A stretch of DNA of 64,000 nt from Flavobacteriales bacterium (GCA_028281825.1 JANQJC010000105.1:1-64000); one strand, 5' to 3'; positions 1-64,000 are shown, counted from the first letter of the stretch. Notes: generated from the letters alone by a model not told the origin. Numbers and translations are program-made.

Positions 1-807
1 TCCGACTTCATAATTGAATACAAAAACAAAAACCATCATAAGGGCTATATATGGTGCTTAACCAAGCTTAACGACAAGACATTTTTAAGTGGAGGGAGAG
101 ACAAATTTATTAAGCATTGGAGCAAAGACATTCAGCTTATAAACAGTTTTAAGCTTCATACAAAGTCAATTATTGACATTACTAATATTGGAAACAATGA
201 GTTCATTTCTTCTTCTAGAGATATGACTTTAAAAAAATGGAATTTAGCAGGAAATGAAATAAAGTCTGTAAAGGTCGATTCTATGATATTAACTATTAAA
301 GTCGTTAATGAAAAAGTTATAACTGGTAGCACAAATGGTGAAATAACCGTTTACACAAAAAATCTCAAAAAGCTGACTCAATACTCCATTCATCAAGGAT
401 GGATTTGGGAGATCGAGACTATCGGGAACAATATATACTCAGTATCTGATGATGGAACACTACGAAAAACTGATTTAAATGGAACTTCTGAGTTTATATT
501 CAAAAACGATCATGGGTTATTTTCACTAGCCATAAACGAGGATAGTATCTTTTGTGGTTCAAAAACTGGCGAACTTCTTCAGTTTAATATGGATCATTCA
601 ATAGCTTATCGACATATGTACCATGAAGATATTATTCGGAGAGTCATTATTGAGGATAAAAAGGTCATCACAGCAAGTGAAGACACTCTTGTTTGTATTA
701 ATGGTAAAAAGATTACTAAACATGACAACTTTGTGCAAGATGTGATTCAGTTAGGAGACCATATTATAAGTGCTGGGTTTGACGGAAAGCTGGTCAAGAT
801 TAATTAG
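1..807 (+). CDS. WD40-like beta-propeller repeat protein, 5' end cut by window
   Basis: The reading frame is open from the first base, so the gene starts upstream and only its last 268 codons are here. The product is a string of roughly 40-residue units of beta-propeller type, each carrying the pattern 'G-xx-D-xx-[IL]-[RK]-xx-x' (for example SGGRDKFIKHW, SSSRDMTLKKWN, SVSDDGTLRKTD, SAGFDGKLVKIN). That is the WD40/quinoprotein-like repeat signature, with Trp or a hydrophobic residue closing each blade. No catalytic motif is visible, so a protein-interaction or scaffold role is the most that can be inferred. The coding sequence is visibly AT-rich compared with the housekeeping genes downstream. 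An N-terminal effector or signal domain could lie outside the window. Confidence 0.75.
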   Translation, partial: SDFIIEYKNKNHHKGYIWCLTKLNDKTFLSGGRDKFIKHWSKDIQLINSFKLHTKSIIDITNIGNNEFISSSRDMTLKKWNLAGNEIKSVKVDSMILTIKVVNEKVITGSTNGEITVYTKNLKKLTQYSIHQGWIWEIETIGNNIYSVSDDGTLRKTDLNGTSEFIFKNDHGLFSLAINEDSIFCGSKTGELLQFNMDHSIAYRHMYHEDIIRRVIIEDKKVITASEDTLVCINGKKITKHDNFVQDVIQLGDHIISAGFDGKLVKIN

Positions 808-1155
808 ATATTTTTCAAAAACATTTCCTCCCTATGAGAACTCACACTCTGCGTGAAGTCTCACATTTTTCACTTTCCGTGAGTACTTACGATTAGCATT
901 TATATAGTTTTTTCTTTCATGTCTTTTCATAATTTTTAGTTCATCATAACAATTAGGAAACACATTACTACCTAACCACTAGACCAAAACATGACTATAA
1001 AACCAAAAAAAGGTTATATCAATTTGTTCGCAACTAAGGAATTTCTCCATTGTTGAAAACTACTGAAAAAAAGAATAGGTTCCCTTTAACTGTTTTAGTT
1101 ACTTTGGAAACTGCTGACTATTGAAATATCTTTAATATATTAGGTGTGGCAACGT
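808..1155. other. 348-bp AT-rich intergenic gap
   Basis: No convincing ORF or RNA gene is seen. The left part (828-884) holds the CTCAC/GTGAG repeat element described separately. The rest is AT-rich with several poly-A and poly-T runs. The promoter of the downstream rfbH-like gene must lie here, but no clean TTTG-N19-TAnnTTTG match was found. TTACTTTG near 1098 is the nearest candidate for a -7 box. Confidence 0.6.
828..884. repeat. CTCAC/GTGAG palindromic repeat element, copy 1
   Basis: This stretch contains ACTCAC at 840-845, CTCAC at 860-864 and GTGAGT at 879-884, so outer arms ACTCAC/GTGAGT can pair around a 33-nt loop. The 11-mer TTTCCGTGAGT at 874-884 recurs exactly, in reverse complement, at 54110-54120, in another non-coding gap between genes. 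The function is unknown; it may be a dispersed intergenic repeat or an RNA structure. Confidence 0.4.
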
Positions 1156-2499
1156 ATGACGCTATTGAAGGAAATAAGTGATTTGAGCGCCAAGAAGAAT
1201 TTACCTGATGACATCCTATCTGCACTGCAGCTGATTGTTTCTAAAAACATAAGCGCAGAAAAGGTTGCCGGTGAAGACCTTTTGCAAGCAGCAGCCCCTA
1301 CTTTAGGGGTAGAAGATATTATAGCTGGCGTAGATGCCTTGCTAACTGGCTGGCTAACTGAAGGTGAATACTGCAGGCAGTTTGAATTGCAATTAGCCAA
1401 AACCCTTAACACTAAATATGCGGCTTTGGTTAATTCTGGTTCGTCCGCTAACCTTGTTGCCTTTGCAAGCCTCACTTCACCTAAATTGGGTGAAAGGGCT
1501 ATCAAGCGCGGCGATGAAGTGATTACCGTTGCTGCTGGCTTCCCTACTACCATCAACCCTATTGTACAGCATGGGTGCATTCCTGTTTTTGTTGATATAG
1601 ATATACCTACTTACAACATAGCCAGTGATTTGGTGGAAGCTGCCATCAGCCGCAAAACCAAAGCCATTATACTAGCTCACTCTTTGGGTAACCCATTTAA
1701 TGTTGCTAAAATCAGGCAGCTAGCAGATAAGTATAACCTCTGGCTGATTGAAGATAACTGTGATGCCTTGGGCTCCACCTATAATGATGAACCAACAGGT
1801 AGCTTTGGCGACCTTTCAACTATATCCTTCTACCCTGCTCACCAAATCACCACGGGCGAAGGTGGCTCTGTTATCATCAATAATAGTAAGCTAAAGAAAA
1901 TAGTCACTAGTATGCGTAACTGGGGCCGTGACTGCTGGTGTATCCCGGGTAAAGACAATACCTGCGGTACTAGGTTTGAGCAATGCCACGCTGAACTACC
2001 TGACGGTTATGACCATAAATATGTATTTAGTCACATTGGTTACAACCTTAAGATGACTGACATACAGGCTGCCATTGGCTTGAGCCAAATTCGAAAACTG
2101 GATAGTTTTGTGGATGCCCGAAGAGAAAATCATGCTTACCTAAAACAATTATTCTCTGAGTTTGAGGAGTTCTTTATACTTCCCGAAGCAACTATAAATG
2201 CCAATCCTAGCTGGTTTGGCTTTATGCTAACGTGCAAAGATGGCAAAGTAAACAGAAACGATATTACCAAGTATCTCAACAGTAAAATGATTGGTACTCG
2301 CCTATTTTTCGCGGGTAATATCACCAAGCACCCAGCATATCAGGGTGTTGAATACCGAGTTGTTGGTGACCTTACCAATACTAATATAGTTATGAAAGAC
2401 TCCTTTTGGATGGGTGTGTGGCCTGGGTTAACCAAAACTCATCTTGACTATATGTATGAAACCGTAAAGGAATATTTAACCGCTAAAAACCTTCTGTAG
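1156..2499 (+). CDS. rfbH: RfbH/ColD-E1-type PLP sugar 3-dehydratase (DegT/DnrJ/EryC1 fold)
   Basis: This fold-type-I PLP protein belongs to the subgroup that removes the 3-hydroxyl from CDP-4-keto-6-deoxyglucose on the way to 3,6-dideoxyhexoses of O-antigen. The usual Schiff-base Lys is replaced by His (YPAHQITTGEGG, His229), the diagnostic change of E1/RfbH. Four cysteines match the [2Fe-2S] ligands of Yersinia E1: C202 in EDNCDALGS, then C260, C262 and C270 in DCWCIPGKDNTC. The Cys-to-His spacing of 27 is the same as in E1. A GTG at 1144 also opens the frame; ATG at 1156 (MTLLKEI) is preferred. The usual partners (reductase E3, CDP-glucose dehydratase) are not adjacent. The 3' end overlaps the convergent DUF2723 gene by 17 bp. 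The enzyme class is secure; the exact nucleotide sugar is inferred. Confidence 0.88.
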   Translation: MTLLKEISDLSAKKNLPDDILSALQLIVSKNISAEKVAGEDLLQAAAPTLGVEDIIAGVDALLTGWLTEGEYCRQFELQLAKTLNTKYAALVNSGSSANLVAFASLTSPKLGERAIKRGDEVITVAAGFPTTINPIVQHGCIPVFVDIDIPTYNIASDLVEAAISRKTKAIILAHSLGNPFNVAKIRQLADKYNLWLIEDNCDALGSTYNDEPTGSFGDLSTISFYPAHQITTGEGGSVIINNSKLKKIVTSMRNWGRDCWCIPGKDNTCGTRFEQCHAELPDGYDHKYVFSHIGYNLKMTDIQAAIGLSQIRKLDSFVDARRENHAYLKQLFSEFEEFFILPEATINANPSWFGFMLTCKDGKVNRNDITKYLNSKMIGTRLFFAGNITKHPAYQGVEYRVVGDLTNTNIVMKDSFWMGVWPGLTKTHLDYMYETVKEYLTAKNLL

Positions 2500-5400
2500 G
2501 TTTATTCACTTTTTTTGAAATTACCCTATTTTCCAGCATCCAGTCGGTATACTGTGCTTGCAGTTCATTTAACTGTGGCTCAAATTCAGCTACTAAACCA
2601 GCATCAAGCTGACCAATTTCAGTCATCATTTCAGCCAGCCTTATACCAATTTTTGATGCTTCCTCATAAGTAATCAAATCATGTTTGGGGTCAAATGAAG
2701 TGTACCAATTCATCTTATCCATCAAGTTGCGCATCACTATTCGTATCACTCTTCTAAACTCCTCATTCTTCCCAACTCTATGGTAGGATAATCCCATTTC
2801 ATACATCATATCATCATAAGGCACACTCTTATCCGGAAACATCCCTTGCGCCAAATCAAGAACTTTTGTACACTCTTCAAATTGTCCAAGTTCACCATAT
2901 GCAAATGCCAGATTGTGAAACATGGGTCTATATACGTTCTGTATAAATGACACATTGGTAGAGTTGATAAAAGCTGTAGTGTCCGCAAATTGTTCGAGGT
3001 TAATGTCCTCTTTAACCAGTTTGTCAATAGCCGCAATATCCACTAGCTTACTCCATGCCTTGCCAGGTTTTGGCGCAATGGGCAAAAATTGATACACCAA
3101 GCCCTTATTCAGGAAATACTTTTCTAAACCAATATAAAACTGGTTTCCTCCAGTATTAGAAAAGTATACTGGGCGTTCAAACTTATTCTGCAATAAAATA
3201 TCCATCATGGCTATGTCCTGAAGAGTATATTGTTGCTTAGTTAGTTGCCATCTTACCTCAGGTACCATTACAGCATTATACTTTGAGAAATCAATTCCCC
3301 TTTTCAAGAGGGCCGCTGTATCAACAGGCAGGCTGAATAAATCAGTTGGTAGGTGTTTTCCTGCCTCAGTTTTTTCAAGAAAATCTATTGCCCTGTCAAC
3401 TGGCGCATAAGCATTTACATTCTGGTTTTTGTTTAAGGGATAAACCGTGGTCCTGCCATATTGATAGAATTCTACTGGTAGGCTAATATCTATAGGTTCT
3501 GACTCATATATCTTCCTCTTAGCCCTTTCTATATACCAATCCAAGTTAAGTAGGTTGTAATCAATAACACGAACATCAGTCCTGTAATTCTCAATTTCCT
3601 GCATATACCACAATGGGAATGTGATATTATCGCCTGACACTATTAATATGCTATTTGGCTCACATTGGTCTAGCATATTTTTGCTGGTAACTCTAGCCAG
3701 GTTGTCATTTGACCTATCATGGTCATCCCACCCCTTAAAGGCCATCAATCCAGGAACCAGTAAAAGGCAAGCACCTGATACCACATAGGCCTTGGTTTGC
3801 TCTGGCAATAATTCACCAAGCCAATAGAATAAACCAAAAACACCTATCCCAATCCACATACAGAACACATAAAATGCACCCAAGAAAATATAGTCACGCT
3901 CCCTCACGAGGATGTGTATGGGCAACTGGTTGATAAAGATGGTGATAGCAACACCAAACGCCAGAAAAAAGAGGCCTGATACCAACAACTCTTTTTTACC
4001 GAACATATACAAAAAAGCTACTCCTACCAGCCCAAGCAACAAGGGCAATAAATAATAATGATTATTGCCCTGATTGTTTTTTTGATATTCAGGAGTAACA
4101 ATTGAGCTACCTACCCTACCTTTATCCAAAAAGCGAATGCCGCTCTCCCAATTCCCGTCTGAAGGTGTGCCTATGCCTTTAATGTCATTCTGCCTGCCTG
4201 CAAAATTCCACATCAAATACCGTAGGTTAAGCCAACCCAATTGATATTTAAAGAAGAAAGCCAGGTTATCTCCCAGGGTTGGTACAACCACTTTACCTCC
4301 ATTGGCAGTAGTTACCGTTCTTCCCATATAATCAACCCAAAGCTTATAACCCTGAACATTGATTGGTGAGGGGCTGTACATCCTGGGAAATATAGTCTTG
4401 GTGGCATTATCATATATGGGTTGCCTTAACTTTCCGTCATTACTTACAATATACTTCTTGGCTTTTTCATCATAAACCAAAACAGGTTTTCTATCAGTCC
4501 ATGGCTTCTCCGCATCCTGAACTGAATTAAAAGTTGGGCCATAGATTAGCGGCCTATCCGAAAAAGCAAATTGGTCTGATTGGAGATAGTTTAACAGCCT
4601 AAGGGCGTCAGCTGCATCATTGGAAGTCGGTGTATGTACTCCGGTTCTTATCACTGCCATAGTGTAGCTTGACCAACCAACCGTGAATACAATCACCGCA
4701 AACAGAATGGTTTCCACCCATGGTTTTCTACTTTTCCTTGCCCAATAAATTCCGCCGGTAAATAAGACAGCTAGTAACCCAATCAGAATATAAAAGCCAT
4801 TATGCCTGCCAAGACCCCAAGAGTTAACAGCGCTTATCTCTATCTTAATAGCCAATTTTAGAAACCCTTGAACCAAGCCACTATTAACGGCAAAAAACAG
4901 CACCAAAGCCGAGCCCAAACCAATGCCAATGGCTTTCCAGTTTAGGTCAAACTTCTTGAGTACTATAATCATTGCAATGGGGAATAGTATCGCCAAGTTA
5001 AGAATGTGCACCCCTATTGAAAGCCCAAGTAGGTATGCAATAAACACCAACCACTTATTATCTTCTCCTTCATTTTCCCACTTGGTAATACACCAAAACG
5101 CCGCGGCCATAAAGAAGGTGGAAAGGGTATACACTTCAGCCTCAGTGCTAGATACCCAGAAACTATCGCTAAAGGTAAGCGCCAGTGCACCGATAGCACC
5201 AGAGGCCAGTACTGCAAAGTCAGTTGATGAGCCTTCCAACTCAAGTCGGGAGCTTAACTTTCGCACCAACCATATAATAGCGTGATATAAAAACCAAATA
5301 GTAAAAGCCCCACACAGTGCTGAAAACAGACTGCCCGCATAAGCAATTGAACTTACAGGAAAAAAGAGCGTAAATATCCTACCAAGAATAGTATATAAAG

Positions 5401-5560
5401 GAGCTCCTGGTGGATGCGTTGCTTGCAGTTTATAGATACTGGCCAAAAACTCCCCACTATCCCAAAACATTACTGAGCGCTGCGCTGTCAGTGCATAAAC
5501 AATAAATGCAATGCCGAAAATTACCCATCCAGCAATCTTATTCCACTTCTTAAAATCCAT
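2483..5560 (-). CDS. DUF2723 multi-pass membrane protein (TMEM260-like glycosyltransferase family)
   Basis: At 1025 residues this is the normal size for the Bacteroidota DUF2723 family. The N-terminal domain has the family signature: a first TM segment, then an exposed acidic motif (FWDSGEFLASIYKL) and ATHPPGAPLYTILGR, followed by about a dozen TM helices to residue ~600. The C-terminal ~400 residues are soluble and end in TPR-like helices (FHNLAFAYGELGQFEECTKVL). The family includes human TMEM260, a protein O-mannosyltransferase, so a GT-C enzyme using a lipid-linked sugar on exported proteins is the likely role; the Asp/Glu of the first loop would be catalytic. Substrate unknown. A promoter TTTG-N19-TAATTCTG lies about 45 nt upstream. 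The gene is convergent with the rfbH-like gene. Confidence 0.85.
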   Translation of the reverse strand: MDFKKWNKIAGWVIFGIAFIVYALTAQRSVMFWDSGEFLASIYKLQATHPPGAPLYTILGRIFTLFFPVSSIAYAGSLFSALCGAFTIWFLYHAIIWLVRKLSSRLELEGSSTDFAVLASGAIGALALTFSDSFWVSSTEAEVYTLSTFFMAAAFWCITKWENEGEDNKWLVFIAYLLGLSIGVHILNLAILFPIAMIIVLKKFDLNWKAIGIGLGSALVLFFAVNSGLVQGFLKLAIKIEISAVNSWGLGRHNGFYILIGLLAVLFTGGIYWARKSRKPWVETILFAVIVFTVGWSSYTMAVIRTGVHTPTSNDAADALRLLNYLQSDQFAFSDRPLIYGPTFNSVQDAEKPWTDRKPVLVYDEKAKKYIVSNDGKLRQPIYDNATKTIFPRMYSPSPINVQGYKLWVDYMGRTVTTANGGKVVVPTLGDNLAFFFKYQLGWLNLRYLMWNFAGRQNDIKGIGTPSDGNWESGIRFLDKGRVGSSIVTPEYQKNNQGNNHYYLLPLLLGLVGVAFLYMFGKKELLVSGLFFLAFGVAITIFINQLPIHILVRERDYIFLGAFYVFCMWIGIGVFGLFYWLGELLPEQTKAYVVSGACLLLVPGLMAFKGWDDHDRSNDNLARVTSKNMLDQCEPNSILIVSGDNITFPLWYMQEIENYRTDVRVIDYNLLNLDWYIERAKRKIYESEPIDISLPVEFYQYGRTTVYPLNKNQNVNAYAPVDRAIDFLEKTEAGKHLPTDLFSLPVDTAALLKRGIDFSKYNAVMVPEVRWQLTKQQYTLQDIAMMDILLQNKFERPVYFSNTGGNQFYIGLEKYFLNKGLVYQFLPIAPKPGKAWSKLVDIAAIDKLVKEDINLEQFADTTAFINSTNVSFIQNVYRPMFHNLAFAYGELGQFEECTKVLDLAQGMFPDKSVPYDDMMYEMGLSYHRVGKNEEFRRVIRIVMRNLMDKMNWYTSFDPKHDLITYEEASKIGIRLAEMMTEIGQLDAGLVAEFEPQLNELQAQYTDWMLENRVISKKVNKPTEGF

Positions 5561-5603
5561 AGTTTTTAACTGGTTGGCAATATAGATATAAAAGTGTTTT
5601 TTA

Positions 5604-5634
5604 CAGAATTACTTTATTAAAAAAACGCCTCAAA
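5604..5634 (-). promoter_or_regulatory. Bacteroidota promoter of the DUF2723 gene
   Basis: On the minus strand TTTG (5634-5631), a 19-nt spacer and TAATTCTG (5611-5604) match TTTG-N19-TAnnTTTG except for one C in the -7 box. It lies 44 nt before the ATG at 5560. Confidence 0.5.
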
Positions 5635-5685
5635 CTACTTTAGTGCGCGGTACAATTAAATAATAGTTCTTCTTACTTTTAACAC

Positions 5686-6318
5686 ATGAAATCCAAGGCT
5701 TTAATTGATTACTGGCACGAGGCCATAGAATACCTACTGCCAGGTTCAAAATCAGATGGATTGTTTCAGGATATTGTTTTTCGCTATAATGAAAAAAGTA
5801 GGTCTTACCACAATCTCAATCATATCACACAAATGCTAGAAAAGATTGATGACCTCAAGTTGAATGCTGAAGATGAAACTATACTGGTAATAGCCACTTT
5901 TATGCATGATGTGATATACCTGCCCGGAAAAACTGATAATGAATATAAAAGTGCCGAGTACAGCGCACAAAATTTACAACAACTTGGGGTTAAACAACCT
6001 ATAATTGAAAAGATATCACAGCTTATAATAGATACAAAAGACCATCAATCAGACGATGAACTTTCAAGGATTTTTCTTGACATTGATATGTCTATACTTG
6101 GCGCCCCGTGGGAAAGCTACCACGAATATTATAAAAATGTAAAGAAGGAGTTTAATAACATTCCAGGCATACTCTACAACATTGGAAGACGAAAGTTTCT
6201 AAAGAAGACACTTGAAAATAATCATATTTTCTATACCAAACACTTTGCTGACCTGTATGAAGCCCAAGCAAGAGAAAATATGAAAAAAGAACTCCAATCT
6301 CTTGGGTTGTTTGGTTAG
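5686..6318 (+). CDS. HD-superfamily metal-dependent phosphohydrolase (COG4339 type)
   Basis: This 210-residue soluble protein carries the HD-domain metal ligands in order: His in RSYHNLNHI (~45), the HD pair in ATFMHDVIYLPG (~85) and a distal Asp in FLDIDMSIL. The run 'YHNLNHI ... MHDVIY' is typical of the COG4339 group of predicted HD hydrolases, whose substrate is not established. Length is normal. ATG at 5686 directly follows a TTTTAACAC stretch with no strong Shine-Dalgarno sequence, as usual in this phylum. The stop codon is one base from the end of the convergent DUF3137 gene. Confidence 0.8.
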   Translation: MKSKALIDYWHEAIEYLLPGSKSDGLFQDIVFRYNEKSRSYHNLNHITQMLEKIDDLKLNAEDETILVIATFMHDVIYLPGKTDNEYKSAEYSAQNLQQLGVKQPIIEKISQLIIDTKDHQSDDELSRIFLDIDMSILGAPWESYHEYYKNVKKEFNNIPGILYNIGRRKFLKKTLENNHIFYTKHFADLYEAQARENMKKELQSLGLFG

Positions 6319-6319
6319 C

Positions 6320-7546
6320 TTACTTCCCCCAAATCCGGGTATTGAGGTCGAATTTTTGGGTAATCTTAAATACCATAGAAAGAAAATCGTTTATCTCTTC
6401 TGCTCTCTTTTTATTGTCCAAAGAATTGAAAACATCAGGACCAAGAAAGTCTCTGCCACTTTCAATTGTAATAAACATTTTTCCATTCTTGAATGACAAC
6501 GAATAATCCCTACCAAGCTCTTTTCTCAAGTCTACTATGCTTTCTATTAGTTTGGGGGATAAAATAAACCTGGCTTCAACCGGGTCAGAAGAAAAAACGG
6601 AGAAGTATTCCTCAAATTCTGTATTTTCCAATTGCTCCAGCTTAACACCCTTATAAACCATCTCGCCTATCTTATTCAATCGTTCCCCTAAATTGCGCCC
6701 GAATATTTCTGTGGCCATATCAGGAACAACAAGTGTATGCCCTTCCGTTCTTTTATGGAAATCGGCTATGTAAAAAAGCCCTTTGAATATCTCAATTATC
6801 TGACTCTTAGAGCTTTTTCCCCTTCCCCTTCGATACTCCTGCACTTCTAGTTGAGAAAAGCGATAATCTGTCTCACCGTTTTTACCTTCAATCAAGTCAT
6901 AGCCTTTATATTCATGGATACTCTCGGGTTCATAAAGCCCACTTTCCAAAAATTCTCCTTGTGAAACAAACTTATCGCCACTGTAAGTAGCCTGTACACC
7001 TTGATAGTTTATTAGTTCAGGAATCAATACCTCTTTATAGTGAGAAGCGAAACCCTGAGCCACTTTTTTTAGAAAGATAACTGGTATCAATATGATTATC
7101 ATACCAATGATGGCACCACCATACCTCATAAAAAAGTCGAAATCGTGAAAATCACCCAGGTAAAACGCTCCCAGCACCCCAGCACCAACCATCATAGTAA
7201 TAATCGAACCAATAGTAATTACACCCACCAGCCTCCTATCTTCAGCCTGCTGCGGAAAAAACTTCCTAAGGTCTTGAAGAACGTATTTTCTGATATTACC
7301 ATATAGCACCAGAAAAGCCACAAAAATCATAAAAGCCCCTACTATCCACATGATTGGAACATCCTTGGTGAAATTGTAAACAAACCCAAGAAAGATGCTA
7401 AAGAAAACGATGTAGAAGATCACAATGGTAAATCTTATATACCCTGTGGCAAGCAAAGCTGGTATTTTTTTCCTGTTAAGCTCCAATAATTGCTCTTGCA
7501 ATCGAGTTTGATAAAAACTCTGAAAATTCAGTTCAGGATGTCGCAT
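6320..7546 (-). CDS. DUF3137 membrane protein
   Basis: 408 residues. Four hydrophobic helices lie at roughly 34-60, 64-85, 104-130 and 137-160, followed by a ~240-residue cytosolic-type domain. The tail carries the DUF3137 pattern (YKGYDLIEGKNGETDYRFSQ and FKGLFYIADFHK), in which a region resembling a stress-response or galectin-like beta fold follows paired TM segments. The family has no experimentally fixed function known to me; membrane anchoring is the only inference. It stands alone between two oppositely oriented genes. Confidence 0.75.
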   Translation of the reverse strand: MRHPELNFQSFYQTRLQEQLLELNRKKIPALLATGYIRFTIVIFYIVFFSIFLGFVYNFTKDVPIMWIVGAFMIFVAFLVLYGNIRKYVLQDLRKFFPQQAEDRRLVGVITIGSIITMMVGAGVLGAFYLGDFHDFDFFMRYGGAIIGMIIILIPVIFLKKVAQGFASHYKEVLIPELINYQGVQATYSGDKFVSQGEFLESGLYEPESIHEYKGYDLIEGKNGETDYRFSQLEVQEYRRGRGKSSKSQIIEIFKGLFYIADFHKRTEGHTLVVPDMATEIFGRNLGERLNKIGEMVYKGVKLEQLENTEFEEYFSVFSSDPVEARFILSPKLIESIVDLRKELGRDYSLSFKNGKMFITIESGRDFLGPDVFNSLDNKKRAEEINDFLSMVFKITQKFDLNTRIWGK

Positions 7547-7658
7547 GGTTCATAGGTAAGGTTCGCTGAAAATAAATATTATTGATTGCAAAAGAAAATC
7601 CTAACTGGCTACTTATTGAAGAACGCTTAAATTTACAGCAGTTAAAATCTCACAAACA

Positions 7659-8276
7659 ATGGTAAAACAAGAACCTAAAGTAGATGCCTACATAGAAAAG
7701 GCCAATGATTTTGCGAAACCTATCTTGAATCATTTAAGGAAGTTAATCCATAAAGCCTGCCCTGAGGTGGAAGAAACCATCAAATGGGGAATGCCCAACT
7801 TTGGATATACAGGAACCATGATGTGCAACATGGCAGCATTTAAAGCCCATTGTGCGTTCGGGTTTTGGAAGGGAAAAATAATGAAAGACCCTCACGGTAT
7901 TATCACCGATGTTGGCAACACAGGAATGGGTAGCTTTGGAAAAATTACCAGCCTGCACGATTTACCCGAAGACCAAATCATTATTGACTACATCAAAGAA
8001 GCGATGGTGTTGAATGAAAAGGGAATTAAAGTACCCAAGAAACCAACTGAAAAGGCTAAAAAAGAACTAGTAACACCCGACTACCTTAGTGAAGCTCTGA
8101 AACGAAGCAAAAAAGCCAGGGAGACCTGGGATGGTTTCAGCTACTCGCACCATAAAGAGTATATAGAATGGCTAACAGAGGCCAAAACGGAAGCCACCCG
8201 CTTGAAGCGATTGGATAAAACCATTGAGTTACTAGAAGAAGGTAAACAAAGGCACTGGAAATACCAGAAGAAGTAA
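7659..8276 (+). CDS. YdeI/OmpD-associated DUF1801 family protein
   Basis: 205 residues. The N-terminal half matches the DUF1801 fold (VDAYIEKANDFAKPILNHLR; PEVEETIKWGMPNFGYTG; CAFGFWKGK), with the conserved 'IKWGMP' turn and aromatic residues lining a pocket. The C-terminal half (SEALKRSKKARETWDGFSYS; HHKEYIEWLTEAKTEATRLK) is the YdeI/OmpD-associated helical region. Function is unproven: DUF1801 proteins are small-ligand-binding folds and YdeI homologues are tied to envelope stress. Its stop codon directly abuts the end of the convergent cyclase gene, with no spacer. Confidence 0.82.
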   Translation: MVKQEPKVDAYIEKANDFAKPILNHLRKLIHKACPEVEETIKWGMPNFGYTGTMMCNMAAFKAHCAFGFWKGKIMKDPHGIITDVGNTGMGSFGKITSLHDLPEDQIIIDYIKEAMVLNEKGIKVPKKPTEKAKKELVTPDYLSEALKRSKKARETWDGFSYSHHKEYIEWLTEAKTEATRLKRLDKTIELLEEGKQRHWKYQKK

Positions 8277-11200
8277 TTAAACCGTAATCCTCTCTGCAAG
8301 GGCATCATTAGGATAAACCCCTTCTCCCTTTTCAGAATACTCAGCTTTGATACTTTCTACAAAATACATATCTATCTCTCCCTTATTCTTGGCTGGCAAC
8401 TTACCGCGATAGGTGCAGTTAAAATACTCCTTCACCCTATCATAGGTAGGTCCTGAGATGTTTACTTTACCCATCTCTCCCCCGCTTTCAATACGGCTGG
8501 CAGTATTCACGGTATCACCCCAAATATCATAGGCAAACTTCTTTTTACCCACCACACCAGCAATAGCCTCGCCTGTATGTATTCCCAGCCTTATAGTCCA
8601 AACAGCCTCACCATTAGCTTTTTTCTGCTCGTTTATCTTATCAACTAACCTATGCATTTCCAAGCCAGCCAATACCACCTTTATCGGATTGTTCTTGTTG
8701 GGTATCGGCAAACCACCAGCACACATATAGGCGTCACCAATAGTCTTTATCTTTTCTATCCCATACTTCTCCATTATCTCATCAAAGGCCTTGAAATACT
8801 GGTCTAAATCTTTCACCAATTCCTCTGGCTTTAGCTTCTCAGCTATCTTAGTAAACCCTACAAAATCAGTAAAGAGCACCGATACCAAATCATAGTGTTT
8901 TACACTTGCCTTACCCCTTTCTTTCAATTCTTCTGCAGTTTCATAAGGCAGAATATTGAGTAGTAGTTGGTCAGACTTTTTCTTTTCAACCACTAATTCC
9001 TCTTTCTGTTTCACTACTTCAGCCGTTCTCTTATCTACTAATACTTGTAATCGTTCTTTGTCCTTTATCAATTGGCGTTCACGGTATTGGGTGAAAACAA
9101 ATATTAGTACCAGTCCAGATACACTCACCAAAATGTAAAACCACCATGTGCGCCAAAATGGTGGGGTAATCGTGAAACTGAGTGCGGCAGGTTCTTTGTC
9201 CCACAAACCATCATCATTGCATGATTTCACCAAGAAAGTATATTTCCCATGAGGAAGGTTGGAGTAAGTCACATCATGCTTATAAGTAGACTCCACCCAA
9301 TCACTATCAAATCCCTCGAGCTTCCATTGGTACAAAACATTGGTGGGTGCTTTAAGATTAAGGCCAATAAAATTAAATGATAGGTGATTCTGGTTGTAGG
9401 GCAATTCTAATCCCACTGGGTGGCTAAGACGACCTTCCACTCCCACTGCATACTCACTGGACTTCCAATCTACCTCGTTATAGAAAAGCCTTACATCGGT
9501 GATGTGAGTGTGAGACTCTTGCTTATTGATACTCCTCGCATAAGTATTATAGTGGGTGGCTCCCTTCACAGTCCCAAACCAGATATTACCCCAGCTATCC
9601 CTCAAAGCGGCATTAGGATTACTCTCGATACCAACAAAACCTTCATTAATCCCAAAATGTTTTTTCCTAACGATGTTACCATTTTCATCCACCTGAACCC
9701 TATCCGCACCATTGCCATACCCCAACCATAAATAGTTCTCATCATCAAAAATGGCGATGTACATATTCACAGGAAGATTAGCATCCTTTTTTGTGTAACG
9801 TCTGATATCAAACCCCTTAGTGCTTTCGTTATCTCTTAGCCTGAATAAGCCATATCCTTCTGTGGTCACCCAAAGGTTGCCAGCTGTATCTTCTGTTATG
9901 CATGATATAAACTCAAGATTGTCTTCCTTACCAATTTGTTTAAAACTGTCTCCATCCCTTAAAACCAAATGCCCATTAGAAGCACCCAACCAAAGCCGCC
10001 CTTTTTTATCCTTATAACACACGCTTACCAGGCTACCATCCAGCCCAGCCTTCTCTGACCAATCTTCAAATTTTGTGTCTTTTCCCTTCAACTCATTTGT
10101 ATACAATAACTTGTTTCCGAGCCCCACCCAAACTTCGCCACCATCCCGATAAACAGAAAACACATAATTATCTGATAATAAATGAGTTAAACTTTCTTTT
10201 TTATCGTATTGATATAAACCATTGGACGTTGCCAATAGCAGGGTTCCATCTCCATTATCAACTACCCTATTCACAGCTTCATCATTGATACTTGGTAAAT
10301 TGACATTTTCCAGAGATTTTAACTTATTGAAGTCAAAAGTCATCTTGGATAGTCCCTTAAAAGTCCCAAGCCAGATAATCTCACTACCATCAGCCAGCAC
10401 ACTCAAAATCTGATTATTCCTTAACCCATCTGTTTGAGAAAAGTGCACAAAGTCATCCCCACTATACCTATTGATACCACCAAAGTTAGTCGCAAACCAA
10501 AGGTTACCTGTTCTATCGAGATAAATATCCCTTATAAAGTTGTTGCTAAGCCCTTGTTTTTCAGTAAAGTGTTGATAATCTATTCCATCATATCGGGTTA
10601 TGCCTTCCTCAGTGCCGAAGTACATTTTACCCACCTTATCCTGATTGATTGCCGTTACCTTATCATCTATTAACCCTGATTGCTTATTATATACTGTAAA
10701 ATTTTCACCATCGTATTCCACAGCACCATCGTCAGTACCAAACCAAATATTACCCAGTCCGTCTTCAAAAATGGCTCTGATATTATCATTTGGGAGGCCA
10801 TCTCGTTGAGTGAAATTCTTGAATGATTTACCATTCCACATGCTCACTCCACCGCTCGTTCCCCACCAAATATTGCCTTTGCTATCCTTTAGGCAACTCC
10901 AAATTCTGTTATTAATCAGTCCATCACTTACATCAAAACACAAGAACTGCTGAGTGCTATCCTTTGCATTCTTCAGCAGTTTACAAACTCCTCCATTAAA
11001 GGTTCCAAACCACATGTCACCATAATCATCTTCTACTATTGCCCTCACATGTTCTGACGATAAGCCTTGCCCGGTAGAATAGTTAATGAATACCTTGCCA
11101 TCAAATTTGCTGATACCGTTGCCTGAGGTACCAAACCACAAATTACCTTCCTCATCTTCTCCTATGGAGCGGACCATATTTTGAGCCAAGCCATCGGCTA

Positions 11201-11423
11201 TGGTATAGTTGGTTATTTCCATACCATCGTACATACACCCCCCGCCTCCTTCCAGCGCTATCCAAAGGAAACCATTGCTATCTTCATAAATATCATAAAC
11301 ACCAGCCTGAGGTAATTCTTCCTCAATAGAAATACGCTTGAAGTTATACTGCTGGGCACACAACAATAATGGACCCATAACCAGAAAAAAGACGGAAACA
11401 AAAGTTGAAAAAAATTTATCCAT
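8277..11423 (-). CDS. Two-component-type propeller sensor with class III adenylate cyclase output
   Basis: 1048 residues. After an N-terminal signal peptide come about 14 'regulator propeller' repeats (patterns such as DSNGFLWIAL, EEGNLWFGTSGNGISKF, GNIWFGT), a Y_Y_Y domain (~680-745), one TM helix (~755-780), a coiled-coil linker and a class III cyclase domain (~835-1020). Metal ligands are present (Asp in FTDFVGF and in TIGDAYM). The base-specifying residues are Lys (KIKTIGDAYM) and Asp (YDIWGDTVN), the adenylate rather than guanylate pair, with the transition-state Asn and Arg in NTASR. The architecture is a hybrid two-component (HTCS) sensor whose kinase is replaced by cyclase: an outside ligand, perhaps a glycan, would control cAMP. 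No cAMP receptor is nearby. Confidence 0.9.
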   Translation of the reverse strand: MDKFFSTFVSVFFLVMGPLLLCAQQYNFKRISIEEELPQAGVYDIYEDSNGFLWIALEGGGGCMYDGMEITNYTIADGLAQNMVRSIGEDEEGNLWFGTSGNGISKFDGKVFINYSTGQGLSSEHVRAIVEDDYGDMWFGTFNGGVCKLLKNAKDSTQQFLCFDVSDGLINNRIWSCLKDSKGNIWWGTSGGVSMWNGKSFKNFTQRDGLPNDNIRAIFEDGLGNIWFGTDDGAVEYDGENFTVYNKQSGLIDDKVTAINQDKVGKMYFGTEEGITRYDGIDYQHFTEKQGLSNNFIRDIYLDRTGNLWFATNFGGINRYSGDDFVHFSQTDGLRNNQILSVLADGSEIIWLGTFKGLSKMTFDFNKLKSLENVNLPSINDEAVNRVVDNGDGTLLLATSNGLYQYDKKESLTHLLSDNYVFSVYRDGGEVWVGLGNKLLYTNELKGKDTKFEDWSEKAGLDGSLVSVCYKDKKGRLWLGASNGHLVLRDGDSFKQIGKEDNLEFISCITEDTAGNLWVTTEGYGLFRLRDNESTKGFDIRRYTKKDANLPVNMYIAIFDDENYLWLGYGNGADRVQVDENGNIVRKKHFGINEGFVGIESNPNAALRDSWGNIWFGTVKGATHYNTYARSINKQESHTHITDVRLFYNEVDWKSSEYAVGVEGRLSHPVGLELPYNQNHLSFNFIGLNLKAPTNVLYQWKLEGFDSDWVESTYKHDVTYSNLPHGKYTFLVKSCNDDGLWDKEPAALSFTITPPFWRTWWFYILVSVSGLVLIFVFTQYRERQLIKDKERLQVLVDKRTAEVVKQKEELVVEKKKSDQLLLNILPYETAEELKERGKASVKHYDLVSVLFTDFVGFTKIAEKLKPEELVKDLDQYFKAFDEIMEKYGIEKIKTIGDAYMCAGGLPIPNKNNPIKVVLAGLEMHRLVDKINEQKKANGEAVWTIRLGIHTGEAIAGVVGKKKFAYDIWGDTVNTASRIESGGEMGKVNISGPTYDRVKEYFNCTYRGKLPAKNKGEIDMYFVESIKAEYSEKGEGVYPNDALAERITV

Positions 11424-11455
11424 TGAGAGTGGATAAATGTAAAAAGAAAAACTGG

Positions 11456-12106
11456 TTATCTCGCCCAGGATTTATCTTCTAAGAGAGGCACAAAACGAAA
11501 CGCACCCAATTCAGTCTGAACGATATCGTCTTCAGCTCTCTTTTCAATTAGTACCATGGTTTGCACACTGCCTTCGCCCACTGGTATTACCATAATGCCT
11601 CCTACTACCAGTTGCCCAACCAGTGCATTAGGAATATAAGGCGCTCCAGCAGTTACAATCACTTTATCAAAAGGAGCGAATGAAGGTAGCCCCGCATAGC
11701 CATCACCATAAAAGCACTTGGCATTAAAATGAAGTTTCTTTAACAGGTGACGAGAACAGTCGTAAAGTAATTTTTGGCGCTCAATGGAATACACTTTTGC
11801 CCCAAGCTCAACAAGTATGCTGGCCTGGTAACCAGAACCTGTTCCAACCTCAAGAATTTTCTCCCCTTTCCTTACATTCAATAGTTCACTCATAAAAGCA
11901 ACCGTATAGGGTTGAGAAATAGTTTGCCCAGCACCAATTTTAAACGCTTTGTCTTCATAAGCATGCTCCATAAATGCTAAATCAAGATATAAGTGGCGGG
12001 GCACTGCTTCCATTGCAGCCAACACGTTTTCATCTTGTATTCCCTTTTCTCTAAGCTGGGCAACCAGCTTTTTTCTTAATCCCTTATGCTTAAAAGTGTC
12101 GTTCAT
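11456..12106 (-). CDS. pcm: Protein-L-isoaspartate O-methyltransferase
   Basis: 216 residues, normal for PCMT. It repairs isoaspartyl sites in aged proteins using S-adenosylmethionine. Diagnostic motifs are visible: GAGQTISQPYTVAFM (family signature I, substrate loop), ILEVGTGSGYQASIL (SAM-binding motif I), VYSIERQ (motif post-I) and FDKVIVTAGAP (motif II). The start MNDTFKHKGLRKKLV matches the usual N-terminus. It ends 32 bp before the cyclase start on the same strand and may be co-transcribed with it. Confidence 0.95.
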   Translation of the reverse strand: MNDTFKHKGLRKKLVAQLREKGIQDENVLAAMEAVPRHLYLDLAFMEHAYEDKAFKIGAGQTISQPYTVAFMSELLNVRKGEKILEVGTGSGYQASILVELGAKVYSIERQKLLYDCSRHLLKKLHFNAKCFYGDGYAGLPSFAPFDKVIVTAGAPYIPNALVGQLVVGGIMVIPVGEGSVQTMVLIEKRAEDDIVQTELGAFRFVPLLEDKSWAR

Positions 12107-12216
12107 TTAATAATCTCCTTTTCCTGCCTTAAAGAAAGCAAGTAAGATGATATCATCACCCATAAAGTTAGTCCTTATTTTCAACAAAAGGTTGTTTAAA
12201 ACACTTGACCGATAAT

Positions 12217-12247
12217 ATTGGCACACCTTACAATTAAAATACCTTTG
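12217..12247 (+). promoter_or_regulatory. Bacteroidota promoter of the Gfo/Idh/MocA gene
   Basis: ATTG (12217-12220), a 19-nt spacer and TACCTTTG (12240-12247) closely match TTTG-N19-TAnnTTTG. It lies 19 nt upstream of the ATG at 12267. Confidence 0.65.
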
Positions 12248-12266
12248 CCATCAAAGAATAACCCTC

Positions 12267-13253
12267 ATGTTGAAAATTGGTGTTTTAGGGGCTGGGCATT
12301 TAGGTAAAATTCATATCAGGTTGGCAAAAGAAATACCTGGATATGAATTGGTAGGCTTCTTTGATCCTGACACTGATAAGGCTGCTGAAGTAGAAAATGA
12401 GTTTGGAATATCCAACCTCGGTTCAGTAGAAGAAGTTATCAATCAATGTGATGTAGTGGATGTGGTAACACCTACCCTGTCTCACTACGATTGCGCTTCG
12501 CAGGCATTGAGAAGCTCAAAACATGTTTTTATTGAAAAGCCTGTTACCAATACTCTTGATGAAGCACACAGCTTGATGGAGCTGGCACGCGAAGCAAAGG
12601 TAAAAGTGCAAGTGGGACATGTAGAAAGATTCAACCCAGCTTATACAGCTGCCAAGGATTATTGCACACAACCTATGTTTATTGAGGCACATAGGTTGGC
12701 ACAATTCAATATTCGTGGTACGGATGTGCCTGTTATCCTGGATTTGATGATACACGATATTGATATCATTTTAAGCCTGGTTAAGTCACCTATAAAAAGA
12801 ATAAGCGCTAGTGGCGTCGCGGTTGTGAGTGACACTCCTGATATAGCCAATACCAGAATTGAGTTTGACAACGGATGCGTTGCCAATTTAACGGCTAGTA
12901 GGATATCAGTTAAGAGCATGCGTAAAATGCGTCTATTCCAGAAAGATGCTTATATTTCAATTGATTTTCTGAAGAAAAAGACAGATATTGTACGCCTGAA
13001 AAACATTTCTGGAGAGCCTAAGCCCGACGAAATGTTTATAGATTTGGGAGAAGGAAAAGGAAAAAAAGCAGTTACCTTTGAGGTGCCTGAAGTAATGGAA
13101 ACAAACGCCATAAAAGCAGAGTTGGAAGCCTTTCAAAAAGCAATACTTAACGACACAGAACCTCTTGTAACTATGGAAGATGGGTATAATGCCTTGGATG
13201 TAGCACACAAGATTTTGGACAGGATTAACCAGTCCCTTAACCTAATACAATAA
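12267..13253 (+). CDS. Gfo/Idh/MocA-family NAD(P)-dependent oxidoreductase
   Basis: 328 residues. An N-terminal Rossmann fold (IGVLGAGHLGKIHIR) is followed by the family's EKPVTNTLDEA motif, in which Lys contacts cofactor and substrate, and by the C-terminal alpha/beta domain with GHVERFNPAY and LMIHDIDIILSL (the catalytic-region His/Asp). 'VGHVERFNP' is common in members acting on UDP-GlcNAc-type sugars or scyllo-inositol. The neighbouring lipoprotein and undecaprenyl-phosphate sugar transferase favour a nucleotide-sugar role in exopolysaccharide synthesis, but the substrate is inferred. A textbook promoter precedes it. Confidence 0.88.
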   Translation: MLKIGVLGAGHLGKIHIRLAKEIPGYELVGFFDPDTDKAAEVENEFGISNLGSVEEVINQCDVVDVVTPTLSHYDCASQALRSSKHVFIEKPVTNTLDEAHSLMELAREAKVKVQVGHVERFNPAYTAAKDYCTQPMFIEAHRLAQFNIRGTDVPVILDLMIHDIDIILSLVKSPIKRISASGVAVVSDTPDIANTRIEFDNGCVANLTASRISVKSMRKMRLFQKDAYISIDFLKKKTDIVRLKNISGEPKPDEMFIDLGEGKGKKAVTFEVPEVMETNAIKAELEAFQKAILNDTEPLVTMEDGYNALDVAHKILDRINQSLNLIQ

Positions 13254-13318
13254 GACTATCGGGTAGAATTTTACGTTTATAACAGCCGCGTTTTAAAAGA
13301 AGAATTGTAGAGCAGAAG

Positions 13319-14185
13319 ATGCTGATGAGCGTAAAACAAATTAATGGCTTTTGGGCTTTCTTAACCGTTATTATCGGCTTAAGTTTCTCTTCCTGTGAAA
13401 TTATCAACCCAGAGGAAGACATACCTTCCTATATCCATATTGATTCAATAGCACTAAATGCCGATTACAAAGCGCCTTACAATATTTCTGATGCATGGTT
13501 ATATGTAAATGGCAATCTTCAAGGAGTGTTTGAATTACCTGCCACTATACCTGTTTTGGCTGGTGGCATCAATGGCGTACAGATAGCTCCGGGTATTAAG
13601 ATTAATGGAATAGCGCTAACAAGAATGGCCTACCCATTTTTTGAACTATACGAAACCAATATTGAACTGTTTAGGGACAGTGTGATTTCCATAAGCCCCG
13701 TGACCAGCTATAAAGGCACCACCAAGTGGGAAGAGAATTTTGAAGACATTGGCTACACTTTGCAAGCAACTGGCAATAGCGACACTACAGTTAATCGTAT
13801 TACTGACCCCGCTGAAGTTTTTCAAGGCACTGGATGTGCACAATTTGCATTGAGCGCCGAACAAACTGCTATTGAGGTAATCAGTTCCAATACCTTTCAA
13901 CTACCAAAAGGCGGAACGGCTGTATTTCTTGAGATACATTATAAGTGCAATAACACTTTTTCAGTAGGTATATTTTCAAATACTGTATCACAGCTAGTGC
14001 AAATTCCTCCTTCTTTGGTAATTAACCCAAGGGAAGAGTGGAACCGAATTTATATCAACTTAACGAATGAGGTAAGCGCCCAGGCTCAAGCCATTGACTA
14101 TAACATCTATTTCTATATGGAAAAAGATGGTGGTAATGCTACCGCTGAAGCCTACGTGGATAACATAAGACTGGTGCATTTGTAA
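13319..14185 (+). CDS. Putative outer-membrane lipoprotein of unknown function
   Basis: 288 residues. The N-terminus is hydrophobic and ends in a lipobox (LSFSSC, Cys ~24), with acidic residues after the Cys as is common for Bacteroidota surface lipoproteins. The rest is beta-rich: a PEGA-like stretch (DAWLYVNGNLQGVFELPATI) and a jelly-roll-like half (EEWNRIYINLTNE ... AEAYVDNIRLVHL) resembling carbohydrate-binding modules. No catalytic residues are recognised. A second ATG at 13325 is an equally good start. Its stop codon overlaps the ATG of the sugar transferase (TAATG), so translation of the two is probably coupled and a role with the surface polysaccharide is plausible. Confidence 0.7.
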   Translation: MLMSVKQINGFWAFLTVIIGLSFSSCEIINPEEDIPSYIHIDSIALNADYKAPYNISDAWLYVNGNLQGVFELPATIPVLAGGINGVQIAPGIKINGIALTRMAYPFFELYETNIELFRDSVISISPVTSYKGTTKWEENFEDIGYTLQATGNSDTTVNRITDPAEVFQGTGCAQFALSAEQTAIEVISSNTFQLPKGGTAVFLEIHYKCNNTFSVGIFSNTVSQLVQIPPSLVINPREEWNRIYINLTNEVSAQAQAIDYNIYFYMEKDGGNATAEAYVDNIRLVHL

Positions 14186-15597
14186 TGAACAAAGGTTTAC
14201 AGGCATTTAAGTATCTTTTTTTCGACTTGCTGGCAGCTGCAGCTGCCTGGGGCCTTTTTTATGTATTCAGAAAAATATTTATTGAGGCCAAAAAATTTGG
14301 GCAAACAGTAGTTGATTTTGACGACCGGTTTTTTGTTGGCCTTATTACAGTACCCATGTTTTGGTTGGCACTATATGCACTAACGGGTAAATACAAGGCC
14401 CCTTACCGCGTATCACGCCTCAAAGAGCTCTTTGAAACCTTTATGATAACCCTCATTGGGGTGATTATCATCTTTTTTGCCCTGCTGCTGGATGATGAGA
14501 TAAATACCTACAAGACTTATTACCAATCTTTTCTAGCACTTTTCACCCTTCACTTTTCCCTAACCTTTTTTTTCAGGCTTATGATTTCAACCAGAACCGT
14601 TCATCAAATCCACAGCCGGGAAATTGGATTTCCCACGCTAATGATAGGAAGTAATGAAAAAGCACTCAAACTCTACAATGAACTCGAGTCGCAAAGTAAA
14701 TCTTCAGGCAATAAATTCGTTGGCTTTATACATGTAAATGGTAATCATGGGCATTTGTTGAACGGTCATTTGCCGCACCTGGGTAACCTTGAAAACGTGG
14801 AAAGCTTGATAAATGAATACCGACTTGAAGAAGCAATTGTTGCTATCGAGTCTTCCGAACATGGGAAAATCCAGAATATCATCAACAAGTTTGAAGATAC
14901 AGGAGTGACTTTGAAAGTAGTACCTGACATGTACGACATTTTATCTGGTTCCGTTAAGATGAACTCTATTTACGGCACGCCACTCATTCAAATCAACTCC
15001 GATTTAATGCCTCAGTGGCAAAAAGCATTTAAAAGAGCCTTTGACATTGGAGCTTCTCTATTTGCTTTGCTCATCCTATTGCCATTTTTTCCATTCATTG
15101 CATTACTCATTAAGTTGGGTTCGCCAGGGCCAGTTTTCTACACGCATGAGCGTATCGGCAAACACGGTAAGCCTTTTACTATCTACAAGTTCCGCTCAAT
15201 GAAGCAGAATGCCGAAAACGGCAAACCCCAATTAACCAGTGATGATGACCCACGCGTAACCAGATTTGGCAAATTTATGCGCAGTTTCCGCATTGATGAA
15301 TTACCTCAGTTTTATAATGTATTGAAAGGTGATATGTCATTAGTTGGACCAAGACCAGAAAGGCAATACTTTATCGACCAGATTATCAAAGTTGCTCCTC
15401 ATTACAGGCATCTGTTAAAAGTAAAACCAGGTATCACCTCATGGGGTATGGTGAAGTTCGGTTATGCCCAAAACGTAGATGAAATGGTAGAACGCTTGAA
15501 GTACGATGTTATTTACATTGAAAACATGTCTATCGCAGTTGATTTCAAAATACTTATCTATACAATACTTACAGTTATCCAGGGAAGGGGGAAATAG
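14185..15597 (+). CDS. Undecaprenyl-phosphate sugar phosphotransferase (WcaJ/CpsE type)
   Basis: 470 residues with the standard layout: N-terminal TM helices (four or five to residue ~135), a CoA-binding-like Rossmann domain, one further TM helix (FDIGASLFALLILLPFFPF) and the bacterial sugar transferase domain. The catalytic domain shows IYKFRSMK, the RIDELPQ motif and DMSLVGPRPE, the conserved sites of polyisoprenyl-phosphate hexose-1-phosphate transferases. It would start exopolysaccharide or capsule repeat units by moving a sugar-1-phosphate to undecaprenyl phosphate. The sugar cannot be read from sequence. It overlaps the upstream lipoprotein by one base. Confidence 0.93.
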   Translation: MNKGLQAFKYLFFDLLAAAAAWGLFYVFRKIFIEAKKFGQTVVDFDDRFFVGLITVPMFWLALYALTGKYKAPYRVSRLKELFETFMITLIGVIIIFFALLLDDEINTYKTYYQSFLALFTLHFSLTFFFRLMISTRTVHQIHSREIGFPTLMIGSNEKALKLYNELESQSKSSGNKFVGFIHVNGNHGHLLNGHLPHLGNLENVESLINEYRLEEAIVAIESSEHGKIQNIINKFEDTGVTLKVVPDMYDILSGSVKMNSIYGTPLIQINSDLMPQWQKAFKRAFDIGASLFALLILLPFFPFIALLIKLGSPGPVFYTHERIGKHGKPFTIYKFRSMKQNAENGKPQLTSDDDPRVTRFGKFMRSFRIDELPQFYNVLKGDMSLVGPRPERQYFIDQIIKVAPHYRHLLKVKPGITSWGMVKFGYAQNVDEMVERLKYDVIYIENMSIAVDFKILIYTILTVIQGRGK

Positions 15598-15641
15598 TTA
15601 AAGTAAACTACATTTGCCTCTCTCAAAAATCAAAAAAAATA

Positions 15642-16493
15642 ATGAAGAAAATAGCAGTAATAGGCTCAGGTACAATGGGCAATGGTATTGCCCACGTTTT
15701 TGCACAAAACGGTTTTGATGTAGCATTGATTGATATCTCTGAAGAAGCTTTAAAGAGGGCACTGGCAACCATCGAGAAGAATATGGACCGCCAAATAAAA
15801 AAGGAAATTATCACTGAGACTGATAAACAAGCTGCATTGGGAAGGATAACCACAATAACTAAAATTGGGGAAGGTGCTAAAGATGTTGACTTGGTTGTAG
15901 AAGCAGCCACTGAGAATGAAACTGTTAAGTTGGATATCTTCCGTCAATTGGATGAAGTTTGTCCGCCTGAAGCCATACTTTCAAGCAATACATCATCCAT
16001 CTCCATTACTAAGATTGGTGCAGCGACTAAAAGAGCAGATAAAGTAATAGGCATGCACTTTATGAACCCAGTACCCATAATGAAGCTGGTAGAAGTAATA
16101 AGGGGTTACTCTACTTCCGATGAAGTGACTAAAACTGTATTCGAGATATCAAAACAATTAAATAAAGTACCTGTTGAAGTAAATGACTACCCTGGTTTTG
16201 TAGCCAATAGGATATTAATGCCAATGATAAACGAGGCTATCATCACGCTGCATGAAGGTGTTGCTGGTGTTGAAGAAATTGACACCGTAATGAAACTGGG
16301 TATGAGCCACCCAATGGGCCCTTTGCAATTAGCTGACTTTATTGGCTTGGATGTTTGTTTGTCCATCCTTCGTGTGATGCATGATGGTTTGGGCAATCCA
16401 AAATATGCACCCTGCCCCCTGCTGGTTAACATGGTAATGTCGGGCAACTTGGGAGTTAAGACAGGTAAAGGATTTTATACTTACAATAAATAA
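15642..16493 (+). CDS. hbd: 3-hydroxybutyryl-CoA dehydrogenase
   Basis: 283 residues, normal for short-chain 3-hydroxyacyl-CoA dehydrogenases of the PaaH/Hbd type. The NAD-binding motif VIGSGTMGNGIAHVFAQ opens the protein. Further conserved sites are SNTSSISIT (Ser), the catalytic His in GMHFMNPVPIMKLVEV, the paired Glu in EVIRG, NDYPGFVANRILMPMINEA (Asn) and the C-terminal LGMSHPMGPLQLADFIGLD. It interconverts acetoacetyl-CoA and 3-hydroxybutyryl-CoA in fatty-acid or butyrate metabolism. A possible -7 box TACATTTG lies at 15609-15616. It is probably independent of the sugar transferase upstream. Confidence 0.93.
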   Translation: MKKIAVIGSGTMGNGIAHVFAQNGFDVALIDISEEALKRALATIEKNMDRQIKKEIITETDKQAALGRITTITKIGEGAKDVDLVVEAATENETVKLDIFRQLDEVCPPEAILSSNTSSISITKIGAATKRADKVIGMHFMNPVPIMKLVEVIRGYSTSDEVTKTVFEISKQLNKVPVEVNDYPGFVANRILMPMINEAIITLHEGVAGVEEIDTVMKLGMSHPMGPLQLADFIGLDVCLSILRVMHDGLGNPKYAPCPLLVNMVMSGNLGVKTGKGFYTYNK

Positions 16494-16538
16494 TGCTTCT
16501 TTTATAGTTTAGTATCCGATTAAGCTAAACCCTATTAA

Positions 16539-18176
16539 GTGGCAAAGAAAGTAATCCCGCCTCCTTATGAGTTAAAGAGAATGCACCTGGCTTGGAGGCT
16601 GGTGATATGGGCTTTGCTTTGCGTATACTTTTGTCTATTCTTCGCCCGCCCAATTAATCTCACCACCGCAGACTTAGGTCGACATATTCGCAATGGGCAA
16701 TATTTCGTGGAACATGGCGAGCCTATTCAAACTAATTTTTACTCTTATACAGAACCTGAATATCCTGCAGTCAATCACCACTGGGCTTCAGGTGTGGTAT
16801 TCTACTATGTATGGAAATGGTTTGATTTTAATGGCACTTCATGGTTTTACATCCTATTAAGTCTATTCGCAGCTTTACTCTTTATATGGCTGGCCCTCAG
16901 GTGGGCAGACGATAGGATTGTGCTGCTAATGGCCGTGTTTCTCACCCCGCTCATAGCCTACAGAACAGAAGTAAGGCCCGAGGGAATTAGTTATCTATTA
17001 TTAGGTATCAGCTACCTATTGCTAGATGCATATAGAAGGGAAAAGCTTGCGTTTAAGTTGACTCTTGTCTTATTTGGCTTGCTGCAAGTAGCATGGATTA
17101 ACTTTCACATCTTCTTCTTCTTGGGACCTACTTTGATGGGAATGTATTTCGTTGCTGACCTTATCAATGGGCTTGAGAAACCAAAAATCAAGGAGTATGT
17201 CATATTGCTGGTTGTTTCTTCATTGGTAGGTATACTTAATCCATCATGGCTTGCTGGTTTGCTCACTCCATTAACCATTTTTGATGAGTACGGGTACATG
17301 CTGGTAGAGAACCAATCCATTTTTTTTATGATAGAGCGTTTTGATAAAATAGAGTTTAATCACACTATTTTTCTTGCTATTCTTTTAACAGTAGGTGTTG
17401 CTTTTCTTATTATAAAAAAAGTGTGGAAGAAATTTTTACCAGAGATATTTACCATCCTATTCTTTGGGACATTGGCTTTCATGGCTGTGAGAGGTATTAC
17501 CATGTTTGCTTTAATTGCAATACCTATTGGCGCCAAAATTATAGACCATTTACTAAGGAAACTCGGCCCTAAGACCTTGAAGCCAGCAGCAATCGTTGTG
17601 CTTATAATACCCCTATTGATATTAACCATGGGGCTATTGAATGATGACAACCGTGCCGAAACGGATAAGTCGAAGTTAGTATCATACATTTCACCCAATG
17701 AACGCTACGAAAAGACAAAACTGACTACCACCGGTTTAATCCCAAATGTTAATGAGTCTGCCAGATTTTTTCTTGAAACAGGCATTAAGGGCCCCATATT
17801 CAACAATTATGATATTGGTGGTTTCTTGATTTTCAATTTATATGGCAAAGAAACAAAGGTATTTGTGGACAACAGGCCCGAAGCTTATAGTGTTCCTTTT
17901 TTCAAAGATATATATATCCCCATGCAAGAGGATGAAACCAAATGGAAGGAATACTCAGAAAAGTACAATATCAATGTAATATGGTTTTATAGGCATGATA
18001 ATACTCCGTGGGCGCAACCCTTTCTGATTAACAGAGTGAATGATTATGAAAATTGGGCTCCTGTGTTTGTAGATGATTTTACTATCATGTTCCTGAAGCG
18101 CACGCCTGAAAATCAACCCTGGATTGAGCGCTATGAATTACCAAAGGACATGTTTCGCTCAGTACCAAACGGTTAA
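16539..18176 (+). CDS. GT-C-like polytopic membrane protein
   Basis: 545 residues starting at GTG; an ATG fifteen codons in is possible but would remove conserved-looking sequence. About ten to twelve TM helices cover residues ~20-380, and a ~130-residue soluble C-terminus follows. The first exterior loop has Asp in TADLGRHIRNGQYF and the second an NHHWASGVVFY motif, the layout of GT-C glycosyltransferases that use polyprenyl-phosphate sugars. The tail (NNYDIGGFLIFNLYGKETKV; VDNRPEAYS) is common in such predicted mannosyltransferase-like proteins. Donor and acceptor are unknown. The 3' end overlaps the convergent LytTR gene by 4 bp. Confidence 0.7.
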   Translation: MAKKVIPPPYELKRMHLAWRLVIWALLCVYFCLFFARPINLTTADLGRHIRNGQYFVEHGEPIQTNFYSYTEPEYPAVNHHWASGVVFYYVWKWFDFNGTSWFYILLSLFAALLFIWLALRWADDRIVLLMAVFLTPLIAYRTEVRPEGISYLLLGISYLLLDAYRREKLAFKLTLVLFGLLQVAWINFHIFFFLGPTLMGMYFVADLINGLEKPKIKEYVILLVVSSLVGILNPSWLAGLLTPLTIFDEYGYMLVENQSIFFMIERFDKIEFNHTIFLAILLTVGVAFLIIKKVWKKFLPEIFTILFFGTLAFMAVRGITMFALIAIPIGAKIIDHLLRKLGPKTLKPAAIVVLIIPLLILTMGLLNDDNRAETDKSKLVSYISPNERYEKTKLTTTGLIPNVNESARFFLETGIKGPIFNNYDIGGFLIFNLYGKETKVFVDNRPEAYSVPFFKDIYIPMQEDETKWKEYSEKYNINVIWFYRHDNTPWAQPFLINRVNDYENWAPVFVDDFTIMFLKRTPENQPWIERYELPKDMFRSVPNG

Positions 18177-18913
18177 AGCCCTAAAACTTCTCTAAGCCTA
18201 CTATACCCAGATTTGCTAAGAGATACCCTTACCCCACTCTTGAGTAGCGCCACATGGCTGTCCTTACCCATGGGTTCAATGCGGGTGATTTGTGATAGCT
18301 GAACTATAAAGGAACGATGTACCCTCACAAAACCAGATGTGTAAAGTGTTTTTTCAAAATAAGCCATCGTTTTCTTTTTCAGGAACGTATTGTCAGCAGT
18401 ATGTATTTTTACATAATCGTCATACGCCTCAAAATAATGTATCTCCTGCACTGGTAATATACGAATGTTGCTCCCCTGCTTCACCACCACTCTCAAATGC
18501 TCTTCAGGTTGCTTAGCAACGCTCTCAATCAGTTCTTTTGTAACATTCTCATTACTCTCAGCCTTTTTCTCCATCCACTTTTGCATGGCTTTATCAAATC
18601 GTTCTTTGCTGAATGGTTTTAGCAAGTAATCCACTGTGTTGGCTTCAAAGGCCTTTAATGCGTACTCATCAAAAGCAGTTGTGAATATGATGTGAGGTGG
18701 CTCATCAATCAACTCCAACATTTCAAAGCCATTAATCTTAGGCATCTGTACATCCAGAAAAACGATATCTGGTTGATGCTCTGTAATGGCTTTTACACCC
18801 TCAAATCCATTACTACACTCTTCCAAGACTGTAACATCCTTGTAATCCCTCAAATAGTCTTTCACAATTGAAACTGCCAGGGGCTCGTCATCTATTATCA
18901 CTGCTTTTATCAT
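18173..18913 (-). CDS. LytTR-family response regulator
   Basis: 246 residues. Receiver domain 1-120: acidic pair D8/D9, phospho-acceptor D54 in VFLDVQMPK, Thr in IIFTTAFDEYA and Lys in DYLLKPF. LytTR DNA-binding domain ~145-246 (HYFEAYDDYVKIHT, GFVRVHRSFIVQL, LSKSGYSRLREVL). It overlaps the upstream histidine kinase by 4 bp, so the two form a LytS/LytR-type pair. LytTR proteins bind direct repeats one to two helical turns apart. Such a repeat (ACCGACTT-N13-ACCGACTT) lies at the head of this operon, so it probably regulates itself and the LiaF-like gene. Confidence 0.95.
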   Translation of the reverse strand: MIKAVIIDDEPLAVSIVKDYLRDYKDVTVLEECSNGFEGVKAITEHQPDIVFLDVQMPKINGFEMLELIDEPPHIIFTTAFDEYALKAFEANTVDYLLKPFSKERFDKAMQKWMEKKAESNENVTKELIESVAKQPEEHLRVVVKQGSNIRILPVQEIHYFEAYDDYVKIHTADNTFLKKKTMAYFEKTLYTSGFVRVHRSFIVQLSQITRIEPMGKDSHVALLKSGVRVSLSKSGYSRLREVLGL

Positions 18914-19953
18914 ACACTTTGTGGTATTTCAATTGTGGTGGTAAATATATTGTCACTGGCACTTGTATGCAAAAGGTCTGTTCTTCCAAATAACAAATGC
19001 AGGCGTCTTTTAATTGAGTCTAAACCAAAACCCGTTCCCTTTTTTGGGTGCGCAGTCTCAGGGTCAAAAGGGTTTTTAACTATCACAACTAGCATTTGCC
19101 CTTCAACTTTGGATAAGATATCAATGGTAATGGCATCAAGTGTATCATACAAGCCAAACTTAATTGCATTCTCAACTACTGGCTGCAACAGTAAAGGTGG
19201 TATCTTCATCTCTAAACTTGTAGCCTCGCTATTAATATTGGTATTCAATCGATGGCCAAATCTCACCTTTTCAATATCAAGATACAGCTTCAAATGATTC
19301 AATTCTTCTTGCAAGGTCACTGGTTTTTGCTCATCCTTTTTAAGTGTCCCCCTCAAAAAGTCTGATAACTGTTGTGTCATCCTTCTAGCCTCTTCAGGTT
19401 TGGATGATATCAAAGCATTGATTGAATTAAGGCTGTTGAACAAAAAGTGCGGCTGCAACTGTTGACGTAAGTTTACCAACTCAGCCTCTTTGGCCAGCTT
19501 TTCCATGTCAGCCTTTCTACTTCCTTCGGCTTGTTGTGTTTGCAGGTAATACCATATCCAACTCAACATTACAAACCAGCCCAATATCAATAATGAGATG
19601 GCGTACCTGACTGGTAATGACTCATTCAGGAATTCTATATATTCAGCATTACCCTCGTATATACTTGATAAAGCCCACCATGATATAAATACGCAAATGC
19701 CTGCCAGGGCAAAAGTCCAAAGGGTTAAGGTTAATGTACGCCCTTTGCCTGGCCTATAATACTTTAGCGTATTAGAAATAGCCAAACATTCAGCAGCCAA
19801 TAGTCCGTTGTTTATCAGGCTATCTATTGCCGATAAGCCATAACTAAACCCTACCGACCAAAGTATCATATTGTGTATACCACCAAGGGCGAGCCACCCT
19901 CCTATGTATACAAAAAGTGCGTTTTTATATTTAAATGGCCCCGTAAACACCAA
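18910..19953 (-). CDS. LytS-like sensor histidine kinase
   Basis: 347 residues. Four TM helices within 1-140 form a small sensor domain with almost no periplasmic loop. A short coiled coil follows, then the His_kinase domain with phospho-acceptor H169 in QQLQPHFLFNSLNSI. The ATP-binding domain shows the N box (PVVENAIKFGLYD) and a G box (KKGTGFGLDSIKRRL). The start is TTG at 19953 or GTG at 19950, directly after the DUF4288 stop; an ATG at residue 29 would cut the first helix. It signals to the overlapping LytTR regulator. The sensed stimulus is probably in the membrane, as suggested by the linked LiaF-like protein. Confidence 0.92.
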   Translation of the reverse strand: MVFTGPFKYKNALFVYIGGWLALGGIHNMILWSVGFSYGLSAIDSLINNGLLAAECLAISNTLKYYRPGKGRTLTLTLWTFALAGICVFISWWALSSIYEGNAEYIEFLNESLPVRYAISLLILGWFVMLSWIWYYLQTQQAEGSRKADMEKLAKEAELVNLRQQLQPHFLFNSLNSINALISSKPEEARRMTQQLSDFLRGTLKKDEQKPVTLQEELNHLKLYLDIEKVRFGHRLNTNINSEATSLEMKIPPLLLQPVVENAIKFGLYDTLDAITIDILSKVEGQMLVVIVKNPFDPETAHPKKGTGFGLDSIKRRLHLLFGRTDLLHTSASDNIFTTTIEIPQSV

Positions 19954-20313
19954 TCAATTGGTTAAAGAAGGTCGGTTGACAAGCATCTTCTGGATAGATG
20001 ATGATTTTTGCTTTATCGTATAGGTATAATTAGACGCTTCATCCATTTCCTTGATACCAGAATGCATCTCCATCCCATCAATAAAGTGTTTTACCTCCGT
20101 TAGCTCTGAAACATCAACAAATTTCCACTTTACGGTCTGTTTGTTGTTGTTCAAGAACTCATCTTCTTCATTTTTCCCAATTATTCTCGCTTTCTCAAAT
20201 GCCTTGCCATAGCTCTCTGCATTGATAAGCCTTAATTGTTCATCAAATTGTTGTGTGCCAGTATTACTTGATGTAACTATCTGGAACACTAGTTTTGTAA
20301 TATACCAGTTCAT
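19954..20313 (-). CDS. DUF4288 family protein
   Basis: 119 residues, small and soluble. It matches the DUF4288 layout: MNWYITKLVFQIV at the start, then QFDEQLRLINAESYGKAFEK (alpha helix), WKFVDVSELTEV and a C-terminal strand. DUF4288 proteins are usually found singly and have no known activity. Here the gene lies inside an envelope two-component operon: its stop codon directly abuts the kinase start, and the LiaF-like gene ends 36 bp upstream. Co-expression with the signalling pair is therefore likely; function is unknown. Confidence 0.75.
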   Translation of the reverse strand: MNWYITKLVFQIVTSSNTGTQQFDEQLRLINAESYGKAFEKARIIGKNEEDEFLNNNKQTVKWKFVDVSELTEVKHFIDGMEMHSGIKEMDEASNYTYTIKQKSSSIQKMLVNRPSLTN

Positions 20314-20349
20314 TATATGAGGTTTTGGTGGGATTTAATTTACTTAGGA

Positions 20350-21189
20350 TTAGAAACTCTTAATATCGATGCCTCCAAAAACAATACTACCTTTTACTAT
20401 CAATACTTTATCTGCTTCCATATCACCTTGGTGAGTGTGGCGATTATCTTCAATGCCTCCAAAAATGGCCACAATTTCAGATTTCACCTTCCAATTAGCC
20501 GGAACAACTAATTGTGAGCCTCCGAAAATGTGATTAATCTCCAACACCACTTCACCTTGTATATCAGATTGAGAGAGGTTTATATCTGCACCTCCAAACA
20601 CGCAAGTTATCTCACCACCCTTAAAGTTTTTTGAAATCACATTCTTTTTCACACTTCCGAAAATAGACACTGAATCAATGATATCCTCAGAACTTATATT
20701 GGCATTTTCATCAACATACTTGCCCCACTTTTCCTTTTGCCTGCTCTTCCACTCTTCTTTCCAATAGTGATGTTTCCGTTTACGCCTTCTCTTAGGCTTA
20801 AATATCATAAACATACCTACCAAAATGATTAGGCTGGGCCAGATATAAGGCTTTAGATTGATTTCAGGTAAGCTAAACTCCAACATAAAGGCACCACCAA
20901 TAATAATCATGACCAGCCAGCCCCAACCGCGAAAGGAATGCTTGACCCCCATAAACAAACCAATAACTACCAATAACATTTGCCAGGTAAATACCCATTC
21001 AGGAAAATAAACGCCTGCTTGCCTTGCCAACCAAACAGCACCAACACCTATTACCAATAAACCTGACAATACCCTACCTAAGCCACTCGTATGGTGTGGC
21101 TCACAAACATTCCTGCCACTAAGGCCATCACCCTCATGGGTATCCTTTGCTTGGTTTGTTTCTTCTGCGCCTTGACCTATTCTTTTCAT
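20350..21189 (-). CDS. LiaF-like membrane protein (LiaI/LiaF TM region plus DUF2154-type C-terminus)
   Basis: 279 residues. After a hydrophilic ~38-residue N-terminus come TM helices from ~40 to ~130 (SGLLVIGVGAVWLARQAGVYFP is the usual LiaI/LiaF first helix), a basic RRRKRKHH stretch, and a C-terminal parallel-beta domain with repeated 'IFGG/VFGGADI' units. The last is the signature of the LiaF 'cell wall-active antibiotics response' domain. In Firmicutes LiaF restrains the LiaSR two-component system; here the companion is a LytS/LytTR pair, so the inference is a membrane-stress modulator of that pair. It is the first gene of the operon, downstream of the LytTR-like direct repeat. Confidence 0.85.
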   Translation of the reverse strand: MKRIGQGAEETNQAKDTHEGDGLSGRNVCEPHHTSGLGRVLSGLLVIGVGAVWLARQAGVYFPEWVFTWQMLLVVIGLFMGVKHSFRGWGWLVMIIIGGAFMLEFSLPEINLKPYIWPSLIILVGMFMIFKPKRRRKRKHHYWKEEWKSRQKEKWGKYVDENANISSEDIIDSVSIFGSVKKNVISKNFKGGEITCVFGGADINLSQSDIQGEVVLEINHIFGGSQLVVPANWKVKSEIVAIFGGIEDNRHTHQGDMEADKVLIVKGSIVFGGIDIKSF

Positions 21190-21253
21190 TTCTCTTAAAT
21201 TTTAGACAAATGTATCCCGTCAATCATCCCTTAGCAAGGGTAATTAGGTAAGG

Positions 21254-21291
21254 CAAATATGAAAGTCGGTAAGTGGGGGTATGAAGTCGGT
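21254..21291 (-). promoter_or_regulatory. Candidate LytTR operator and promoter of the LiaF/LytSR operon
   Basis: The plus strand has AAGTCGGT at 21263-21270 and again at 21284-21291; read on the minus strand this is ACCGACTT-N13-ACCGACTT, a 21-bp period (two helical turns). The minus-strand -7-like box CATATTTG (21261-21254) follows directly. This repeat-spacer geometry is that of known LytTR operators such as E. coli BtsR/YehT (ACC-type octamers 13 bp apart). The first ORF on this strand begins at 21189. Confidence 0.6.
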
Positions 21292-21325
21292 AAACGAAGT
21301 TACCACCTACTCAACTTGAATCAAC

Positions 21326-21568
21326 TTAAGAAAGGTTAGCCTTTTTAACAGTAATAGGCCTGTCTTTTATCATCCTACCATCCAGGTTTTCTATGGCATT
21401 GTATGCATCCAGCTTCAACGGCATTTCAACAAACCCATATCCTCTAGAACGATGCGTATGGTTATCAGTAATTAATTTGACCGCTTTTACATCTCCAAAA
21501 GATGCAAACATTTCCTTCAGTTGGTTTTCTGTGATGGAATAGTCTACGTTGGCAACAAATAGTTTCAT
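21326..21568 (-). CDS. Single-RRM RNA-binding protein
   Basis: 80 residues: one RNA recognition motif with RNP2 (KLFVANVDY) at the start and RNP1 (RSRGYGFVEM) at ~45, joined by the standard alpha/beta spacing, and a short basic tail (TVKKANLS). Such glycine-poor single-RRM proteins resemble cyanobacterial and Bacteroidota cold-response RNA-binding proteins. The ATG at 21568 is chosen over an in-frame ATG at 21592 because AAGGAGGAG sits just upstream of it, an unusually strong ribosome binding site for this phylum; most neighbours lack one. Role: probably RNA chaperone or post-transcriptional control (inferred). Confidence 0.9.
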   Translation of the reverse strand: MKLFVANVDYSITENQLKEMFASFGDVKAVKLITDNHTHRSRGYGFVEMPLKLDAYNAIENLDGRMIKDRPITVKKANLS

Positions 21569-21860
21569 AGCTCCTCCTTCTTTGGTGTTCACTCAAAGTT
21601 AATGAAATATAAATATCATCAAAATGAATAACAAAAAGATTTCATTGAATATTGGGCCTAAGTTTGAAACAATTTAACATATAACACTAGTAAACTTTTA
21701 TTATTTTCAATCAAGGTTAAATAAATCAGGGCATCTCTTTACAAAAAGAGACTTAATTTCATTTATCCCCCTACTTATTAACAATTAGCTTAAAGTAATA
21801 CACACTTTTTGGAATTACCCTTGCTATATATCTATAATTGTTTTTTATAAAATTAAGACT

Positions 21861-23000
21861 ATGATTATTGGAGTTCCAAAAGAGATTAAGAATAATGAGA
21901 ACCGTGTGGCACTCACGCCTGCGGGCACCAATGAATTTAATAAGCAAGGGCATTCAGTTGTTGTAGAGACTAGCGCTGGCTTTGCAAGCGGCTTTACCGA
22001 TGCTGACTATATTAATGCTGGTGCTGAAATACTTGATACAGCTGAAGCTGTTTGGGCAAAGGCTGATATGATTATGAAAGTAAAGGAGCCTATAGAGCCT
22101 GAATACAAACTAGCCAGACATGGACAGTTGATATTCACCTATTTCCATTTTGCTTCAAGTGAAGTGCTCACTAAGGCAATGATTGAAAGCGGTGCCACAT
22201 GTCTCGCCTACGAAACCGTAGAGACGCAAGATAGAGCGCTTCCGCTTTTGATACCGATGTCTGAAGTGGCTGGCAGGATGGCTATACAACAAGGGGCTCG
22301 CCACCTAGAAAAACCGGTAAAAGGTCGTGGAGTGCTGTTAGGTGGTGTACCTGGTGTGCCACCTGGCAAAGTATTGATATTGGGTGCTGGTATCGTGGGC
22401 GTTCAGGCTGCCAAGATGGCTGCAGGGCTTGGAGCGCATGTAACCATACTGGATATCGATTTACAAAGGCTGCGCTATGTGAACGATGTCCTGCCTCTGC
22501 ATGTAATGACGATGTACTCAAGTGAGTATAACATCCGTAAACTGATAAAAACACATGACCTGATAGTAGGTGCTGTATTGATACCCGGCGCCAAAGCCCC
22601 CAAACTAATCACCAAAGACATGTTGAAAGACATGCGCCCTGGAACAGTACTGGTTGACGTTGCCGTTGACCAGGGTGGCTGCGTTGAAACGTGCAAACCA
22701 ACTACCCATGAAAACCCCACCTATATTATTGATGATGTAGTGCATTACTGTGTAGCTAACATGCCTGGTGCAGTGCCTTACACATCTACCGTGGCACTTA
22801 CTAACTGCACCCTGCCCTATGCATTGAAACTAGCCAAAGGATGGCAAAAGGCTTGCACTGAAAATGAAGACCTGAAGAAAGGTTTAAATATCATCGATGG
22901 AAAGATTGTATACAAAGGCGTAGCTGAAGCCTTTGATATGGAATATCATAATGTGGAGCAATTCTTAAATACATCTTCAGAAGCGGCAGTTCTACAATAA
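21861..23000 (+). CDS. ald: Alanine dehydrogenase
   Basis: 379 residues, typical for Ald. It catalyses reversible NAD-linked deamination of L-alanine to pyruvate and ammonia. Visible sites: the N-terminal IGVPKEIKNNENRVALTP signature (Arg15 region), the catalytic Lys in MIMKVKEP, the catalytic His in FTYFHFAS, the NAD motif LGAGIVGVQAAKMAAGLGAHV, and VDVAVDQGGC with the catalytic Asp. The C-terminal NMPGAVPYTSTVALTN is conserved with the transhydrogenase alpha subunit, but the length and lack of a TM tail fit Ald. It heads a possible operon with the glycosylase (24-bp gap). Confidence 0.93.
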   Translation: MIIGVPKEIKNNENRVALTPAGTNEFNKQGHSVVVETSAGFASGFTDADYINAGAEILDTAEAVWAKADMIMKVKEPIEPEYKLARHGQLIFTYFHFASSEVLTKAMIESGATCLAYETVETQDRALPLLIPMSEVAGRMAIQQGARHLEKPVKGRGVLLGGVPGVPPGKVLILGAGIVGVQAAKMAAGLGAHVTILDIDLQRLRYVNDVLPLHVMTMYSSEYNIRKLIKTHDLIVGAVLIPGAKAPKLITKDMLKDMRPGTVLVDVAVDQGGCVETCKPTTHENPTYIIDDVVHYCVANMPGAVPYTSTVALTNCTLPYALKLAKGWQKACTENEDLKKGLNIIDGKIVYKGVAEAFDMEYHNVEQFLNTSSEAAVLQ

Positions 23001-23024
23001 AATTGAGAGTTGTAGTTTTGTTGA

Positions 23025-23606
23025 ATGTCCAAACTATCTCGAGACTTTTACCTGCGCAATGATGTTGTTCAGATAAGCAAAGACTTACTGGGAAAGTACT
23101 TATTCACCTTTGTTGATGGAAAACTAACAGCTGGTATTATTAGTGAAACAGAAGCTTATGCTGGTGTAGTGGACAAGGCCAGCCATGCATATGGCAATAG
23201 AAGAACTGCCAGAACGGAAACTATGTTTGCACAAGGAGGCACAAGTTATGTGTACTTATGTTACGGCATCCATTCCCTGTTTAATGTAGTAACTAACGAG
23301 CAGGACATCCCCCATGCTGTATTAATACGTGCAATAAAACCAATCAAAGGCATCGAAACCATATTAGAACGCAGAAAGTCTGATAAAATCAAGAAAGAAC
23401 TGACTGTCGGTCCAGGTAAGGTTAGCATGGCATTAGGCATTCATTTTAAGAAGCACAACAACCTAGATTTAATAGGCAATCAAATTTGGATTGAGGATAA
23501 GGGTATTAAGGTAAACCCAAACGACGTGATTATTGGCCCACGCGTTGGTGTCGACTACGCAGGTGAAGACGCCTTGCTCCCCTATCGTTTCAGGATATTT
23601 ATTTAA
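23025..23606 (+). CDS. DNA-3-methyladenine glycosylase, AAG/MPG family
   Basis: 193 residues, the usual length of bacterial MPG proteins. It removes alkylated and deaminated purines to begin base-excision repair. The active-site Glu lies in ISETEAYAGVVDKASHAYG (general base, as in human AAG Glu125), followed by RTETMFAQGGTSYVYLCYGIH, in which the Tyr residues belong to the lesion pocket, then RAIKPIKG and GPGKVSMALGI. Start is ATG at 23025. It lies between ald and a MATE transporter with 24-bp gaps on each side. Confidence 0.93.
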   Translation: MSKLSRDFYLRNDVVQISKDLLGKYLFTFVDGKLTAGIISETEAYAGVVDKASHAYGNRRTARTETMFAQGGTSYVYLCYGIHSLFNVVTNEQDIPHAVLIRAIKPIKGIETILERRKSDKIKKELTVGPGKVSMALGIHFKKHNNLDLIGNQIWIEDKGIKVNPNDVIIGPRVGVDYAGEDALLPYRFRIFI

Positions 23607-23630
23607 TGTGTATGTTACCTTTGCGCGCTC

Positions 23631-24968
23631 GTGCAAAAGGAACTGACATATAAACACATTTGGAAAGTAGCGTATCCATTGATATTGGGCGGCATGGCCC
23701 AAACCTTCATCAATGTGTTGGATGTAGCCTTTCTGGGGCGGGTTGATGAAACTGCATTAGCTGCTTCGGCCATAGCAACCATGTTCTTTGTAGTGCTATT
23801 TGTACCAGGTCTTGGTTTTAGTATTGGCACACAAATATTGATTGCCCGCTATCATGGTGAAGGCAAACACCCTCAAATAGGCAAGGTATTCAACCACACA
23901 CTTTATTTTATCCAGATACTTGCTTTGGGTCTATTTATTATGGGCAAATACTGGGTAAGGGAAATTCTAGAGCCGATGGTACAGTCTGAAGTGATACTGG
24001 AAGAAGCCATTAAGTATTTGAATTATCGTTCATGGGGTTTCTTTCTTGGTTTTGCAGCAACAGTCTTTAGGGCTTTTTATGCTGGCATTGCCGACACTAA
24101 AGTAATTTCTTATGCCACTATATTGATGGCAATAACCAATTATGTATTTAATGACATACTTATTTTTGGTAAGCTAGGTATGCCCGCAATGGGCATTGAA
24201 GGAGCTGCCATTGCTTCCATCATTACTGAAGTTGTTGCTGTATTATTCTATGTTGTTTTTACCGGGATGCGTCATAATAAGTACAGCAGCTTTAGATTAT
24301 TGCCCTTCCCTAAACTTGACATTGAGGAGTATGTGAAGGTAATGAGGATATCTACCCCAATCATGCTTCAATACCTTGTTTCCTTAGCAGTTTGGTTTGT
24401 GTTCTTCCTAATCATAGAGCGCATGGGACAGACTGAGTTGGCTATCTCTAATGTGATACGCAGTATTTATATGATACTTATGATACCACTGATGGGTTTT
24501 GGTTCTGCCACCAATACTTTAGTAAGTAACTTGATTGGGCAAGGAAAACACCACTTAGTGATGCAGCTAATTGGTAGAACTGTGGTCCTTAGTTTTATCG
24601 CCTCATTAGCATTTGTATGCCTTAATCTTATTGTACCAAGTTTTGGCCTGTCAGTATTCACTGACCAAAAACCAATCATTGAAGCAGCTATACCTATATT
24701 ATATGTAGTATCTGGTTCGATACTCGTTTTTGCAGTTGCCTTAATATTAGTATCTGGCGTTTCAGGTACTGGAAATACCTTAATGACTTTTGTGCTTGAG
24801 TGTATTACACTAGGTATATATCTGGGCGCAACCTATCTTATGGCTATTGAGTGGAAAGCATCCCTAACATGGGTTTGGGCTTGTGAGTTTGTATATTTTG
24901 CAAGTATGGGATTAGGAGCTTACCTATATTTGAGGTTTGGTAATTGGAGAAACTTTCAATTGAAGTAA
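23631..24968 (+). CDS. MATE-family multidrug/cation efflux transporter
   Basis: 445 residues, with twelve hydrophobic helices in two homologous halves. The first half begins KVAYPLILGGMAQTFINVLDVAFLGRV, the standard MATE opening with the Asp of helix 1, followed by DETALAASAIA. The second half begins with ISTPIMLQYLVSLAVWFVFF. It exports drugs or metabolites in exchange for Na+ or H+; in an organism with Na+-NQR a sodium-coupled mode is plausible but unproven. The start is GTG at 23631. A TACCTTTG box at 23616-23623 is close enough that the transcript may be nearly leaderless. Confidence 0.9.
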   Translation: MQKELTYKHIWKVAYPLILGGMAQTFINVLDVAFLGRVDETALAASAIATMFFVVLFVPGLGFSIGTQILIARYHGEGKHPQIGKVFNHTLYFIQILALGLFIMGKYWVREILEPMVQSEVILEEAIKYLNYRSWGFFLGFAATVFRAFYAGIADTKVISYATILMAITNYVFNDILIFGKLGMPAMGIEGAAIASIITEVVAVLFYVVFTGMRHNKYSSFRLLPFPKLDIEEYVKVMRISTPIMLQYLVSLAVWFVFFLIIERMGQTELAISNVIRSIYMILMIPLMGFGSATNTLVSNLIGQGKHHLVMQLIGRTVVLSFIASLAFVCLNLIVPSFGLSVFTDQKPIIEAAIPILYVVSGSILVFAVALILVSGVSGTGNTLMTFVLECITLGIYLGATYLMAIEWKASLTWVWACEFVYFASMGLGAYLYLRFGNWRNFQLK

Positions 24969-24974
24969 AAAATT

Positions 24975-25925
24975 ATGAGAATAGTATTTATGGGCACCCC
25001 AGACTTTGCGGTGCGCTCATTGAACATATTGGTTGAGAATGGGTATGAGATTATTGGTGTCATCACTGCACCAGATAGGCCAGCTGGTCGTGGGCAAGAA
25101 CTGAGAAAGTCACCTGTTAAAGCATATGCAGAAGAAAATGGGTTGAAAGTACTACAGCCTAGCAACCTAAAAGATGAAGGTTTTGTAAATGATTTAAAGG
25201 CATTACAACCCGACTTGCAAGTGGTGGTTGCTTTCCGCATGTTGCCTGAGGTAGTTTGGCAAATACCAACTAAAGGCACATTCAACCTGCACGCTTCCCT
25301 CCTACCTCAATATCGAGGAGCGGCACCCATCAACTGGGCTATTATCAATGGTGAAGAAGAAACTGGCGTCACCACTTTTTTTATTGACAAGGAAATAGAC
25401 ACGGGTAAAGTGATATTTCAGGAAAAGGTTCCTATATCTAATAATGACAACGCAGGAATACTACACGACAGATTGATGGAAATTGGAGCAAGGCTGGTAT
25501 TAAAAACTGTTCAGGCTATTGAAAAGAACCAGTATGAAACTATCGCCCAGTCAGATATGATGGAACAGCACCTAAAGCCTGCCCCAAAAATTTTCAAGGA
25601 TGATTGTAAAATAGATTGGAACAAACCAGTAGATGATGTTTACAACTTTATTAGAGGAATGAGTCCTTACCCTGCGGCTTTTACTACTTTACTATCACCC
25701 CAAGGAAAGGAGTATATATTAAAGGTGTACAATACCACGAAAGAGTTGGATGAAGTAGGACAAACTCCAGGAATGGTTGAAAGTGATGACAAGAGCTACC
25801 TTAAAGTATCTGCACCTGATGGGTATATTTCAATCAATGAATTGCAGTTGGCGGGCAAAAAGAGGATGAAAACAGAGGATTTTTTACGTGGATTTAATGT
25901 TTCACAAGGTTGGAAATGCGTATAA
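24975..25925 (+). CDS. fmt: Methionyl-tRNA formyltransferase
   Basis: 316 residues, full length. It formylates Met-tRNAfMet using 10-formyl-THF. N-terminal MRIVFMGTPDFAVRSLNIL is the family start; the catalytic Asn/His/Asp set appears in GTFNLHASLLPQYRGAAPINWA and in ITTFFID-like sequence (VTTFFIDKEIDTGKV). The C-terminal OB-like tRNA-binding domain begins near 205 (CKIDWNKPVDDVYNFIRGMSPYPAAF). The gap to the MATE gene is six bases. No def gene is adjacent, unlike in many bacteria. Confidence 0.95.
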   Translation: MRIVFMGTPDFAVRSLNILVENGYEIIGVITAPDRPAGRGQELRKSPVKAYAEENGLKVLQPSNLKDEGFVNDLKALQPDLQVVVAFRMLPEVVWQIPTKGTFNLHASLLPQYRGAAPINWAIINGEEETGVTTFFIDKEIDTGKVIFQEKVPISNNDNAGILHDRLMEIGARLVLKTVQAIEKNQYETIAQSDMMEQHLKPAPKIFKDDCKIDWNKPVDDVYNFIRGMSPYPAAFTTLLSPQGKEYILKVYNTTKELDEVGQTPGMVESDDKSYLKVSAPDGYISINELQLAGKKRMKTEDFLRGFNVSQGWKCV

Positions 25926-26065
25926 GCTACCCTTAAAATGGGAATAAAACTGCGAGATTTACGTAGATAAATTGGCTGAAAAGCGCTCTAAATAAGGGAT
26001 TCAGCGAACAGTTATTAACAAAAATCGCGATTTATCAACAATTTCAGCGATTTTTCTCCATATCT

Positions 26066-26096
26066 CTTGCTGCGCATGGTATTTCCTCTAATTTTG
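26066..26096 (+). promoter_or_regulatory. Bacteroidota promoter of the HU gene
   Basis: CTTG (26066-26069), a 19-nt spacer and TAATTTTG (26089-26096) match TTTG-N19-TAnnTTTG, with an AT-rich ~50-nt leader before the ATG at 26150. The rest of the 224-bp fmt-HU gap shows no gene. Confidence 0.65.
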
Positions 26097-26149
26097 TCCA
26101 TGCATCAAGATAATTGCTAATTGTTTAACCTTTAAAAAATCAATTTCTT

Positions 26150-26422
26150 ATGAACAAAGCAGAATTGATCGAAGCTATCGCTTCAAACGCAAAATTGTCA
26201 AAAGCAGATGCTAAAAGAGCACTAGACGCTTTTGTAGACACTACAACTAAAGCCTTGAAAAAAGGTGATAGAGTAGCGTTAGTAGGTTTTGGTTCTTTCT
26301 CAGTTTCTAAAAGAGCTGCTAGAAAGGGAAGAAACCCACAAACCGGTAAAGAAATCAAAATCCCAGCTAAAAAAGTTGTAAGATTTAAAGCTGGTGCTGA
26401 ACTTGCTGGTAAAGTAAACTAA
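26150..26422 (+). CDS. hup: HU-family DNA-binding protein
   Basis: 90 residues, the exact length of HU/IHF subunits. [22 protein letters not shown] is the dimerisation helix pair and [21 protein letters not shown] is the DNA-binding signature leading to the beta arm with its intercalating Pro. It ends in [14 protein letters not shown]. It bends and compacts DNA as a dimer. It has its own promoter and a clear intrinsic terminator 25 bp after the stop, so it is transcribed alone. Confidence 0.96.
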
Positions 26423-26447
26423 TCAGTAAGTTTACCAAAATGAGAAG

Positions 26448-26475
26448 GCCTTCCTGTTTCAGGAGGGCTTTTTTA
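26448..26475 (+). terminator. Intrinsic terminator after hup
   Basis: Stem GCCTTCCTG (26448-26456), loop TTT, CAGGAGGGC (26460-26468) with one G-U pair, then six T's. Confidence 0.85.
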
Positions 26476-26508
26476 TTATCTTCAACTCACCTCTTTTAAT
26501 GCTTTCTT

Positions 26509-27186
26509 ATGAACCGTGAAGAACAAAAGGCTTTTCTCACACACCTTTACCAATACGTTTCTGAGAACAAGAAGCAAAAATTTGATGCTGTTCTTCAAAA
26601 TCGAACACGGTACATCACTGTTGCCATTGAAGACGTTTATCAACCACATAATGCAAGCGCAGTAATCCGCTCTTGTGATGCTTTCGGCATACAGGATATC
26701 CATATTGTCGAGAACAGAAATGTATACGAGATAAATCCGCAGGTAGCCTTAGGCACCTCAAAGTGGGTAGATTTATACAGATATAATGAGAAGGAGAACA
26801 ACACGATGGCTTGCGTAAACCATTTAAAAAGCGAGGGTTATAAAGTAATAGCCACTACCCCGCATAAGGATGACTGTACCATTCAGGAACTAGACTTAAG
26901 TCAAAAGACTGCTTTGCTTTTTGGCACAGAAAAAGAAGGGTTATCTGACATAGCCCTGGAAAATGCGGACGGCTATGTTAAAATACCCATGCATGGTTTC
27001 GTTGAAAGCCTTAATATATCTGTGTGTGCTGCTATATGTTTGCAAAATGTCAGTGAGCGCTTGCGAAGTTCAGAAATTGATTGGCAACTTACTGAAACCG
27101 AGATACTGGACATAAAGCTGAGATGGGCAAAAAAAGTAGTGAAGAACAGCGAGATGCACGAGAAGGAATTCCTTTCGTCGAAATAA
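26509..27186 (+). CDS. SpoU/TrmH-family RNA 2'-O-methyltransferase
   Basis: 225 residues. The SPOUT knot motifs are complete: motif 1 in YQPHNASAVIRSCDAFG (with the catalytic-region Arg), motif 2 in LLFGTEKEGLSDIAL and motif 3 in IPMHGFVESLNISVCAAICL. This fits TrmH, which methylates G18 of tRNA; the N-terminal extension is short, as in TrmH, and lacks the L30e-like domain of RlmB. The C-terminal helix (WQLTETEILDIKLRWAKKVV) also resembles TrmH. Substrate assignment to tRNA is inferred from length and layout. Confidence 0.87.
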   Translation: MNREEQKAFLTHLYQYVSENKKQKFDAVLQNRTRYITVAIEDVYQPHNASAVIRSCDAFGIQDIHIVENRNVYEINPQVALGTSKWVDLYRYNEKENNTMACVNHLKSEGYKVIATTPHKDDCTIQELDLSQKTALLFGTEKEGLSDIALENADGYVKIPMHGFVESLNISVCAAICLQNVSERLRSSEIDWQLTETEILDIKLRWAKKVVKNSEMHEKEFLSSK

Positions 27187-27280
27187 ATTTCTTGTCAGTA
27201 GAATTTTAACTCCCCAAACTAGCATTTTACCTCTTTTTTTCTGTAAAAGTTATACCTTTAAGCCTTGAATTATAGACTTC

Positions 27281-27763
27281 ATGTCTGCACCCGAAACCAA
27301 GGAAATAGTAAAGAATATCTTTTCAGATTACCTGGAAAAACATGGGCATAGGAAAACCCCGGAACGTTTTGCCATCCTAAGTGAGATATATTCTCAGGAT
27401 GAGCATTTTGATATCGAGTCGCTCTATATTAAAATGAAAAACAAAAACTACAGGGTTAGCCGTGCTACATTATATAATACTATTGAATTGCTTTTGAGCT
27501 GCGACTTGGTAGCCAAGCATCAATTTGGTAAAAACCTGGCTCAGTTTGAAAAATCATACAAATACAAGCAGCATGATCATCTTATTTGCTTAGATTGTGG
27601 GAAAGTAATGGAGTTTTGCGATCCCAGAATTCAGCAAATTCAAAAAACAACTGGAGAGATGCTTGACTTTACCATCAACCATCACTCGCTTAATTTTTAC
27701 GGCAAGTGCAATGCGCTTGAAAACACTGGTAAATGCAAACACCATAAACCTAAGAAACTATAA
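27281..27763 (+). CDS. fur: Fur-family metal-dependent transcriptional regulator
   Basis: 160 residues. Winged-helix DNA-binding N-terminus ([48 protein letters not shown]), then the dimerisation domain with a His cluster ([18 protein letters not shown]). The structural zinc site uses CLDC near residue 105 and a second pair of Cys near the end ([10 protein letters not shown]), one or two residues away from the classic CxxC spacing. Fur, Zur and PerR cannot be told apart here. Five bases separate it from the STAS gene, so it probably forms an operon with that gene and purA. No Fur box was recognised upstream. Confidence 0.9.
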
Positions 27764-27768
27764 CCGCC

Positions 27769-28122
27769 ATGAAATTTACTTATGAAATTGAAAATGCCAA
27801 TGGCTATAATATCGTCCGATTGAAGGGACAAATAACCCAAAGGCTGGAAACTGAGGAACTTGTGGATGACATTGAAAGCCTTATCAATGATGGTAAAACC
27901 CTATTTATACTTGACTGCAAAGAGTTGGACTATGTGAATAGTTCTGGATTAAGTATTATGGTAAGGATACTTACTAAGGCACGTAAATCAGGTGGTGAAG
28001 CCATACTTTGCGAGCTATCAAAAAAGGTAAATGAGTTGTTTATTATCACTAAACTGAACAACGTTTTCACGGTGATGACCACCTTGACCGATGCGTCAAG
28101 AATGATGAAAGCGTACAAATAA
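27769..28122 (+). CDS. STAS-domain protein, anti-sigma-factor-antagonist type
   Basis: 117 residues, a single STAS domain of SpoIIAA/RsbV layout. The phosphorylatable serine lies in LDYVNSSGLSIMVRIL (second Ser of SSGL) after the hydrophobic strand LFILDCKEL. No cognate RsbW-type anti-sigma kinase or PP2C phosphatase is encoded nearby, so its partner is elsewhere. It sits between fur and purA with gaps of 5 and 14 bp, a curious place for a signalling switch. Confidence 0.9.
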   Translation: MKFTYEIENANGYNIVRLKGQITQRLETEELVDDIESLINDGKTLFILDCKELDYVNSSGLSIMVRILTKARKSGGEAILCELSKKVNELFIITKLNNVFTVMTTLTDASRMMKAYK

Positions 28123-28136
28123 AAATACTGGAATAA

Positions 28137-29432
28137 ATGAAAGCTGACGTATTGTTGGGACTGCAATGGGGTGACGAAGGAAAAGGGAAAATTGTTGATG
28201 TATTAACCCCTAAGTATGATGTAATTGCACGCTTTCAGGGTGGGCCAAATGCTGGACATACCTTGGAGTTCAATGGAATTAAGCACGTATTACACACTAT
28301 TCCATCTGGCATCTTCCATGATGATGCTGTGAATATAATAGGTAATGGTGTTGTGATAGACCCCGTTATCTTCAAGTGGGAGATTTCTGCCCTTGAGAAA
28401 ATGGGAGTAGATATCAAGAAAAGATTATTCGTATCAAGAAGGGCGCACCTTATCTTACCTACCCATCGCTTGCTAGATGCAGCCTCAGAAAAAGCAAAGG
28501 GCAAATCAAAGATTGGGTCTACCCTTAAAGGTATTGGGCCAACATACATGGACAAAACGGGCCGTAATGGCTTGAGAATTGGGGATATTGACAATCCCAA
28601 ATTCACAGAAATGTATGAAGCCCTTGTGGCTAAGCATGCTCAATTACTTCAGTTCTATGATTATGATTACAATCTTGAAGAGCTTGAAGAAGAGTGGTTT
28701 GAGGGTATTGACCTCTTAAGAAGTATGACACATATCGACTGCGAACATTACATCAATCAAGCATTAAAAGAGGGTAAATCAGTATTAGCAGAAGGAGCTC
28801 AAGGCTCATTGCTTGATATTGACTTTGGTTCTTATCCATTTGTTACTTCATCTAATACTATATGTGCTGGTGCTTGCACTGGCCTAGGGGTAGCTCCAGG
28901 CAAGGTAGGTCAGGTGTTTGGCATATTCAAGGCCTACTGCACTCGTGTGGGTAGTGGTCCCTTCCCTACTGAGCTAGATAATGAAATTGGCGAACAAATG
29001 AGGCAAGTGGGTAATGAGTTTGGCTCTACCACAGGACGCTCAAGGCGTTGTGGATGGCTAGACCTGCCTGCTTTGAAGTATGCCATTCAAGTGAATGGAG
29101 TAACCGAACTCATCATGATGAAGGCCGACGTGTTGAGTGGTTTTGATAAAATTCAGGTTTGCACTCACTATGAATATAAAGGTGAACAGATACACCACTT
29201 ACCTTACAGCATTTCTGAAGATGTCGTGAAGCCCGTATATAAGAAATTAGATGGCTGGAACAATGATTTAACGGGACTTACCGAAGTTGAAAGTATCCCG
29301 TCTGAATTGGAAAACTATATCAGGTTTATTGAAGAAGAGACTGGTGTGCCAGTGAGTATTATTTCAGTTGGGCCAGACAGGAAACAAACGCTTCATAGAA
29401 AGGCGTTGCAAGAAGCTCCAGTATTGGACTAA
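28137..29432 (+). CDS. purA: Adenylosuccinate synthetase
   Basis: 431 residues, full length. It condenses IMP and aspartate using GTP in AMP synthesis. Signatures: GLQWGDEGKGKIVDVL (P-loop-like GTP site with catalytic Asp13), GGPNAGHTLEF (catalytic His41 region), GIGPTYMDKTGRNGLR, EGAQGSLLDIDFGSYPFVTSS (family signature) and GSTTGRSRRCGWLDLPALKYA. The C-terminal guanine-specificity motif (SVGPDRKQT) is present. It is the last gene of the fur-STAS-purA run. Confidence 0.97.
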   Translation: MKADVLLGLQWGDEGKGKIVDVLTPKYDVIARFQGGPNAGHTLEFNGIKHVLHTIPSGIFHDDAVNIIGNGVVIDPVIFKWEISALEKMGVDIKKRLFVSRRAHLILPTHRLLDAASEKAKGKSKIGSTLKGIGPTYMDKTGRNGLRIGDIDNPKFTEMYEALVAKHAQLLQFYDYDYNLEELEEEWFEGIDLLRSMTHIDCEHYINQALKEGKSVLAEGAQGSLLDIDFGSYPFVTSSNTICAGACTGLGVAPGKVGQVFGIFKAYCTRVGSGPFPTELDNEIGEQMRQVGNEFGSTTGRSRRCGWLDLPALKYAIQVNGVTELIMMKADVLSGFDKIQVCTHYEYKGEQIHHLPYSISEDVVKPVYKKLDGWNNDLTGLTEVESIPSELENYIRFIEEETGVPVSIISVGPDRKQTLHRKALQEAPVLD

Positions 29433-29469
29433 CCAAGCCATGTCAATTTATTCGTAACTTTGTAGCACT

Positions 29470-29667
29470 ATGACAGTTGTTCTAATAAGCATATTACTCT
29501 TAGGTCTTGGCTTTGCAGGTATTGCTATTAAGCTTTTGGTAAAAAAGGATGGCAAATTTGCTGGAACTTGCGCCAGCCAAAGCCCTTACCTGAATAAAGA
29601 AGGAGAAGCTTGTAGCTTCTGCGGCGCCATGCCAGATGAGCAGTGCAAAAAAGAAGATGATAAGTAA
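29470..29667 (+). CDS. Small single-TM protein with four-Cys tail
   Basis: 65 residues. One TM helix covers ~2-22, followed by a short basic region (KLLVKKDGKF) and a soluble tail with four cysteines (GTCASQ ... ACSFCGAMPDEQC). The C-x2-C plus two outer Cys could bind zinc or an iron centre; CSFCG resembles a zinc-knuckle. A TAACTTTG box at 29455-29462 lies just before the start but has no good -33 partner. I recognise it as a type of short membrane protein common in Bacteroidota but know no function. Confidence 0.7.
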   Translation: MTVVLISILLLGLGFAGIAIKLLVKKDGKFAGTCASQSPYLNKEGEACSFCGAMPDEQCKKEDDK

Positions 29668-29672
29668 AACAC

Positions 29673-30653
29673 TTATTTATCCTTCAGGTAGTTCTCAACC
29701 TGTTGAGCTACATTCTCCCTGATATTCCCATAAAAAAAATTGTAATCGTAAACGTGGTAGTTGCGGCTAATATTGGCATACTTGGCACCACTGGGTGGGT
29801 TAACCCATAGCTTACCATTAACACATTTGGCGTCAACTGCTTCCTTATCAAGATTATCAAAAAAAGTGAATGCCGTGCTGCCTTTATGTAGTTCTTTTCC
29901 TGCATAAGCTGTATCGTTTTTCCAACTGAGCGGGTTAACGCAACAGGCTTCGTCATAAAAATCAGCTCTCATTACACTTTCATCAGCCCCCCATTTAAAA
30001 GTATTCCAACCAACGAAACAGCCAGTTTCTCCGGGATTATTGCAGGGTTTAATCCTTTCAAGGTCATTACACTTAACGGCAAATCCAACTAAGTAGGCTG
30101 CCACTAGTTGTTCCTGTAAGGGTTTTCCATCAAAATACTCTTGTACCAATCTCAAGCCATGCCTTGTACCCTGACTATGCGTAGCGATGATTATTGGCCT
30201 ATCCTTATTATAGTTTTGAAGATAATATTCAAAAGCTGCCTTCACATCTTTGTAGGCAAAATCGAGCGCTTCACTACCTTTCTTTTCATTCTTAGGATAG
30301 AATGAACGTAAAACGGCCTGCCTGTATCTTGGTGCAAACACACGGCAACTCCCATTAAATACGCTGGCTTGGTTTTTTATCGAGCCAATGTCGGTACGCT
30401 CGTTTACAACAATATTGTTGATGTCGGCATTCCAATCAAACCCAATCATGTATGAAGTTGGGTGTATGAAAAACACGTCAACTTTCGCACTATCCTGCCT
30501 ATCCTGCAAAGCTTCAACAGGTACCTTATCTGCATCATCTTCTTTCCATGGGAGTGCTGCCCAATGCTTATCATCGCTATAGTCAATAGTCTCTTGGCTT
30601 ACTCCTATTAAGGCAGACATTAAGAGATCCACTATAATAAATAAGCGAACCAT
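29673..30653 (-). CDS. DUF3089 secreted alpha/beta-hydrolase-like protein
   Basis: 326 residues with an N-terminal signal peptide (residues 1-~19). The nucleophile elbow reads IIIATHSQGTRHGLRLVQEYF (Ser in T-H-S-Q-G), preceded by DVFFIHPTSYMIG and FAYKDVKAAFEYYLQNYN, the DUF3089 pattern. A C-terminal His in NISRNYHVYDYNFF could complete the triad. Lipase or esterase activity is inferred from the fold. It follows apbE with one base between, so the two form an operon below the nqr cluster. Confidence 0.82.
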   Translation of the reverse strand: MVRLFIIVDLLMSALIGVSQETIDYSDDKHWAALPWKEDDADKVPVEALQDRQDSAKVDVFFIHPTSYMIGFDWNADINNIVVNERTDIGSIKNQASVFNGSCRVFAPRYRQAVLRSFYPKNEKKGSEALDFAYKDVKAAFEYYLQNYNKDRPIIIATHSQGTRHGLRLVQEYFDGKPLQEQLVAAYLVGFAVKCNDLERIKPCNNPGETGCFVGWNTFKWGADESVMRADFYDEACCVNPLSWKNDTAYAGKELHKGSTAFTFFDNLDKEAVDAKCVNGKLWVNPPSGAKYANISRNYHVYDYNFFYGNIRENVAQQVENYLKDK

Positions 30654-30654
30654 A

Positions 30655-31665
30655 TCATTTCAAATATTCTTGAAGCCCGGGTGTAGCAAAGATTTCATAC
30701 TTCCCATCTTCACCAGTGAAAACTAAATAAGCATCCAATTCAGGGTGCTTGTTCAATATTTCCATCGCTTTATCCATTCCCATCACCATAAAAGCTGTTG
30801 CATAGGCATCAGCCGCCATACAATCATCAGCTGTTACCGTAGCACTTAAAAGGCTATGCTGAACCGGGTAACCATTCAACGGATTAATGGTGTGTGCAAT
30901 TTTCTTGCCGTCTTTTTCGTAAAACTTGCGATAGTTACCAGAAGTAGCCAGAGCTTTATCTTTAAGCTGAACTATTGCTTGAAACCCTTCTTTTCTATTC
31001 TCATTTTCATCTCCCTCAAGCGGCTTATCAATACCCACTGTCCAAGGAATACCACTGGCATTTTTGCCAATAGCTCTTACTTCTCCACCGAGTTCAACCA
31101 CCATATTTTCAACTCCTTTGCTTTGCAACATTTCTGTCAAAAGGTCAACTGAATATCCCTGGGCAATGGCATTAAAATCCAAGGTCATCCTTTCATCCTC
31201 CTTGATAATCTTATTACCTTGAAGCCTAACTTTAGTGTATCCAATATATTCTAGTATGCTATCAATCTCTGCACTATCCTTTTCCTGAGTAAGCGTATTT
31301 GGTCCAAAGCCCCAAAAAGTGGCCAATGGCCCTACCGTCATATCAAAGGCCCCGTTGGTTTCTTTTGATACCCTAATTGATTCAAAAAAAACTCTCTTAA
31401 ACATACTATCTGGTTTAACTGTACTATCATTCCTATTTATCCCTGAAATAATCGAGGTCTCCTTATAGGTAGATAATGAATTATCAATACTGTCTAAAAG
31501 GTGAGTTATTTCTTTCCCAATTGCCTCATCCTTTTCATCTACCAATATTGAGATATGATAGGTGGTTCCCTGTGCATTGCCTTGATATTTAATAAGTAGT
31601 TTCTCATTCCCCGAATTACATCCAAGAAATAGAATAAGGGATAGAAAGTATACAGCCTTCTTCAT
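30655..31665 (-). CDS. apbE: FAD:protein FMN transferase (lipoprotein)
   Basis: 336 residues. A signal peptide ends in a lipobox (LFLGC, Cys16), so the enzyme faces the periplasm on a lipid anchor. Conserved ApbE sites follow: GTTYHISI, VGPLATFWGFGP, LDFNAIAQGYSVDLL, LGGEVRAIG and the metal-site region TINPLNGYPVQHSLLSATVTADDCMAADAYATAFMVMG. It attaches FMN to Thr in NqrB and NqrC, whose genes lie directly upstream on the same strand; a terminator separates them, so apbE may depend on read-through or its own promoter. Confidence 0.95.
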   Translation of the reverse strand: MKKAVYFLSLILFLGCNSGNEKLLIKYQGNAQGTTYHISILVDEKDEAIGKEITHLLDSIDNSLSTYKETSIISGINRNDSTVKPDSMFKRVFFESIRVSKETNGAFDMTVGPLATFWGFGPNTLTQEKDSAEIDSILEYIGYTKVRLQGNKIIKEDERMTLDFNAIAQGYSVDLLTEMLQSKGVENMVVELGGEVRAIGKNASGIPWTVGIDKPLEGDENENRKEGFQAIVQLKDKALATSGNYRKFYEKDGKKIAHTINPLNGYPVQHSLLSATVTADDCMAADAYATAFMVMGMDKAMEILNKHPELDAYLVFTGEDGKYEIFATPGLQEYLK

Positions 31666-31680
31666 ATGATCTAAATATCA

Positions 31681-31714
31681 CAAAAAAGCCACAAAGTACA
31701 AGTACTCTGTGGCT
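31681..31714 (-). terminator. Intrinsic terminator after nqrF
   Basis: On the minus strand AGCCACAGAGTAC, loop TT, GTACTTTGTGGCT (one mismatch) runs from 31714 to 31687 and is followed by six T's (31686-31681 region). It lies between nqrF and apbE. Confidence 0.85.
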
Positions 31715-31735
31715 TCTATATCAGTTTGGAGAATA

Positions 31736-33046
31736 TTATCCACCAAAGTCGTCAAACGAAACATTCTCATCAGGCACACCAAAATCATCCAGCATTTTCA
31801 ATACTGCCTGGTTCATCATAGGAGGCCCACAGAAGTAGTACTCAATTTCTTCTGGCTCCGGGTGTTTGCTTAAGTAGTTATCAATCAATGATTGGTGAAC
31901 AAAACCAACGAAACCATCACCTTCACCATCCAAGCCATCTTTCACTTGCCAATTATCCTCTGGCAATGGCTCAGAAAGCACCACATAGAATTTAAAGTTA
32001 GGGAACTCTTTCTCTATTCTACGGAAATGGTCAATATAGAACAACTCCCTCTTAGAACGGCCACCGTACCAGTATGATACTTTCCTTCCAGTTTTTAAAG
32101 TGTGAAATAAGTGGAAAATGTGCGCGCGCAATGGGGCCATACCTGCACCACCACCAATATAAATCATCTCAGCCTCTGTTTCTTTGATGAAGAACTCACC
32201 ATAAGGACCTGAAATAGTTACTTTATCTCCAGGTTTGCAACCAAACACATAAGAAGAACAAATACCAGGAGGGACATTAGCCCAACGGTTAGCAGCCCTA
32301 TCCCATGGTGGAGTAGCAATACGAATGTTCAACATCACGATATTACCTTCAGCTGGATGGTTAGCCATTGAATAAGCACGGAAAACAGGCTCATCATTTT
32401 TCATAACCAAATCCCAAAGGCCGAATTTGTCCCAATCGGGCTGGTATTTGTCTTTACCCGCTGGGTCATCCGGCAATGGAGAGATATCGATATCCTTGAA
32501 GTTGACAGTGATCGGTGGCACGTCAATTTGTATATAACCACCAGCTTCAAAGTCAAGTGTTTCACCTTCAGGTAATTTCACAACAAACTCTTTAATAAAA
32601 GTTGCAACGTTGTAGTTAGAAACAACTTCGCACTCCCACTTCTTGATACCAAAAATTTCGTCAGGAATACTAATCTCCATATCCTGACGAACCTTCACCT
32701 GGCAGCCCAATCTCCAATTCTCTTGCTGCTCTTTTCTAGTAAAGTAGCCTTTTTCGGTTTGCAGTATCTCGCCACCGCCTTCGAAGACCTGACACTTACA
32801 CATAGCACATGTTCCACCCCCGCCACAAGCTGATGGAAGGAATATTTTTTGGTCAGCAAGTGTTGAAAGTATAGTGCCCCCAGCGCTCACTTCTACCTCT
32901 TTTTCACCGTTTATTTTAAGCTTAACAGGGCCAGACGGAGCCAGTTTAGTTTTAGCAAAAAGAAGTAAAGCCACCAATAGCAATACAACCACCAAGAAGA
33001 CGACTATACTTGCCCCTACAACAACTGATGTGTTCAACAATACCAT
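31736..33046 (-). CDS. nqrF: Na+-NQR subunit F (NADH-oxidising flavoprotein)
   Basis: 436 residues. One N-terminal TM helix, a plant-type [2Fe-2S] ferredoxin domain ([17 protein letters not shown] plus Cys in WRLGCQVKV), an FAD domain ([11 protein letters not shown] is the FAD-binding R-x-Y-S motif; GICSSYVFG) and an NADH domain ([28 protein letters not shown] with the late conserved Cys). It takes electrons from NADH into the pump. Last gene of nqrABCDEF; GGAGAT lies just before the ATG. Confidence 0.97.
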
Positions 33047-33068
33047 TTTTATCTCCTGTATTTAAATA

Positions 33069-33683
33069 TTAGAGTTTGATACCCATAAAGCTCATAAACG
33101 CAATACCCATCAAACCTGTGATAATGAAAGTTATACCTAAACCTCTCAACGGTGCAGGAACATGTGAGTAACGTATTTTCTCCCTAATAGCCGCAATGGC
33201 CACAATAGCCAGGAACCAACCAACACCAGAACCCAGACCAAATACTGTGGCCTCGCCGATGTTAGCATATTGTCTTTCCTGCATAAAAAGTGAACCACCC
33301 AAAATGGAGCAGTTTACTGCGATAAGTGGCAAGAATATACCCAAAGCTCCATAAAGTGCTGGAGAAAACTTCTCAACCGCCATTTCAACAAGTTGCACGA
33401 TAGAAGCAATTACAGCAATAAACATGATAAAACTTAAGAAGCTTAGGTCAACGCTCGCTAATTCAGGACTTATCCAGGTAAGGGCTCCTTCTTGCAAAAA
33501 CTTATTCTCAAGGATGTAGTTAATTGGTACTGTAATGCCCAGTACAAATATAACTGCTGCACCAAGGCCCACACCAGTTTTTACAGTTTTTGATACAGCC
33601 AAATATGAACACATACCCAAGAAATAGGCAAATATCATATTGTCAATAAAGATGGACTGTACGAATATATTTACGTAGTTCAT
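33069..33683 (-). CDS. nqrE: Na+-NQR subunit E
   Basis: 204 residues, six TM helices. Homologous to NqrD and RnfA. The start [32 protein letters not shown] is typical, with the conserved Cys26 in GMCSYL and a second Cys in [12 protein letters not shown]; these ligate the intramembrane iron centre shared with NqrD. It forms part of the Na+ path. Gap to nqrD is 16 bp. Confidence 0.97.
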
Positions 33684-33699
33684 ATCTTCCTTCTGTATT

Positions 33700-34380
33700 T
33701 TATTCTTCTATCAGTTTAGTATTCCTGCTTCTTTGCACCCAGATAATTATACCCACTGTGATAAGCGCCATAGGCGGTAATATCATCAATCCATTATTCA
33801 TGTATCCAAAGCTGAAGAATGCTTCGGGTACTATTTGTAAACCTAAAAGTTGGCCTGAACCAAACAATTCCCTAAAAAAAGCAACGGCCACTAATATCCA
33901 GGCATATCCCAAACCATTGCCAAAACCATCCAATATGGAAGGCCAGGGTTTATTGCCCATTGCAAATGCTTCTAAACGACCCATTACAATACAATTAGTA
34001 ATAATTAATCCCACGAATACAGATAGCTGTTTACTTACATCATAAACAAAAGCCTTGAGTATTTGGTCAACCAAAATCACTAAAAAAGCCACTACTACCA
34101 ATTGCACTATGATACGCACCCTATTTGGTACCAGGTTCCTGATAAGGGATATTATCAGGTTTGCAAAAATCATAACAGCAACTACCGAAAGGGACATTAC
34201 TATAGAAGGTTTTAGCTTAACCGTTACCGCCAATGCTGAACATATCCCCAATACCTGAACAGTAATAGGGTTATCATCATTCAATGGATCTGTTATCAGT
34301 TTTCTGTTTTTTTTAGAGAATAAGGGCTCCCTTGGGGCTTTCTCTTCTACTTTTTCAACCTCTTGCGTCGTTTCGCTCAT
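33700..34380 (-). CDS. nqrD: Na+-NQR subunit D
   Basis: 226 residues with six TM helices after a ~35-residue hydrophilic N-terminus (rich in Glu and Lys) that is longer than in Vibrio. Conserved Cys pairs sit in [11 protein letters not shown] and [18 protein letters not shown], the iron-centre ligands opposite those of Nqr[25 protein letters not shown] is a family signature. Nineteen-or-less-base gaps flank it within the operon. Confidence 0.96.
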
Positions 34381-34391
34381 ATCGCAATTAT

Positions 34392-35132
34392 TTATTGGTT
34401 GGATTTAAAATAAGGTTCGTAAACTTTTAATGTTCTCTCTATCATCTCATCGACACCATCACTTGTAATGGTACCACCAGAAATAGCATCTACTTCATGC
34501 TCATTTGTGGCACCACCCTTCACTACTTTTACTGAAGTGAATGTACCGTCTTTATCAGAAACAAATTTTCCTTCAAATTGTGCTTGAAAAGGTTTTTCAT
34601 TTATTTCAGCACCCAAACCCGGTGTTTCCGTTTTGTGGTCAAAGCTAGTGCCCGCAATGGTTCTCATATCACTTTCTAATGCAATATATCCCCAGATTGG
34701 CCCCCAAAGACCTGTACCAACTAGTGGAACTACATAAATAGTGGCTCCATCTTTATCACAAATAAATAGTGGGTAGTTGATGTCATTTGCACTTCTTGAA
34801 CCCGCTTTCCACTCTTTATATTCTTTCTGTACATCTATATTAAATGCATCTTCGGTATCACCAGCTTTCACTTCACCAGACTTTCTTGCGGTCTCTTCAC
34901 CTGAAGCATTCAATACCAACCTCTCCTTGACATGAGTGTCAAATAGAGCCGCAGCGCCATCACGGTCTGTCTCAACACCCATAGAAGAAAGTATGTTTTG
35001 CATCTTCTCTCTTCTCACATTCTCCTTTTGCATTGGCTTAAGGCCTTCTGCTGTAAGGGCAAGCGCTGTTGCAACGATTACAACCATTACAACCGAGAAA
35101 ATTACAGTATAGCTATTACTATTAGTATTCAT
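34392..35132 (-). CDS. nqrC: Na+-NQR subunit C (covalent FMN)
   Basis: 246 residues: one N-terminal TM helix and a periplasmic FMN-binding domain. The flavinylation site reads DAISGGTITSDG; by the ApbE rule D-x-x-[ST]-G-A-T the FMN would be on Thr221, with Gly replacing the usual Ala. TGLWGPIWGYIALESD and HKTETPGLGAEI are conserved NqrC segments. It carries electrons between NqrD/E and NqrB. The covalent flavin would be loaded by the ApbE encoded downstream. Confidence 0.95.
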   Translation of the reverse strand: MNTNSNSYTVIFSVVMVVIVATALALTAEGLKPMQKENVRREKMQNILSSMGVETDRDGAAALFDTHVKERLVLNASGEETARKSGEVKAGDTEDAFNIDVQKEYKEWKAGSRSANDINYPLFICDKDGATIYVVPLVGTGLWGPIWGYIALESDMRTIAGTSFDHKTETPGLGAEINEKPFQAQFEGKFVSDKDGTFTSVKVVKGGATNEHEVDAISGGTITSDGVDEMIERTLKVYEPYFKSNQ

Positions 35133-35143
35133 AATATTCTGTT

Positions 35144-36319
35144 TTAGGCAGCAACTTTTGCCCTTTTCATTCTTTTCTTAATGTTCGCTTCAACTACATA
35201 ATGGTCAATTAATGGAGCCATTACGTTCATAAACAAGATAGCTAGCATCACACCTTCAGGATATGCAGGATTAAACACCCTAATCATAATGGCTAGGAAA
35301 CCAACCAAGAAACCATAAATGTATTTACCAGTATCAGTCTGCGCTGCAGTTACAGGGTCAGTAGCCATGAAAACCATACCGAATGCAAAACCACCTAAGG
35401 CTAAATGATGTAACGGAGGAATTTCCATTAAAGTATTTACACTGAATACATTAAAAATAGCTACCATGGCTGCCCCACCAATCACCGATGAAAGCATTAT
35501 TTTCCAACTTCCTATACCTGTGTATATCAATAAAAATGCACCTAGTAAACATGAGATTACTGAAGTCTCACCAATAGAGCCTGGTATAGTACCAATAATA
35601 GAGTCCATCAAACCAAAGCTGGCATTTAATTGGTCCATGGGCACTTTAGCGGCAGCCTCACCAAGGGCAGTTGCTCCGGTAATGGCATCAACACTACCGC
35701 TAAATGGGGCATCAGCAAACCAAACTTGGTCACCTGACATCATAGTTGGATATGCAAAGAATAGGAATGCACGAGCAGTTAAAGCTACATTTAATATATT
35801 CATACCCGTTCCACCGAAAACCTCTTTACCAATAATAACTGCAAAAGCACAAGCTAAACCTACCATCCACAATGGAATATCAGCAGGCATAATTAAAGGT
35901 ATCAACATGCCAGAAACCAGGTATCCCTCATTGATAGAGTGACCACGAAGACCGGCAAACAAGAACTCAATACCCAGACCAACTCCATAGGATACTACTA
36001 CTATTGGCAATACCTTCATAGCACCAAACACGAAGCAATCCATCAAGCTGGAATCAGCCACACCACTTGCAATATAATGCTGCAAACCTGTGTTATACAT
36101 TCCAAAAAGCAAGCATGGTACCATTGCCAACACCACGGTAATCATAGTCCTTTTCAAGTCGATACCATCACGGATATGACTTCCTTTGTGGGTAGCGTGA
36201 CCTGGCACGAACAAAAAGGTGTCCAAACCATCATATACTACCCAGAAACGTTCTAGCTTTCCACCTTTGTCAAAAAGCGGCTTAACATTTTTGTCAAGAT
36301 ATTTTCTTAATCCTTTCAA
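35144..36319 (-). CDS. nqrB: Na+-NQR subunit B (covalent FMN, riboflavin)
   Basis: 391 residues with about ten TM helices. The FMN-attachment motif VDAITGATALGEA matches D-x-x-T-G-A-T exactly, with Thr as acceptor. Other conserved segments are NEGYLVSGMLIPLIMPADIPLWM, GGTGMNILNVALTARAFLFFAYP and FMATDPVTAAQTDTGKYIYGF. NqrB is the main Na+-translocating subunit. The gap to nqrA is 15 bp. Confidence 0.97.
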   Translation of the reverse strand: MKGLRKYLDKNVKPLFDKGGKLERFWVVYDGLDTFLFVPGHATHKGSHIRDGIDLKRTMITVVLAMVPCLLFGMYNTGLQHYIASGVADSSLMDCFVFGAMKVLPIVVVSYGVGLGIEFLFAGLRGHSINEGYLVSGMLIPLIMPADIPLWMVGLACAFAVIIGKEVFGGTGMNILNVALTARAFLFFAYPTMMSGDQVWFADAPFSGSVDAITGATALGEAAAKVPMDQLNASFGLMDSIIGTIPGSIGETSVISCLLGAFLLIYTGIGSWKIMLSSVIGGAAMVAIFNVFSVNTLMEIPPLHHLALGGFAFGMVFMATDPVTAAQTDTGKYIYGFLVGFLAIMIRVFNPAYPEGVMLAILFMNVMAPLIDHYVVEANIKKRMKRAKVAA

Positions 36320-36334
36320 GGCTGCGATATTTTA

Positions 36335-37690
36335 TTAACCACATTCAACTCTAACCAAGTCCAATCCTTCTCTAAGGATGGACTGCACTTCAATTTTCGA
36401 AGTACATACATATTCGCAAAGAGCAAAGTCTTCTTCATCTACTTCATAGATACCTAAACCCTCCATCAATTCAATATCGTTAGCCAATGAAGCTTTTAAT
36501 AATTGAACGGGATATATATCCATTGGTAGCACTTTCTCATATTCACCACTCATCACAAAAGCTCTTTCTTCACCGTGCATACCAGTATCTAGTTGAAATT
36601 TCTTGCTACCAGGAGTCAACCATGTAAAGAAAGTGCGTGAAGCACTGAACTTATTAAAACCAGGAGCCAGCCAACCCATAAACTCAGGTTCATCACCTTC
36701 TGGTATAACCGTTATTTGTGAATGATAATAGCCAGTAAAGCCATCCATACTTTCTTTATCACCAGTAAGTGCATTACCGCTAATAATTCGGTTCTTATCA
36801 CCTGCTAGTTTACCGTCAAGTATGTTCTTTAATGGAGTTCCTTGAAGTACCTTATAGTATTTAGGGTTACTTACTTGAAAGCCCGTTATAGCGACGATTT
36901 TAGTAGCATTATATTTCCCTTCAAGAAATAGCTTACCGATAATAACTACATCCTGTGGATTTACAGTCCATACCTTCTCCCCTTTCCCGATTGGGTCGAT
37001 GTGGTGAATCTGGATACCTACATTGCCAGCTGGGTGCGGACCAGATATTTTATTTAGCTGAACGCCCTTAACACCAGCAAATACACTTGAAGGGTTTCCC
37101 TTTCCATTAACATTCAAGTGAACTTTACCTTCTGTTAGTTTTGCCAATGCATCAATACCTGCTTGAAATGCATCAGCTTGTCCTTCCATGATAAAATCAT
37201 AGTCAGGAGCTAAAGGTGCACTATCAAAAGCAGAGATAAAAACTGCCTTTGGCTTATCATCTGGGTTGGCAATTACATTATATGGACGCTGACGAATGTA
37301 AGACCATACACCGCTTTTTAGTAGCTTCTCTTTCACTTCTTCTCCACTAAGCGAAGAAGCATCAGCCTTGCCAAAGTCAATGTAATTGGTTTGTTTATCA
37401 GCGAGTATCCTTACCGCCATTATCTTCCGCTTGGCACCACGTACAATCTCTACAACCTCACCACTCACGGGTGAAGGTATGTTTAAGCGATTGTCGTCTT
37501 TATGAAAAAATAGTGGGCTGCCAGCTTTAACTTCGTCGCCTTCCCTAGCTGATAGCTTGGGGGTCAAGCCTTTAAAATCTGTAGGTTTTATCGCAAATGT
37601 ATCGGGTGCATCAATCGTCTCTATCGACTTTTCAGCTTCCCCAACCAAGCGAATGTCTAAACCTCTTTTGATTTTTATGTCGAGGGACAT
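36335..37690 (-). CDS. nqrA: Na+-NQR subunit A
   Basis: 451 residues, soluble. The N-terminal barrel-sandwich region (PTDFKGLTPKLSAREGDEVKAG; PSPVSGEVVEIVRGAKRK) and SLBB-like parts are typical of NqrA and related to RnfC without the ferredoxin domain. The C-terminal Cys-containing tail (CEYVCTSKIEVQSILREGLDLVRVECG) is conserved. It binds at the cytoplasmic side near the quinone site. It is the first gene of the operon with a promoter close upstream. Confidence 0.96.
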   Translation of the reverse strand: MSLDIKIKRGLDIRLVGEAEKSIETIDAPDTFAIKPTDFKGLTPKLSAREGDEVKAGSPLFFHKDDNRLNIPSPVSGEVVEIVRGAKRKIMAVRILADKQTNYIDFGKADASSLSGEEVKEKLLKSGVWSYIRQRPYNVIANPDDKPKAVFISAFDSAPLAPDYDFIMEGQADAFQAGIDALAKLTEGKVHLNVNGKGNPSSVFAGVKGVQLNKISGPHPAGNVGIQIHHIDPIGKGEKVWTVNPQDVVIIGKLFLEGKYNATKIVAITGFQVSNPKYYKVLQGTPLKNILDGKLAGDKNRIISGNALTGDKESMDGFTGYYHSQITVIPEGDEPEFMGWLAPGFNKFSASRTFFTWLTPGSKKFQLDTGMHGEERAFVMSGEYEKVLPMDIYPVQLLKASLANDIELMEGLGIYEVDEEDFALCEYVCTSKIEVQSILREGLDLVRVECG

Positions 37691-37727
37691 TTATATATAA
37701 CTTTTTGGTTGTCTGCTTAAGCGGTGC

Positions 37728-37757
37728 CAAAATTATAAATTTGATTAAGGAAACAAA
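37728..37757 (-). promoter_or_regulatory. Promoter of the nqr operon
   Basis: On the minus strand TTTG (37757-37754), an 18-nt spacer and TAATTTTG (37735-37728); one base short of the consensus spacing, 37 nt before the nqrA ATG. Confidence 0.55.
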
Positions 37758-37814
37758 CGTTTTTATTGAAATTTTAGACCAAGGGAGTAATATGGCGTTG
37801 AATGCACAGTTTAT

Positions 37815-37847
37815 GTTGATGATTTATTGATTCTTAGCCTACTTTTG
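37815..37847 (+). promoter_or_regulatory. Possible promoter of the secreted GExH protein gene
   Basis: GTTG (37815-37818), a 21-nt spacer and TACTTTTG (37840-37847). The -7 box is also the loop of a small TAGCC/GGCTA hairpin. Confidence 0.4.
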
Positions 37848-37918
37848 CGGCTAGTCTTTTTACCAGCTTTTTATCTAGAAACAATTTGCATAACTCAACT
37901 ATCTATATCAGATGTTTA

Positions 37919-39112
37919 ATGAAATGCTTCTCAATGATGATTATATCATTAAAAAGTTATGCCCAATTTGATACTGAACGGTGTTACCTACAGAATAACT
38001 TTGAGCCTATTTTCACAGACACTTCTTGTGGGTTGGCTTGCTTTAGTGAGCCAGCGGATAAATATCGTTTTTATTTTACAGGTGAAAAACACGACCACAA
38101 AGGCAATACCAATATTGAGCTGGCGCTGCTAGAGCAACTGGTAAACGACAGAAAAATAGATACTTATATATTGGAGAATAGCTATAGTGGTGAATACCTT
38201 TTGAAAAAATTCCTGAGCTTACCAGATACCAGTCTTGAAGACAACCCATACACACGATTACTATACAGGAATAAGAAAAAAGACTTTGAGGAGTATTATT
38301 TACCGCTATATAAATTGATTGATTCGACTCCTCAAGTCCTTAGACCTGAGTTAAGAGGTATAGATGTTGAAATGAATCTTGGTCAAGCGTATCGAGTACT
38401 CAACCTAATCATGACCAATCATGAAGTGACTGACACTACTCTATTGCAATTTAAAGCCAAGATTGAAAAAGCTGGCCGGTCAAAAGGTAAGCGAAGGTTG
38501 TACGGAACGGCTGAAATGCTGGATACTATCTTCTACCAGAAACTTGACCTTTTTCAAAGAACCCTAAAAACTGACTTTGAGGACTTTGAAAAAATAGTGG
38601 AAGGGATAAAAACAGGTAAGTCCTGGTTGATGAATATGGATACCAGTAATTACCAACTGGCATTTGAAACCAGGGAAGAATTCATGTTACAAAATGTGAA
38701 GGGTGTATTGAGAGATAATCCACAGGCCAACTTCTTTGGCCAATTTGGTTTCACCCATGTTGTAGGCTATCGAAATCTTTGGCTTAATAAAATCACAAAC
38801 TGGAAATCATTAGCGACGCGTATTGAAAGTGATTTGGGACTACCAGTTTGTAGAACAGTAATATTCTATACTAAAACCTTGAGCAGAAAAATAAAATACC
38901 TAGCTATGCAGGCTGAATATGAAAGGCTATTTGAGGAGTTTGCTGAAGAACGCCTAACCATATTTAACCTTAATAAGCCAGAAAGCCCATTTAGAAATAA
39001 TGATGTGCCAGTGAAAAGAGAATATTGCGAGACCTTTGATGGAAATGATTACCCTGTTGATATATCGCTTGAATTCAACTATGTGATTATCAATAATTAC
39101 TTTCAGTTGTAA
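37919..39112 (+). CDS. Secreted protein with erythromycin-esterase/ChaN-like GExH motif
   Basis: 397 residues from ATG at 37919; a TTG at 37886 extends the frame but the ATG gives a cleaner signal peptide (MKCFSMMIISLKSYAQ). The mature protein has YFTGEKHDHKGNTNIELALLEQL, a Gly-Glu-x-His pattern followed by N and a helix, then TYILENS, ELRGIDVE and a late QFGFTHVVGY. This order (GExH, E-N/S, D, G-x-x-H) recalls the erythromycin-esterase/ChaN/TIKI superfamily of metal- or haem-linked proteins. No close family is recognised, so the activity is only a suggestion. The nqr operon diverges from it. Confidence 0.55.
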   Translation: MKCFSMMIISLKSYAQFDTERCYLQNNFEPIFTDTSCGLACFSEPADKYRFYFTGEKHDHKGNTNIELALLEQLVNDRKIDTYILENSYSGEYLLKKFLSLPDTSLEDNPYTRLLYRNKKKDFEEYYLPLYKLIDSTPQVLRPELRGIDVEMNLGQAYRVLNLIMTNHEVTDTTLLQFKAKIEKAGRSKGKRRLYGTAEMLDTIFYQKLDLFQRTLKTDFEDFEKIVEGIKTGKSWLMNMDTSNYQLAFETREEFMLQNVKGVLRDNPQANFFGQFGFTHVVGYRNLWLNKITNWKSLATRIESDLGLPVCRTVIFYTKTLSRKIKYLAMQAEYERLFEEFAEERLTIFNLNKPESPFRNNDVPVKREYCETFDGNDYPVDISLEFNYVIINNYFQL

Positions 39113-39147
39113 CCTGATTGTATCGATATCAACATAGTTTGTGAATA

Positions 39148-39180
39148 TCAATGCGTACATTGAAAAAATCCCTATCTTTC
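39148..39180 (+). promoter_or_regulatory. TCAATG-N4-CATTGA operator-like palindrome, site 1
   Basis: Perfect inverted repeat TCAATG (39148-39153), CGTA, CATTGA (39158-39163), nine bases before the -7-like box TATCTTTC (39173-39180) of the beta-helix lipoprotein gene. The same core recurs at 42593-42608 with identical spacing to its -7 box. Confidence 0.6.
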
Positions 39181-39216
39181 GCAGCCTATTGAAAATTCCT
39201 AAAAAAGAGCTAATTG

Positions 39217-40446
39217 ATGATGAAAAACCTCTCTCTAGTATTTGCATTTGCTGTGCTGATATCTGCTTGCGGCAATAAGCAAGAAAAAAAGCCTGTTGTA
39301 AGCGACTGGCAAGATATTGAAAAAGACATCCAAACCCAATTAATTACCGTTGAAGATGGCGGCACCATAACCCTGCCTGAAGGTAATTACAAATTTAAGG
39401 GCAGCCTTTCAATGGATGGTAAGAACAATATCACCATTAAAGGGGCAGGTATTGATAAAACAGTTTTTTCGTTTGCTGGGCAAACTGAAGGTGCCGAAGG
39501 TTTAAAAATCAACGACTGTTCGGATATTACACTAGAAGGTTTTACTATTCAAGATAGTAAAGGTGATGCCATTAAAACGCAAAAGGTAAAAACCATTACT
39601 TTCAGGAATATGAAAACTGAATGGACAGGGGAACCAAAAGAAGAAAATGGTGCTTACGGTTTTTATCCAGTTGATTGTGATTCGGTTATGCTAGATGGAT
39701 GTGTTGCAATAGGTGCTTCTGATGCCGGTATTTATGTTGGTCAGTCAAGAGATGTAATTGTTAAAAATTGCGAAGCCTACCATAATGTGGCGGGTATAGA
39801 GATTGAAAACTGTATCAGGGCAGATGTATATGACAACTACTCACATGAAAACACTGGTGGCATTCTTGTGTTTGACATGCCAGGCTTAACCCAAAATGGT
39901 TCTGAGGTAAGGGTTTTCAATAACCGCTCGGTTGACAACAACTTCAGGAACTTTGCACCAGAAGGTAATATAGTGGGTGAAGTTCCTCCAGGCACTGGTG
40001 TGATGATTTTAGCAACCAAAAATGTTGAAATCTTCAATAATGAGATTAAAGACAATAACACAATGGGTGTGGCTGTTGTAAGTTATAAGCTAGTGAGAAA
40101 GCCTTATGATGACCCAAATTTCAATCCTTATCCAAAGGGGGTTTATATCTATGAGAACAAGATTAGCCGTGGCTCTTTAACTACTGCCAACCTCGATTAT
40201 GATTTGGGGAAACTAATCATGTTGAAATTCCCAGTTGGAAGACCCGACATCATATGGGATGGTATTCTTGACCCAGATATTGAAGCAGCTAATGGAAACT
40301 ATGTTGCCCCATACCAGATTTGTGTAGGTGACAATGGTGGTGCTAAGTTCGCGATGATTGATGCTGCTAACGATTTCGAAAACATCGTTACTGACAAAAC
40401 AAATTACGACTGCCAGAGAGAGAAGTTAAGTGCTGTTAACCTGTAA
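39217..40446 (+). CDS. Right-handed parallel beta-helix lipoprotein
   Basis: About 409 residues; ATG at 39217 or 39220 (TTG at 39214 is less likely). The signal peptide ends in a lipobox (AVLISAC, Cys ~19). The mature part is a right-handed beta-helix: repeated 'N-I-x-I-K-G', 'DITLEGFTIQDSKGDAI', 'DVIVKNCEAYHNVAGIEIENC' rungs with Asn ladders and Cys/Phe core stacks. Such folds are usual in polysaccharide lyases and carbohydrate epimerases, but this subfamily (TIGR03805-like) has no proven enzyme. It lies 9 bp before the acylase start and behind a palindrome shared with the acyl-CoA dehydrogenase, hinting at a role in lipid or acyl-compound use. Confidence 0.85.
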   Translation: MMKNLSLVFAFAVLISACGNKQEKKPVVSDWQDIEKDIQTQLITVEDGGTITLPEGNYKFKGSLSMDGKNNITIKGAGIDKTVFSFAGQTEGAEGLKINDCSDITLEGFTIQDSKGDAIKTQKVKTITFRNMKTEWTGEPKEENGAYGFYPVDCDSVMLDGCVAIGASDAGIYVGQSRDVIVKNCEAYHNVAGIEIENCIRADVYDNYSHENTGGILVFDMPGLTQNGSEVRVFNNRSVDNNFRNFAPEGNIVGEVPPGTGVMILATKNVEIFNNEIKDNNTMGVAVVSYKLVRKPYDDPNFNPYPKGVYIYENKISRGSLTTANLDYDLGKLIMLKFPVGRPDIIWDGILDPDIEAANGNYVAPYQICVGDNGGAKFAMIDAANDFENIVTDKTNYDCQREKLSAVNL

Positions 40447-40455
40447 TAATTGATA

Positions 40456-42573
40456 ATGAAATTAAAGTATCTCCTTAGCCTGATCCTTGTTGGTTCAGGC
40501 TTTTTTGCCTTTTCCCAAAACAATGAGTTTAAAATAGACCCAAGTAGGATAGAAATCGTACGCGATAGTTTTGGGGTTCCACACATCTTCGCCCCTACCG
40601 ATGCCGAAGTAGCTTATGGCCTTGCCTGGGCGACCGCTGAAGACGACATAGAAAATAGCCAGTTTATAATTCTTGCTATAAGAAGTATGCTGGGCAGACA
40701 CCTTGGAATTGAAGGTGCCAAAATTGATTATGCTGTTCAATTACTTGGAGTTAATGAATATGTTGAAGAACATTACGAGAAAGAAATACCAAACGACTTT
40801 AAAAGGGTGTTAGAAGGATATGCTGCAGGTGCCAATGCCTACTTTGAAAAATACCCAGAACATGTACATGTAAGACAAGCTCTACCTGTTAAACCGCAAG
40901 ACCTGGTGGCTGGCTACATGTTGGCAATGGCACTTATGGGCGGTGTTGATGGAACTATCAACTCAATAATTGATGGTAGGATTGTGAATAATGTGCCAGA
41001 TGACTTAAGAGATGGCATTGGCTCAAATGCATTTGCGTTTAACTCCCCTGCTACTGAGCATGGAAATAGTTTTTTGGCAGTAAATGCACATCAACCTATT
41101 GAGGGGCTATTATCGTGGTATGAGGCTCATGTATGCAGTGAAGAAGGTTGGAATATTGTAGGTGGCCTATTTCATGGTGCAACCACCATATTTTTAGGAA
41201 CCAATGAAAACCTCGGATGGGCGCACACCACTGGGCAGCTGGACGAGAAGGATGTGTTTAAATTAAATATGCATCCTAAAAAGAAGAAAAAACTATACAA
41301 GTTTGATGGCAAATGGTTGAAGCTGAAGAAACGCAAAGCCCGTTTCAAAGTTGCTTTGGGCAAGAAAAAGAAATTCCGTATTCCAATTTCTAAAGCCTAC
41401 TGGGAAAGTGTTTATGGCCCTACCCTGGTTACCGACCACGGTGTGTATGCATTAAGGATGCCTGCATTGATGGATATCAAGCCATCGTTGCAATGGTTTA
41501 GGATGAACAAGGCCAAAAACTTTAAAGAGTTTTATGAAGCACTGGAGCTACAAGGGCTTTCTCGTCAGAATATTACTTACGCCGACAAAAACGATACTAT
41601 CTTTTTTATCTCTAACGGGCTTATACCCAAAAGAACTAATGGTTACAACTGGCTAAAAGTGGTGCCAGGAGATACTTCGGCAACACTTTGGACAGAGTAC
41701 TTGCCGTTGGATAGTTTAGCCAGTTTTCTTAACCCAGACTGTGGTTATGTTTTCAATACCAATAATGCGGGTTTTGAAGCGACTTGCGAAACTGGGAATG
41801 GATTACTTCCTCAATATAACGAGCACATTGGATATAGAGAAGAGTTCAACAACAGAAGTCTTCGTTTCTATGAAATGATGAACAGAAAATACGCCAATAA
41901 AAAAATCACTTTCCAGGACTTTAAGGATATCAAGTTTGACCATACTTATCCAAAGAAAGTGACTTTTAAAGGGGATATCTGGTTTGATGACATGTTTGAA
42001 ATGAAGGATGAAGACTATCCTGAGATTGCAGATGCATTGAAGCATATCAGGGCTTTTGACCATGAAGCTGATACTAATGATGTGAACTTTCCTGTATTCA
42101 TGTACACCGTTTATTTTATGTTGAAAAGCGATGGCAGCTTGAGGCGCGCGGCAGAAGACGACAAAGAGAAAAGACTGGAACTCTTCGCTAGCTGTATCAA
42201 AAAAGCTAAAGACCATATGATGGAGCACTTCGGTAGACTGGATGTGCCGGTGAGTAAAGTACAAGTGCTAGAACGTGGTGGAAAAGTTGTTGCATTGGAT
42301 GGTGGCCCTGATGCAATTCGTGCGGTGTTTGGTCACTTTATGGATGATGGACGTGTGAGAATGGTAGCTGGTGATGGGTATATTCAACTTACTAAGTTTA
42401 CTGACAAAGGCCCTGAAATATGGTCTATTAGCCCCTTTGGTGCTTCTAGTTTTCCTGAAAGCCCACATTATAACGACCAAATGAAAATGTTCAGCGAGCA
42501 CAAGCTAAAGCGCATGAGTCTTGACAAAGAGACGGTTTACAAAAGCGCAAAGAGGATATATCATCCTGAATAA
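40456..42573 (+). CDS. Penicillin acylase-family Ntn-hydrolase (acylase)
   Basis: 705 residues from ATG at 40456 with a signal peptide (to ~20, GFFAFSQ). The alpha region opens with IVRDSFGVPHIFA and AYGLAWATAEDDIENSQ, both family signatures. The nucleophile is Ser190 in GIGSNAFAFNSPATEHGNSFLAVNAHQP, where autocatalytic cleavage would free the beta chain. The beta chain keeps GATTIFLGTNENLGWAHTT and NITYADKNDTIFFISNG. Homologues cleave penicillins, acyl-homoserine lactones or other N-acyl amides; the substrate here is unknown. Residues ~272-310 form an unusual Lys-rich insert (several KKKK runs). It forms an operon with the beta-helix lipoprotein. Confidence 0.9.
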   Translation: MKLKYLLSLILVGSGFFAFSQNNEFKIDPSRIEIVRDSFGVPHIFAPTDAEVAYGLAWATAEDDIENSQFIILAIRSMLGRHLGIEGAKIDYAVQLLGVNEYVEEHYEKEIPNDFKRVLEGYAAGANAYFEKYPEHVHVRQALPVKPQDLVAGYMLAMALMGGVDGTINSIIDGRIVNNVPDDLRDGIGSNAFAFNSPATEHGNSFLAVNAHQPIEGLLSWYEAHVCSEEGWNIVGGLFHGATTIFLGTNENLGWAHTTGQLDEKDVFKLNMHPKKKKKLYKFDGKWLKLKKRKARFKVALGKKKKFRIPISKAYWESVYGPTLVTDHGVYALRMPALMDIKPSLQWFRMNKAKNFKEFYEALELQGLSRQNITYADKNDTIFFISNGLIPKRTNGYNWLKVVPGDTSATLWTEYLPLDSLASFLNPDCGYVFNTNNAGFEATCETGNGLLPQYNEHIGYREEFNNRSLRFYEMMNRKYANKKITFQDFKDIKFDHTYPKKVTFKGDIWFDDMFEMKDEDYPEIADALKHIRAFDHEADTNDVNFPVFMYTVYFMLKSDGSLRRAAEDDKEKRLELFASCIKKAKDHMMEHFGRLDVPVSKVQVLERGGKVVALDGGPDAIRAVFGHFMDDGRVRMVAGDGYIQLTKFTDKGPEIWSISPFGASSFPESPHYNDQMKMFSEHKLKRMSLDKETVYKSAKRIYHPE

Positions 42574-42592
42574 TCAGCATCTTATCTAATAT

Positions 42593-42625
42593 TCAATGCA
42601 CGCATTGAATATTTTTATAAATTCG
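42593..42625 (+). promoter_or_regulatory. TCAATG-N4-CATTGA operator-like palindrome, site 2
   Basis: Inverted repeat TCAATG (42593-42598), CACG, CATTGA (42603-42608), extended to 11-bp arms (42588-42613), nine bases before the -7-like box TAAATTCG (42618-42625) of the acyl-CoA dehydrogenase gene. It is followed by TTTT, so it could also act as a weak terminator for the acylase gene. Confidence 0.55.
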
Positions 42626-42649
42626 CCCCATCTCTTAATTTAAACAGCT

Positions 42650-44455
42650 ATGGGACAATTACTGAAAGGTGGTGAATTCATTGTAAAAGAAGACGACTAC
42701 AAGAGCATGTTTATTCCTGAGGAATGGACGGAAGAACAACTTATGATACGCGACATGGTAAAGGATTTTTGTTTACAGGAAATCCATGGACTGGGTATCG
42801 AAAGAGCTGCCTTGATGGATGCTGAAAAAGACCGTGAGCTTATTATTGGTTTACTTGAGAAATCTGCTGAACTTGGTTTATGTGGCTTATCAATAGATGA
42901 AGAATACGGCGGCATGGACCTTGATTTCAATACAGGCCTGCTATTTGGTGAAGCTATTGCTTTAGGTTTTTCATTCGCTACTACTATTGGAGCCCAAACT
43001 TCTATCGGTTCCCTCCCTATTGTATTTTATGGAACCCCAGAACAAAAGCAAAAATACTTACCTGGTGTAGCAAGCGCCAAATTGAAAGCCTCATATTGTT
43101 TAACTGAACCTACTGCGGGCTCCGATGCCAATTCTGGTAAAACAAGAGCGGTGCTTTCAGAAGATGGTACTTACTATACTTTGAATGGACAAAAAATGTG
43201 GATTACCAACGGTGGTTTCGCAGATATATTCATTGTATTCGCCAAGATAAATGACGATGACAAATTGAGTGCCTTTATTGTTGAGAAAAACTTTGGAGGC
43301 ATTGAGCTGGGCAAAGAAGAAAAGAAACTCGGCATCAAGGGGTCTTCAACGGTTCAGGTATTCTTTAGTGATTGTAAAGTACCAGCCGAAAACCTATTGT
43401 CAGAACGCGGTGCAGGTTTCAAAATTGCCCTGAACATCCTAAACACAGGAAGAATAAAGCTGGCTGCGGGTTCTATTGGTGGTTGCAAGTTTGCACTTGG
43501 CAGGGCAGTCTCTTATGCCAATGAACGTAAACAGTTTGACCAACCTATCAGCAATTTTGGTGCGATGAAATATAAGATTGGCGAAATGGTCACCAAGGCG
43601 TTCGCAACGGAGTCGGCCATCTACCGCACAGGAGCTAATATTGACAAGAAAACAGATGAATTGATAGCGAGCGGCATGGATAAGAGTGAGGCTAAATTAA
43701 CTGCCGTTCGTGAGTATGCAGTAGAGTGCGCCATATTAAAAGTGTATGGTTCTGAAGCCCTGGACTATGCAGTTGACGAAGCATTGCAAATACATGGTGG
43801 TATGGGTTATGCTGTTGAAACGGGTGTTGAAATGGGCTATCGTGATGCTCGTATTACAAGGATATATGAAGGAACAAATGAAATCAATCGTTTGCTCTCC
43901 GTTGCAGAATTGACTAAAAGAGCTATCCAAACCAAGGAGATAGACCTGATAACCCCAGGGAAAAAGATACCTGCATATATTTTCGGCCAAATGTTGCCTT
44001 TCAAAAGCAAAGCTGGTTTGGATGAAGAAAGTAATATCGTTCAGAACATCAAAGCTGCTTTCCTTCTGATATCAGGTGCTGCCGGCAATAAGCTAAAGAA
44101 AAAAATGGTGGATGAGCAAGAAATTGTGATGAACCTGGCAGATATATTGGCTGAAGCCTACATCGCAGAATCATTACTTATGCGCATCAAAAAGCTGAAC
44201 GAAAAAGATGGTTACGATAAAGAAGCTATGGAAGTGCAAACTAAGTTATTGAAATTGCATTTGTATGAAGCCCTTGCCAAAGTGAGAAAAGCTGGACAAG
44301 ATGCTATTGGAGGCTATGCTACTGGCTTTGAGAAGAAAATGATGAATTACTTCTTGAAAGTATTAACGCCAAGATATGATGTAAACTCAAAAGAGTTGCG
44401 TAGGGCTGTTGCTGATTATGCCATTAAAAAGAACGATTATCCATTTATAGCATAA
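42650..44455 (+). CDS. Acyl-CoA dehydrogenase, long (~600-residue) type
   Basis: 601 residues: N-terminal and middle ACAD domains (SYCLTEPTAGSDANSGKT, the FAD/substrate signature; KMWITNGGFADIFIVFA), a C-terminal ACAD domain with the catalytic base Glu407 in RIYEGTNEINRLLS, and an extra ~170-residue helical tail as in VLCAD and the FadE-like enzymes of Bacteroidota. It oxidises acyl-CoA to trans-2-enoyl-CoA, probably long chains, passing electrons to ETF. No thiolase or enoyl-CoA hydratase is adjacent. Its upstream palindrome suggests control by a TetR-like fatty-acid regulator (inferred). Confidence 0.94.
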   Translation: MGQLLKGGEFIVKEDDYKSMFIPEEWTEEQLMIRDMVKDFCLQEIHGLGIERAALMDAEKDRELIIGLLEKSAELGLCGLSIDEEYGGMDLDFNTGLLFGEAIALGFSFATTIGAQTSIGSLPIVFYGTPEQKQKYLPGVASAKLKASYCLTEPTAGSDANSGKTRAVLSEDGTYYTLNGQKMWITNGGFADIFIVFAKINDDDKLSAFIVEKNFGGIELGKEEKKLGIKGSSTVQVFFSDCKVPAENLLSERGAGFKIALNILNTGRIKLAAGSIGGCKFALGRAVSYANERKQFDQPISNFGAMKYKIGEMVTKAFATESAIYRTGANIDKKTDELIASGMDKSEAKLTAVREYAVECAILKVYGSEALDYAVDEALQIHGGMGYAVETGVEMGYRDARITRIYEGTNEINRLLSVAELTKRAIQTKEIDLITPGKKIPAYIFGQMLPFKSKAGLDEESNIVQNIKAAFLLISGAAGNKLKKKMVDEQEIVMNLADILAEAYIAESLLMRIKKLNEKDGYDKEAMEVQTKLLKLHLYEALAKVRKAGQDAIGGYATGFEKKMMNYFLKVLTPRYDVNSKELRRAVADYAIKKNDYPFIA

Positions 44456-44458
44456 GGG

Positions 44459-44809
44459 TTATTTCTTTTCAATAAGCACTATAGAGTTCTGGTCTGGGTC
44501 ATAGATACCTACCGTTCTTGAGGTTTCAGTTTCCTGAATATCTTGCATGATGCTACCACCATGCACAGTAACCAATACAAGAGTTTTGTCCAAGTCGTCA
44601 ACTACCACATCAAGCTGGTGACGGTTTTGAGTAGCTTCAATGCCTGCTAATTGTGCAGGACATAATTGTAACTTTAGTCCACCCCACTCGCCACTATATA
44701 AAGTGTTGCCATAAACTTGCTTCTCACTAATGCCAATCTTGAACACTTTAGCATAAAAATTGACCATCTGTTCCATATTTGTAACTGCAATTGTTAGTCC
44801 TTCAATCAT
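44459..44809 (-). CDS. VOC-superfamily (glyoxalase/bleomycin-resistance fold) protein
   Basis: 116 residues from ATG at 44809; an upstream start (44842) adds a non-conserved stretch. The betaalphabetabetabeta repeats are visible: IEGLTIAVTNMEQMVNFYAKVF at the start and YDPDQNSIVLIEKK at the end. The first-half metal position is Thr/Ala rather than His and the second half has HQLDVVVDDLD plus a late Glu, so metal binding is uncertain. Function may be a small-ligand or metabolite carrier or a detoxification enzyme. It ends 3 bp from the convergent acyl-CoA dehydrogenase. Confidence 0.8.
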   Translation of the reverse strand: MIEGLTIAVTNMEQMVNFYAKVFKIGISEKQVYGNTLYSGEWGGLKLQLCPAQLAGIEATQNRHQLDVVVDDLDKTLVLVTVHGGSIMQDIQETETSRTVGIYDPDQNSIVLIEKK

Positions 44810-44970
44810 AGTTGCTTGCTTTATTCTAATTAATAGTTGCAACTAAGTTACAACAACCGATTTACCCAACCATTAAGCATTGGCAAGCGTGCACACAAAA
44901 AGGGATGTAAGAAACTTTATTTTGAATTCATAAAAGTTCTTTAACTTCGCCTAACAACAAATTAATATTA

Positions 44971-46890
44971 ATGAGAAAACTTTTACCAGTTTATATTCTT
45001 CTGCTTCCTACACTTTCAGCAGAATTATCTATTTCTCAAAATTTAGTATCAAATCCAAGTTTTGAGTTTTATACAAGCTGCCCAGTGGCTACCAGTGAGT
45101 TAGGCGTAGCTACCCCTTGGACACAACCAAGTGGTGGAACCCCTGATTATTTTAATGTTTGCAATACCAGTCCATTTCCCTTTCCTGTTCCCGTACCAAA
45201 CCTTGCACCAGTTGGGGTGCCTATCAATAGCTTGGGTATTCAACATGCAAGAACTGATAGCGCATATGCTGGCTTTTTCAGCGTAGAATCCAATCCTGAT
45301 GATGGATATCGCGAATATGCGCAAGTTCCACTTGATAGTGCCTTAACTGTAGGCGAAAATTACTGTGTTCAGTTTTATGTTTCTTTATCGGACAACTCTG
45401 TAAACGCTACTGACGCAATTGGAGGTTTATTCAGTATCAATCCCACCTTTGTTTCTGGCAGTGGTATTATTGCTGGGAGCCCCCACGTAGTTTCTTCTGG
45501 AGTAATAGATGAAAAGCAGGAATGGGTTGAAGTGAGCGGAAACTTTATTGCTTCACAAGCTTATACCCATCTTACCATTGGTAACTTTAATGATATAGGT
45601 ACAACAACAATTATTACATCAACTGCCCAAGCCGATACAGTAGCAGGTGGTTTCCCAGCATTACCTTTGCCTGGTGCTTATTATTACCTTGATGATGTTT
45701 ATGTAGGTGAAGGTACCTGCCCAAACTTTTGCAACATAAGTGCCGAAGTAGCTGTAATAGAAGCCACATGTGGGCAGGCCGATGGTGGAGCAAATGTTAT
45801 AGTGTCTGGTGGTTCTGGCAATTTCACCTATATATGGAATACAGGTGCGACAAGCGCCAACCTTGCCAATGTAGCTGCTGATATCTATTCAGTTACTATT
45901 TCAGATACTACTGGCGGATGTGATGTAACTCAATTTGTGATGGTTACTGAAGATACCGACCTTGAAATTGCCCTTACAGGAGAGGATGTAACCTGCTCAG
46001 GAAATGGAAGCGCCGAAGTCACCATATCAGGAGGAGTATCGCCATACCAGATTATGTGGGAGAACAGCGCCACAACAGATAGTATTGGCAACCTACCAGT
46101 TGGTATTTACTCTGTGAGTGTGATGGACTCAGCGGGTTGCTCACTAAGTGACTCAGTTGAGATTGGCTCTGCGGCTACGTTTGATATTACTCCTACTATC
46201 ACGCATGCCAGTTGTGATGGAACTACGCCAGGCTCTATAGGTGTTGCCCCTTCAGGAGGCTCACCGCCTTATACTTACAGCTGGTCTACAGGCTCAAGTA
46301 ATGCTATCCAGTATAACCTATCTGGAGGAACCTATACCGTAACTGTTACCGATGGCGGTGGCTGTAGTATTATTGAAAGCTATACTGTTAATTCAGGTAA
46401 TTCACTCAGTGTATCCATTACTAACAATGGCAATACGCTGGAAGCCGATGCACCCAATGCGGTTTCTTACCAATGGTATTATGGAGGTAATCCAATACAA
46501 GGTGCCACTCAAAGCACCTACACTATTACCCAAAGTGGGGTTTACTGGGTAGTGGTAACTGATGCCAACGGGTGTGAACTAGAGTCAGAGCCAATTGAAA
46601 CCAGTTTTATTGATGGAGTTGAAGAGCTAGAAGGGGTGAATGAGATAAGTATATATCCTAACCCAAGCAGTGGAATTATATACGCTGCCTTGGATGTTAC
46701 GCATCACCAAAAACTAACAATAAGCCTAATAAACGCTGTTGGGCAAGAGGTAATTTCTGAAACATTTAACACAACAACAGGTAAAAAGCAAATAGAATTA
46801 AACGTTGAAGGTTATGCAGATGGAGCTTATATTTTAAAGGTAAGCAACGCAAAATCAAGCGTTTACAGAAAAGTAATTGTCAATAAATAA
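44971..46890 (+). CDS. T9SS-exported SprB-repeat surface protein
   Basis: 639 residues. Signal peptide (to ~24), an N-terminal carbohydrate-binding-like domain (NLVSNPSFEFYTSCP ... YYYLDDVYVGEGTCPN), then three SprB-type repeats of ~80 residues (SGGSGNFTYIWNTGATS; SGGVSPYQIMWENSATTDS; SGGSPPYTYSWSTGSSN), an Ig-like unit (YQWYYGGNPIQGATQSTYTI) and a type A T9SS sorting domain (ISIYPNPSSGIIYAAL ... DGAYILKVSNAKSSVYRKVIVNK). Expected to pass the outer membrane through the SprA channel and be anchored or released there; likely an adhesin or glycan-binding protein. Confidence 0.9.
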   Translation: MRKLLPVYILLLPTLSAELSISQNLVSNPSFEFYTSCPVATSELGVATPWTQPSGGTPDYFNVCNTSPFPFPVPVPNLAPVGVPINSLGIQHARTDSAYAGFFSVESNPDDGYREYAQVPLDSALTVGENYCVQFYVSLSDNSVNATDAIGGLFSINPTFVSGSGIIAGSPHVVSSGVIDEKQEWVEVSGNFIASQAYTHLTIGNFNDIGTTTIITSTAQADTVAGGFPALPLPGAYYYLDDVYVGEGTCPNFCNISAEVAVIEATCGQADGGANVIVSGGSGNFTYIWNTGATSANLANVAADIYSVTISDTTGGCDVTQFVMVTEDTDLEIALTGEDVTCSGNGSAEVTISGGVSPYQIMWENSATTDSIGNLPVGIYSVSVMDSAGCSLSDSVEIGSAATFDITPTITHASCDGTTPGSIGVAPSGGSPPYTYSWSTGSSNAIQYNLSGGTYTVTVTDGGGCSIIESYTVNSGNSLSVSITNNGNTLEADAPNAVSYQWYYGGNPIQGATQSTYTITQSGVYWVVVTDANGCELESEPIETSFIDGVEELEGVNEISIYPNPSSGIIYAALDVTHHQKLTISLINAVGQEVISETFNTTTGKKQIELNVEGYADGAYILKVSNAKSSVYRKVIVNK

Positions 46891-46984
46891 TGGTATATTT
46901 ACAATGAGTCAAAAAAGAAATTGGTTGACTTTGAAAGAAATAAATTATAATATAGCACGTTCTAATTTGAAAAAGAGCATCCCT

Positions 46985-47173
46985 ATGAGGCGAATATTTG
47001 TTTACGTTTTATGCGCGGCTATGTTGATGGGTGTTGCTTCTTGCTCAACGGCGTATAAGCCCTATCAAACCGGGGACTCCTATACGCATAGAAAAAGGAA
47101 AAACAAGAAGCTATATATTAGCAAAAAGCACTTGTTTGAAAGAGGCAAGGAAAAAGGAGAACCATTCTGGTAA
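46985..47173 (+). CDS. Small basic lipoprotein
   Basis: 62 residues from ATG at 46985; an upstream start at 46877 overlaps the T9SS gene and adds an unlikely N-terminus. The signal peptide ends in a lipobox (LMGVASC, Cys20). The mature ~42 residues are rich in Lys, Arg, Tyr and His (THRKRKNKKLYISKKHLFERG). No family is recognised, though small basic lipoproteins often accompany DUF1800/DUF1501 genes in this phylum. It lies between the T9SS cargo gene and the DUF1800 gene. Confidence 0.6.
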   Translation: MRRIFVYVLCAAMLMGVASCSTAYKPYQTGDSYTHRKRKNKKLYISKKHLFERGKEKGEPFW

Positions 47174-47269
47174 TCAAACATCCCCAAAAATCTCCCAGCA
47201 TAGTTTACATTTAACCTACCTATAATATTTTGGTACGGAACTTGTTTTGCTTTCTTTTAAATTTATCAA

Positions 47270-48694
47270 ATGGTTTCAGAAAGCAGGAAAATACAACACT
47301 TGATGTGGCGTGCTGGCTGTGGCATCACCCCTACTCAATATACCCAGTTGGGTAATAGCAAGCATTTACAGATAGTTGATAAACTTTTCTCTGAAGCGAA
47401 AGGCATTAAGCCTATCGCTCTTGAGCCTGGTGACCTGATGGACAAAGCTCAGTTCAAAAAAGCCTCAAAGCAGGAAAAGAAAAAACTGAAAAAGCTAGCC
47501 AGAAAGAGAATTAAGAATATCAACCATGAATGCTTGAGAAGGCTAGCCTTTGAAAAGGGGGAACTGGGAGAAAAGATGACGATATTCTGGCACAACCACT
47601 TTTCGTCTTTCACCATATTTCCTGGATGGATATTGAAGCAAAACAACCTGATTAGGAAGCATGCTCTTGGAAGCTTCAGGAACCTGATAATGGGTGTATC
47701 CAAGAACCCTGTTATGCTCACTTACCTGAATAATCAGCAAAACAAGAAGGGTCATCCCAATGAAAACTTTGCCAGAGAGGTAATGGAACTATTTACACTA
47801 GGGCGTGGCAACTACTCTGAAAAAGACATTCAAGAGGCTGCAAGGGCATTTACCGGATGGTCGACCACACTAAAAGGGGAATTTGAATTCAAGGAATATA
47901 ACCATGATGATGGTGAAAAAGTGTTTTTCGGGAATAGTGGAAAATTCTCAGGGGAAGATATCATTGATATGATACTGGATAAGCGTGAAGCTGCAAAGTA
48001 CATCACTACCAAGATATACCGTGATTTTGTGAATGTAGAAATCAACCCTGAGCATATTGAAACACTTGCCAAGAACTTCTACGAAAGTGACTACAATATT
48101 GAGAAACTGATGCGAGAAATATTCACTTCAGATTGGTTTTATGATGAGAAGAATATGGGTGCAAAGGTAAAGTCCCCAATAGATTTGCTAACTGGGCTTA
48201 TGAAGTCTTTCAACCTTGAGTTTAACGACGCCAACTCACTCATCAAGGTGGAAAAGATAATGGGCCAGGTACTTTTTAACCCACCTAATGTGGCTGGCTG
48301 GCCTGGCGGACTGAATTGGATAGACAGTTCCTCACTCATGTTTAGATTGCGGATGGCGGAGTTTATTTTTAATAATGCAGAAATAGACTACGAACCCAAG
48401 GAGGATATTGGAATGGAAATGGGTGAATTAGGCAATCGGATGGCAGATAACCCAGATAGAATAGCCGGTGGAAAGGTTTCTGTAAAAACCAACATATCAG
48501 AGTTTCTTAACCAGTTTGGTGATTATGATGAAGGTGAGTTGTTTGACAGGCTTGCGGATTACCTTATTGTTCATCAACAAACACCACTTGATAGAAAAGT
48601 GATTGAAAAGCATTTGAAAAAGGGCAATAAGGCAGAACGTATCACAGGATTAACAGTTATGATGCTTTCAACACCACAATACCAATTGTGCTAA
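47270..48694 (+). CDS. DUF1800 domain protein
   Basis: 474 residues, the usual length. Conserved DUF1800 segments: HLMWRAGCGITPTQY at the start, TIFWHNHFSSF, LRKHALGSFRNLIMGVSKNPVML, NENFAREVMELFTLGRGNYSE and WPGGLNWIDSSSLMFRLR. No signal peptide is obvious. Function is unknown; the family is almost always paired with DUF1501, as here (12-bp gap). Confidence 0.9.
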   Translation: MVSESRKIQHLMWRAGCGITPTQYTQLGNSKHLQIVDKLFSEAKGIKPIALEPGDLMDKAQFKKASKQEKKKLKKLARKRIKNINHECLRRLAFEKGELGEKMTIFWHNHFSSFTIFPGWILKQNNLIRKHALGSFRNLIMGVSKNPVMLTYLNNQQNKKGHPNENFAREVMELFTLGRGNYSEKDIQEAARAFTGWSTTLKGEFEFKEYNHDDGEKVFFGNSGKFSGEDIIDMILDKREAAKYITTKIYRDFVNVEINPEHIETLAKNFYESDYNIEKLMREIFTSDWFYDEKNMGAKVKSPIDLLTGLMKSFNLEFNDANSLIKVEKIMGQVLFNPPNVAGWPGGLNWIDSSSLMFRLRMAEFIFNNAEIDYEPKEDIGMEMGELGNRMADNPDRIAGGKVSVKTNISEFLNQFGDYDEGELFDRLADYLIVHQQTPLDRKVIEKHLKKGNKAERITGLTVMMLSTPQYQLC

Positions 48695-48706
48695 AAACTG
48701 AAAGTT

Positions 48707-49906
48707 ATGAGAAGAAGAGATTTTGTAAAATATTCAGCCTTAACTTCAGCATCTACCATGGTGCCAGGGTTTTTGAAAGCTATCGGCAATACTGGTAAAG
48801 CTCCTTTTGCTGATAATGGTAAAATATTGGTAGTCATTCAGCTATCAGGCGGTAATGACGGCTTGAATACTATTGTGCCCTACCGCAATGACGAATACTA
48901 CAAGCTACGGCCCAAAATATCACTTGAAGGGAAAGACCGGATTAATGTAACTGATGAATTGGGTTTTAATGCCGGACTCTGGGGTTTGGCTGATTTATTT
49001 GGCAATGGGCATATGGCTGTTGTGAATAATGTGGGATACCCTAATCCTGACAGGTCGCATTTTCGCTCGATGGATATATGGCATACAGCGAGTGACTCGG
49101 ATGAGTACTTAACTTCAGGATGGCTAGGTAGGTATCTAGACTCTGCCTGTATTGATAATTGCATGCCCTACCATGCCATTGAGGTGGATGATACCCTTGG
49201 CTTAGCATTGAAAGGGGAACAAACAAAGGGTATAGCCTTGAAAGACCCCTACAAACTATTCAAGGCTACCAATAGTGCATACTTTAATGACATCATTGAG
49301 AACCATCATTCTCATGACCACAAACAAGCAGACTATCTTTTTAAGACTATGGCAGAAACCTTATCTTCAGCCAAGTATATCCATGAGACGTCAGAGGTTT
49401 ACGAATCCAAAGTCGAATATCCCAATACAGAAATAGGCAAGAGTATGAGATTAATGGCCGAACTGATTATCTCAGGCATTAACTCAAAAGTATTTTATGC
49501 TTCATTGGGTGGGTTTGATACCCACATTTGGCAAGTGAGGGCACAAAATCGCTTGTTAGACCAATACTCTGAAGCTGTAACTGCTTTTGTGGAAGACCTA
49601 AAGAAAAATGACCGCTTTAAGGACGTGATGATTATGACTTTTTCAGAGTTTGGGCGTAGGGTGAAACAAAACAAAAGCAGTGGCACGGACCACGGTACAG
49701 CCAATAATGTCTTCCTAATATCACAAGACTTGAAGAAGGCGGGCTTTCAAAATGAGGGACCTGATTTAATTAATTTAGATGATAATGGAGACTTGAAGTA
49801 TACCGTTGACTTTAGAAGTATCTACTCTACTATTATCAACAAATGGTTGGGCTGCGATGACCAGCTAATAATGAACAAGAAGTTTGATTACCTGGATTTT
49901 ATCTAG
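48707..49906 (+). CDS. DUF1501 domain protein with Tat-like signal
   Basis: 399 residues. N-terminal MRRRDFVKYSALTSASTMVPG carries the twin-arginine pattern (RRRDF) and a weak hydrophobic core, so Tat export is likely. The DUF1501 (sulfatase/alkaline phosphatase-like) domain shows VIQLSGGNDGLNTIVPYRND, NPDRSHFRSMDIWHTAS, SLGGFDTHIWQ and SEFGRRVKQNKSSGTDHGTANNV. The Asp/His clusters resemble alkaline phosphatase-fold metal sites. It probably acts with the DUF1800 protein in the periplasm; substrate unknown. Confidence 0.9.
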   Translation: MRRRDFVKYSALTSASTMVPGFLKAIGNTGKAPFADNGKILVVIQLSGGNDGLNTIVPYRNDEYYKLRPKISLEGKDRINVTDELGFNAGLWGLADLFGNGHMAVVNNVGYPNPDRSHFRSMDIWHTASDSDEYLTSGWLGRYLDSACIDNCMPYHAIEVDDTLGLALKGEQTKGIALKDPYKLFKATNSAYFNDIIENHHSHDHKQADYLFKTMAETLSSAKYIHETSEVYESKVEYPNTEIGKSMRLMAELIISGINSKVFYASLGGFDTHIWQVRAQNRLLDQYSEAVTAFVEDLKKNDRFKDVMIMTFSEFGRRVKQNKSSGTDHGTANNVFLISQDLKKAGFQNEGPDLINLDDNGDLKYTVDFRSIYSTIINKWLGCDDQLIMNKKFDYLDFI

Positions 49907-49909
49907 GTG

Positions 49910-50410
49910 TTACTTGCAGTTGGTTGAGATGGTATTTAATGCTGCATAGTACCCCAATGACTTAGCCTTTGCCATATCGGTGCAACCACCTTTTTTATCA
50001 CCATTCAATATCTTGGCTTGCCCCCTATCGGAGTATGCTTTTGCATAGTCTGGTTTATATTGAATAGCCAAATCTAAATCTTCAATAGCACCATCGTAGT
50101 CCCTATACCTTTTCTTTAATGCTCCCCTCCTTGCATAGGCCTCGTAGTCATCGCCCTTGAGAGATACCGCAGTATTATAATCAGCCAGAGCACCTTTGTA
50201 ATCATCTAACTCATCTTTTACGTAGCCGCGATAGGTATATGCCTTGATGTATCTTGGGTTTAGTGCAATAGCCTCATTCAAATCATCCAGAGCGCCTTTG
50301 AAATTGAAATACTCCGCTTTGCGAACAGCAGAAGCATACAAGTCCTCAGCACTTTGAGTAAAAGCAATGAGGGGAAAAAACAATACTAATATGAAAAGTA
50401 GTTTCTTCAT
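49910..50410 (-). CDS. Small periplasmic TPR protein
   Basis: 166 residues. Signal peptide 1-18 (LVLFFPLIAFTQS), then about four TPR units of 34 residues (AIALNPRYIKAYTYRGYVKD; YNTAVSLKGDDYEAYARRGAL; LDLAIQYKPDYAKAYSDRGQA) and a short C-terminal tail with two Cys. It is a protein-interaction module without enzymatic features. It ends 3 bp from the DUF1501 gene on the other strand. Confidence 0.85.
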   Translation of the reverse strand: MKKLLFILVLFFPLIAFTQSAEDLYASAVRKAEYFNFKGALDDLNEAIALNPRYIKAYTYRGYVKDELDDYKGALADYNTAVSLKGDDYEAYARRGALKKRYRDYDGAIEDLDLAIQYKPDYAKAYSDRGQAKILNGDKKGGCTDMAKAKSLGYYAALNTISTNCK

Positions 50411-50500
50411 AGGCAGACTAAGGCATGTAAAATTAAGATAATATTTCTCAATAATCCAAACTTTTTTATCAACAAATCGATGAAAATTAGTTTGTTAATA

Positions 50501-53485
50501 TTATATAGACGACAAATCCCTCATTTTTTTACTCTTATAGAACTTATTGTCCACTTGGTCGAATGAAACATCCTTCAATCGCTGCATATTGCTTACTTCT
50601 ATGCTAACAAACTCAAATTCCTCTGTGACTTTACCTGTAATAGTGTAACAACCGTCTCCAGTAAAGGGATAAGCCTTAACACTAGGAGGAAAATGAACTG
50701 TATCCAGCCACTGCCCATCTTGGTCCAACCAGGTACCAAAATGCATTTTTCCTCCCCCACTGGCCATGGTAGTTTTCACGTGTATCAGGTATGCTACAAT
50801 AGTGATACTTTTATCTATATGATTTATCAAATCTGCTGCCACCATGGGATTAGCAGGAGCTTCTTCCAAGAGCTTAAAGGGCGAGCATAAAGGAAAACCC
50901 AGTAATTCCTTTTCATCAAATGCATCATCCAATTCAGAGATACAAAGTTTGGGTAAAGTCAGTTTTTTGGGTTCGGTATCAAACAATCGCCTTTCGGTCT
51001 TTGTTTTTCGCGACGGCCCTAAAAGATAATAAGCCTCCCAAAGTAGTTCTCTGCGGAGTTCTCCCGTAAATCTAAAAGCCCCTACCCTAATTAATAGCTT
51101 TAGCTGCTCCAACGTTATCGACACCCTGTTGATAAAATTTCTGAAACTGGTGAACTTTCCATTTTGCTGCCGTTCTCTTAACACTTCAATCACAGTGGTG
51201 TCATTCACCTCTTTTATGAACTGCAACCCCAGATAAATCACTTCATTTTTGATACAACACAGGCCTTCACTCTCATTCACACAAGGGGCAACAATTGTAG
51301 CCCCATTAATCCTTGCTTCATGTGCATATAGCTCCGTGCGATAGAAACCACCACCATTGTTGAGTGTTGCAACTAAATACTCTAACGGATAATAAGCCTT
51401 GAGGTATAAGGCCTGAAAACTCTCTACGGCATAGCTGGCCGAGTGTCCCTTGGAGAAAGCAAAATTGGCGAAAGTCTCAATCTGTGTCCATATCTCTGAT
51501 ACTTTACTCTCCTGATATCCCTTTTGACGGCAATTGCTAAAAAACTTGTCCCTCACTTTCCAGAACTCATTTCGCTGCTTGAATTTCCATGACATCCCCC
51601 TTCGCAATATATCCGCTTCAGCCAGGGTTAGTCCTGCGAAATAGTGTGCCACTTTAATCACATCTTCCTGGTAAACCATTACCCCATAGGTTTCTTTGAG
51701 AATTTCATATAATTCCGGGAGCTCGTTTTTAGCCTGCTCCCTTCTCTCCATATCCCTGAAACGAAGGATGTACTCCCGCATCATACCGCTTTTGGCAACT
51801 CCAGGCCTGATGATAGAGCTGGCAGCCACCAAACCCGTATAGTCATCAGCCCGGAGCTTGGTAAGTAGCATACGCATAGCCGGGGACTCTACGTAAAAGC
51901 AGCCTATAGCCATGCCACTGCGCAGCATATCCTTCACCTTGGCATCCTCCAAAAACCGCTTTACATCGTGTATATCTATGTCATCCCCTCTATTTTGTTT
52001 AACGATATCCAATGAGTCCTTTATCTTACCTAGCCCCCGTTGGCTGAGTATATCGAACTTGTATAGGCCCACATCTTCCGCTTCTAGCATACTGAACTGG
52101 GTAGTTGGATAACCCTTGGGTGGCAAGTGGGTGCCTGTGTAATAAGTAATGGGTTTGTCTGATATCAAGATACCGCTGGAATGGATGCTCAAGTGGCTTG
52201 GGAAACCTTTGAGCCAATGACTGTACTTGAGGACCAAATCACCGTATTGGTCTTTGCCTAATTTGCCTTTTTGCAGGATATCTATTTCTTCTGACGGCAA
52301 ACCAAAGACTTTGCCCAACTCCCTTAAAATAGCTGCTTGTTGAAAGGTATTATATGCCCCCAGTAAGGCTGCGCCTTCGCCATACTTATCAAATATATAT
52401 CGGGTGACATCATCGCGGTCAGTCCATGAGAAATCGATATCAAAGTCAGGCGGATTAGTACGGTATGGATTAATGAAACGCTCAAAGTAAAGGTCGAGCT
52501 TAATAGGATCCACATCGGTAATCCTGAGCAGGTAGGCTACCATACTATTGGCTCCACTGCCCCGCCCTACGTAATAATACCCCTGGCTTCGGGCATAGTT
52601 CATCAAATCCCAATTAATCAAAAAGTAAGAACCAAAATTCATCTGCCTGATAATACCCAACTCTTTCTTCACCCTATCCAGCACTGCCCTGTCAGGTTCA
52701 TCATAACGGTATCGCAAACCCTCATTGCACAATTGCCCTAAAAGCACATAATCATCATCCACAGAGTTTGTGAAATGGCTTTTGTTCTTATTCTCACCAA
52801 ATCTAAAATCTACCCCCTCACAGGAAGCCAATAATTTCTCAGTGTTGTAAATGATTTGAGGGTAATCCCTGAAGGCTTTCAATAATTCGGCTTGTGGAAG
52901 AATAGTATCAGTACTTTGAGCCTGATGGGAGGCTGGCAAATGACTCAAAAGCATATTATTGTCAATAGCCCGCAAAAGCCTGTGGGAGTTGTAATCCCTT
53001 TTATTTCTGAAAGAGCCCGTTTGCAGCACCACCATCCTTGGCAGTAAATTGGAATAGCGGGAGAACCCAAACTTGTGTATATCACTGAGGGAAACACCGA
53101 GCCATTCATTTTCCCGTAAAGCCTCTCCTTTGTAATTATTAAAAGGATAAACCACATGGGCATTGACAAAAGTAGGGGCCTTATTGGTATAAGGCTTACC
53201 AGTATGCAAATGCATTGACAGGTAGTCATTCAATTCCCTGAAGCCTTCATTATTTGTGGCAATGCCCACATATTGCTGGGTGATACCATTCCTAAAATCA
53301 ATACCTAGCTGTACCGAAAGACCTCTATCCTTTGCCAAGCGACTGATGTCGATACAGGCGGATGTATTATTGATATCCGTCAAGCAGAGTTGATTGTAAT
53401 CCTTCGCTTCCACCTCATTTAAAAGGCTTTCAGGAGACATAGCCCCATAGCACAGGCTGTAATATGTGTGACAGTTAAGAAGCAT
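50501..53485 (-). CDS. dnaE: DNA polymerase III alpha-type subunit, short second (DnaE2-like) form
   Basis: 994 residues, shorter than replicative DnaE (~1150-1450). The PHP domain at the N-terminus is degenerate: the H-x-H start is replaced by N-x-H (LLNCHTYYSLCYG), so proofreading activity is doubtful. Palm Asp residues are intact in NPPDFDIDFSW (~345), and YYVGRGSGANSMVAYLL and MVYQEDVIKVAHYFAGL are polymerase signatures; an OB-fold lies near 890-975 and the beta-clamp/tau tail is short. Such second DnaE proteins act in lesion bypass with ImuA/ImuB, but neither is encoded nearby. Half-sites TTGAC/GTCAA abut the start codon. Confidence 0.85.
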   Translation of the reverse strand: MLLNCHTYYSLCYGAMSPESLLNEVEAKDYNQLCLTDINNTSACIDISRLAKDRGLSVQLGIDFRNGITQQYVGIATNNEGFRELNDYLSMHLHTGKPYTNKAPTFVNAHVVYPFNNYKGEALRENEWLGVSLSDIHKFGFSRYSNLLPRMVVLQTGSFRNKRDYNSHRLLRAIDNNMLLSHLPASHQAQSTDTILPQAELLKAFRDYPQIIYNTEKLLASCEGVDFRFGENKNKSHFTNSVDDDYVLLGQLCNEGLRYRYDEPDRAVLDRVKKELGIIRQMNFGSYFLINWDLMNYARSQGYYYVGRGSGANSMVAYLLRITDVDPIKLDLYFERFINPYRTNPPDFDIDFSWTDRDDVTRYIFDKYGEGAALLGAYNTFQQAAILRELGKVFGLPSEEIDILQKGKLGKDQYGDLVLKYSHWLKGFPSHLSIHSSGILISDKPITYYTGTHLPPKGYPTTQFSMLEAEDVGLYKFDILSQRGLGKIKDSLDIVKQNRGDDIDIHDVKRFLEDAKVKDMLRSGMAIGCFYVESPAMRMLLTKLRADDYTGLVAASSIIRPGVAKSGMMREYILRFRDMERREQAKNELPELYEILKETYGVMVYQEDVIKVAHYFAGLTLAEADILRRGMSWKFKQRNEFWKVRDKFFSNCRQKGYQESKVSEIWTQIETFANFAFSKGHSASYAVESFQALYLKAYYPLEYLVATLNNGGGFYRTELYAHEARINGATIVAPCVNESEGLCCIKNEVIYLGLQFIKEVNDTTVIEVLRERQQNGKFTSFRNFINRVSITLEQLKLLIRVGAFRFTGELRRELLWEAYYLLGPSRKTKTERRLFDTEPKKLTLPKLCISELDDAFDEKELLGFPLCSPFKLLEEAPANPMVAADLINHIDKSITIVAYLIHVKTTMASGGGKMHFGTWLDQDGQWLDTVHFPPSVKAYPFTGDGCYTITGKVTEEFEFVSIEVSNMQRLKDVSFDQVDNKFYKSKKMRDLSSI

Positions 53486-53520
53486 GTCAAGGGTTTGACG
53501 ATTATTTTGTCAAGTTTGAG
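53485..53520 (-). promoter_or_regulatory. GTCAA/TTGAC half-site cluster at the dnaE start
   Basis: On the plus strand GTCAA (53486-53490), TTGAC (53495-53499) and GTCAA (53509-53513) form overlapping inverted pairs; TGTCAAG-(gg)-TTTGA units begin at 53485 and 53508 (23-bp period). The array touches the ATG, so a bound repressor would block expression and no ribosome binding site fits. Confidence 0.45.
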
Positions 53521-53608
53521 ATACTACATTATAAGGAAAGGATTGGAAAGTTGTGAGGGAAAAGTTTAAATTGGTGGTGGATTGTAATACTTTTTCAACA
53601 CCCTGTAG

Positions 53609-53989
53609 ATGAAAATAGAACAACAATATGTTTCATTGGTTGAAAGCTTAAAATTACTTGCTTCACCTTTCCCACAGCAGGTAAATGCACTACCAGAATT
53701 TGTGGATGTACCATTTGAAGTATTGGACAACTTTATGAATTCTTTTCTTTTAATGCCTCAATTAATTGAAAATGGATTTATAAATAATTCCGCAACAGCT
53801 GCTATAATTCGATGCTATAATATATCCTTCATGACACTTCTTGGAAATGAAGAAATCATGTCCTTAACAGCACTTGAAAAAGATGATAAATGGGAACGTG
53901 CTAGAAGTTTAGCTTTAATTGCATTAAAAGAATTAAAAGAGACACCAAGCGAGGCTGATTTAAAACATATTAGATGGAGTAGAAGCTAA
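53609..53989 (+). CDS. Hypothetical soluble protein
   Basis: 126 residues, no signal peptide or TM helix. Predicted all-helical with a hydrophobic core (PFEVLDNFMNSFLLMPQLI; ARSLALIALKELKE). I recognise no family. The ORF is AT-rich and followed by a strong terminator, which supports it being a real transcribed gene. It diverges from dnaE with about 120 bp between. Confidence 0.6.
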   Translation: MKIEQQYVSLVESLKLLASPFPQQVNALPEFVDVPFEVLDNFMNSFLLMPQLIENGFINNSATAAIIRCYNISFMTLLGNEEIMSLTALEKDDKWERARSLALIALKELKETPSEADLKHIRWSRS

Positions 53990-53998
53990 GTCTATAGA

Positions 53999-54024
53999 AA
54001 AAGGCCGCAAAATTGCGGCCTTTT
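53999..54024 (+). terminator. Intrinsic terminator after the 126-residue orphan
   Basis: AAAAGGCCGC (53999-54008), loop AAAATT, GCGGCCTTTT (54015-54024); perfect 10-bp stem with A- and T-runs, so it can work in both directions. Confidence 0.88.
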
Positions 54025-54094
54025 CACCCAGTTTACACACTGCTATAAAGAGTGTGTATGATGTAATTTATTTACAAAGTAAACAAAGTTTTGT

Positions 54095-54133
54095 CGACAC
54101 CCCCTAGGGACTCACGGAAAATCTTGAGTGTCG
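54095..54133. repeat. CTCAC/GTGAG palindromic repeat element, copy 2
   Basis: CGACAC (54095-54100) and ACTCA (54110-54114) together pair with TGAGTGTCG (54125-54133), leaving a 9-nt bulge. The 11-mer ACTCACGGAAA (54110-54120) is the exact reverse complement of 874-884. Confidence 0.4.
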
Positions 54134-54144
54134 TGTAACATCGT

Positions 54145-56679
54145 CTATTTTTTAGCCAATTTAAACACTACAGGCAAGGTCATTCTCACCTTCACTGGTT
54201 TTCCGTTTTTCGCTCCTGGTGTCCATTTCGGCATTAGTTTCAACAAGCGGATTACTTCATCATTCAAACCTTCTGAAACACCTCTCACTATTTTGATGTC
54301 AGTAATCTGGCCATTTTCATCCACCACAAAACTAGCGTATACCGTGCCTTCTATCTTATCGTTCTTCTCCTGCTCTGGGTAGACCATATTCAGTTGGATG
54401 AATTCCACCATTTTCTCTTTACCACCTATAAACTCAGGTAGTTTCTCAACAGTACCACTTTCATGGATTATAGCTTGTTCTTTAGCTAAGTGTTCTGCTT
54501 CTGCCTTGGCTTTGCTTTCCTTTTCAGCTGCAAGTCTTGCTTCTTCTGCTTTCTTAGCCTTCCTTTCAGCCTTTCTTTCTTCGTGAGCATCCCAATCGTA
54601 GGTTGATTCTTCTGTATCAGCATCTATGGTTATCCCTTTGTAATAGGCTTTGTCAGCTCTCTTAACCTCTTTTACTGTAACTGCTTCCAGTTTTGATGCA
54701 CTCACCCTCACGGATTGCAACTGAGCAGTAGACCCTCCAACTGCACCATATGACATAGATGTAGGTTGATTATAACTTGCTTTTGCAAGGTTTGAAACAC
54801 CCTGTGGCAGTGGCAATGGTTGCTCTACTGTAGTTTGTGTACCTCCAATATTCCTTGCTTCTGTATCCACCGCCACGAATGACGTGTAAGCAGTTAATAA
54901 GCTATACTTCAAACCGAGGTCAGTTACTTCGTCTATCATTTCCTGTCCACCGCCTACTATACGATAATCATCAAGCAATTGTATGCGGTTTCTTGCCCAT
55001 AGGTATTTGAGGGCTGAATTCTCAGCAGCTTTACTGGCTTTACTCAAATCAAGAGTAGTTGTGAATTTTTCGCCATTGCCTGTGTAACCATCGACTTTTA
55101 TTTTACCCGTTGCATTGCCTTTAAACTTACCCGTGATGATGATTGGCCTTTCGGCTAATACATCAGGTACTGAACTTGGGTCTGTATCATAAGCCTGGAA
55201 ACCTTCATAACCCAGGTTAATCTTAGTAAGTACGGGGCTTTCAATATACCTTTTCATTTTGTCAGCCTTCTCCTGCGCATACCTACTGTCTGTCACTACG
55301 AATGGTTCTCCCATCCCTACTCTTGCCATTCCTTCAATAATGTACCTATTCACACTACTGCCAATACCAAAGGCGAAGAAATTAGACATACCTAAGTTGT
55401 TTCTTATCAAATCAAAGGCTTCTTTCTCAACGGTTACATAGCCATCCGTTGCGATTACCACTGAGCGTGAATAACCTTCTGATTGCGGCAATGCTAAGGC
55501 ATTCTTCAATGCAGGTAATAGTTGTGTACCACCCCCACCTCTTTGCTTACTGATATGATTCACTGCATCATTGATATTCTTCTTAGTTGCTGGCATTGAA
55601 CTTGGAGACATCACAGAGTTACTACCCGCGAATAGCATTACATTGAACATATCCGTTGGCCTCAATGAACCTATCAGGTTTTTCAATAATTCTTTTGAAA
55701 TGTCTAATGGAAAGCCATTCATTGAGCCTGATACATCGACAATAAAGATATACTCCCTTCCAGGTATATTTTCTGGTGTTACCCTCTTGGGCGGTTGCAC
55801 CATAGCCAAAAAGAAATTCTCATCCTTACCTTCATAAACCAATATACCCGACTTAATTTTAGCACCAGCCAATTGATATTTTACAATAAAATCACGGTTA
55901 CCACCGGCTTTCTCATTGTCTTTTAGTTGAATGTTAGCAGCATTACTTCCATTAAAGTCAATATTCACGTCATGGCTAGTGCATACTGCCTTTTGTATTG
56001 GCATACCTGCATCTATATGGGCTGTCATACTATAAGTATAGAGTGGAGCTTCTCGCTCATTCTGATATGGATTACCCACCCATTTCTCTGACGCTGTGAT
56101 TTGCTCCCCTGGCTCATTTTGATATCTAGGCCCTACCACTGTTGGGTATACAAACTCATACTCGCCATCCTCTGGCACCAATAATTCAGTATAGCTTAGC
56201 TCAACTACTACCTTATCCCCGGGCATAATGTTAGCTACATTCATCTGAAATACATTGGGCCTGTGCTGTTCCAGCAATGAAGTTGTTCTTCCTTCCGCCC
56301 TGGCTGTTTCATAAGTTTGGCGGGCTTCTTCCTTCTTTTGTATTTTAGCTTCCAATACTCGCTCGCCAATGGTCATCTTCATGCCGTATACTCCAGCTCG
56401 TGTAGAGCCTGGGAAAACATAAATAGCCTCAATTGGACCTTCTCCAGTGTTCTCATATATTTGCTTTACTTTTACATCTGCTATCACACCTGCGATATTC
56501 ACTTCGGCTTCTGTGTGTTTCAAAGGCAACTTATCCACTTCAGGGTTCGTACTATTCACGTGAAAATAAGGTGAACAAGTTTTGTCTTTTTCTTCGGCAT
56601 AAGTCGGGTTAAATATCCCTGTAACACTTATGGTGAAAAGCAGTAAAAAGAACTGTTTGATGTGTGCTGATTTTTGCAT
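54145..56679 (-). CDS. VIT + von Willebrand A protein with TonB C-terminal domain
   Basis: 844 residues. Signal peptide to ~28; VIT domain ~50-170 (PLKHTEAEVNIAGVIADVKV; AIYVFPGSTRAGVYGMKM); VWA domain from ~310 with a complete MIDAS (FIVDVSGSMNGFPLD, D-x-S-x-S; then VIATDGYVT). After a linker come a Lys/Glu/Ala coiled coil (~690-745) and a TonB_C domain (TVYASFVVDENGQITDIKIVRG; MPKWTPGAKNGKPVKVRM). VIT/VWA proteins are secreted or anchored adhesive or scaffold proteins; the TonB_C tail is unusual and suggests contact with outer-membrane receptors. It diverges from the ECF sigma gene. Confidence 0.88.
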   Translation of the reverse strand: MQKSAHIKQFFLLLFTISVTGIFNPTYAEEKDKTCSPYFHVNSTNPEVDKLPLKHTEAEVNIAGVIADVKVKQIYENTGEGPIEAIYVFPGSTRAGVYGMKMTIGERVLEAKIQKKEEARQTYETARAEGRTTSLLEQHRPNVFQMNVANIMPGDKVVVELSYTELLVPEDGEYEFVYPTVVGPRYQNEPGEQITASEKWVGNPYQNEREAPLYTYSMTAHIDAGMPIQKAVCTSHDVNIDFNGSNAANIQLKDNEKAGGNRDFIVKYQLAGAKIKSGILVYEGKDENFFLAMVQPPKRVTPENIPGREYIFIVDVSGSMNGFPLDISKELLKNLIGSLRPTDMFNVMLFAGSNSVMSPSSMPATKKNINDAVNHISKQRGGGGTQLLPALKNALALPQSEGYSRSVVIATDGYVTVEKEAFDLIRNNLGMSNFFAFGIGSSVNRYIIEGMARVGMGEPFVVTDSRYAQEKADKMKRYIESPVLTKINLGYEGFQAYDTDPSSVPDVLAERPIIITGKFKGNATGKIKVDGYTGNGEKFTTTLDLSKASKAAENSALKYLWARNRIQLLDDYRIVGGGQEMIDEVTDLGLKYSLLTAYTSFVAVDTEARNIGGTQTTVEQPLPLPQGVSNLAKASYNQPTSMSYGAVGGSTAQLQSVRVSASKLEAVTVKEVKRADKAYYKGITIDADTEESTYDWDAHEERKAERKAKKAEEARLAAEKESKAKAEAEHLAKEQAIIHESGTVEKLPEFIGGKEKMVEFIQLNMVYPEQEKNDKIEGTVYASFVVDENGQITDIKIVRGVSEGLNDEVIRLLKLMPKWTPGAKNGKPVKVRMTLPVVFKLAKK

Positions 56680-56887
56680 GACTATTGATTTTATTGGTTA
56701 ATAGTTTAATTTTATTGCGAGCTTTTGATTTTTTGGAATTGTTATTCCGGTTTTCTCTAGTATAGATGCCTCGGAAAATAATTTCCATAAACAATCGAAC
56801 AGAAAATTTAGAGAACTGGATAAATTGAAAATATAAGAACCTCTTGCTCAACGGATTGAGAATATTGATTTTACAATCCACTTTAAG

Positions 56888-57478
56888 ATGAAATTCCTGC
56901 GGTCAGTAAGTAAAAACACCTTTAGTGATAAAGAACTTATCACCAAATACCGCTATTCTTATGACAATGCATACGTAGGTGAACTATACCAACGCTACAC
57001 TCACCTGGTGTTTGGTGTATGCATGAAATACCTCAAAAACAAGGATGAGGCCCAGGATGCTGTGATGGATATTTTTGAGAAGGTACTTACCGACTTGAAA
57101 AAGCATGATGTGGAGAATTTTAAGTCGTGGGTATATAGCGTAGCCCGAAATCATTGCTTGATGAAGCTTAGGAAAGAGACCTCTCTAAAGGTACATAAAG
57201 ACGGTTTTGAGCATTTTGCAAAAGAGTTTATGGAAAACGGAACTCCCTTGCATCTTGAGAGTGAAGAAGAATACGAACAGTTGCGACAACGCCTGAATAA
57301 AGGTATTGAGCAATTGAACGAAGAGCAGAAGGAATGTATAGAATTGTTTTTTTTACGGGATAAATCATACCAGGAAATTGCAGATAGTACTGGATACAGT
57401 TTAAATCAAGTAAAAAGCTATCTGCAAAATGGAAAGAGAAACTTGAAAATCTACCTTGAAAGGAATGAGCAAAAGTAG
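56888..57478 (+). CDS. ECF-type RNA polymerase sigma factor
   Basis: 196 residues. Region 2 (YQRYTHLVFGVCMKYLKNKDEAQDAVMDIFEKVL, with KSWVYSVARNHCLMKLR) and region 4 (ECIELFFLRDKSYQEIADSTGYSLNQVKSYLQNGKRNLK) are complete; regions 1.1 and 3 are absent, as in ECF factors. It overlaps the anti-sigma-like gene by 14 bp. Targets may include the divergent VIT/VWA gene. Confidence 0.93.
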   Translation: MKFLRSVSKNTFSDKELITKYRYSYDNAYVGELYQRYTHLVFGVCMKYLKNKDEAQDAVMDIFEKVLTDLKKHDVENFKSWVYSVARNHCLMKLRKETSLKVHKDGFEHFAKEFMENGTPLHLESEEEYEQLRQRLNKGIEQLNEEQKECIELFFLRDKSYQEIADSTGYSLNQVKSYLQNGKRNLKIYLERNEQK

Positions 57479-58856
57479 ACACATAGCACAAATAGAACTT
57501 TATGACGAGTTTGGAAACTTGTCAATGGAGGCTCTGATAGCTTTTGCTAAAGGTGAATTAAATGACGCCCAAAAGCTAGAAGTGCAGCAAGCTATTGATA
57601 CTGACGAGATGTATGCTGATGCATTAGAGGGTATTCTTGAATTAGAACAGCCTGAAGATACCCGCCAGGCGGTATACAGCATTAATGAAAAGGTTCGCGC
57701 ACAAACTGGCATGCAACAATCTTCCAGCGTGTCTCCCCAAGTGTGGAGAGTAGCTGCTGGTCTCGCTTTATTTATCGGTTTGAGTGGTAGTATTGTGTAT
57801 GTAGCGCTTAACACCAATTTCATCGGTAATCTAGCGACTAATAACGCTCAGGAAAAACCATTGGCTGACAATACCGCCAAAAATGAAAAGCCCGAAGAAA
57901 TTCCTGTAAAAGAAAAAGAACTTATACTGCTTAGTGATAGCTCTGCTGAAACTGGAGAAATGATGGAGATGATAGATGAAGAAATTCCGCCAGCCGAAAT
58001 GGAAGCTCCAACGCTTATAATGGACGTTGATGAAGGAAGTGACCAAACTGTTTTAGAATCAAACCAAATAGGCATTGGCGCAACTAATCAAACCCCAAAA
58101 AGCTCCAATATAATGGATACCCGAAATGGCACTATTACTGCTACTGGAGGCACTTCTGCACCAATTGAAAAAGAGTCTTTAAACTCCATTTCACTGGATG
58201 GGTACTTATCTCAAAGCGAGAAACAGAAAAACGCTACCTCTAGTAATAGTAATACTGAAGTGAGTAACCTAAAGGCTCCCCAGAAGCCAACTGCTGACAA
58301 GAAAGATGTGGCAGATAGGAACAAGAACCTTGAGAAAGAAACTGATAAGCTGGAAGAAAAAGCCGAAGTTGAATTAGCCAGAAAAGCTGAAGAATCAAGG
58401 ATGGTTGCTGAACAATTAGCTAAAAGAAAATCTGAATCTGAAAGAAAAGCTAAGGAAAATGCTGCCAGGCAAAAAACTCAGCAAGCAGAAGCTGAACCAG
58501 CTTTTGCCTATGACATGGCTGAAGACGATGCAAGCCCTGCGGATATAGGAACAGAAGAAACCTATTATCAAAAAGATGCCTCTTTTCCTGGTGGGCAAAA
58601 AGCTATGAAAGAATACTTTGCAAAAAAATTAAAGCTAGAACCAGAAACCAAAGGTGGCACTGTTCTTATAAGCTTCACAATTGATGAAAAAGGAAAAGTG
58701 ACCAATGCAAAAGTAAAGAGAGGTATAGCCAAAGACGTTGATAACGAGGCTTTGCGTGTAGTTAAGTCAATGCCTAAGTGGATACCAGCAGAAGAGAACG
58801 GAAGAAAAGTAAGTTCGAAAGTAATCGTACCTGTAGAAATAAAACCTCAATGGTAA
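57465..58856 (+). CDS. Anti-sigma-like membrane protein with TonB C-terminal domain
   Basis: 463 residues from ATG at 57465 (GAAAGGA precedes it; a TTG at 57456 is possible). The cytosolic ~75 residues (LSMEALIAFAKGELNDAQKLEVQ ... DEMYADALEGIL) look like an anti-sigma zinc-less domain; one TM helix is at ~90-110 (VAAGLALFIGLSGSIVYVAL). The periplasmic part is a low-complexity region, a Lys/Glu/Ala-rich coiled coil (~285-345) and a TonB_C domain (GTVLISFTIDEKGKVTNAKV; SMPKWIPAEENGRKV). This links sigma activity to an energised-envelope domain, much like a FecR/TonB fusion. It is translationally coupled to the sigma gene. Confidence 0.85.
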   Translation: MSKSRHIAQIELYDEFGNLSMEALIAFAKGELNDAQKLEVQQAIDTDEMYADALEGILELEQPEDTRQAVYSINEKVRAQTGMQQSSSVSPQVWRVAAGLALFIGLSGSIVYVALNTNFIGNLATNNAQEKPLADNTAKNEKPEEIPVKEKELILLSDSSAETGEMMEMIDEEIPPAEMEAPTLIMDVDEGSDQTVLESNQIGIGATNQTPKSSNIMDTRNGTITATGGTSAPIEKESLNSISLDGYLSQSEKQKNATSSNSNTEVSNLKAPQKPTADKKDVADRNKNLEKETDKLEEKAEVELARKAEESRMVAEQLAKRKSESERKAKENAARQKTQQAEAEPAFAYDMAEDDASPADIGTEETYYQKDASFPGGQKAMKEYFAKKLKLEPETKGGTVLISFTIDEKGKVTNAKVKRGIAKDVDNEALRVVKSMPKWIPAEENGRKVSSKVIVPVEIKPQW

Positions 58857-58861
58857 AAAGA

Positions 58862-58889
58862 AAGGGTAGCCACAAATACGGCTACCCTT
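58862..58889. terminator. Bidirectional terminator between convergent genes
   Basis: AAGGGTAGCC (58862-58871), loop, GGCTACCCTT (58880-58889): perfect 10-bp stem. On the minus strand it is followed by TTCTTTTTA, on the plus by a weaker CATTCATTT. Confidence 0.85.
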
Positions 58890-58910
58890 CCATTCATTTA
58901 TTTGTTCTGC

Positions 58911-59651
58911 TTAGTTAAGCTCTATTTCAATTTCAACTTCACTTTGATTATTCACATGGTCAGTAGCTGTGATGTGAATGTGGTAATGTCCTGCTGAAAA
59001 ACCAGCTGTAGGAACGGTTACATTGATGTTGCCTTGCGCAGCATGTACATGAATATCTTCATCAGCCACTTCTGTTTCATCAGACTCTCTTTCCACAACA
59101 ATCTCCACTTCTTCCACTTCCATGTTATCGGTTACTGTTCCTGTAATCACCAAGTCATCACCAACATTAAATTGTTGGTTGTCAGTAGGAGAAGTAATAT
59201 TCAATACTGGGTCTTCAGTATCACTGATATTTACTATTGTAAACTCAAGCTGTGTGAAATCAGCCTCATTTCCTGAAGCATCAACACATGAAACAATCAT
59301 GTGATAATCCCCAGCAGCCGCGTCTGTTGGCACATCAATATGCTCAGTTGCATTATGGGTTTTACCTGAGATATTCTGGATAATTACCGTTTCCCATGGG
59401 TCAGCTTCTGAAGTCTTACCATGAGTATGCCCATCAAAATCATTGTGTATATCAATTTTGTATTGAGCTAAATCTTCATTATCAGTAAAAGTTGCTTCAA
59501 AGTGTATTTCACTACCTGTGTTTACACTAAAATTATTTACTGGTTCGGAAACACCTATTACGGGAGCTTCGTCATCTTTCTCATCTTTCTTGCAAGATGC
59601 CAGCGCTAATACACCGGCAAAAAGCATAATTAAAATTCTGTACGTTTTCAT
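58911..59651 (-). CDS. DUF4625 lipoprotein with His-rich loops
   Basis: 246 residues. Lipobox LALASC (Cys20) then two tandem beta-sandwich (Ig-like, DUF4625) units of ~110 residues: the first PVIGVSEPVNNFSVNTGSEI, the second DPVLNITSPTDNQQFNVGDD. His-rich loops occur in each: HNDFDGHTHGK, and VADEDIHVHAAQG with HYHIHITATDH near the end. These resemble metal-binding loops (Zn or Cu). It is encoded 10 bp after the TonB receptor, the usual place for a cognate surface lipoprotein, so it probably captures the substrate for that receptor. Confidence 0.85.
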   Translation of the reverse strand: MKTYRILIMLFAGVLALASCKKDEKDDEAPVIGVSEPVNNFSVNTGSEIHFEATFTDNEDLAQYKIDIHNDFDGHTHGKTSEADPWETVIIQNISGKTHNATEHIDVPTDAAAGDYHMIVSCVDASGNEADFTQLEFTIVNISDTEDPVLNITSPTDNQQFNVGDDLVITGTVTDNMEVEEVEIVVERESDETEVADEDIHVHAAQGNINVTVPTAGFSAGHYHIHITATDHVNNQSEVEIEIELN

Positions 59652-59661
59652 GTTTTTTGTT

Positions 59662-62058
59662 TTAATCTGTTTTGTTTTTTAAATGATATTGTAAAGGTAG
59701 TTTGAGTGTTAACTGAAAATTTCTTCCTGGCTCTGGTATGTTTAACCTTCTATATTGGTTCAGGTGAACATAGTATTTGGTATTTAAGATATTATTCACC
59801 TGAAAGCGAATACTTAAAACCTGTCTTCCTATTACTATACCTGTTCCCAAACTGCAATGGAACAACTGAAAGCCATCTGTAGCAGGTTCATTCCTTGCTA
59901 CCCTATTCTGCGCTGCAGTTGTTCTTGAACTAACACCTACATAAGTTCCCCTCATGAATTTTGGCAACTTTTCAAACTCATACTCCAGTTCGGTTACAAC
60001 AGATGTAGGCGGTGTAAACGGCATCGGATATCCCGTTTCCAAATTATCCGCCCACACATAGTCTCCATTCAAACCAAAATGAAGATTCTTAGTAATGTGG
60101 TAATCCAAGCTCAGGTCTACACCTGTATTGATGGCTTCAGATTGCTCATATTGGTAAATTTGACCAGCTTCAACAAAGGGAGAAAATCTCGCCGATGGAT
60201 TTAGGAAAATGAAATTGGGGAAGTAGTTGAAGAAGGGAGAGACAGAAACCAAAAAATCCTTGTTCCTGTAACTCAGGTTCAAATCCACTTGATAGCTTCT
60301 CTCTGAAGTAATAGCAGTATCCCCTTTTTCATGCCTAAATGACCCATGATGAATACCATTGGAGGCCAACTCAGGAACCGTAGGTATTTTATATGCAGTA
60401 CCTAGGTTCAACTTCACGTTCAACCTTTCCAAAGGAAACCAGGAAAAACCCATTCCTCCGCTTAGGTTAGAGAAGGCCCTGTTAATCTGTGGATTAACAA
60501 GCTCATATCCTTCAATGCTATCAACACTGGCATATACAGCTCTTTCAGCCATTGATATCTCCATTTGTCCATAGTCAAACCTGATACCACCATTCACAAT
60601 AAACTTCTCTGAGTACTTATACTTGTGATAAGTGAAAGCTCCAACATTCATATTCTGATACCCCGGCAATAGAAAACTATACCCACCAATGCTTTGTTTT
60701 TGCATACTTCCGTTAAAACCATGTACCTGATGATACTTTTTAGTTCTGTTCACATTATAGCGCACAGCAGCTGTGTAAGTATCCAGTATGAGGTGTAGCT
60801 CCAAATCACCCTCTGGTGTAGGTCCAAAGCCATGAGTATGAGGTTCGCTAAACTCTTTCCTATTGTTTCTCTGGAAAGCTAAATCCCATTCCAGCCAATT
60901 GCTTCCAATAATCACACTTGAGTTAGAAATAACCTTGAAATGGTTCACTTCCTGTCTTGGTAAGTCTATATTCCTATCATCACCATCATCCAATAACTCA
61001 TAGGCTCTCGGAATGCCATGTGCACCGGAGAAAAAACCTACATTGGTAAAATAGTTACTCACAGTTAAATGAGTAAAACCCCAATGTTTGTTCAATCCCA
61101 CAGTGGCATTCAGGTTACGTTCCTTACCCGCTGTGTTCTTAAGCCTTTCATTTACAATAGGCAATACATAAGTATTAAAGACAAAAGAATCAGCAGGCAC
61201 CTGGTAGTCCCCAAAATCCTGGCTGGAAAAGCGCATGCGAAAGTAATTACCACCCTTGTTCATCCCCAACATGGTTGATGTACCTACCAGGTTATTATTA
61301 CTTCTAGCTGTGGCCATTAGTTCGGCTTCCACACTGCCTTCCCTTGGCGGTAACGCTGGCTTTATAGTCAACATGCCGCCTATTCCGTCAGAACCATACT
61401 GCAATGAGGCAGGCCCTTTCACTATCTCTACCCGGCTAACGTTGTATTGGTCAACTTCAAGTCCATGGTCGGCACCCCATTGCTGGCCTTCTTGCTTCAC
61501 ACCATTCTCCGTCACAATCACTCTATTAAAGCTAAATCCACGTATCACAGGTTTTGATACATTGGTACCCGTACTAATGCTATTCACACCAGCAAGGTTA
61601 TCCAAAGTAGAGACCAAACTAGTTCCGGCATTCTTAGCCAAAAAGTCTTCATCAGCTACTTCAATGCTCTGTGAGAATTCTTTTTTCTCTGTTTTCAGCA
61701 TATTATCTTCAACTACCACTTCATGCAGTTCAAGATTTGAGGCAGCTAACTTTATCTCTAGTTTCAAATCTCCATCTTCAGCATGCAGGTCAACATTTTT
61801 TGCCTCATAGCCTACAAAATGCACATGCATATGATAATGCCCTTTTTTCACTCCTTTAAAGACGAAGGCACCCTTCTTATCAGACAAAACACCCCTATTC
61901 AACTCATGGATAAAAAGCTCCGCACCAAAAAGCGCTTCACCATTTTCATCACGAACTGTTCCGGCAATGTTTACCTTACTTTCCTGCGCCAATAATGACA
62001 CAGGTACACATGTGAAAATGCAGGCCACAAAAGCCAGCAAGTAATGCAAACGCAACAC
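59662..62058 (-). CDS. TonB-dependent receptor with carboxypeptidase-like N-terminal domain
   Basis: 798 residues. Signal peptide to ~24; CarboxypepD_reg-like domain ~27-115 (VNIAGTVRDENGEALFGAELFIHELN; KKGHYHMHVHFVGYEAK); plug ~130-245 (TLDNLAGVNSISTGTNVSKPVIRGF; VEIVKGPASLQYGSDGIGGML); 22-strand barrel to the end (FRMRFSSQDFGDYQVP; LSIRFQVNNILNTKYYVHL). The regulatory domain has HYHMHVHF, again His-rich. With the DUF4625 lipoprotein and the upstream small His/Cys protein this fits a metal-uptake receptor of the ZnuD kind, although the substrate is inferred. Confidence 0.93.
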   Translation of the reverse strand: MLRLHYLLAFVACIFTCVPVSLLAQESKVNIAGTVRDENGEALFGAELFIHELNRGVLSDKKGAFVFKGVKKGHYHMHVHFVGYEAKNVDLHAEDGDLKLEIKLAASNLELHEVVVEDNMLKTEKKEFSQSIEVADEDFLAKNAGTSLVSTLDNLAGVNSISTGTNVSKPVIRGFSFNRVIVTENGVKQEGQQWGADHGLEVDQYNVSRVEIVKGPASLQYGSDGIGGMLTIKPALPPREGSVEAELMATARSNNNLVGTSTMLGMNKGGNYFRMRFSSQDFGDYQVPADSFVFNTYVLPIVNERLKNTAGKERNLNATVGLNKHWGFTHLTVSNYFTNVGFFSGAHGIPRAYELLDDGDDRNIDLPRQEVNHFKVISNSSVIIGSNWLEWDLAFQRNNRKEFSEPHTHGFGPTPEGDLELHLILDTYTAAVRYNVNRTKKYHQVHGFNGSMQKQSIGGYSFLLPGYQNMNVGAFTYHKYKYSEKFIVNGGIRFDYGQMEISMAERAVYASVDSIEGYELVNPQINRAFSNLSGGMGFSWFPLERLNVKLNLGTAYKIPTVPELASNGIHHGSFRHEKGDTAITSERSYQVDLNLSYRNKDFLVSVSPFFNYFPNFIFLNPSARFSPFVEAGQIYQYEQSEAINTGVDLSLDYHITKNLHFGLNGDYVWADNLETGYPMPFTPPTSVVTELEYEFEKLPKFMRGTYVGVSSRTTAAQNRVARNEPATDGFQLFHCSLGTGIVIGRQVLSIRFQVNNILNTKYYVHLNQYRRLNIPEPGRNFQLTLKLPLQYHLKNKTD

Positions 62059-62127
62059 GTTTGTATCAATTAATAGTTAATAGATGGTAACCATAGGCAT
62101 CAACTAAGCCTTGGTCGAAAGAAATTT

Positions 62128-62451
62128 TCAGCTAGTATATATAGGTGGGCCCCGCAGGGAGGTAATACAAATCTCAACCCATTCAAGATTGTATTTAAAT
62201 ATCTGTTCTAACTGAACATACTGTTGAGCAAACTCGATGAAACTACCTCCAGTGAAGTAAACGCTTATAACATAAAAATCAACCTCTAAACAGTGATTGT
62301 GCAGCTCCTCAATATGGAAGTCGCAACAGGTGCGCTCAACATCTTCGGTGTGCTCGTGGTCGTGAAAAGATACTTGAAAAACTTCAGGCAGCAATAGCAC
62401 AGCGAGTGCTATTGAAACGAAGAAAATTGATATTTGCCTGAATAATTTCAT
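62128..62451 (-). CDS. Small exported His/Cys protein
   Basis: 107 residues from ATG at 62451; a GTG just upstream (62454) is the longer option. Signal-anchor 1-~26 (ISIFFVSIALAVLLLPEV), then a metal-ligand-rich region FHDHEHTEDVERTCCDFHIEELHNHC and an aromatic tail. The pattern H-x-H-x-H ... C-C ... H ... H-x-C suggests Zn or Cu binding. It lies 70 bp upstream of the receptor gene on the same strand. A promoter ends only 5 nt before the ATG, so the mRNA may be leaderless. Confidence 0.7.
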   Translation of the reverse strand: MKLFRQISIFFVSIALAVLLLPEVFQVSFHDHEHTEDVERTCCDFHIEELHNHCLEVDFYVISVYFTGGSFIEFAQQYVQLEQIFKYNLEWVEICITSLRGPPIYTS

Positions 62452-62456
62452 CACTA

Positions 62457-62489
62457 CAAAAGTACATAAACAATTTATTTCACATCAAT
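62457..62489 (-). promoter_or_regulatory. Promoter of the His/Cys protein - TonB receptor - DUF4625 operon
   Basis: On the minus strand ATTG (62489-62486), a 21-nt spacer and TACTTTTG (62464-62457), immediately before the ATG at 62451. Confidence 0.55.
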
Positions 62490-62558
62490 AGCACCAAATT
62501 GAATGTTTGTAATGTACTTTTGCGTCCATCATTTTTACACAACTATTACTATTGCCCA

Positions 62559-62648
62559 GTGGCTAAAAAAAGCAAGAAGAAAAAGAAGGATAAGTGCTGC
62601 AAGAGCTTCAAAAAGGGCAATATGTGCAAAAAATGCCCCAAAAGGTAG
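62559..62648 (+). CDS. 29-residue Lys/Cys-rich small ORF
   Basis: This GTG-initiated frame gives 29 residues: a block of Lys (AKKSKKKKKDK), then CC, seven to eight residues, CKKC and PKR. The two Cys pairs (CC ... C-x2-C) with a basic body could bind a metal or nucleic acid. TACTTTTG (a good -7 box) lies at 62515-62522, ahead of it. An overlapping 61-codon frame (62503-62688) in another phase has no such pattern and is rejected. I recall similar short CC/CxxC Lys-rich ORFs in other Bacteroidota, but cannot confirm this here. Confidence 0.45.
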   Translation: MAKKSKKKKKDKCCKSFKKGNMCKKCPKR

Positions 62649-62676
62649 ACTGTTAAACGATTTTTCAACTGTATTA

Positions 62677-62707
62677 ATTGAAAGTTAAGCAGACTATCTT
62701 ACTTTTG
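62677..62707 (+). promoter_or_regulatory. Bacteroidota promoter of the M42 peptidase gene
   Basis: ATTG (62677-62680), a 19-nt spacer and TACTTTTG (62700-62707); it lies 25 nt before the ATG at 62733. Confidence 0.65.
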
Positions 62708-62732
62708 CACTCCCGTCAAATAAAACCATCCT

Positions 62733-63803
62733 ATGAGAAAAGAGAGCAAAAAGTTTTTAGAAGAATATCTTAATAATGCTTCACCAACGGGCTTTGAAAC
62801 CTCTGGCCAACAAATGTGGCTGAATTACATAAAACCCTATATAGATGAGTATTTTACAGACACCTACGGAACCGTAGTTGGTGTTATCAATCCAAAAGCC
62901 GAATACAAAGTAGTGATAGAAGCTCACGCTGATGAGATTTCATGGTTTGTGAACTACATCACTGAGTCTGGGTACATCTATTTGAGGCGTAATGGTGGCT
63001 CTGACCATCAAATTGCCCCATCAAAAAGGGTTAACATACACACTAAAAAAGGAATAGTTAAAGGTGTATTCGGATGGCCCGCCATTCACGTGAGAGATGC
63101 TGCTAAAGAAGAAACTCCCTCCATGAAGAACATTTTTCTGGATGTAGGTTGCAACACAAAAGAAGAAGTTGAAAAGCTGGGTATTCATGTAGGTTCAGTA
63201 GCTACTTTTGAAGACGAGTTTATGGTGTTGAATGACCGCTATTATGTAGGCCGCGCCTTAGACAACAGGATAGGTGGTTTTATGATTGCAGAAATTGCCA
63301 GGATGCTGAAGGAGAAAAAGAAAAAACTTCCTTTCGGGCTTTACATCGTCAATTCAGTTCAGGAAGAGATTGGTTTACGCGGTGCTGAAATGATTTCAAG
63401 AAGGATTAAGCCCAACGTTGCTATCATTACCGATGTTTGCCATGATACCCAATCGCCGATGTATGACAAAAAATCAAATGGCGACTTGAGTGCCGGAAAG
63501 GGCCCGGTACTGACTTATGGCCCTGCAGTTCAAAACAACTTATTAAATATGGTTATTTCAGTTGCCGACAAAAAGAAAATCCCTTTCCAGAGGGCTTCAG
63601 CTTCAAGAGCCACCGGAACTGATACTGATGCTTTCGCCTATTCAGGTGAGGGTGTTGCTTCAGCGCTTATATCCTTGCCGCTAAAATACATGCACACCAC
63701 TGTTGAATCTGCGCATAAAGATGATGTGGATAATGTAATAAAGCTGATGTTTGAATTCGTATGCCAACTTAAAAATGGCCACGATTTCAGATATATTAAG
63801 TAA
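62733..63803 (+). CDS. M42-family metallo-aminopeptidase
   Basis: 356 residues. Metal ligands of the M42/M18/M20 co-catalytic site are visible in order: His in VVIEAHADEISWFV, Asp in GRALDNRIGGFM, Glu pair in VNSVQEEIGLRGAEM, Asp in IITDVCHDTQSP and a late His in KYMHTTVESAHKDD. This is a tetrahedral (TET)-type glutamyl or general aminopeptidase and acts in the cytoplasm on peptides. Start is the ATG at 62733, with a textbook promoter. Confidence 0.93.
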   Translation: MRKESKKFLEEYLNNASPTGFETSGQQMWLNYIKPYIDEYFTDTYGTVVGVINPKAEYKVVIEAHADEISWFVNYITESGYIYLRRNGGSDHQIAPSKRVNIHTKKGIVKGVFGWPAIHVRDAAKEETPSMKNIFLDVGCNTKEEVEKLGIHVGSVATFEDEFMVLNDRYYVGRALDNRIGGFMIAEIARMLKEKKKKLPFGLYIVNSVQEEIGLRGAEMISRRIKPNVAIITDVCHDTQSPMYDKKSNGDLSAGKGPVLTYGPAVQNNLLNMVISVADKKKIPFQRASASRATGTDTDAFAYSGEGVASALISLPLKYMHTTVESAHKDDVDNVIKLMFEFVCQLKNGHDFRYIK

Positions 63804-63823
63804 TAGACTAAAACCAAACCAAA

Positions 63824-64000
63824 ATGACCGAATTTCTGGAAAAGCAATTTTATGGAAATACAGTTCAAGAGTGGACTGTTGCTCTTGGTATTATACTAGG
63901 CTCTGTAATACTTAGCAAAGTTGTTTATTGGATTTTTAGCCGTGTAGTTAAAAAGCTTACCCAAAAAACCAAGACCCGCCTGGACGACCTTATCATTGAT
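63824..64000 (+). CDS. Mechanosensitive channel, MscS-type (3' end cut by window)
   Basis: Only the first 59 codons are present, without a stop. The start MTEFLEKQFYGNTVQEW is followed by a TM helix (VALGIILGSVILSKVVYWIF) and a basic region with KTKTRLDDLIID, the beginning of the family's core domain. This N-terminus is common for MscS-like channels of this phylum. It lies 20 bp after the M42 gene. Confidence 0.75.
   Translation, partial: MTEFLEKQFYGNTVQEWTVALGIILGSVILSKVVYWIFSRVVKKLTQKTKTRLDDLIID

Follow-up and report, generated by a model that had tools for sequence, protein, structure and literature searches.

The two perfect palindromes found in the window (as we call the whole 64,000-nucleotide stretch of Flavobacteriales DNA that was analysed) are most likely operators of a homodimer of a MarR-family protein, here named MarR-A, that controls a fatty-acid catabolism regulon. 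Computed support for this reading is given by the motif itself, its association with genes, its conservation, its co-occurrence with the regulator gene, and the autoregulatory sites of relatives; MarR-A would bind the palindromes directly. The features concerned are collected in Table 1.

Table 1. Predicted operators, promoter elements and genes of the window, with the two MarR-family genes found elsewhere in the genome
Feature	Position	Strand	Remarks
Operator 1, TCAATG-CGTA-CATTGA (predicted)	39148-39163	.	Upstream of the beta-helix lipoprotein/acylase pair; matches the genome motif; homologous site before the G397 beta-helix gene
Putative -7 box, TATCTTTC	39173-39180	+	9 nt after operator 1
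Beta-helix lipoprotein (PF13229/PF05048)	39223-40446	+	Predicted regulon member; 46% identical to the operator-bearing G397 beta-helix protein
Penicillin-amidase-family acylase (PF01804)	40456-42573	+	Same predicted operon as the beta-helix gene; 38% identical to the operator-bearing G397 acylase
Operator 2 (predicted), full dyad AATATTCAATG-CACG-CATTGAATATT	42588-42613 (core 42593-42608)	.	Upstream of the acyl-CoA dehydrogenase; orthologous position occupied in 8 relatives
Putative -7 box, TAAATTCG	42618-42625	+	9 nt after operator 2
Acyl-CoA dehydrogenase, 601 aa (PF02771, PF02770, PF00441, PF21263)	42650-44455	+	Predicted core regulon member
MarR-A gene	C80:119103-119573	-	Outside the window, same contig; profile match 6.8e-62
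MarR-B gene	C53:79805-80239		Profile match 2.2e-54

Both repeats reported in a preliminary description of this DNA are present where it had placed them, and they are not expected by chance: TCAATG-N4-CATTGA occurs twice in the window, with no other copy, as had also been noticed, and not once in 100 dinucleotide-preserving shuffles. The core of the second site, TCAATG-CACG-CATTGA, is the centre of the longer dyad listed in Table 1. That each repeat stands nine bases ahead of a -7-like box holds as well, with site 1 ending at 39163 and site 2 at 42608. The -7 consensus of Bacteroidota is TAnnTTTG (PMC5682007). Among 44 pairs of site and target-gene promoter, drawn from nine genomes, 28 have a good match to it no more than 30 nt downstream of the site, compared to a mean of 11.7 and a maximum of 20 pairs in 500 letter shuffles. 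Among the 28 boxed pairs, 9 nt is the commonest distance between site and box (six pairs), and most distances range between 5 and 11 nt.

Throughout the genome, a 4.02-Mb draft in 144 contigs, the exact TCAATG-N4-CATTGA pattern occurs in five places, with none for a reversed control, and two of these (on contigs C23 and C37) are located inside genes and look like chance. Allowing one mismatch gave 56 matches against 13 for the control, and because many of these matches fell inside genes, the CRYG centre that the best genomic copies have in common was added to the pattern. The refined motif, TCAATGCRYGCATTGA, identified 15 sites at up to two mismatches against one for the control, and its core, AATGCRYGCATT, was found in 10 places against none. 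Intergenic sites precede the thiolase gene fadI, which is followed by fadJ in the same direction (L035), the acyl-CoA dehydrogenase (ACAD) gene of the window, a DUF4442/acyltransferase operon (L037), a lipase-like hydrolase gene (L034), the beta-helix/acylase pair of the window, and, downstream of AtuA, a gene that leads into a further ACAD (L036); one more site overlaps an ACAD start codon (L038). Matches are therefore non-random and gather at fatty-acid and acyl-CoA genes, in agreement with that half of the earlier prediction, whose other half, a TetR-family gene carrying the motif, was not borne out in this genome. Core matches on contigs C75, C88 and C119 were rejected as operators, as they lie inside unrelated genes and were taken as chance. 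A class-wide scan of 394 other genomes with the exact 16-mer gave four matches, about as many as chance would, and each of them lay within a mechanical ORF or overlapped one; in this exact form the operator is thus not widespread. Scans at genus, family and order level returned this genome only.

Conservation was found at the level of the orthologous gene. When public genomes were scanned with the ACAD protein, 80 loci were returned, the closest matches being all from Bacteroidota, and 13 relatives were examined in detail for a palindrome upstream of ACAD. It is present in eight (L055, L056, L057, L058, L061, L062, L063 and L064; examples are CCAATGCATGCATTGG and ACAATGCGTGCATTGT), which answers favourably the check on related species that the preliminary description had proposed. 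It is absent in the remaining five (L054, L065, L067, L069 and L070), including the nearest relative by ACAD (L054, 81%), which lacks MarR-A as well; the relatives are mostly draft metagenome-assembled genomes, so that absences may be assembly gaps. In more distant Bacteroidota (among them Arcicella, Pseudarcicella, Larkinella and Xanthocytophaga) the same place before ACAD is taken by a sister palindrome, TATGCnnGCATA. With intergenic or coding status assigned by hand from mechanical ORFs, 35 of the 49 places of the core AATGCRYGCATT in the eight relatives with MarR-A are intergenic, versus 2 of 13 in the five without (Fisher P = 0.0004). By our own count, 25 of the 35 intergenic cores precede an ACAD, a thiolase, a FadH-like gene, malate synthase, a fatty-acid hydroxylase, a lipase or the MarR-A/PTPLA pair. 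Targets in relatives comprise ACADs, thiolases, FadD, a FadH-like reductase, malate synthase, a fatty-acid hydroxylase and a secretory-lipase-like hydrolase; MarR-A is a target too, together with a PTPLA-like dehydratase, and two genomes have a TetR gene among the targets. Operators hence stand before beta-oxidation genes and are conserved across species, as expected of a fatty-acid degradation regulon.

These data support a regulon for general fatty-acid catabolism (beta-oxidation and lipase here, and in relatives the glyoxylate shunt and acyl-CoA synthetase too), to which the acyl-amide and surface proteins, namely the acylase and the beta-helix protein, belong as extra, accessory members. 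The strongest support for linking these two with the acyl-CoA dehydrogenase is the arrangement seen in relative G397, where the acylase and beta-helix homologues reside on separate contigs, each with its own copy of the motif. The three genes had previously been united under one repressor in a surface-lipid or acyl-amide pathway; the grouping stands, but that pathway was too narrow in scope. A second penicillin-amidase-like acylase gene is found elsewhere in the genome (L014 1983-3014, G000:C25); the palindrome with one mismatch in its vicinity, TCTATGGATGCATTGA, falls within an adjacent gene and seems to be a chance match.

With regard to the regulator, in two of the relatives (L058 and L061) a MarR-family gene lies beside ACAD and carries the palindrome in its own promoter, and in L058 it is divergent from fadI-fadJ. 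A profile built from four MarR proteins (those of L058 and L061 and, as MarR-B types, those of Arcicella and Pseudarcicella) gave two strong matches in the genome studied here, MarR-A and MarR-B (Table 1). Orthologues of MarR-A were found in exactly the eight relatives with the ACAD site, while the gene is absent from all five site-less relatives, the fifth of which (G395) has the MarR-B type only. This co-occurrence in 13 relatives yields a Fisher P of 0.0008 with kinship ignored, and because it comes, like the helix and operator counts given below, from few related lineages, such P values overstate independence. A site is located within the promoter of MarR-A itself in four relatives (G399, G400, G401 and G402); none was found in the MarR-A promoter of this genome, so that the link here rests on orthologues. 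Orthologues from L061 and L058 score 49.2 and 55.1 bits, respectively, against PF01047 (cut-off 24.6) and hence carry the MarR domain, and the MarR-A of this genome was placed with them by its profile match. The predicted model of a MarR-A-type protein has secondary structure H-H-H-H-H-E-E-H-H, with pLDDT of about 76-92 in the winged-helix part, weaker ends and 69.5 overall; its best fold matches are MarR-family structures, and helical ends flank the winged helix as in that family. The palindrome and the autoregulatory sites, as sequences, are consistent with a MarR homodimer binding an inverted repeat.

Both paralogues are within one large family, and another regulator than MarR-A could read the motif. 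MarR-B heads a 3-hydroxyacyl-CoA dehydrogenase operon and has GGTATGCATGCATACT in its promoter. It belongs to the same family as MarR-A, AATGCRYGCATT and the sister operator TATGCATGCATA are distinguished mainly by a single base in each half-site, and a TATGC site precedes the same ACAD in distant Bacteroidota, all of which would fit MarR-B reading the palindromes (AATGCACGCATT) as well, with MarR-B or both proteins as the regulator. We consider this unlikely, however, because the only clear promoter site that TATGC..GCATA has at a fatty-acid operon of this genome is that of MarR-B itself, and because G395, with MarR-B and without MarR-A, has no clear promoter AATGC site.

MarR-A and MarR-B types fall, in fact, into two fully supported groups, and across the few lineages available the sequence of the recognition helix differs between the paralogues in step with the operator. 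MarR-A types have the helix PNSLSR and autoregulatory sites of the form AATGC..GCATT in four of four cases, and MarR-B types have (P/A/T)RS(L/M)TR and TATGC..GCATA in seven of seven, with L100 as the near-match TATGC..GCAGA. A related MarR gene stands directly upstream of ACAD and its TATGC site in Arcicella and Pseudarcicella. Asn67 and Ser70 are at the start of helix 66-78 in the model of the L061 protein, a helix taken as the recognition helix by homology to other MarR structures. A scenario to which we give an even chance is that two Bacteroidota MarR paralogues divide fatty-acid catabolism following an operator shift from TATGC..GCATA to AATGC..GCATT, matched by Arg-to-Asn and Thr-to-Ser changes at the start of the recognition helix, and that MarR-A took over the ACAD promoter, which is TATGC-type in distant relatives such as Cytophagales, and recruited the outer-surface acylase and the beta-helix lipoprotein. 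If true, such recruitment would hint at acyl-amide scavenging as a source of fatty acids. A gene for a secreted 485-aa protein has the near-match GCAATGCAAGCATTGA here; in G395, a relative with MarR-B and no MarR-A, its homologue (44% identical) is preceded by TATGCGTGCATA. A hand-over between paralogues would be expected to look like this, but there is one such case.

The preliminary description had proposed a regulator of the TetR/FadR class. In many bacteria, fatty-acid genes are under the control of TetR proteins, and FadR of Bacillus, a TetR-family protein, governs a fatty-acid degradation regulon through the operator TGAATGAnTAnTCATTCA, which has a similar half-site (TGAATG/CATTCA); FadR differs from the system described here in protein family and in its wider spacer. 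In this genome the motif shows no link to a TetR gene: six such genes were inspected, and in approximately 1.5 kb of flanking DNA to each side of them it does not occur. It is a MarR-family gene that occurs together with the motif, with a copy in its own promoter in several genomes; a TetR/FadR regulator was consequently rejected here. In relatives G400 and G401 a TetR gene does carry the motif, but these genes look like targets, with a different palindrome, CAAACGTTTG, nearby, and presence of the motif tracks that of MarR-A, so that we regard a FadR-like TetR repressor reading the palindrome as very improbable. A second palindrome, (ACC)AAACnAnCGTTTG(GT), was seen near MarR-A sites or fatty-acid genes (L194 2532-2670, L197 2547-2620, L199 2500-2545 and L210 1780-1850), about 60 bases before the ACAD match in L070, and downstream of the MarR-A site at the TetR gene in two genomes; possibly it belongs to a TetR regulator acting under MarR-A.

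Finally, site 2 can fold into a stem of 11 bp with a T-run behind it (-9.5 kcal/mol, z = -3.5). It is nevertheless scarcely credible, and already largely refuted, that site 2 is merely the intrinsic terminator of the acylase operon (an AT-rich stem, then T-rich DNA), as the preliminary description had feared, and site 1 a coincidence. Eight relatives keep the core of site 2 before ACAD irrespective of the upstream neighbour, and this holds for divergent genes too, next to which one would not expect a terminator; in addition, a scan requiring at least three G-C pairs flags none at site 2, its stem being poor in such pairs, and site 1 forms no hairpin of its own.

For control by MarR-A we propose the following mechanism. 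A MarR-A homodimer would sit on AATGC-RY-GCATT, with the winged helix of each protomer reading one AATGC half-site. With a distance of about 5-11 nt, most often 9, from the site to the -7 box downstream, the bound dimer should cover the core promoter and block transcription, which argues for repression, and we infer that MarR-A represses rather than activates. Its regulon in this genome would include fadI-fadJ, several acyl-CoA dehydrogenases, the DUF4442/acyltransferase operon and the lipase-like hydrolase, with the beta-helix lipoprotein and the N-acyl hydrolase (acylase) as accessory members. Long-chain acyl-CoA, or a related thioester, made when fatty acids are available, would then release MarR-A; acyl-CoA is suggested as the inducer by the nature of the target genes and by analogy to CouR.

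CouR of Rhodococcus jostii is a MarR-family protein whose operator binding is abolished by p-coumaroyl-CoA (PMC4737184). It resembles our model for MarR-A as a MarR-family repressor of a CoA-thioester catabolic regulon that is released by a CoA-thioester, a property of CouR that MarR-A would share, and the CouR box, which overlaps the promoter, is likewise an inverted repeat, built on the hexamer cATTGA/TCAATg (PMC4737184). The arms of that box, however, are in the opposite order and have a 5-bp spacer (CATTGA-N5-TCAATG), while MarR-A is linked to AATGC-RY-GCATT, and CouR regulates aromatic acids, whereas MarR-A is linked to fatty-acid genes. A PDB chain named CouR matches the MarR profile weakly (E = 1e-7). 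FabT of Streptococcus and Enterococcus, a MarR-family protein that regulates fatty-acid synthesis and senses acyl-ACP, an acylated carrier, shares with MarR-A its family, the connection to fatty-acid metabolism, a palindrome and autoregulation (PMC9083066, PMC5487221). The FabT structure 6jbx is the second-best fold match of the MarR-A-type model, with 16% identity in the fold alignment. Unlike MarR-A, which is linked to breakdown genes and would be released by acyl-CoA, FabT represses synthesis with acyl-ACP as co-repressor.

MarR catabolic regulons are already known as a kind. In the open-licence papers that we searched, no description of a MarR-family fatty-acid regulator or regulon in Bacteroidota was found, and control of fatty-acid breakdown in Bacteroidota appears undescribed; as the search covered open-licence literature, a missing report is weak evidence of novelty. 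Our results supply a named regulator gene, a 16-bp operator, a list of targets and a predicted change of specificity between two paralogues, and they place a penicillin-amidase-family acylase and a beta-helix lipoprotein in fatty-acid use. The system could also provide an acyl-CoA-responsive genetic part for Bacteroidota.

Further observations can be reported. A mechanical ORF of this genome with a repeated ISSFKEPNQTTT peptide (L235 852-1205; G000:C3, about 11.2-11.6 kb) is suggestive of an array of direct repeats, for example CRISPR, and not of a protein. The MarR-A gene is often divergent from a PTPLA-like gene (3-hydroxyacyl-CoA dehydratase family), which is followed by a short-chain-reductase-like gene (L061, L062, L136, L140 and L142); these genes may form a cluster for fatty-acyl elongation under common control. 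In two cases (L196 1913-2491 and L215 2550) the MarR-A site shares bases with the start codon of this divergent PTPLA-like gene, so that operator and coding sequence constrain each other, the palindrome partly encoding MNARIEKYL.
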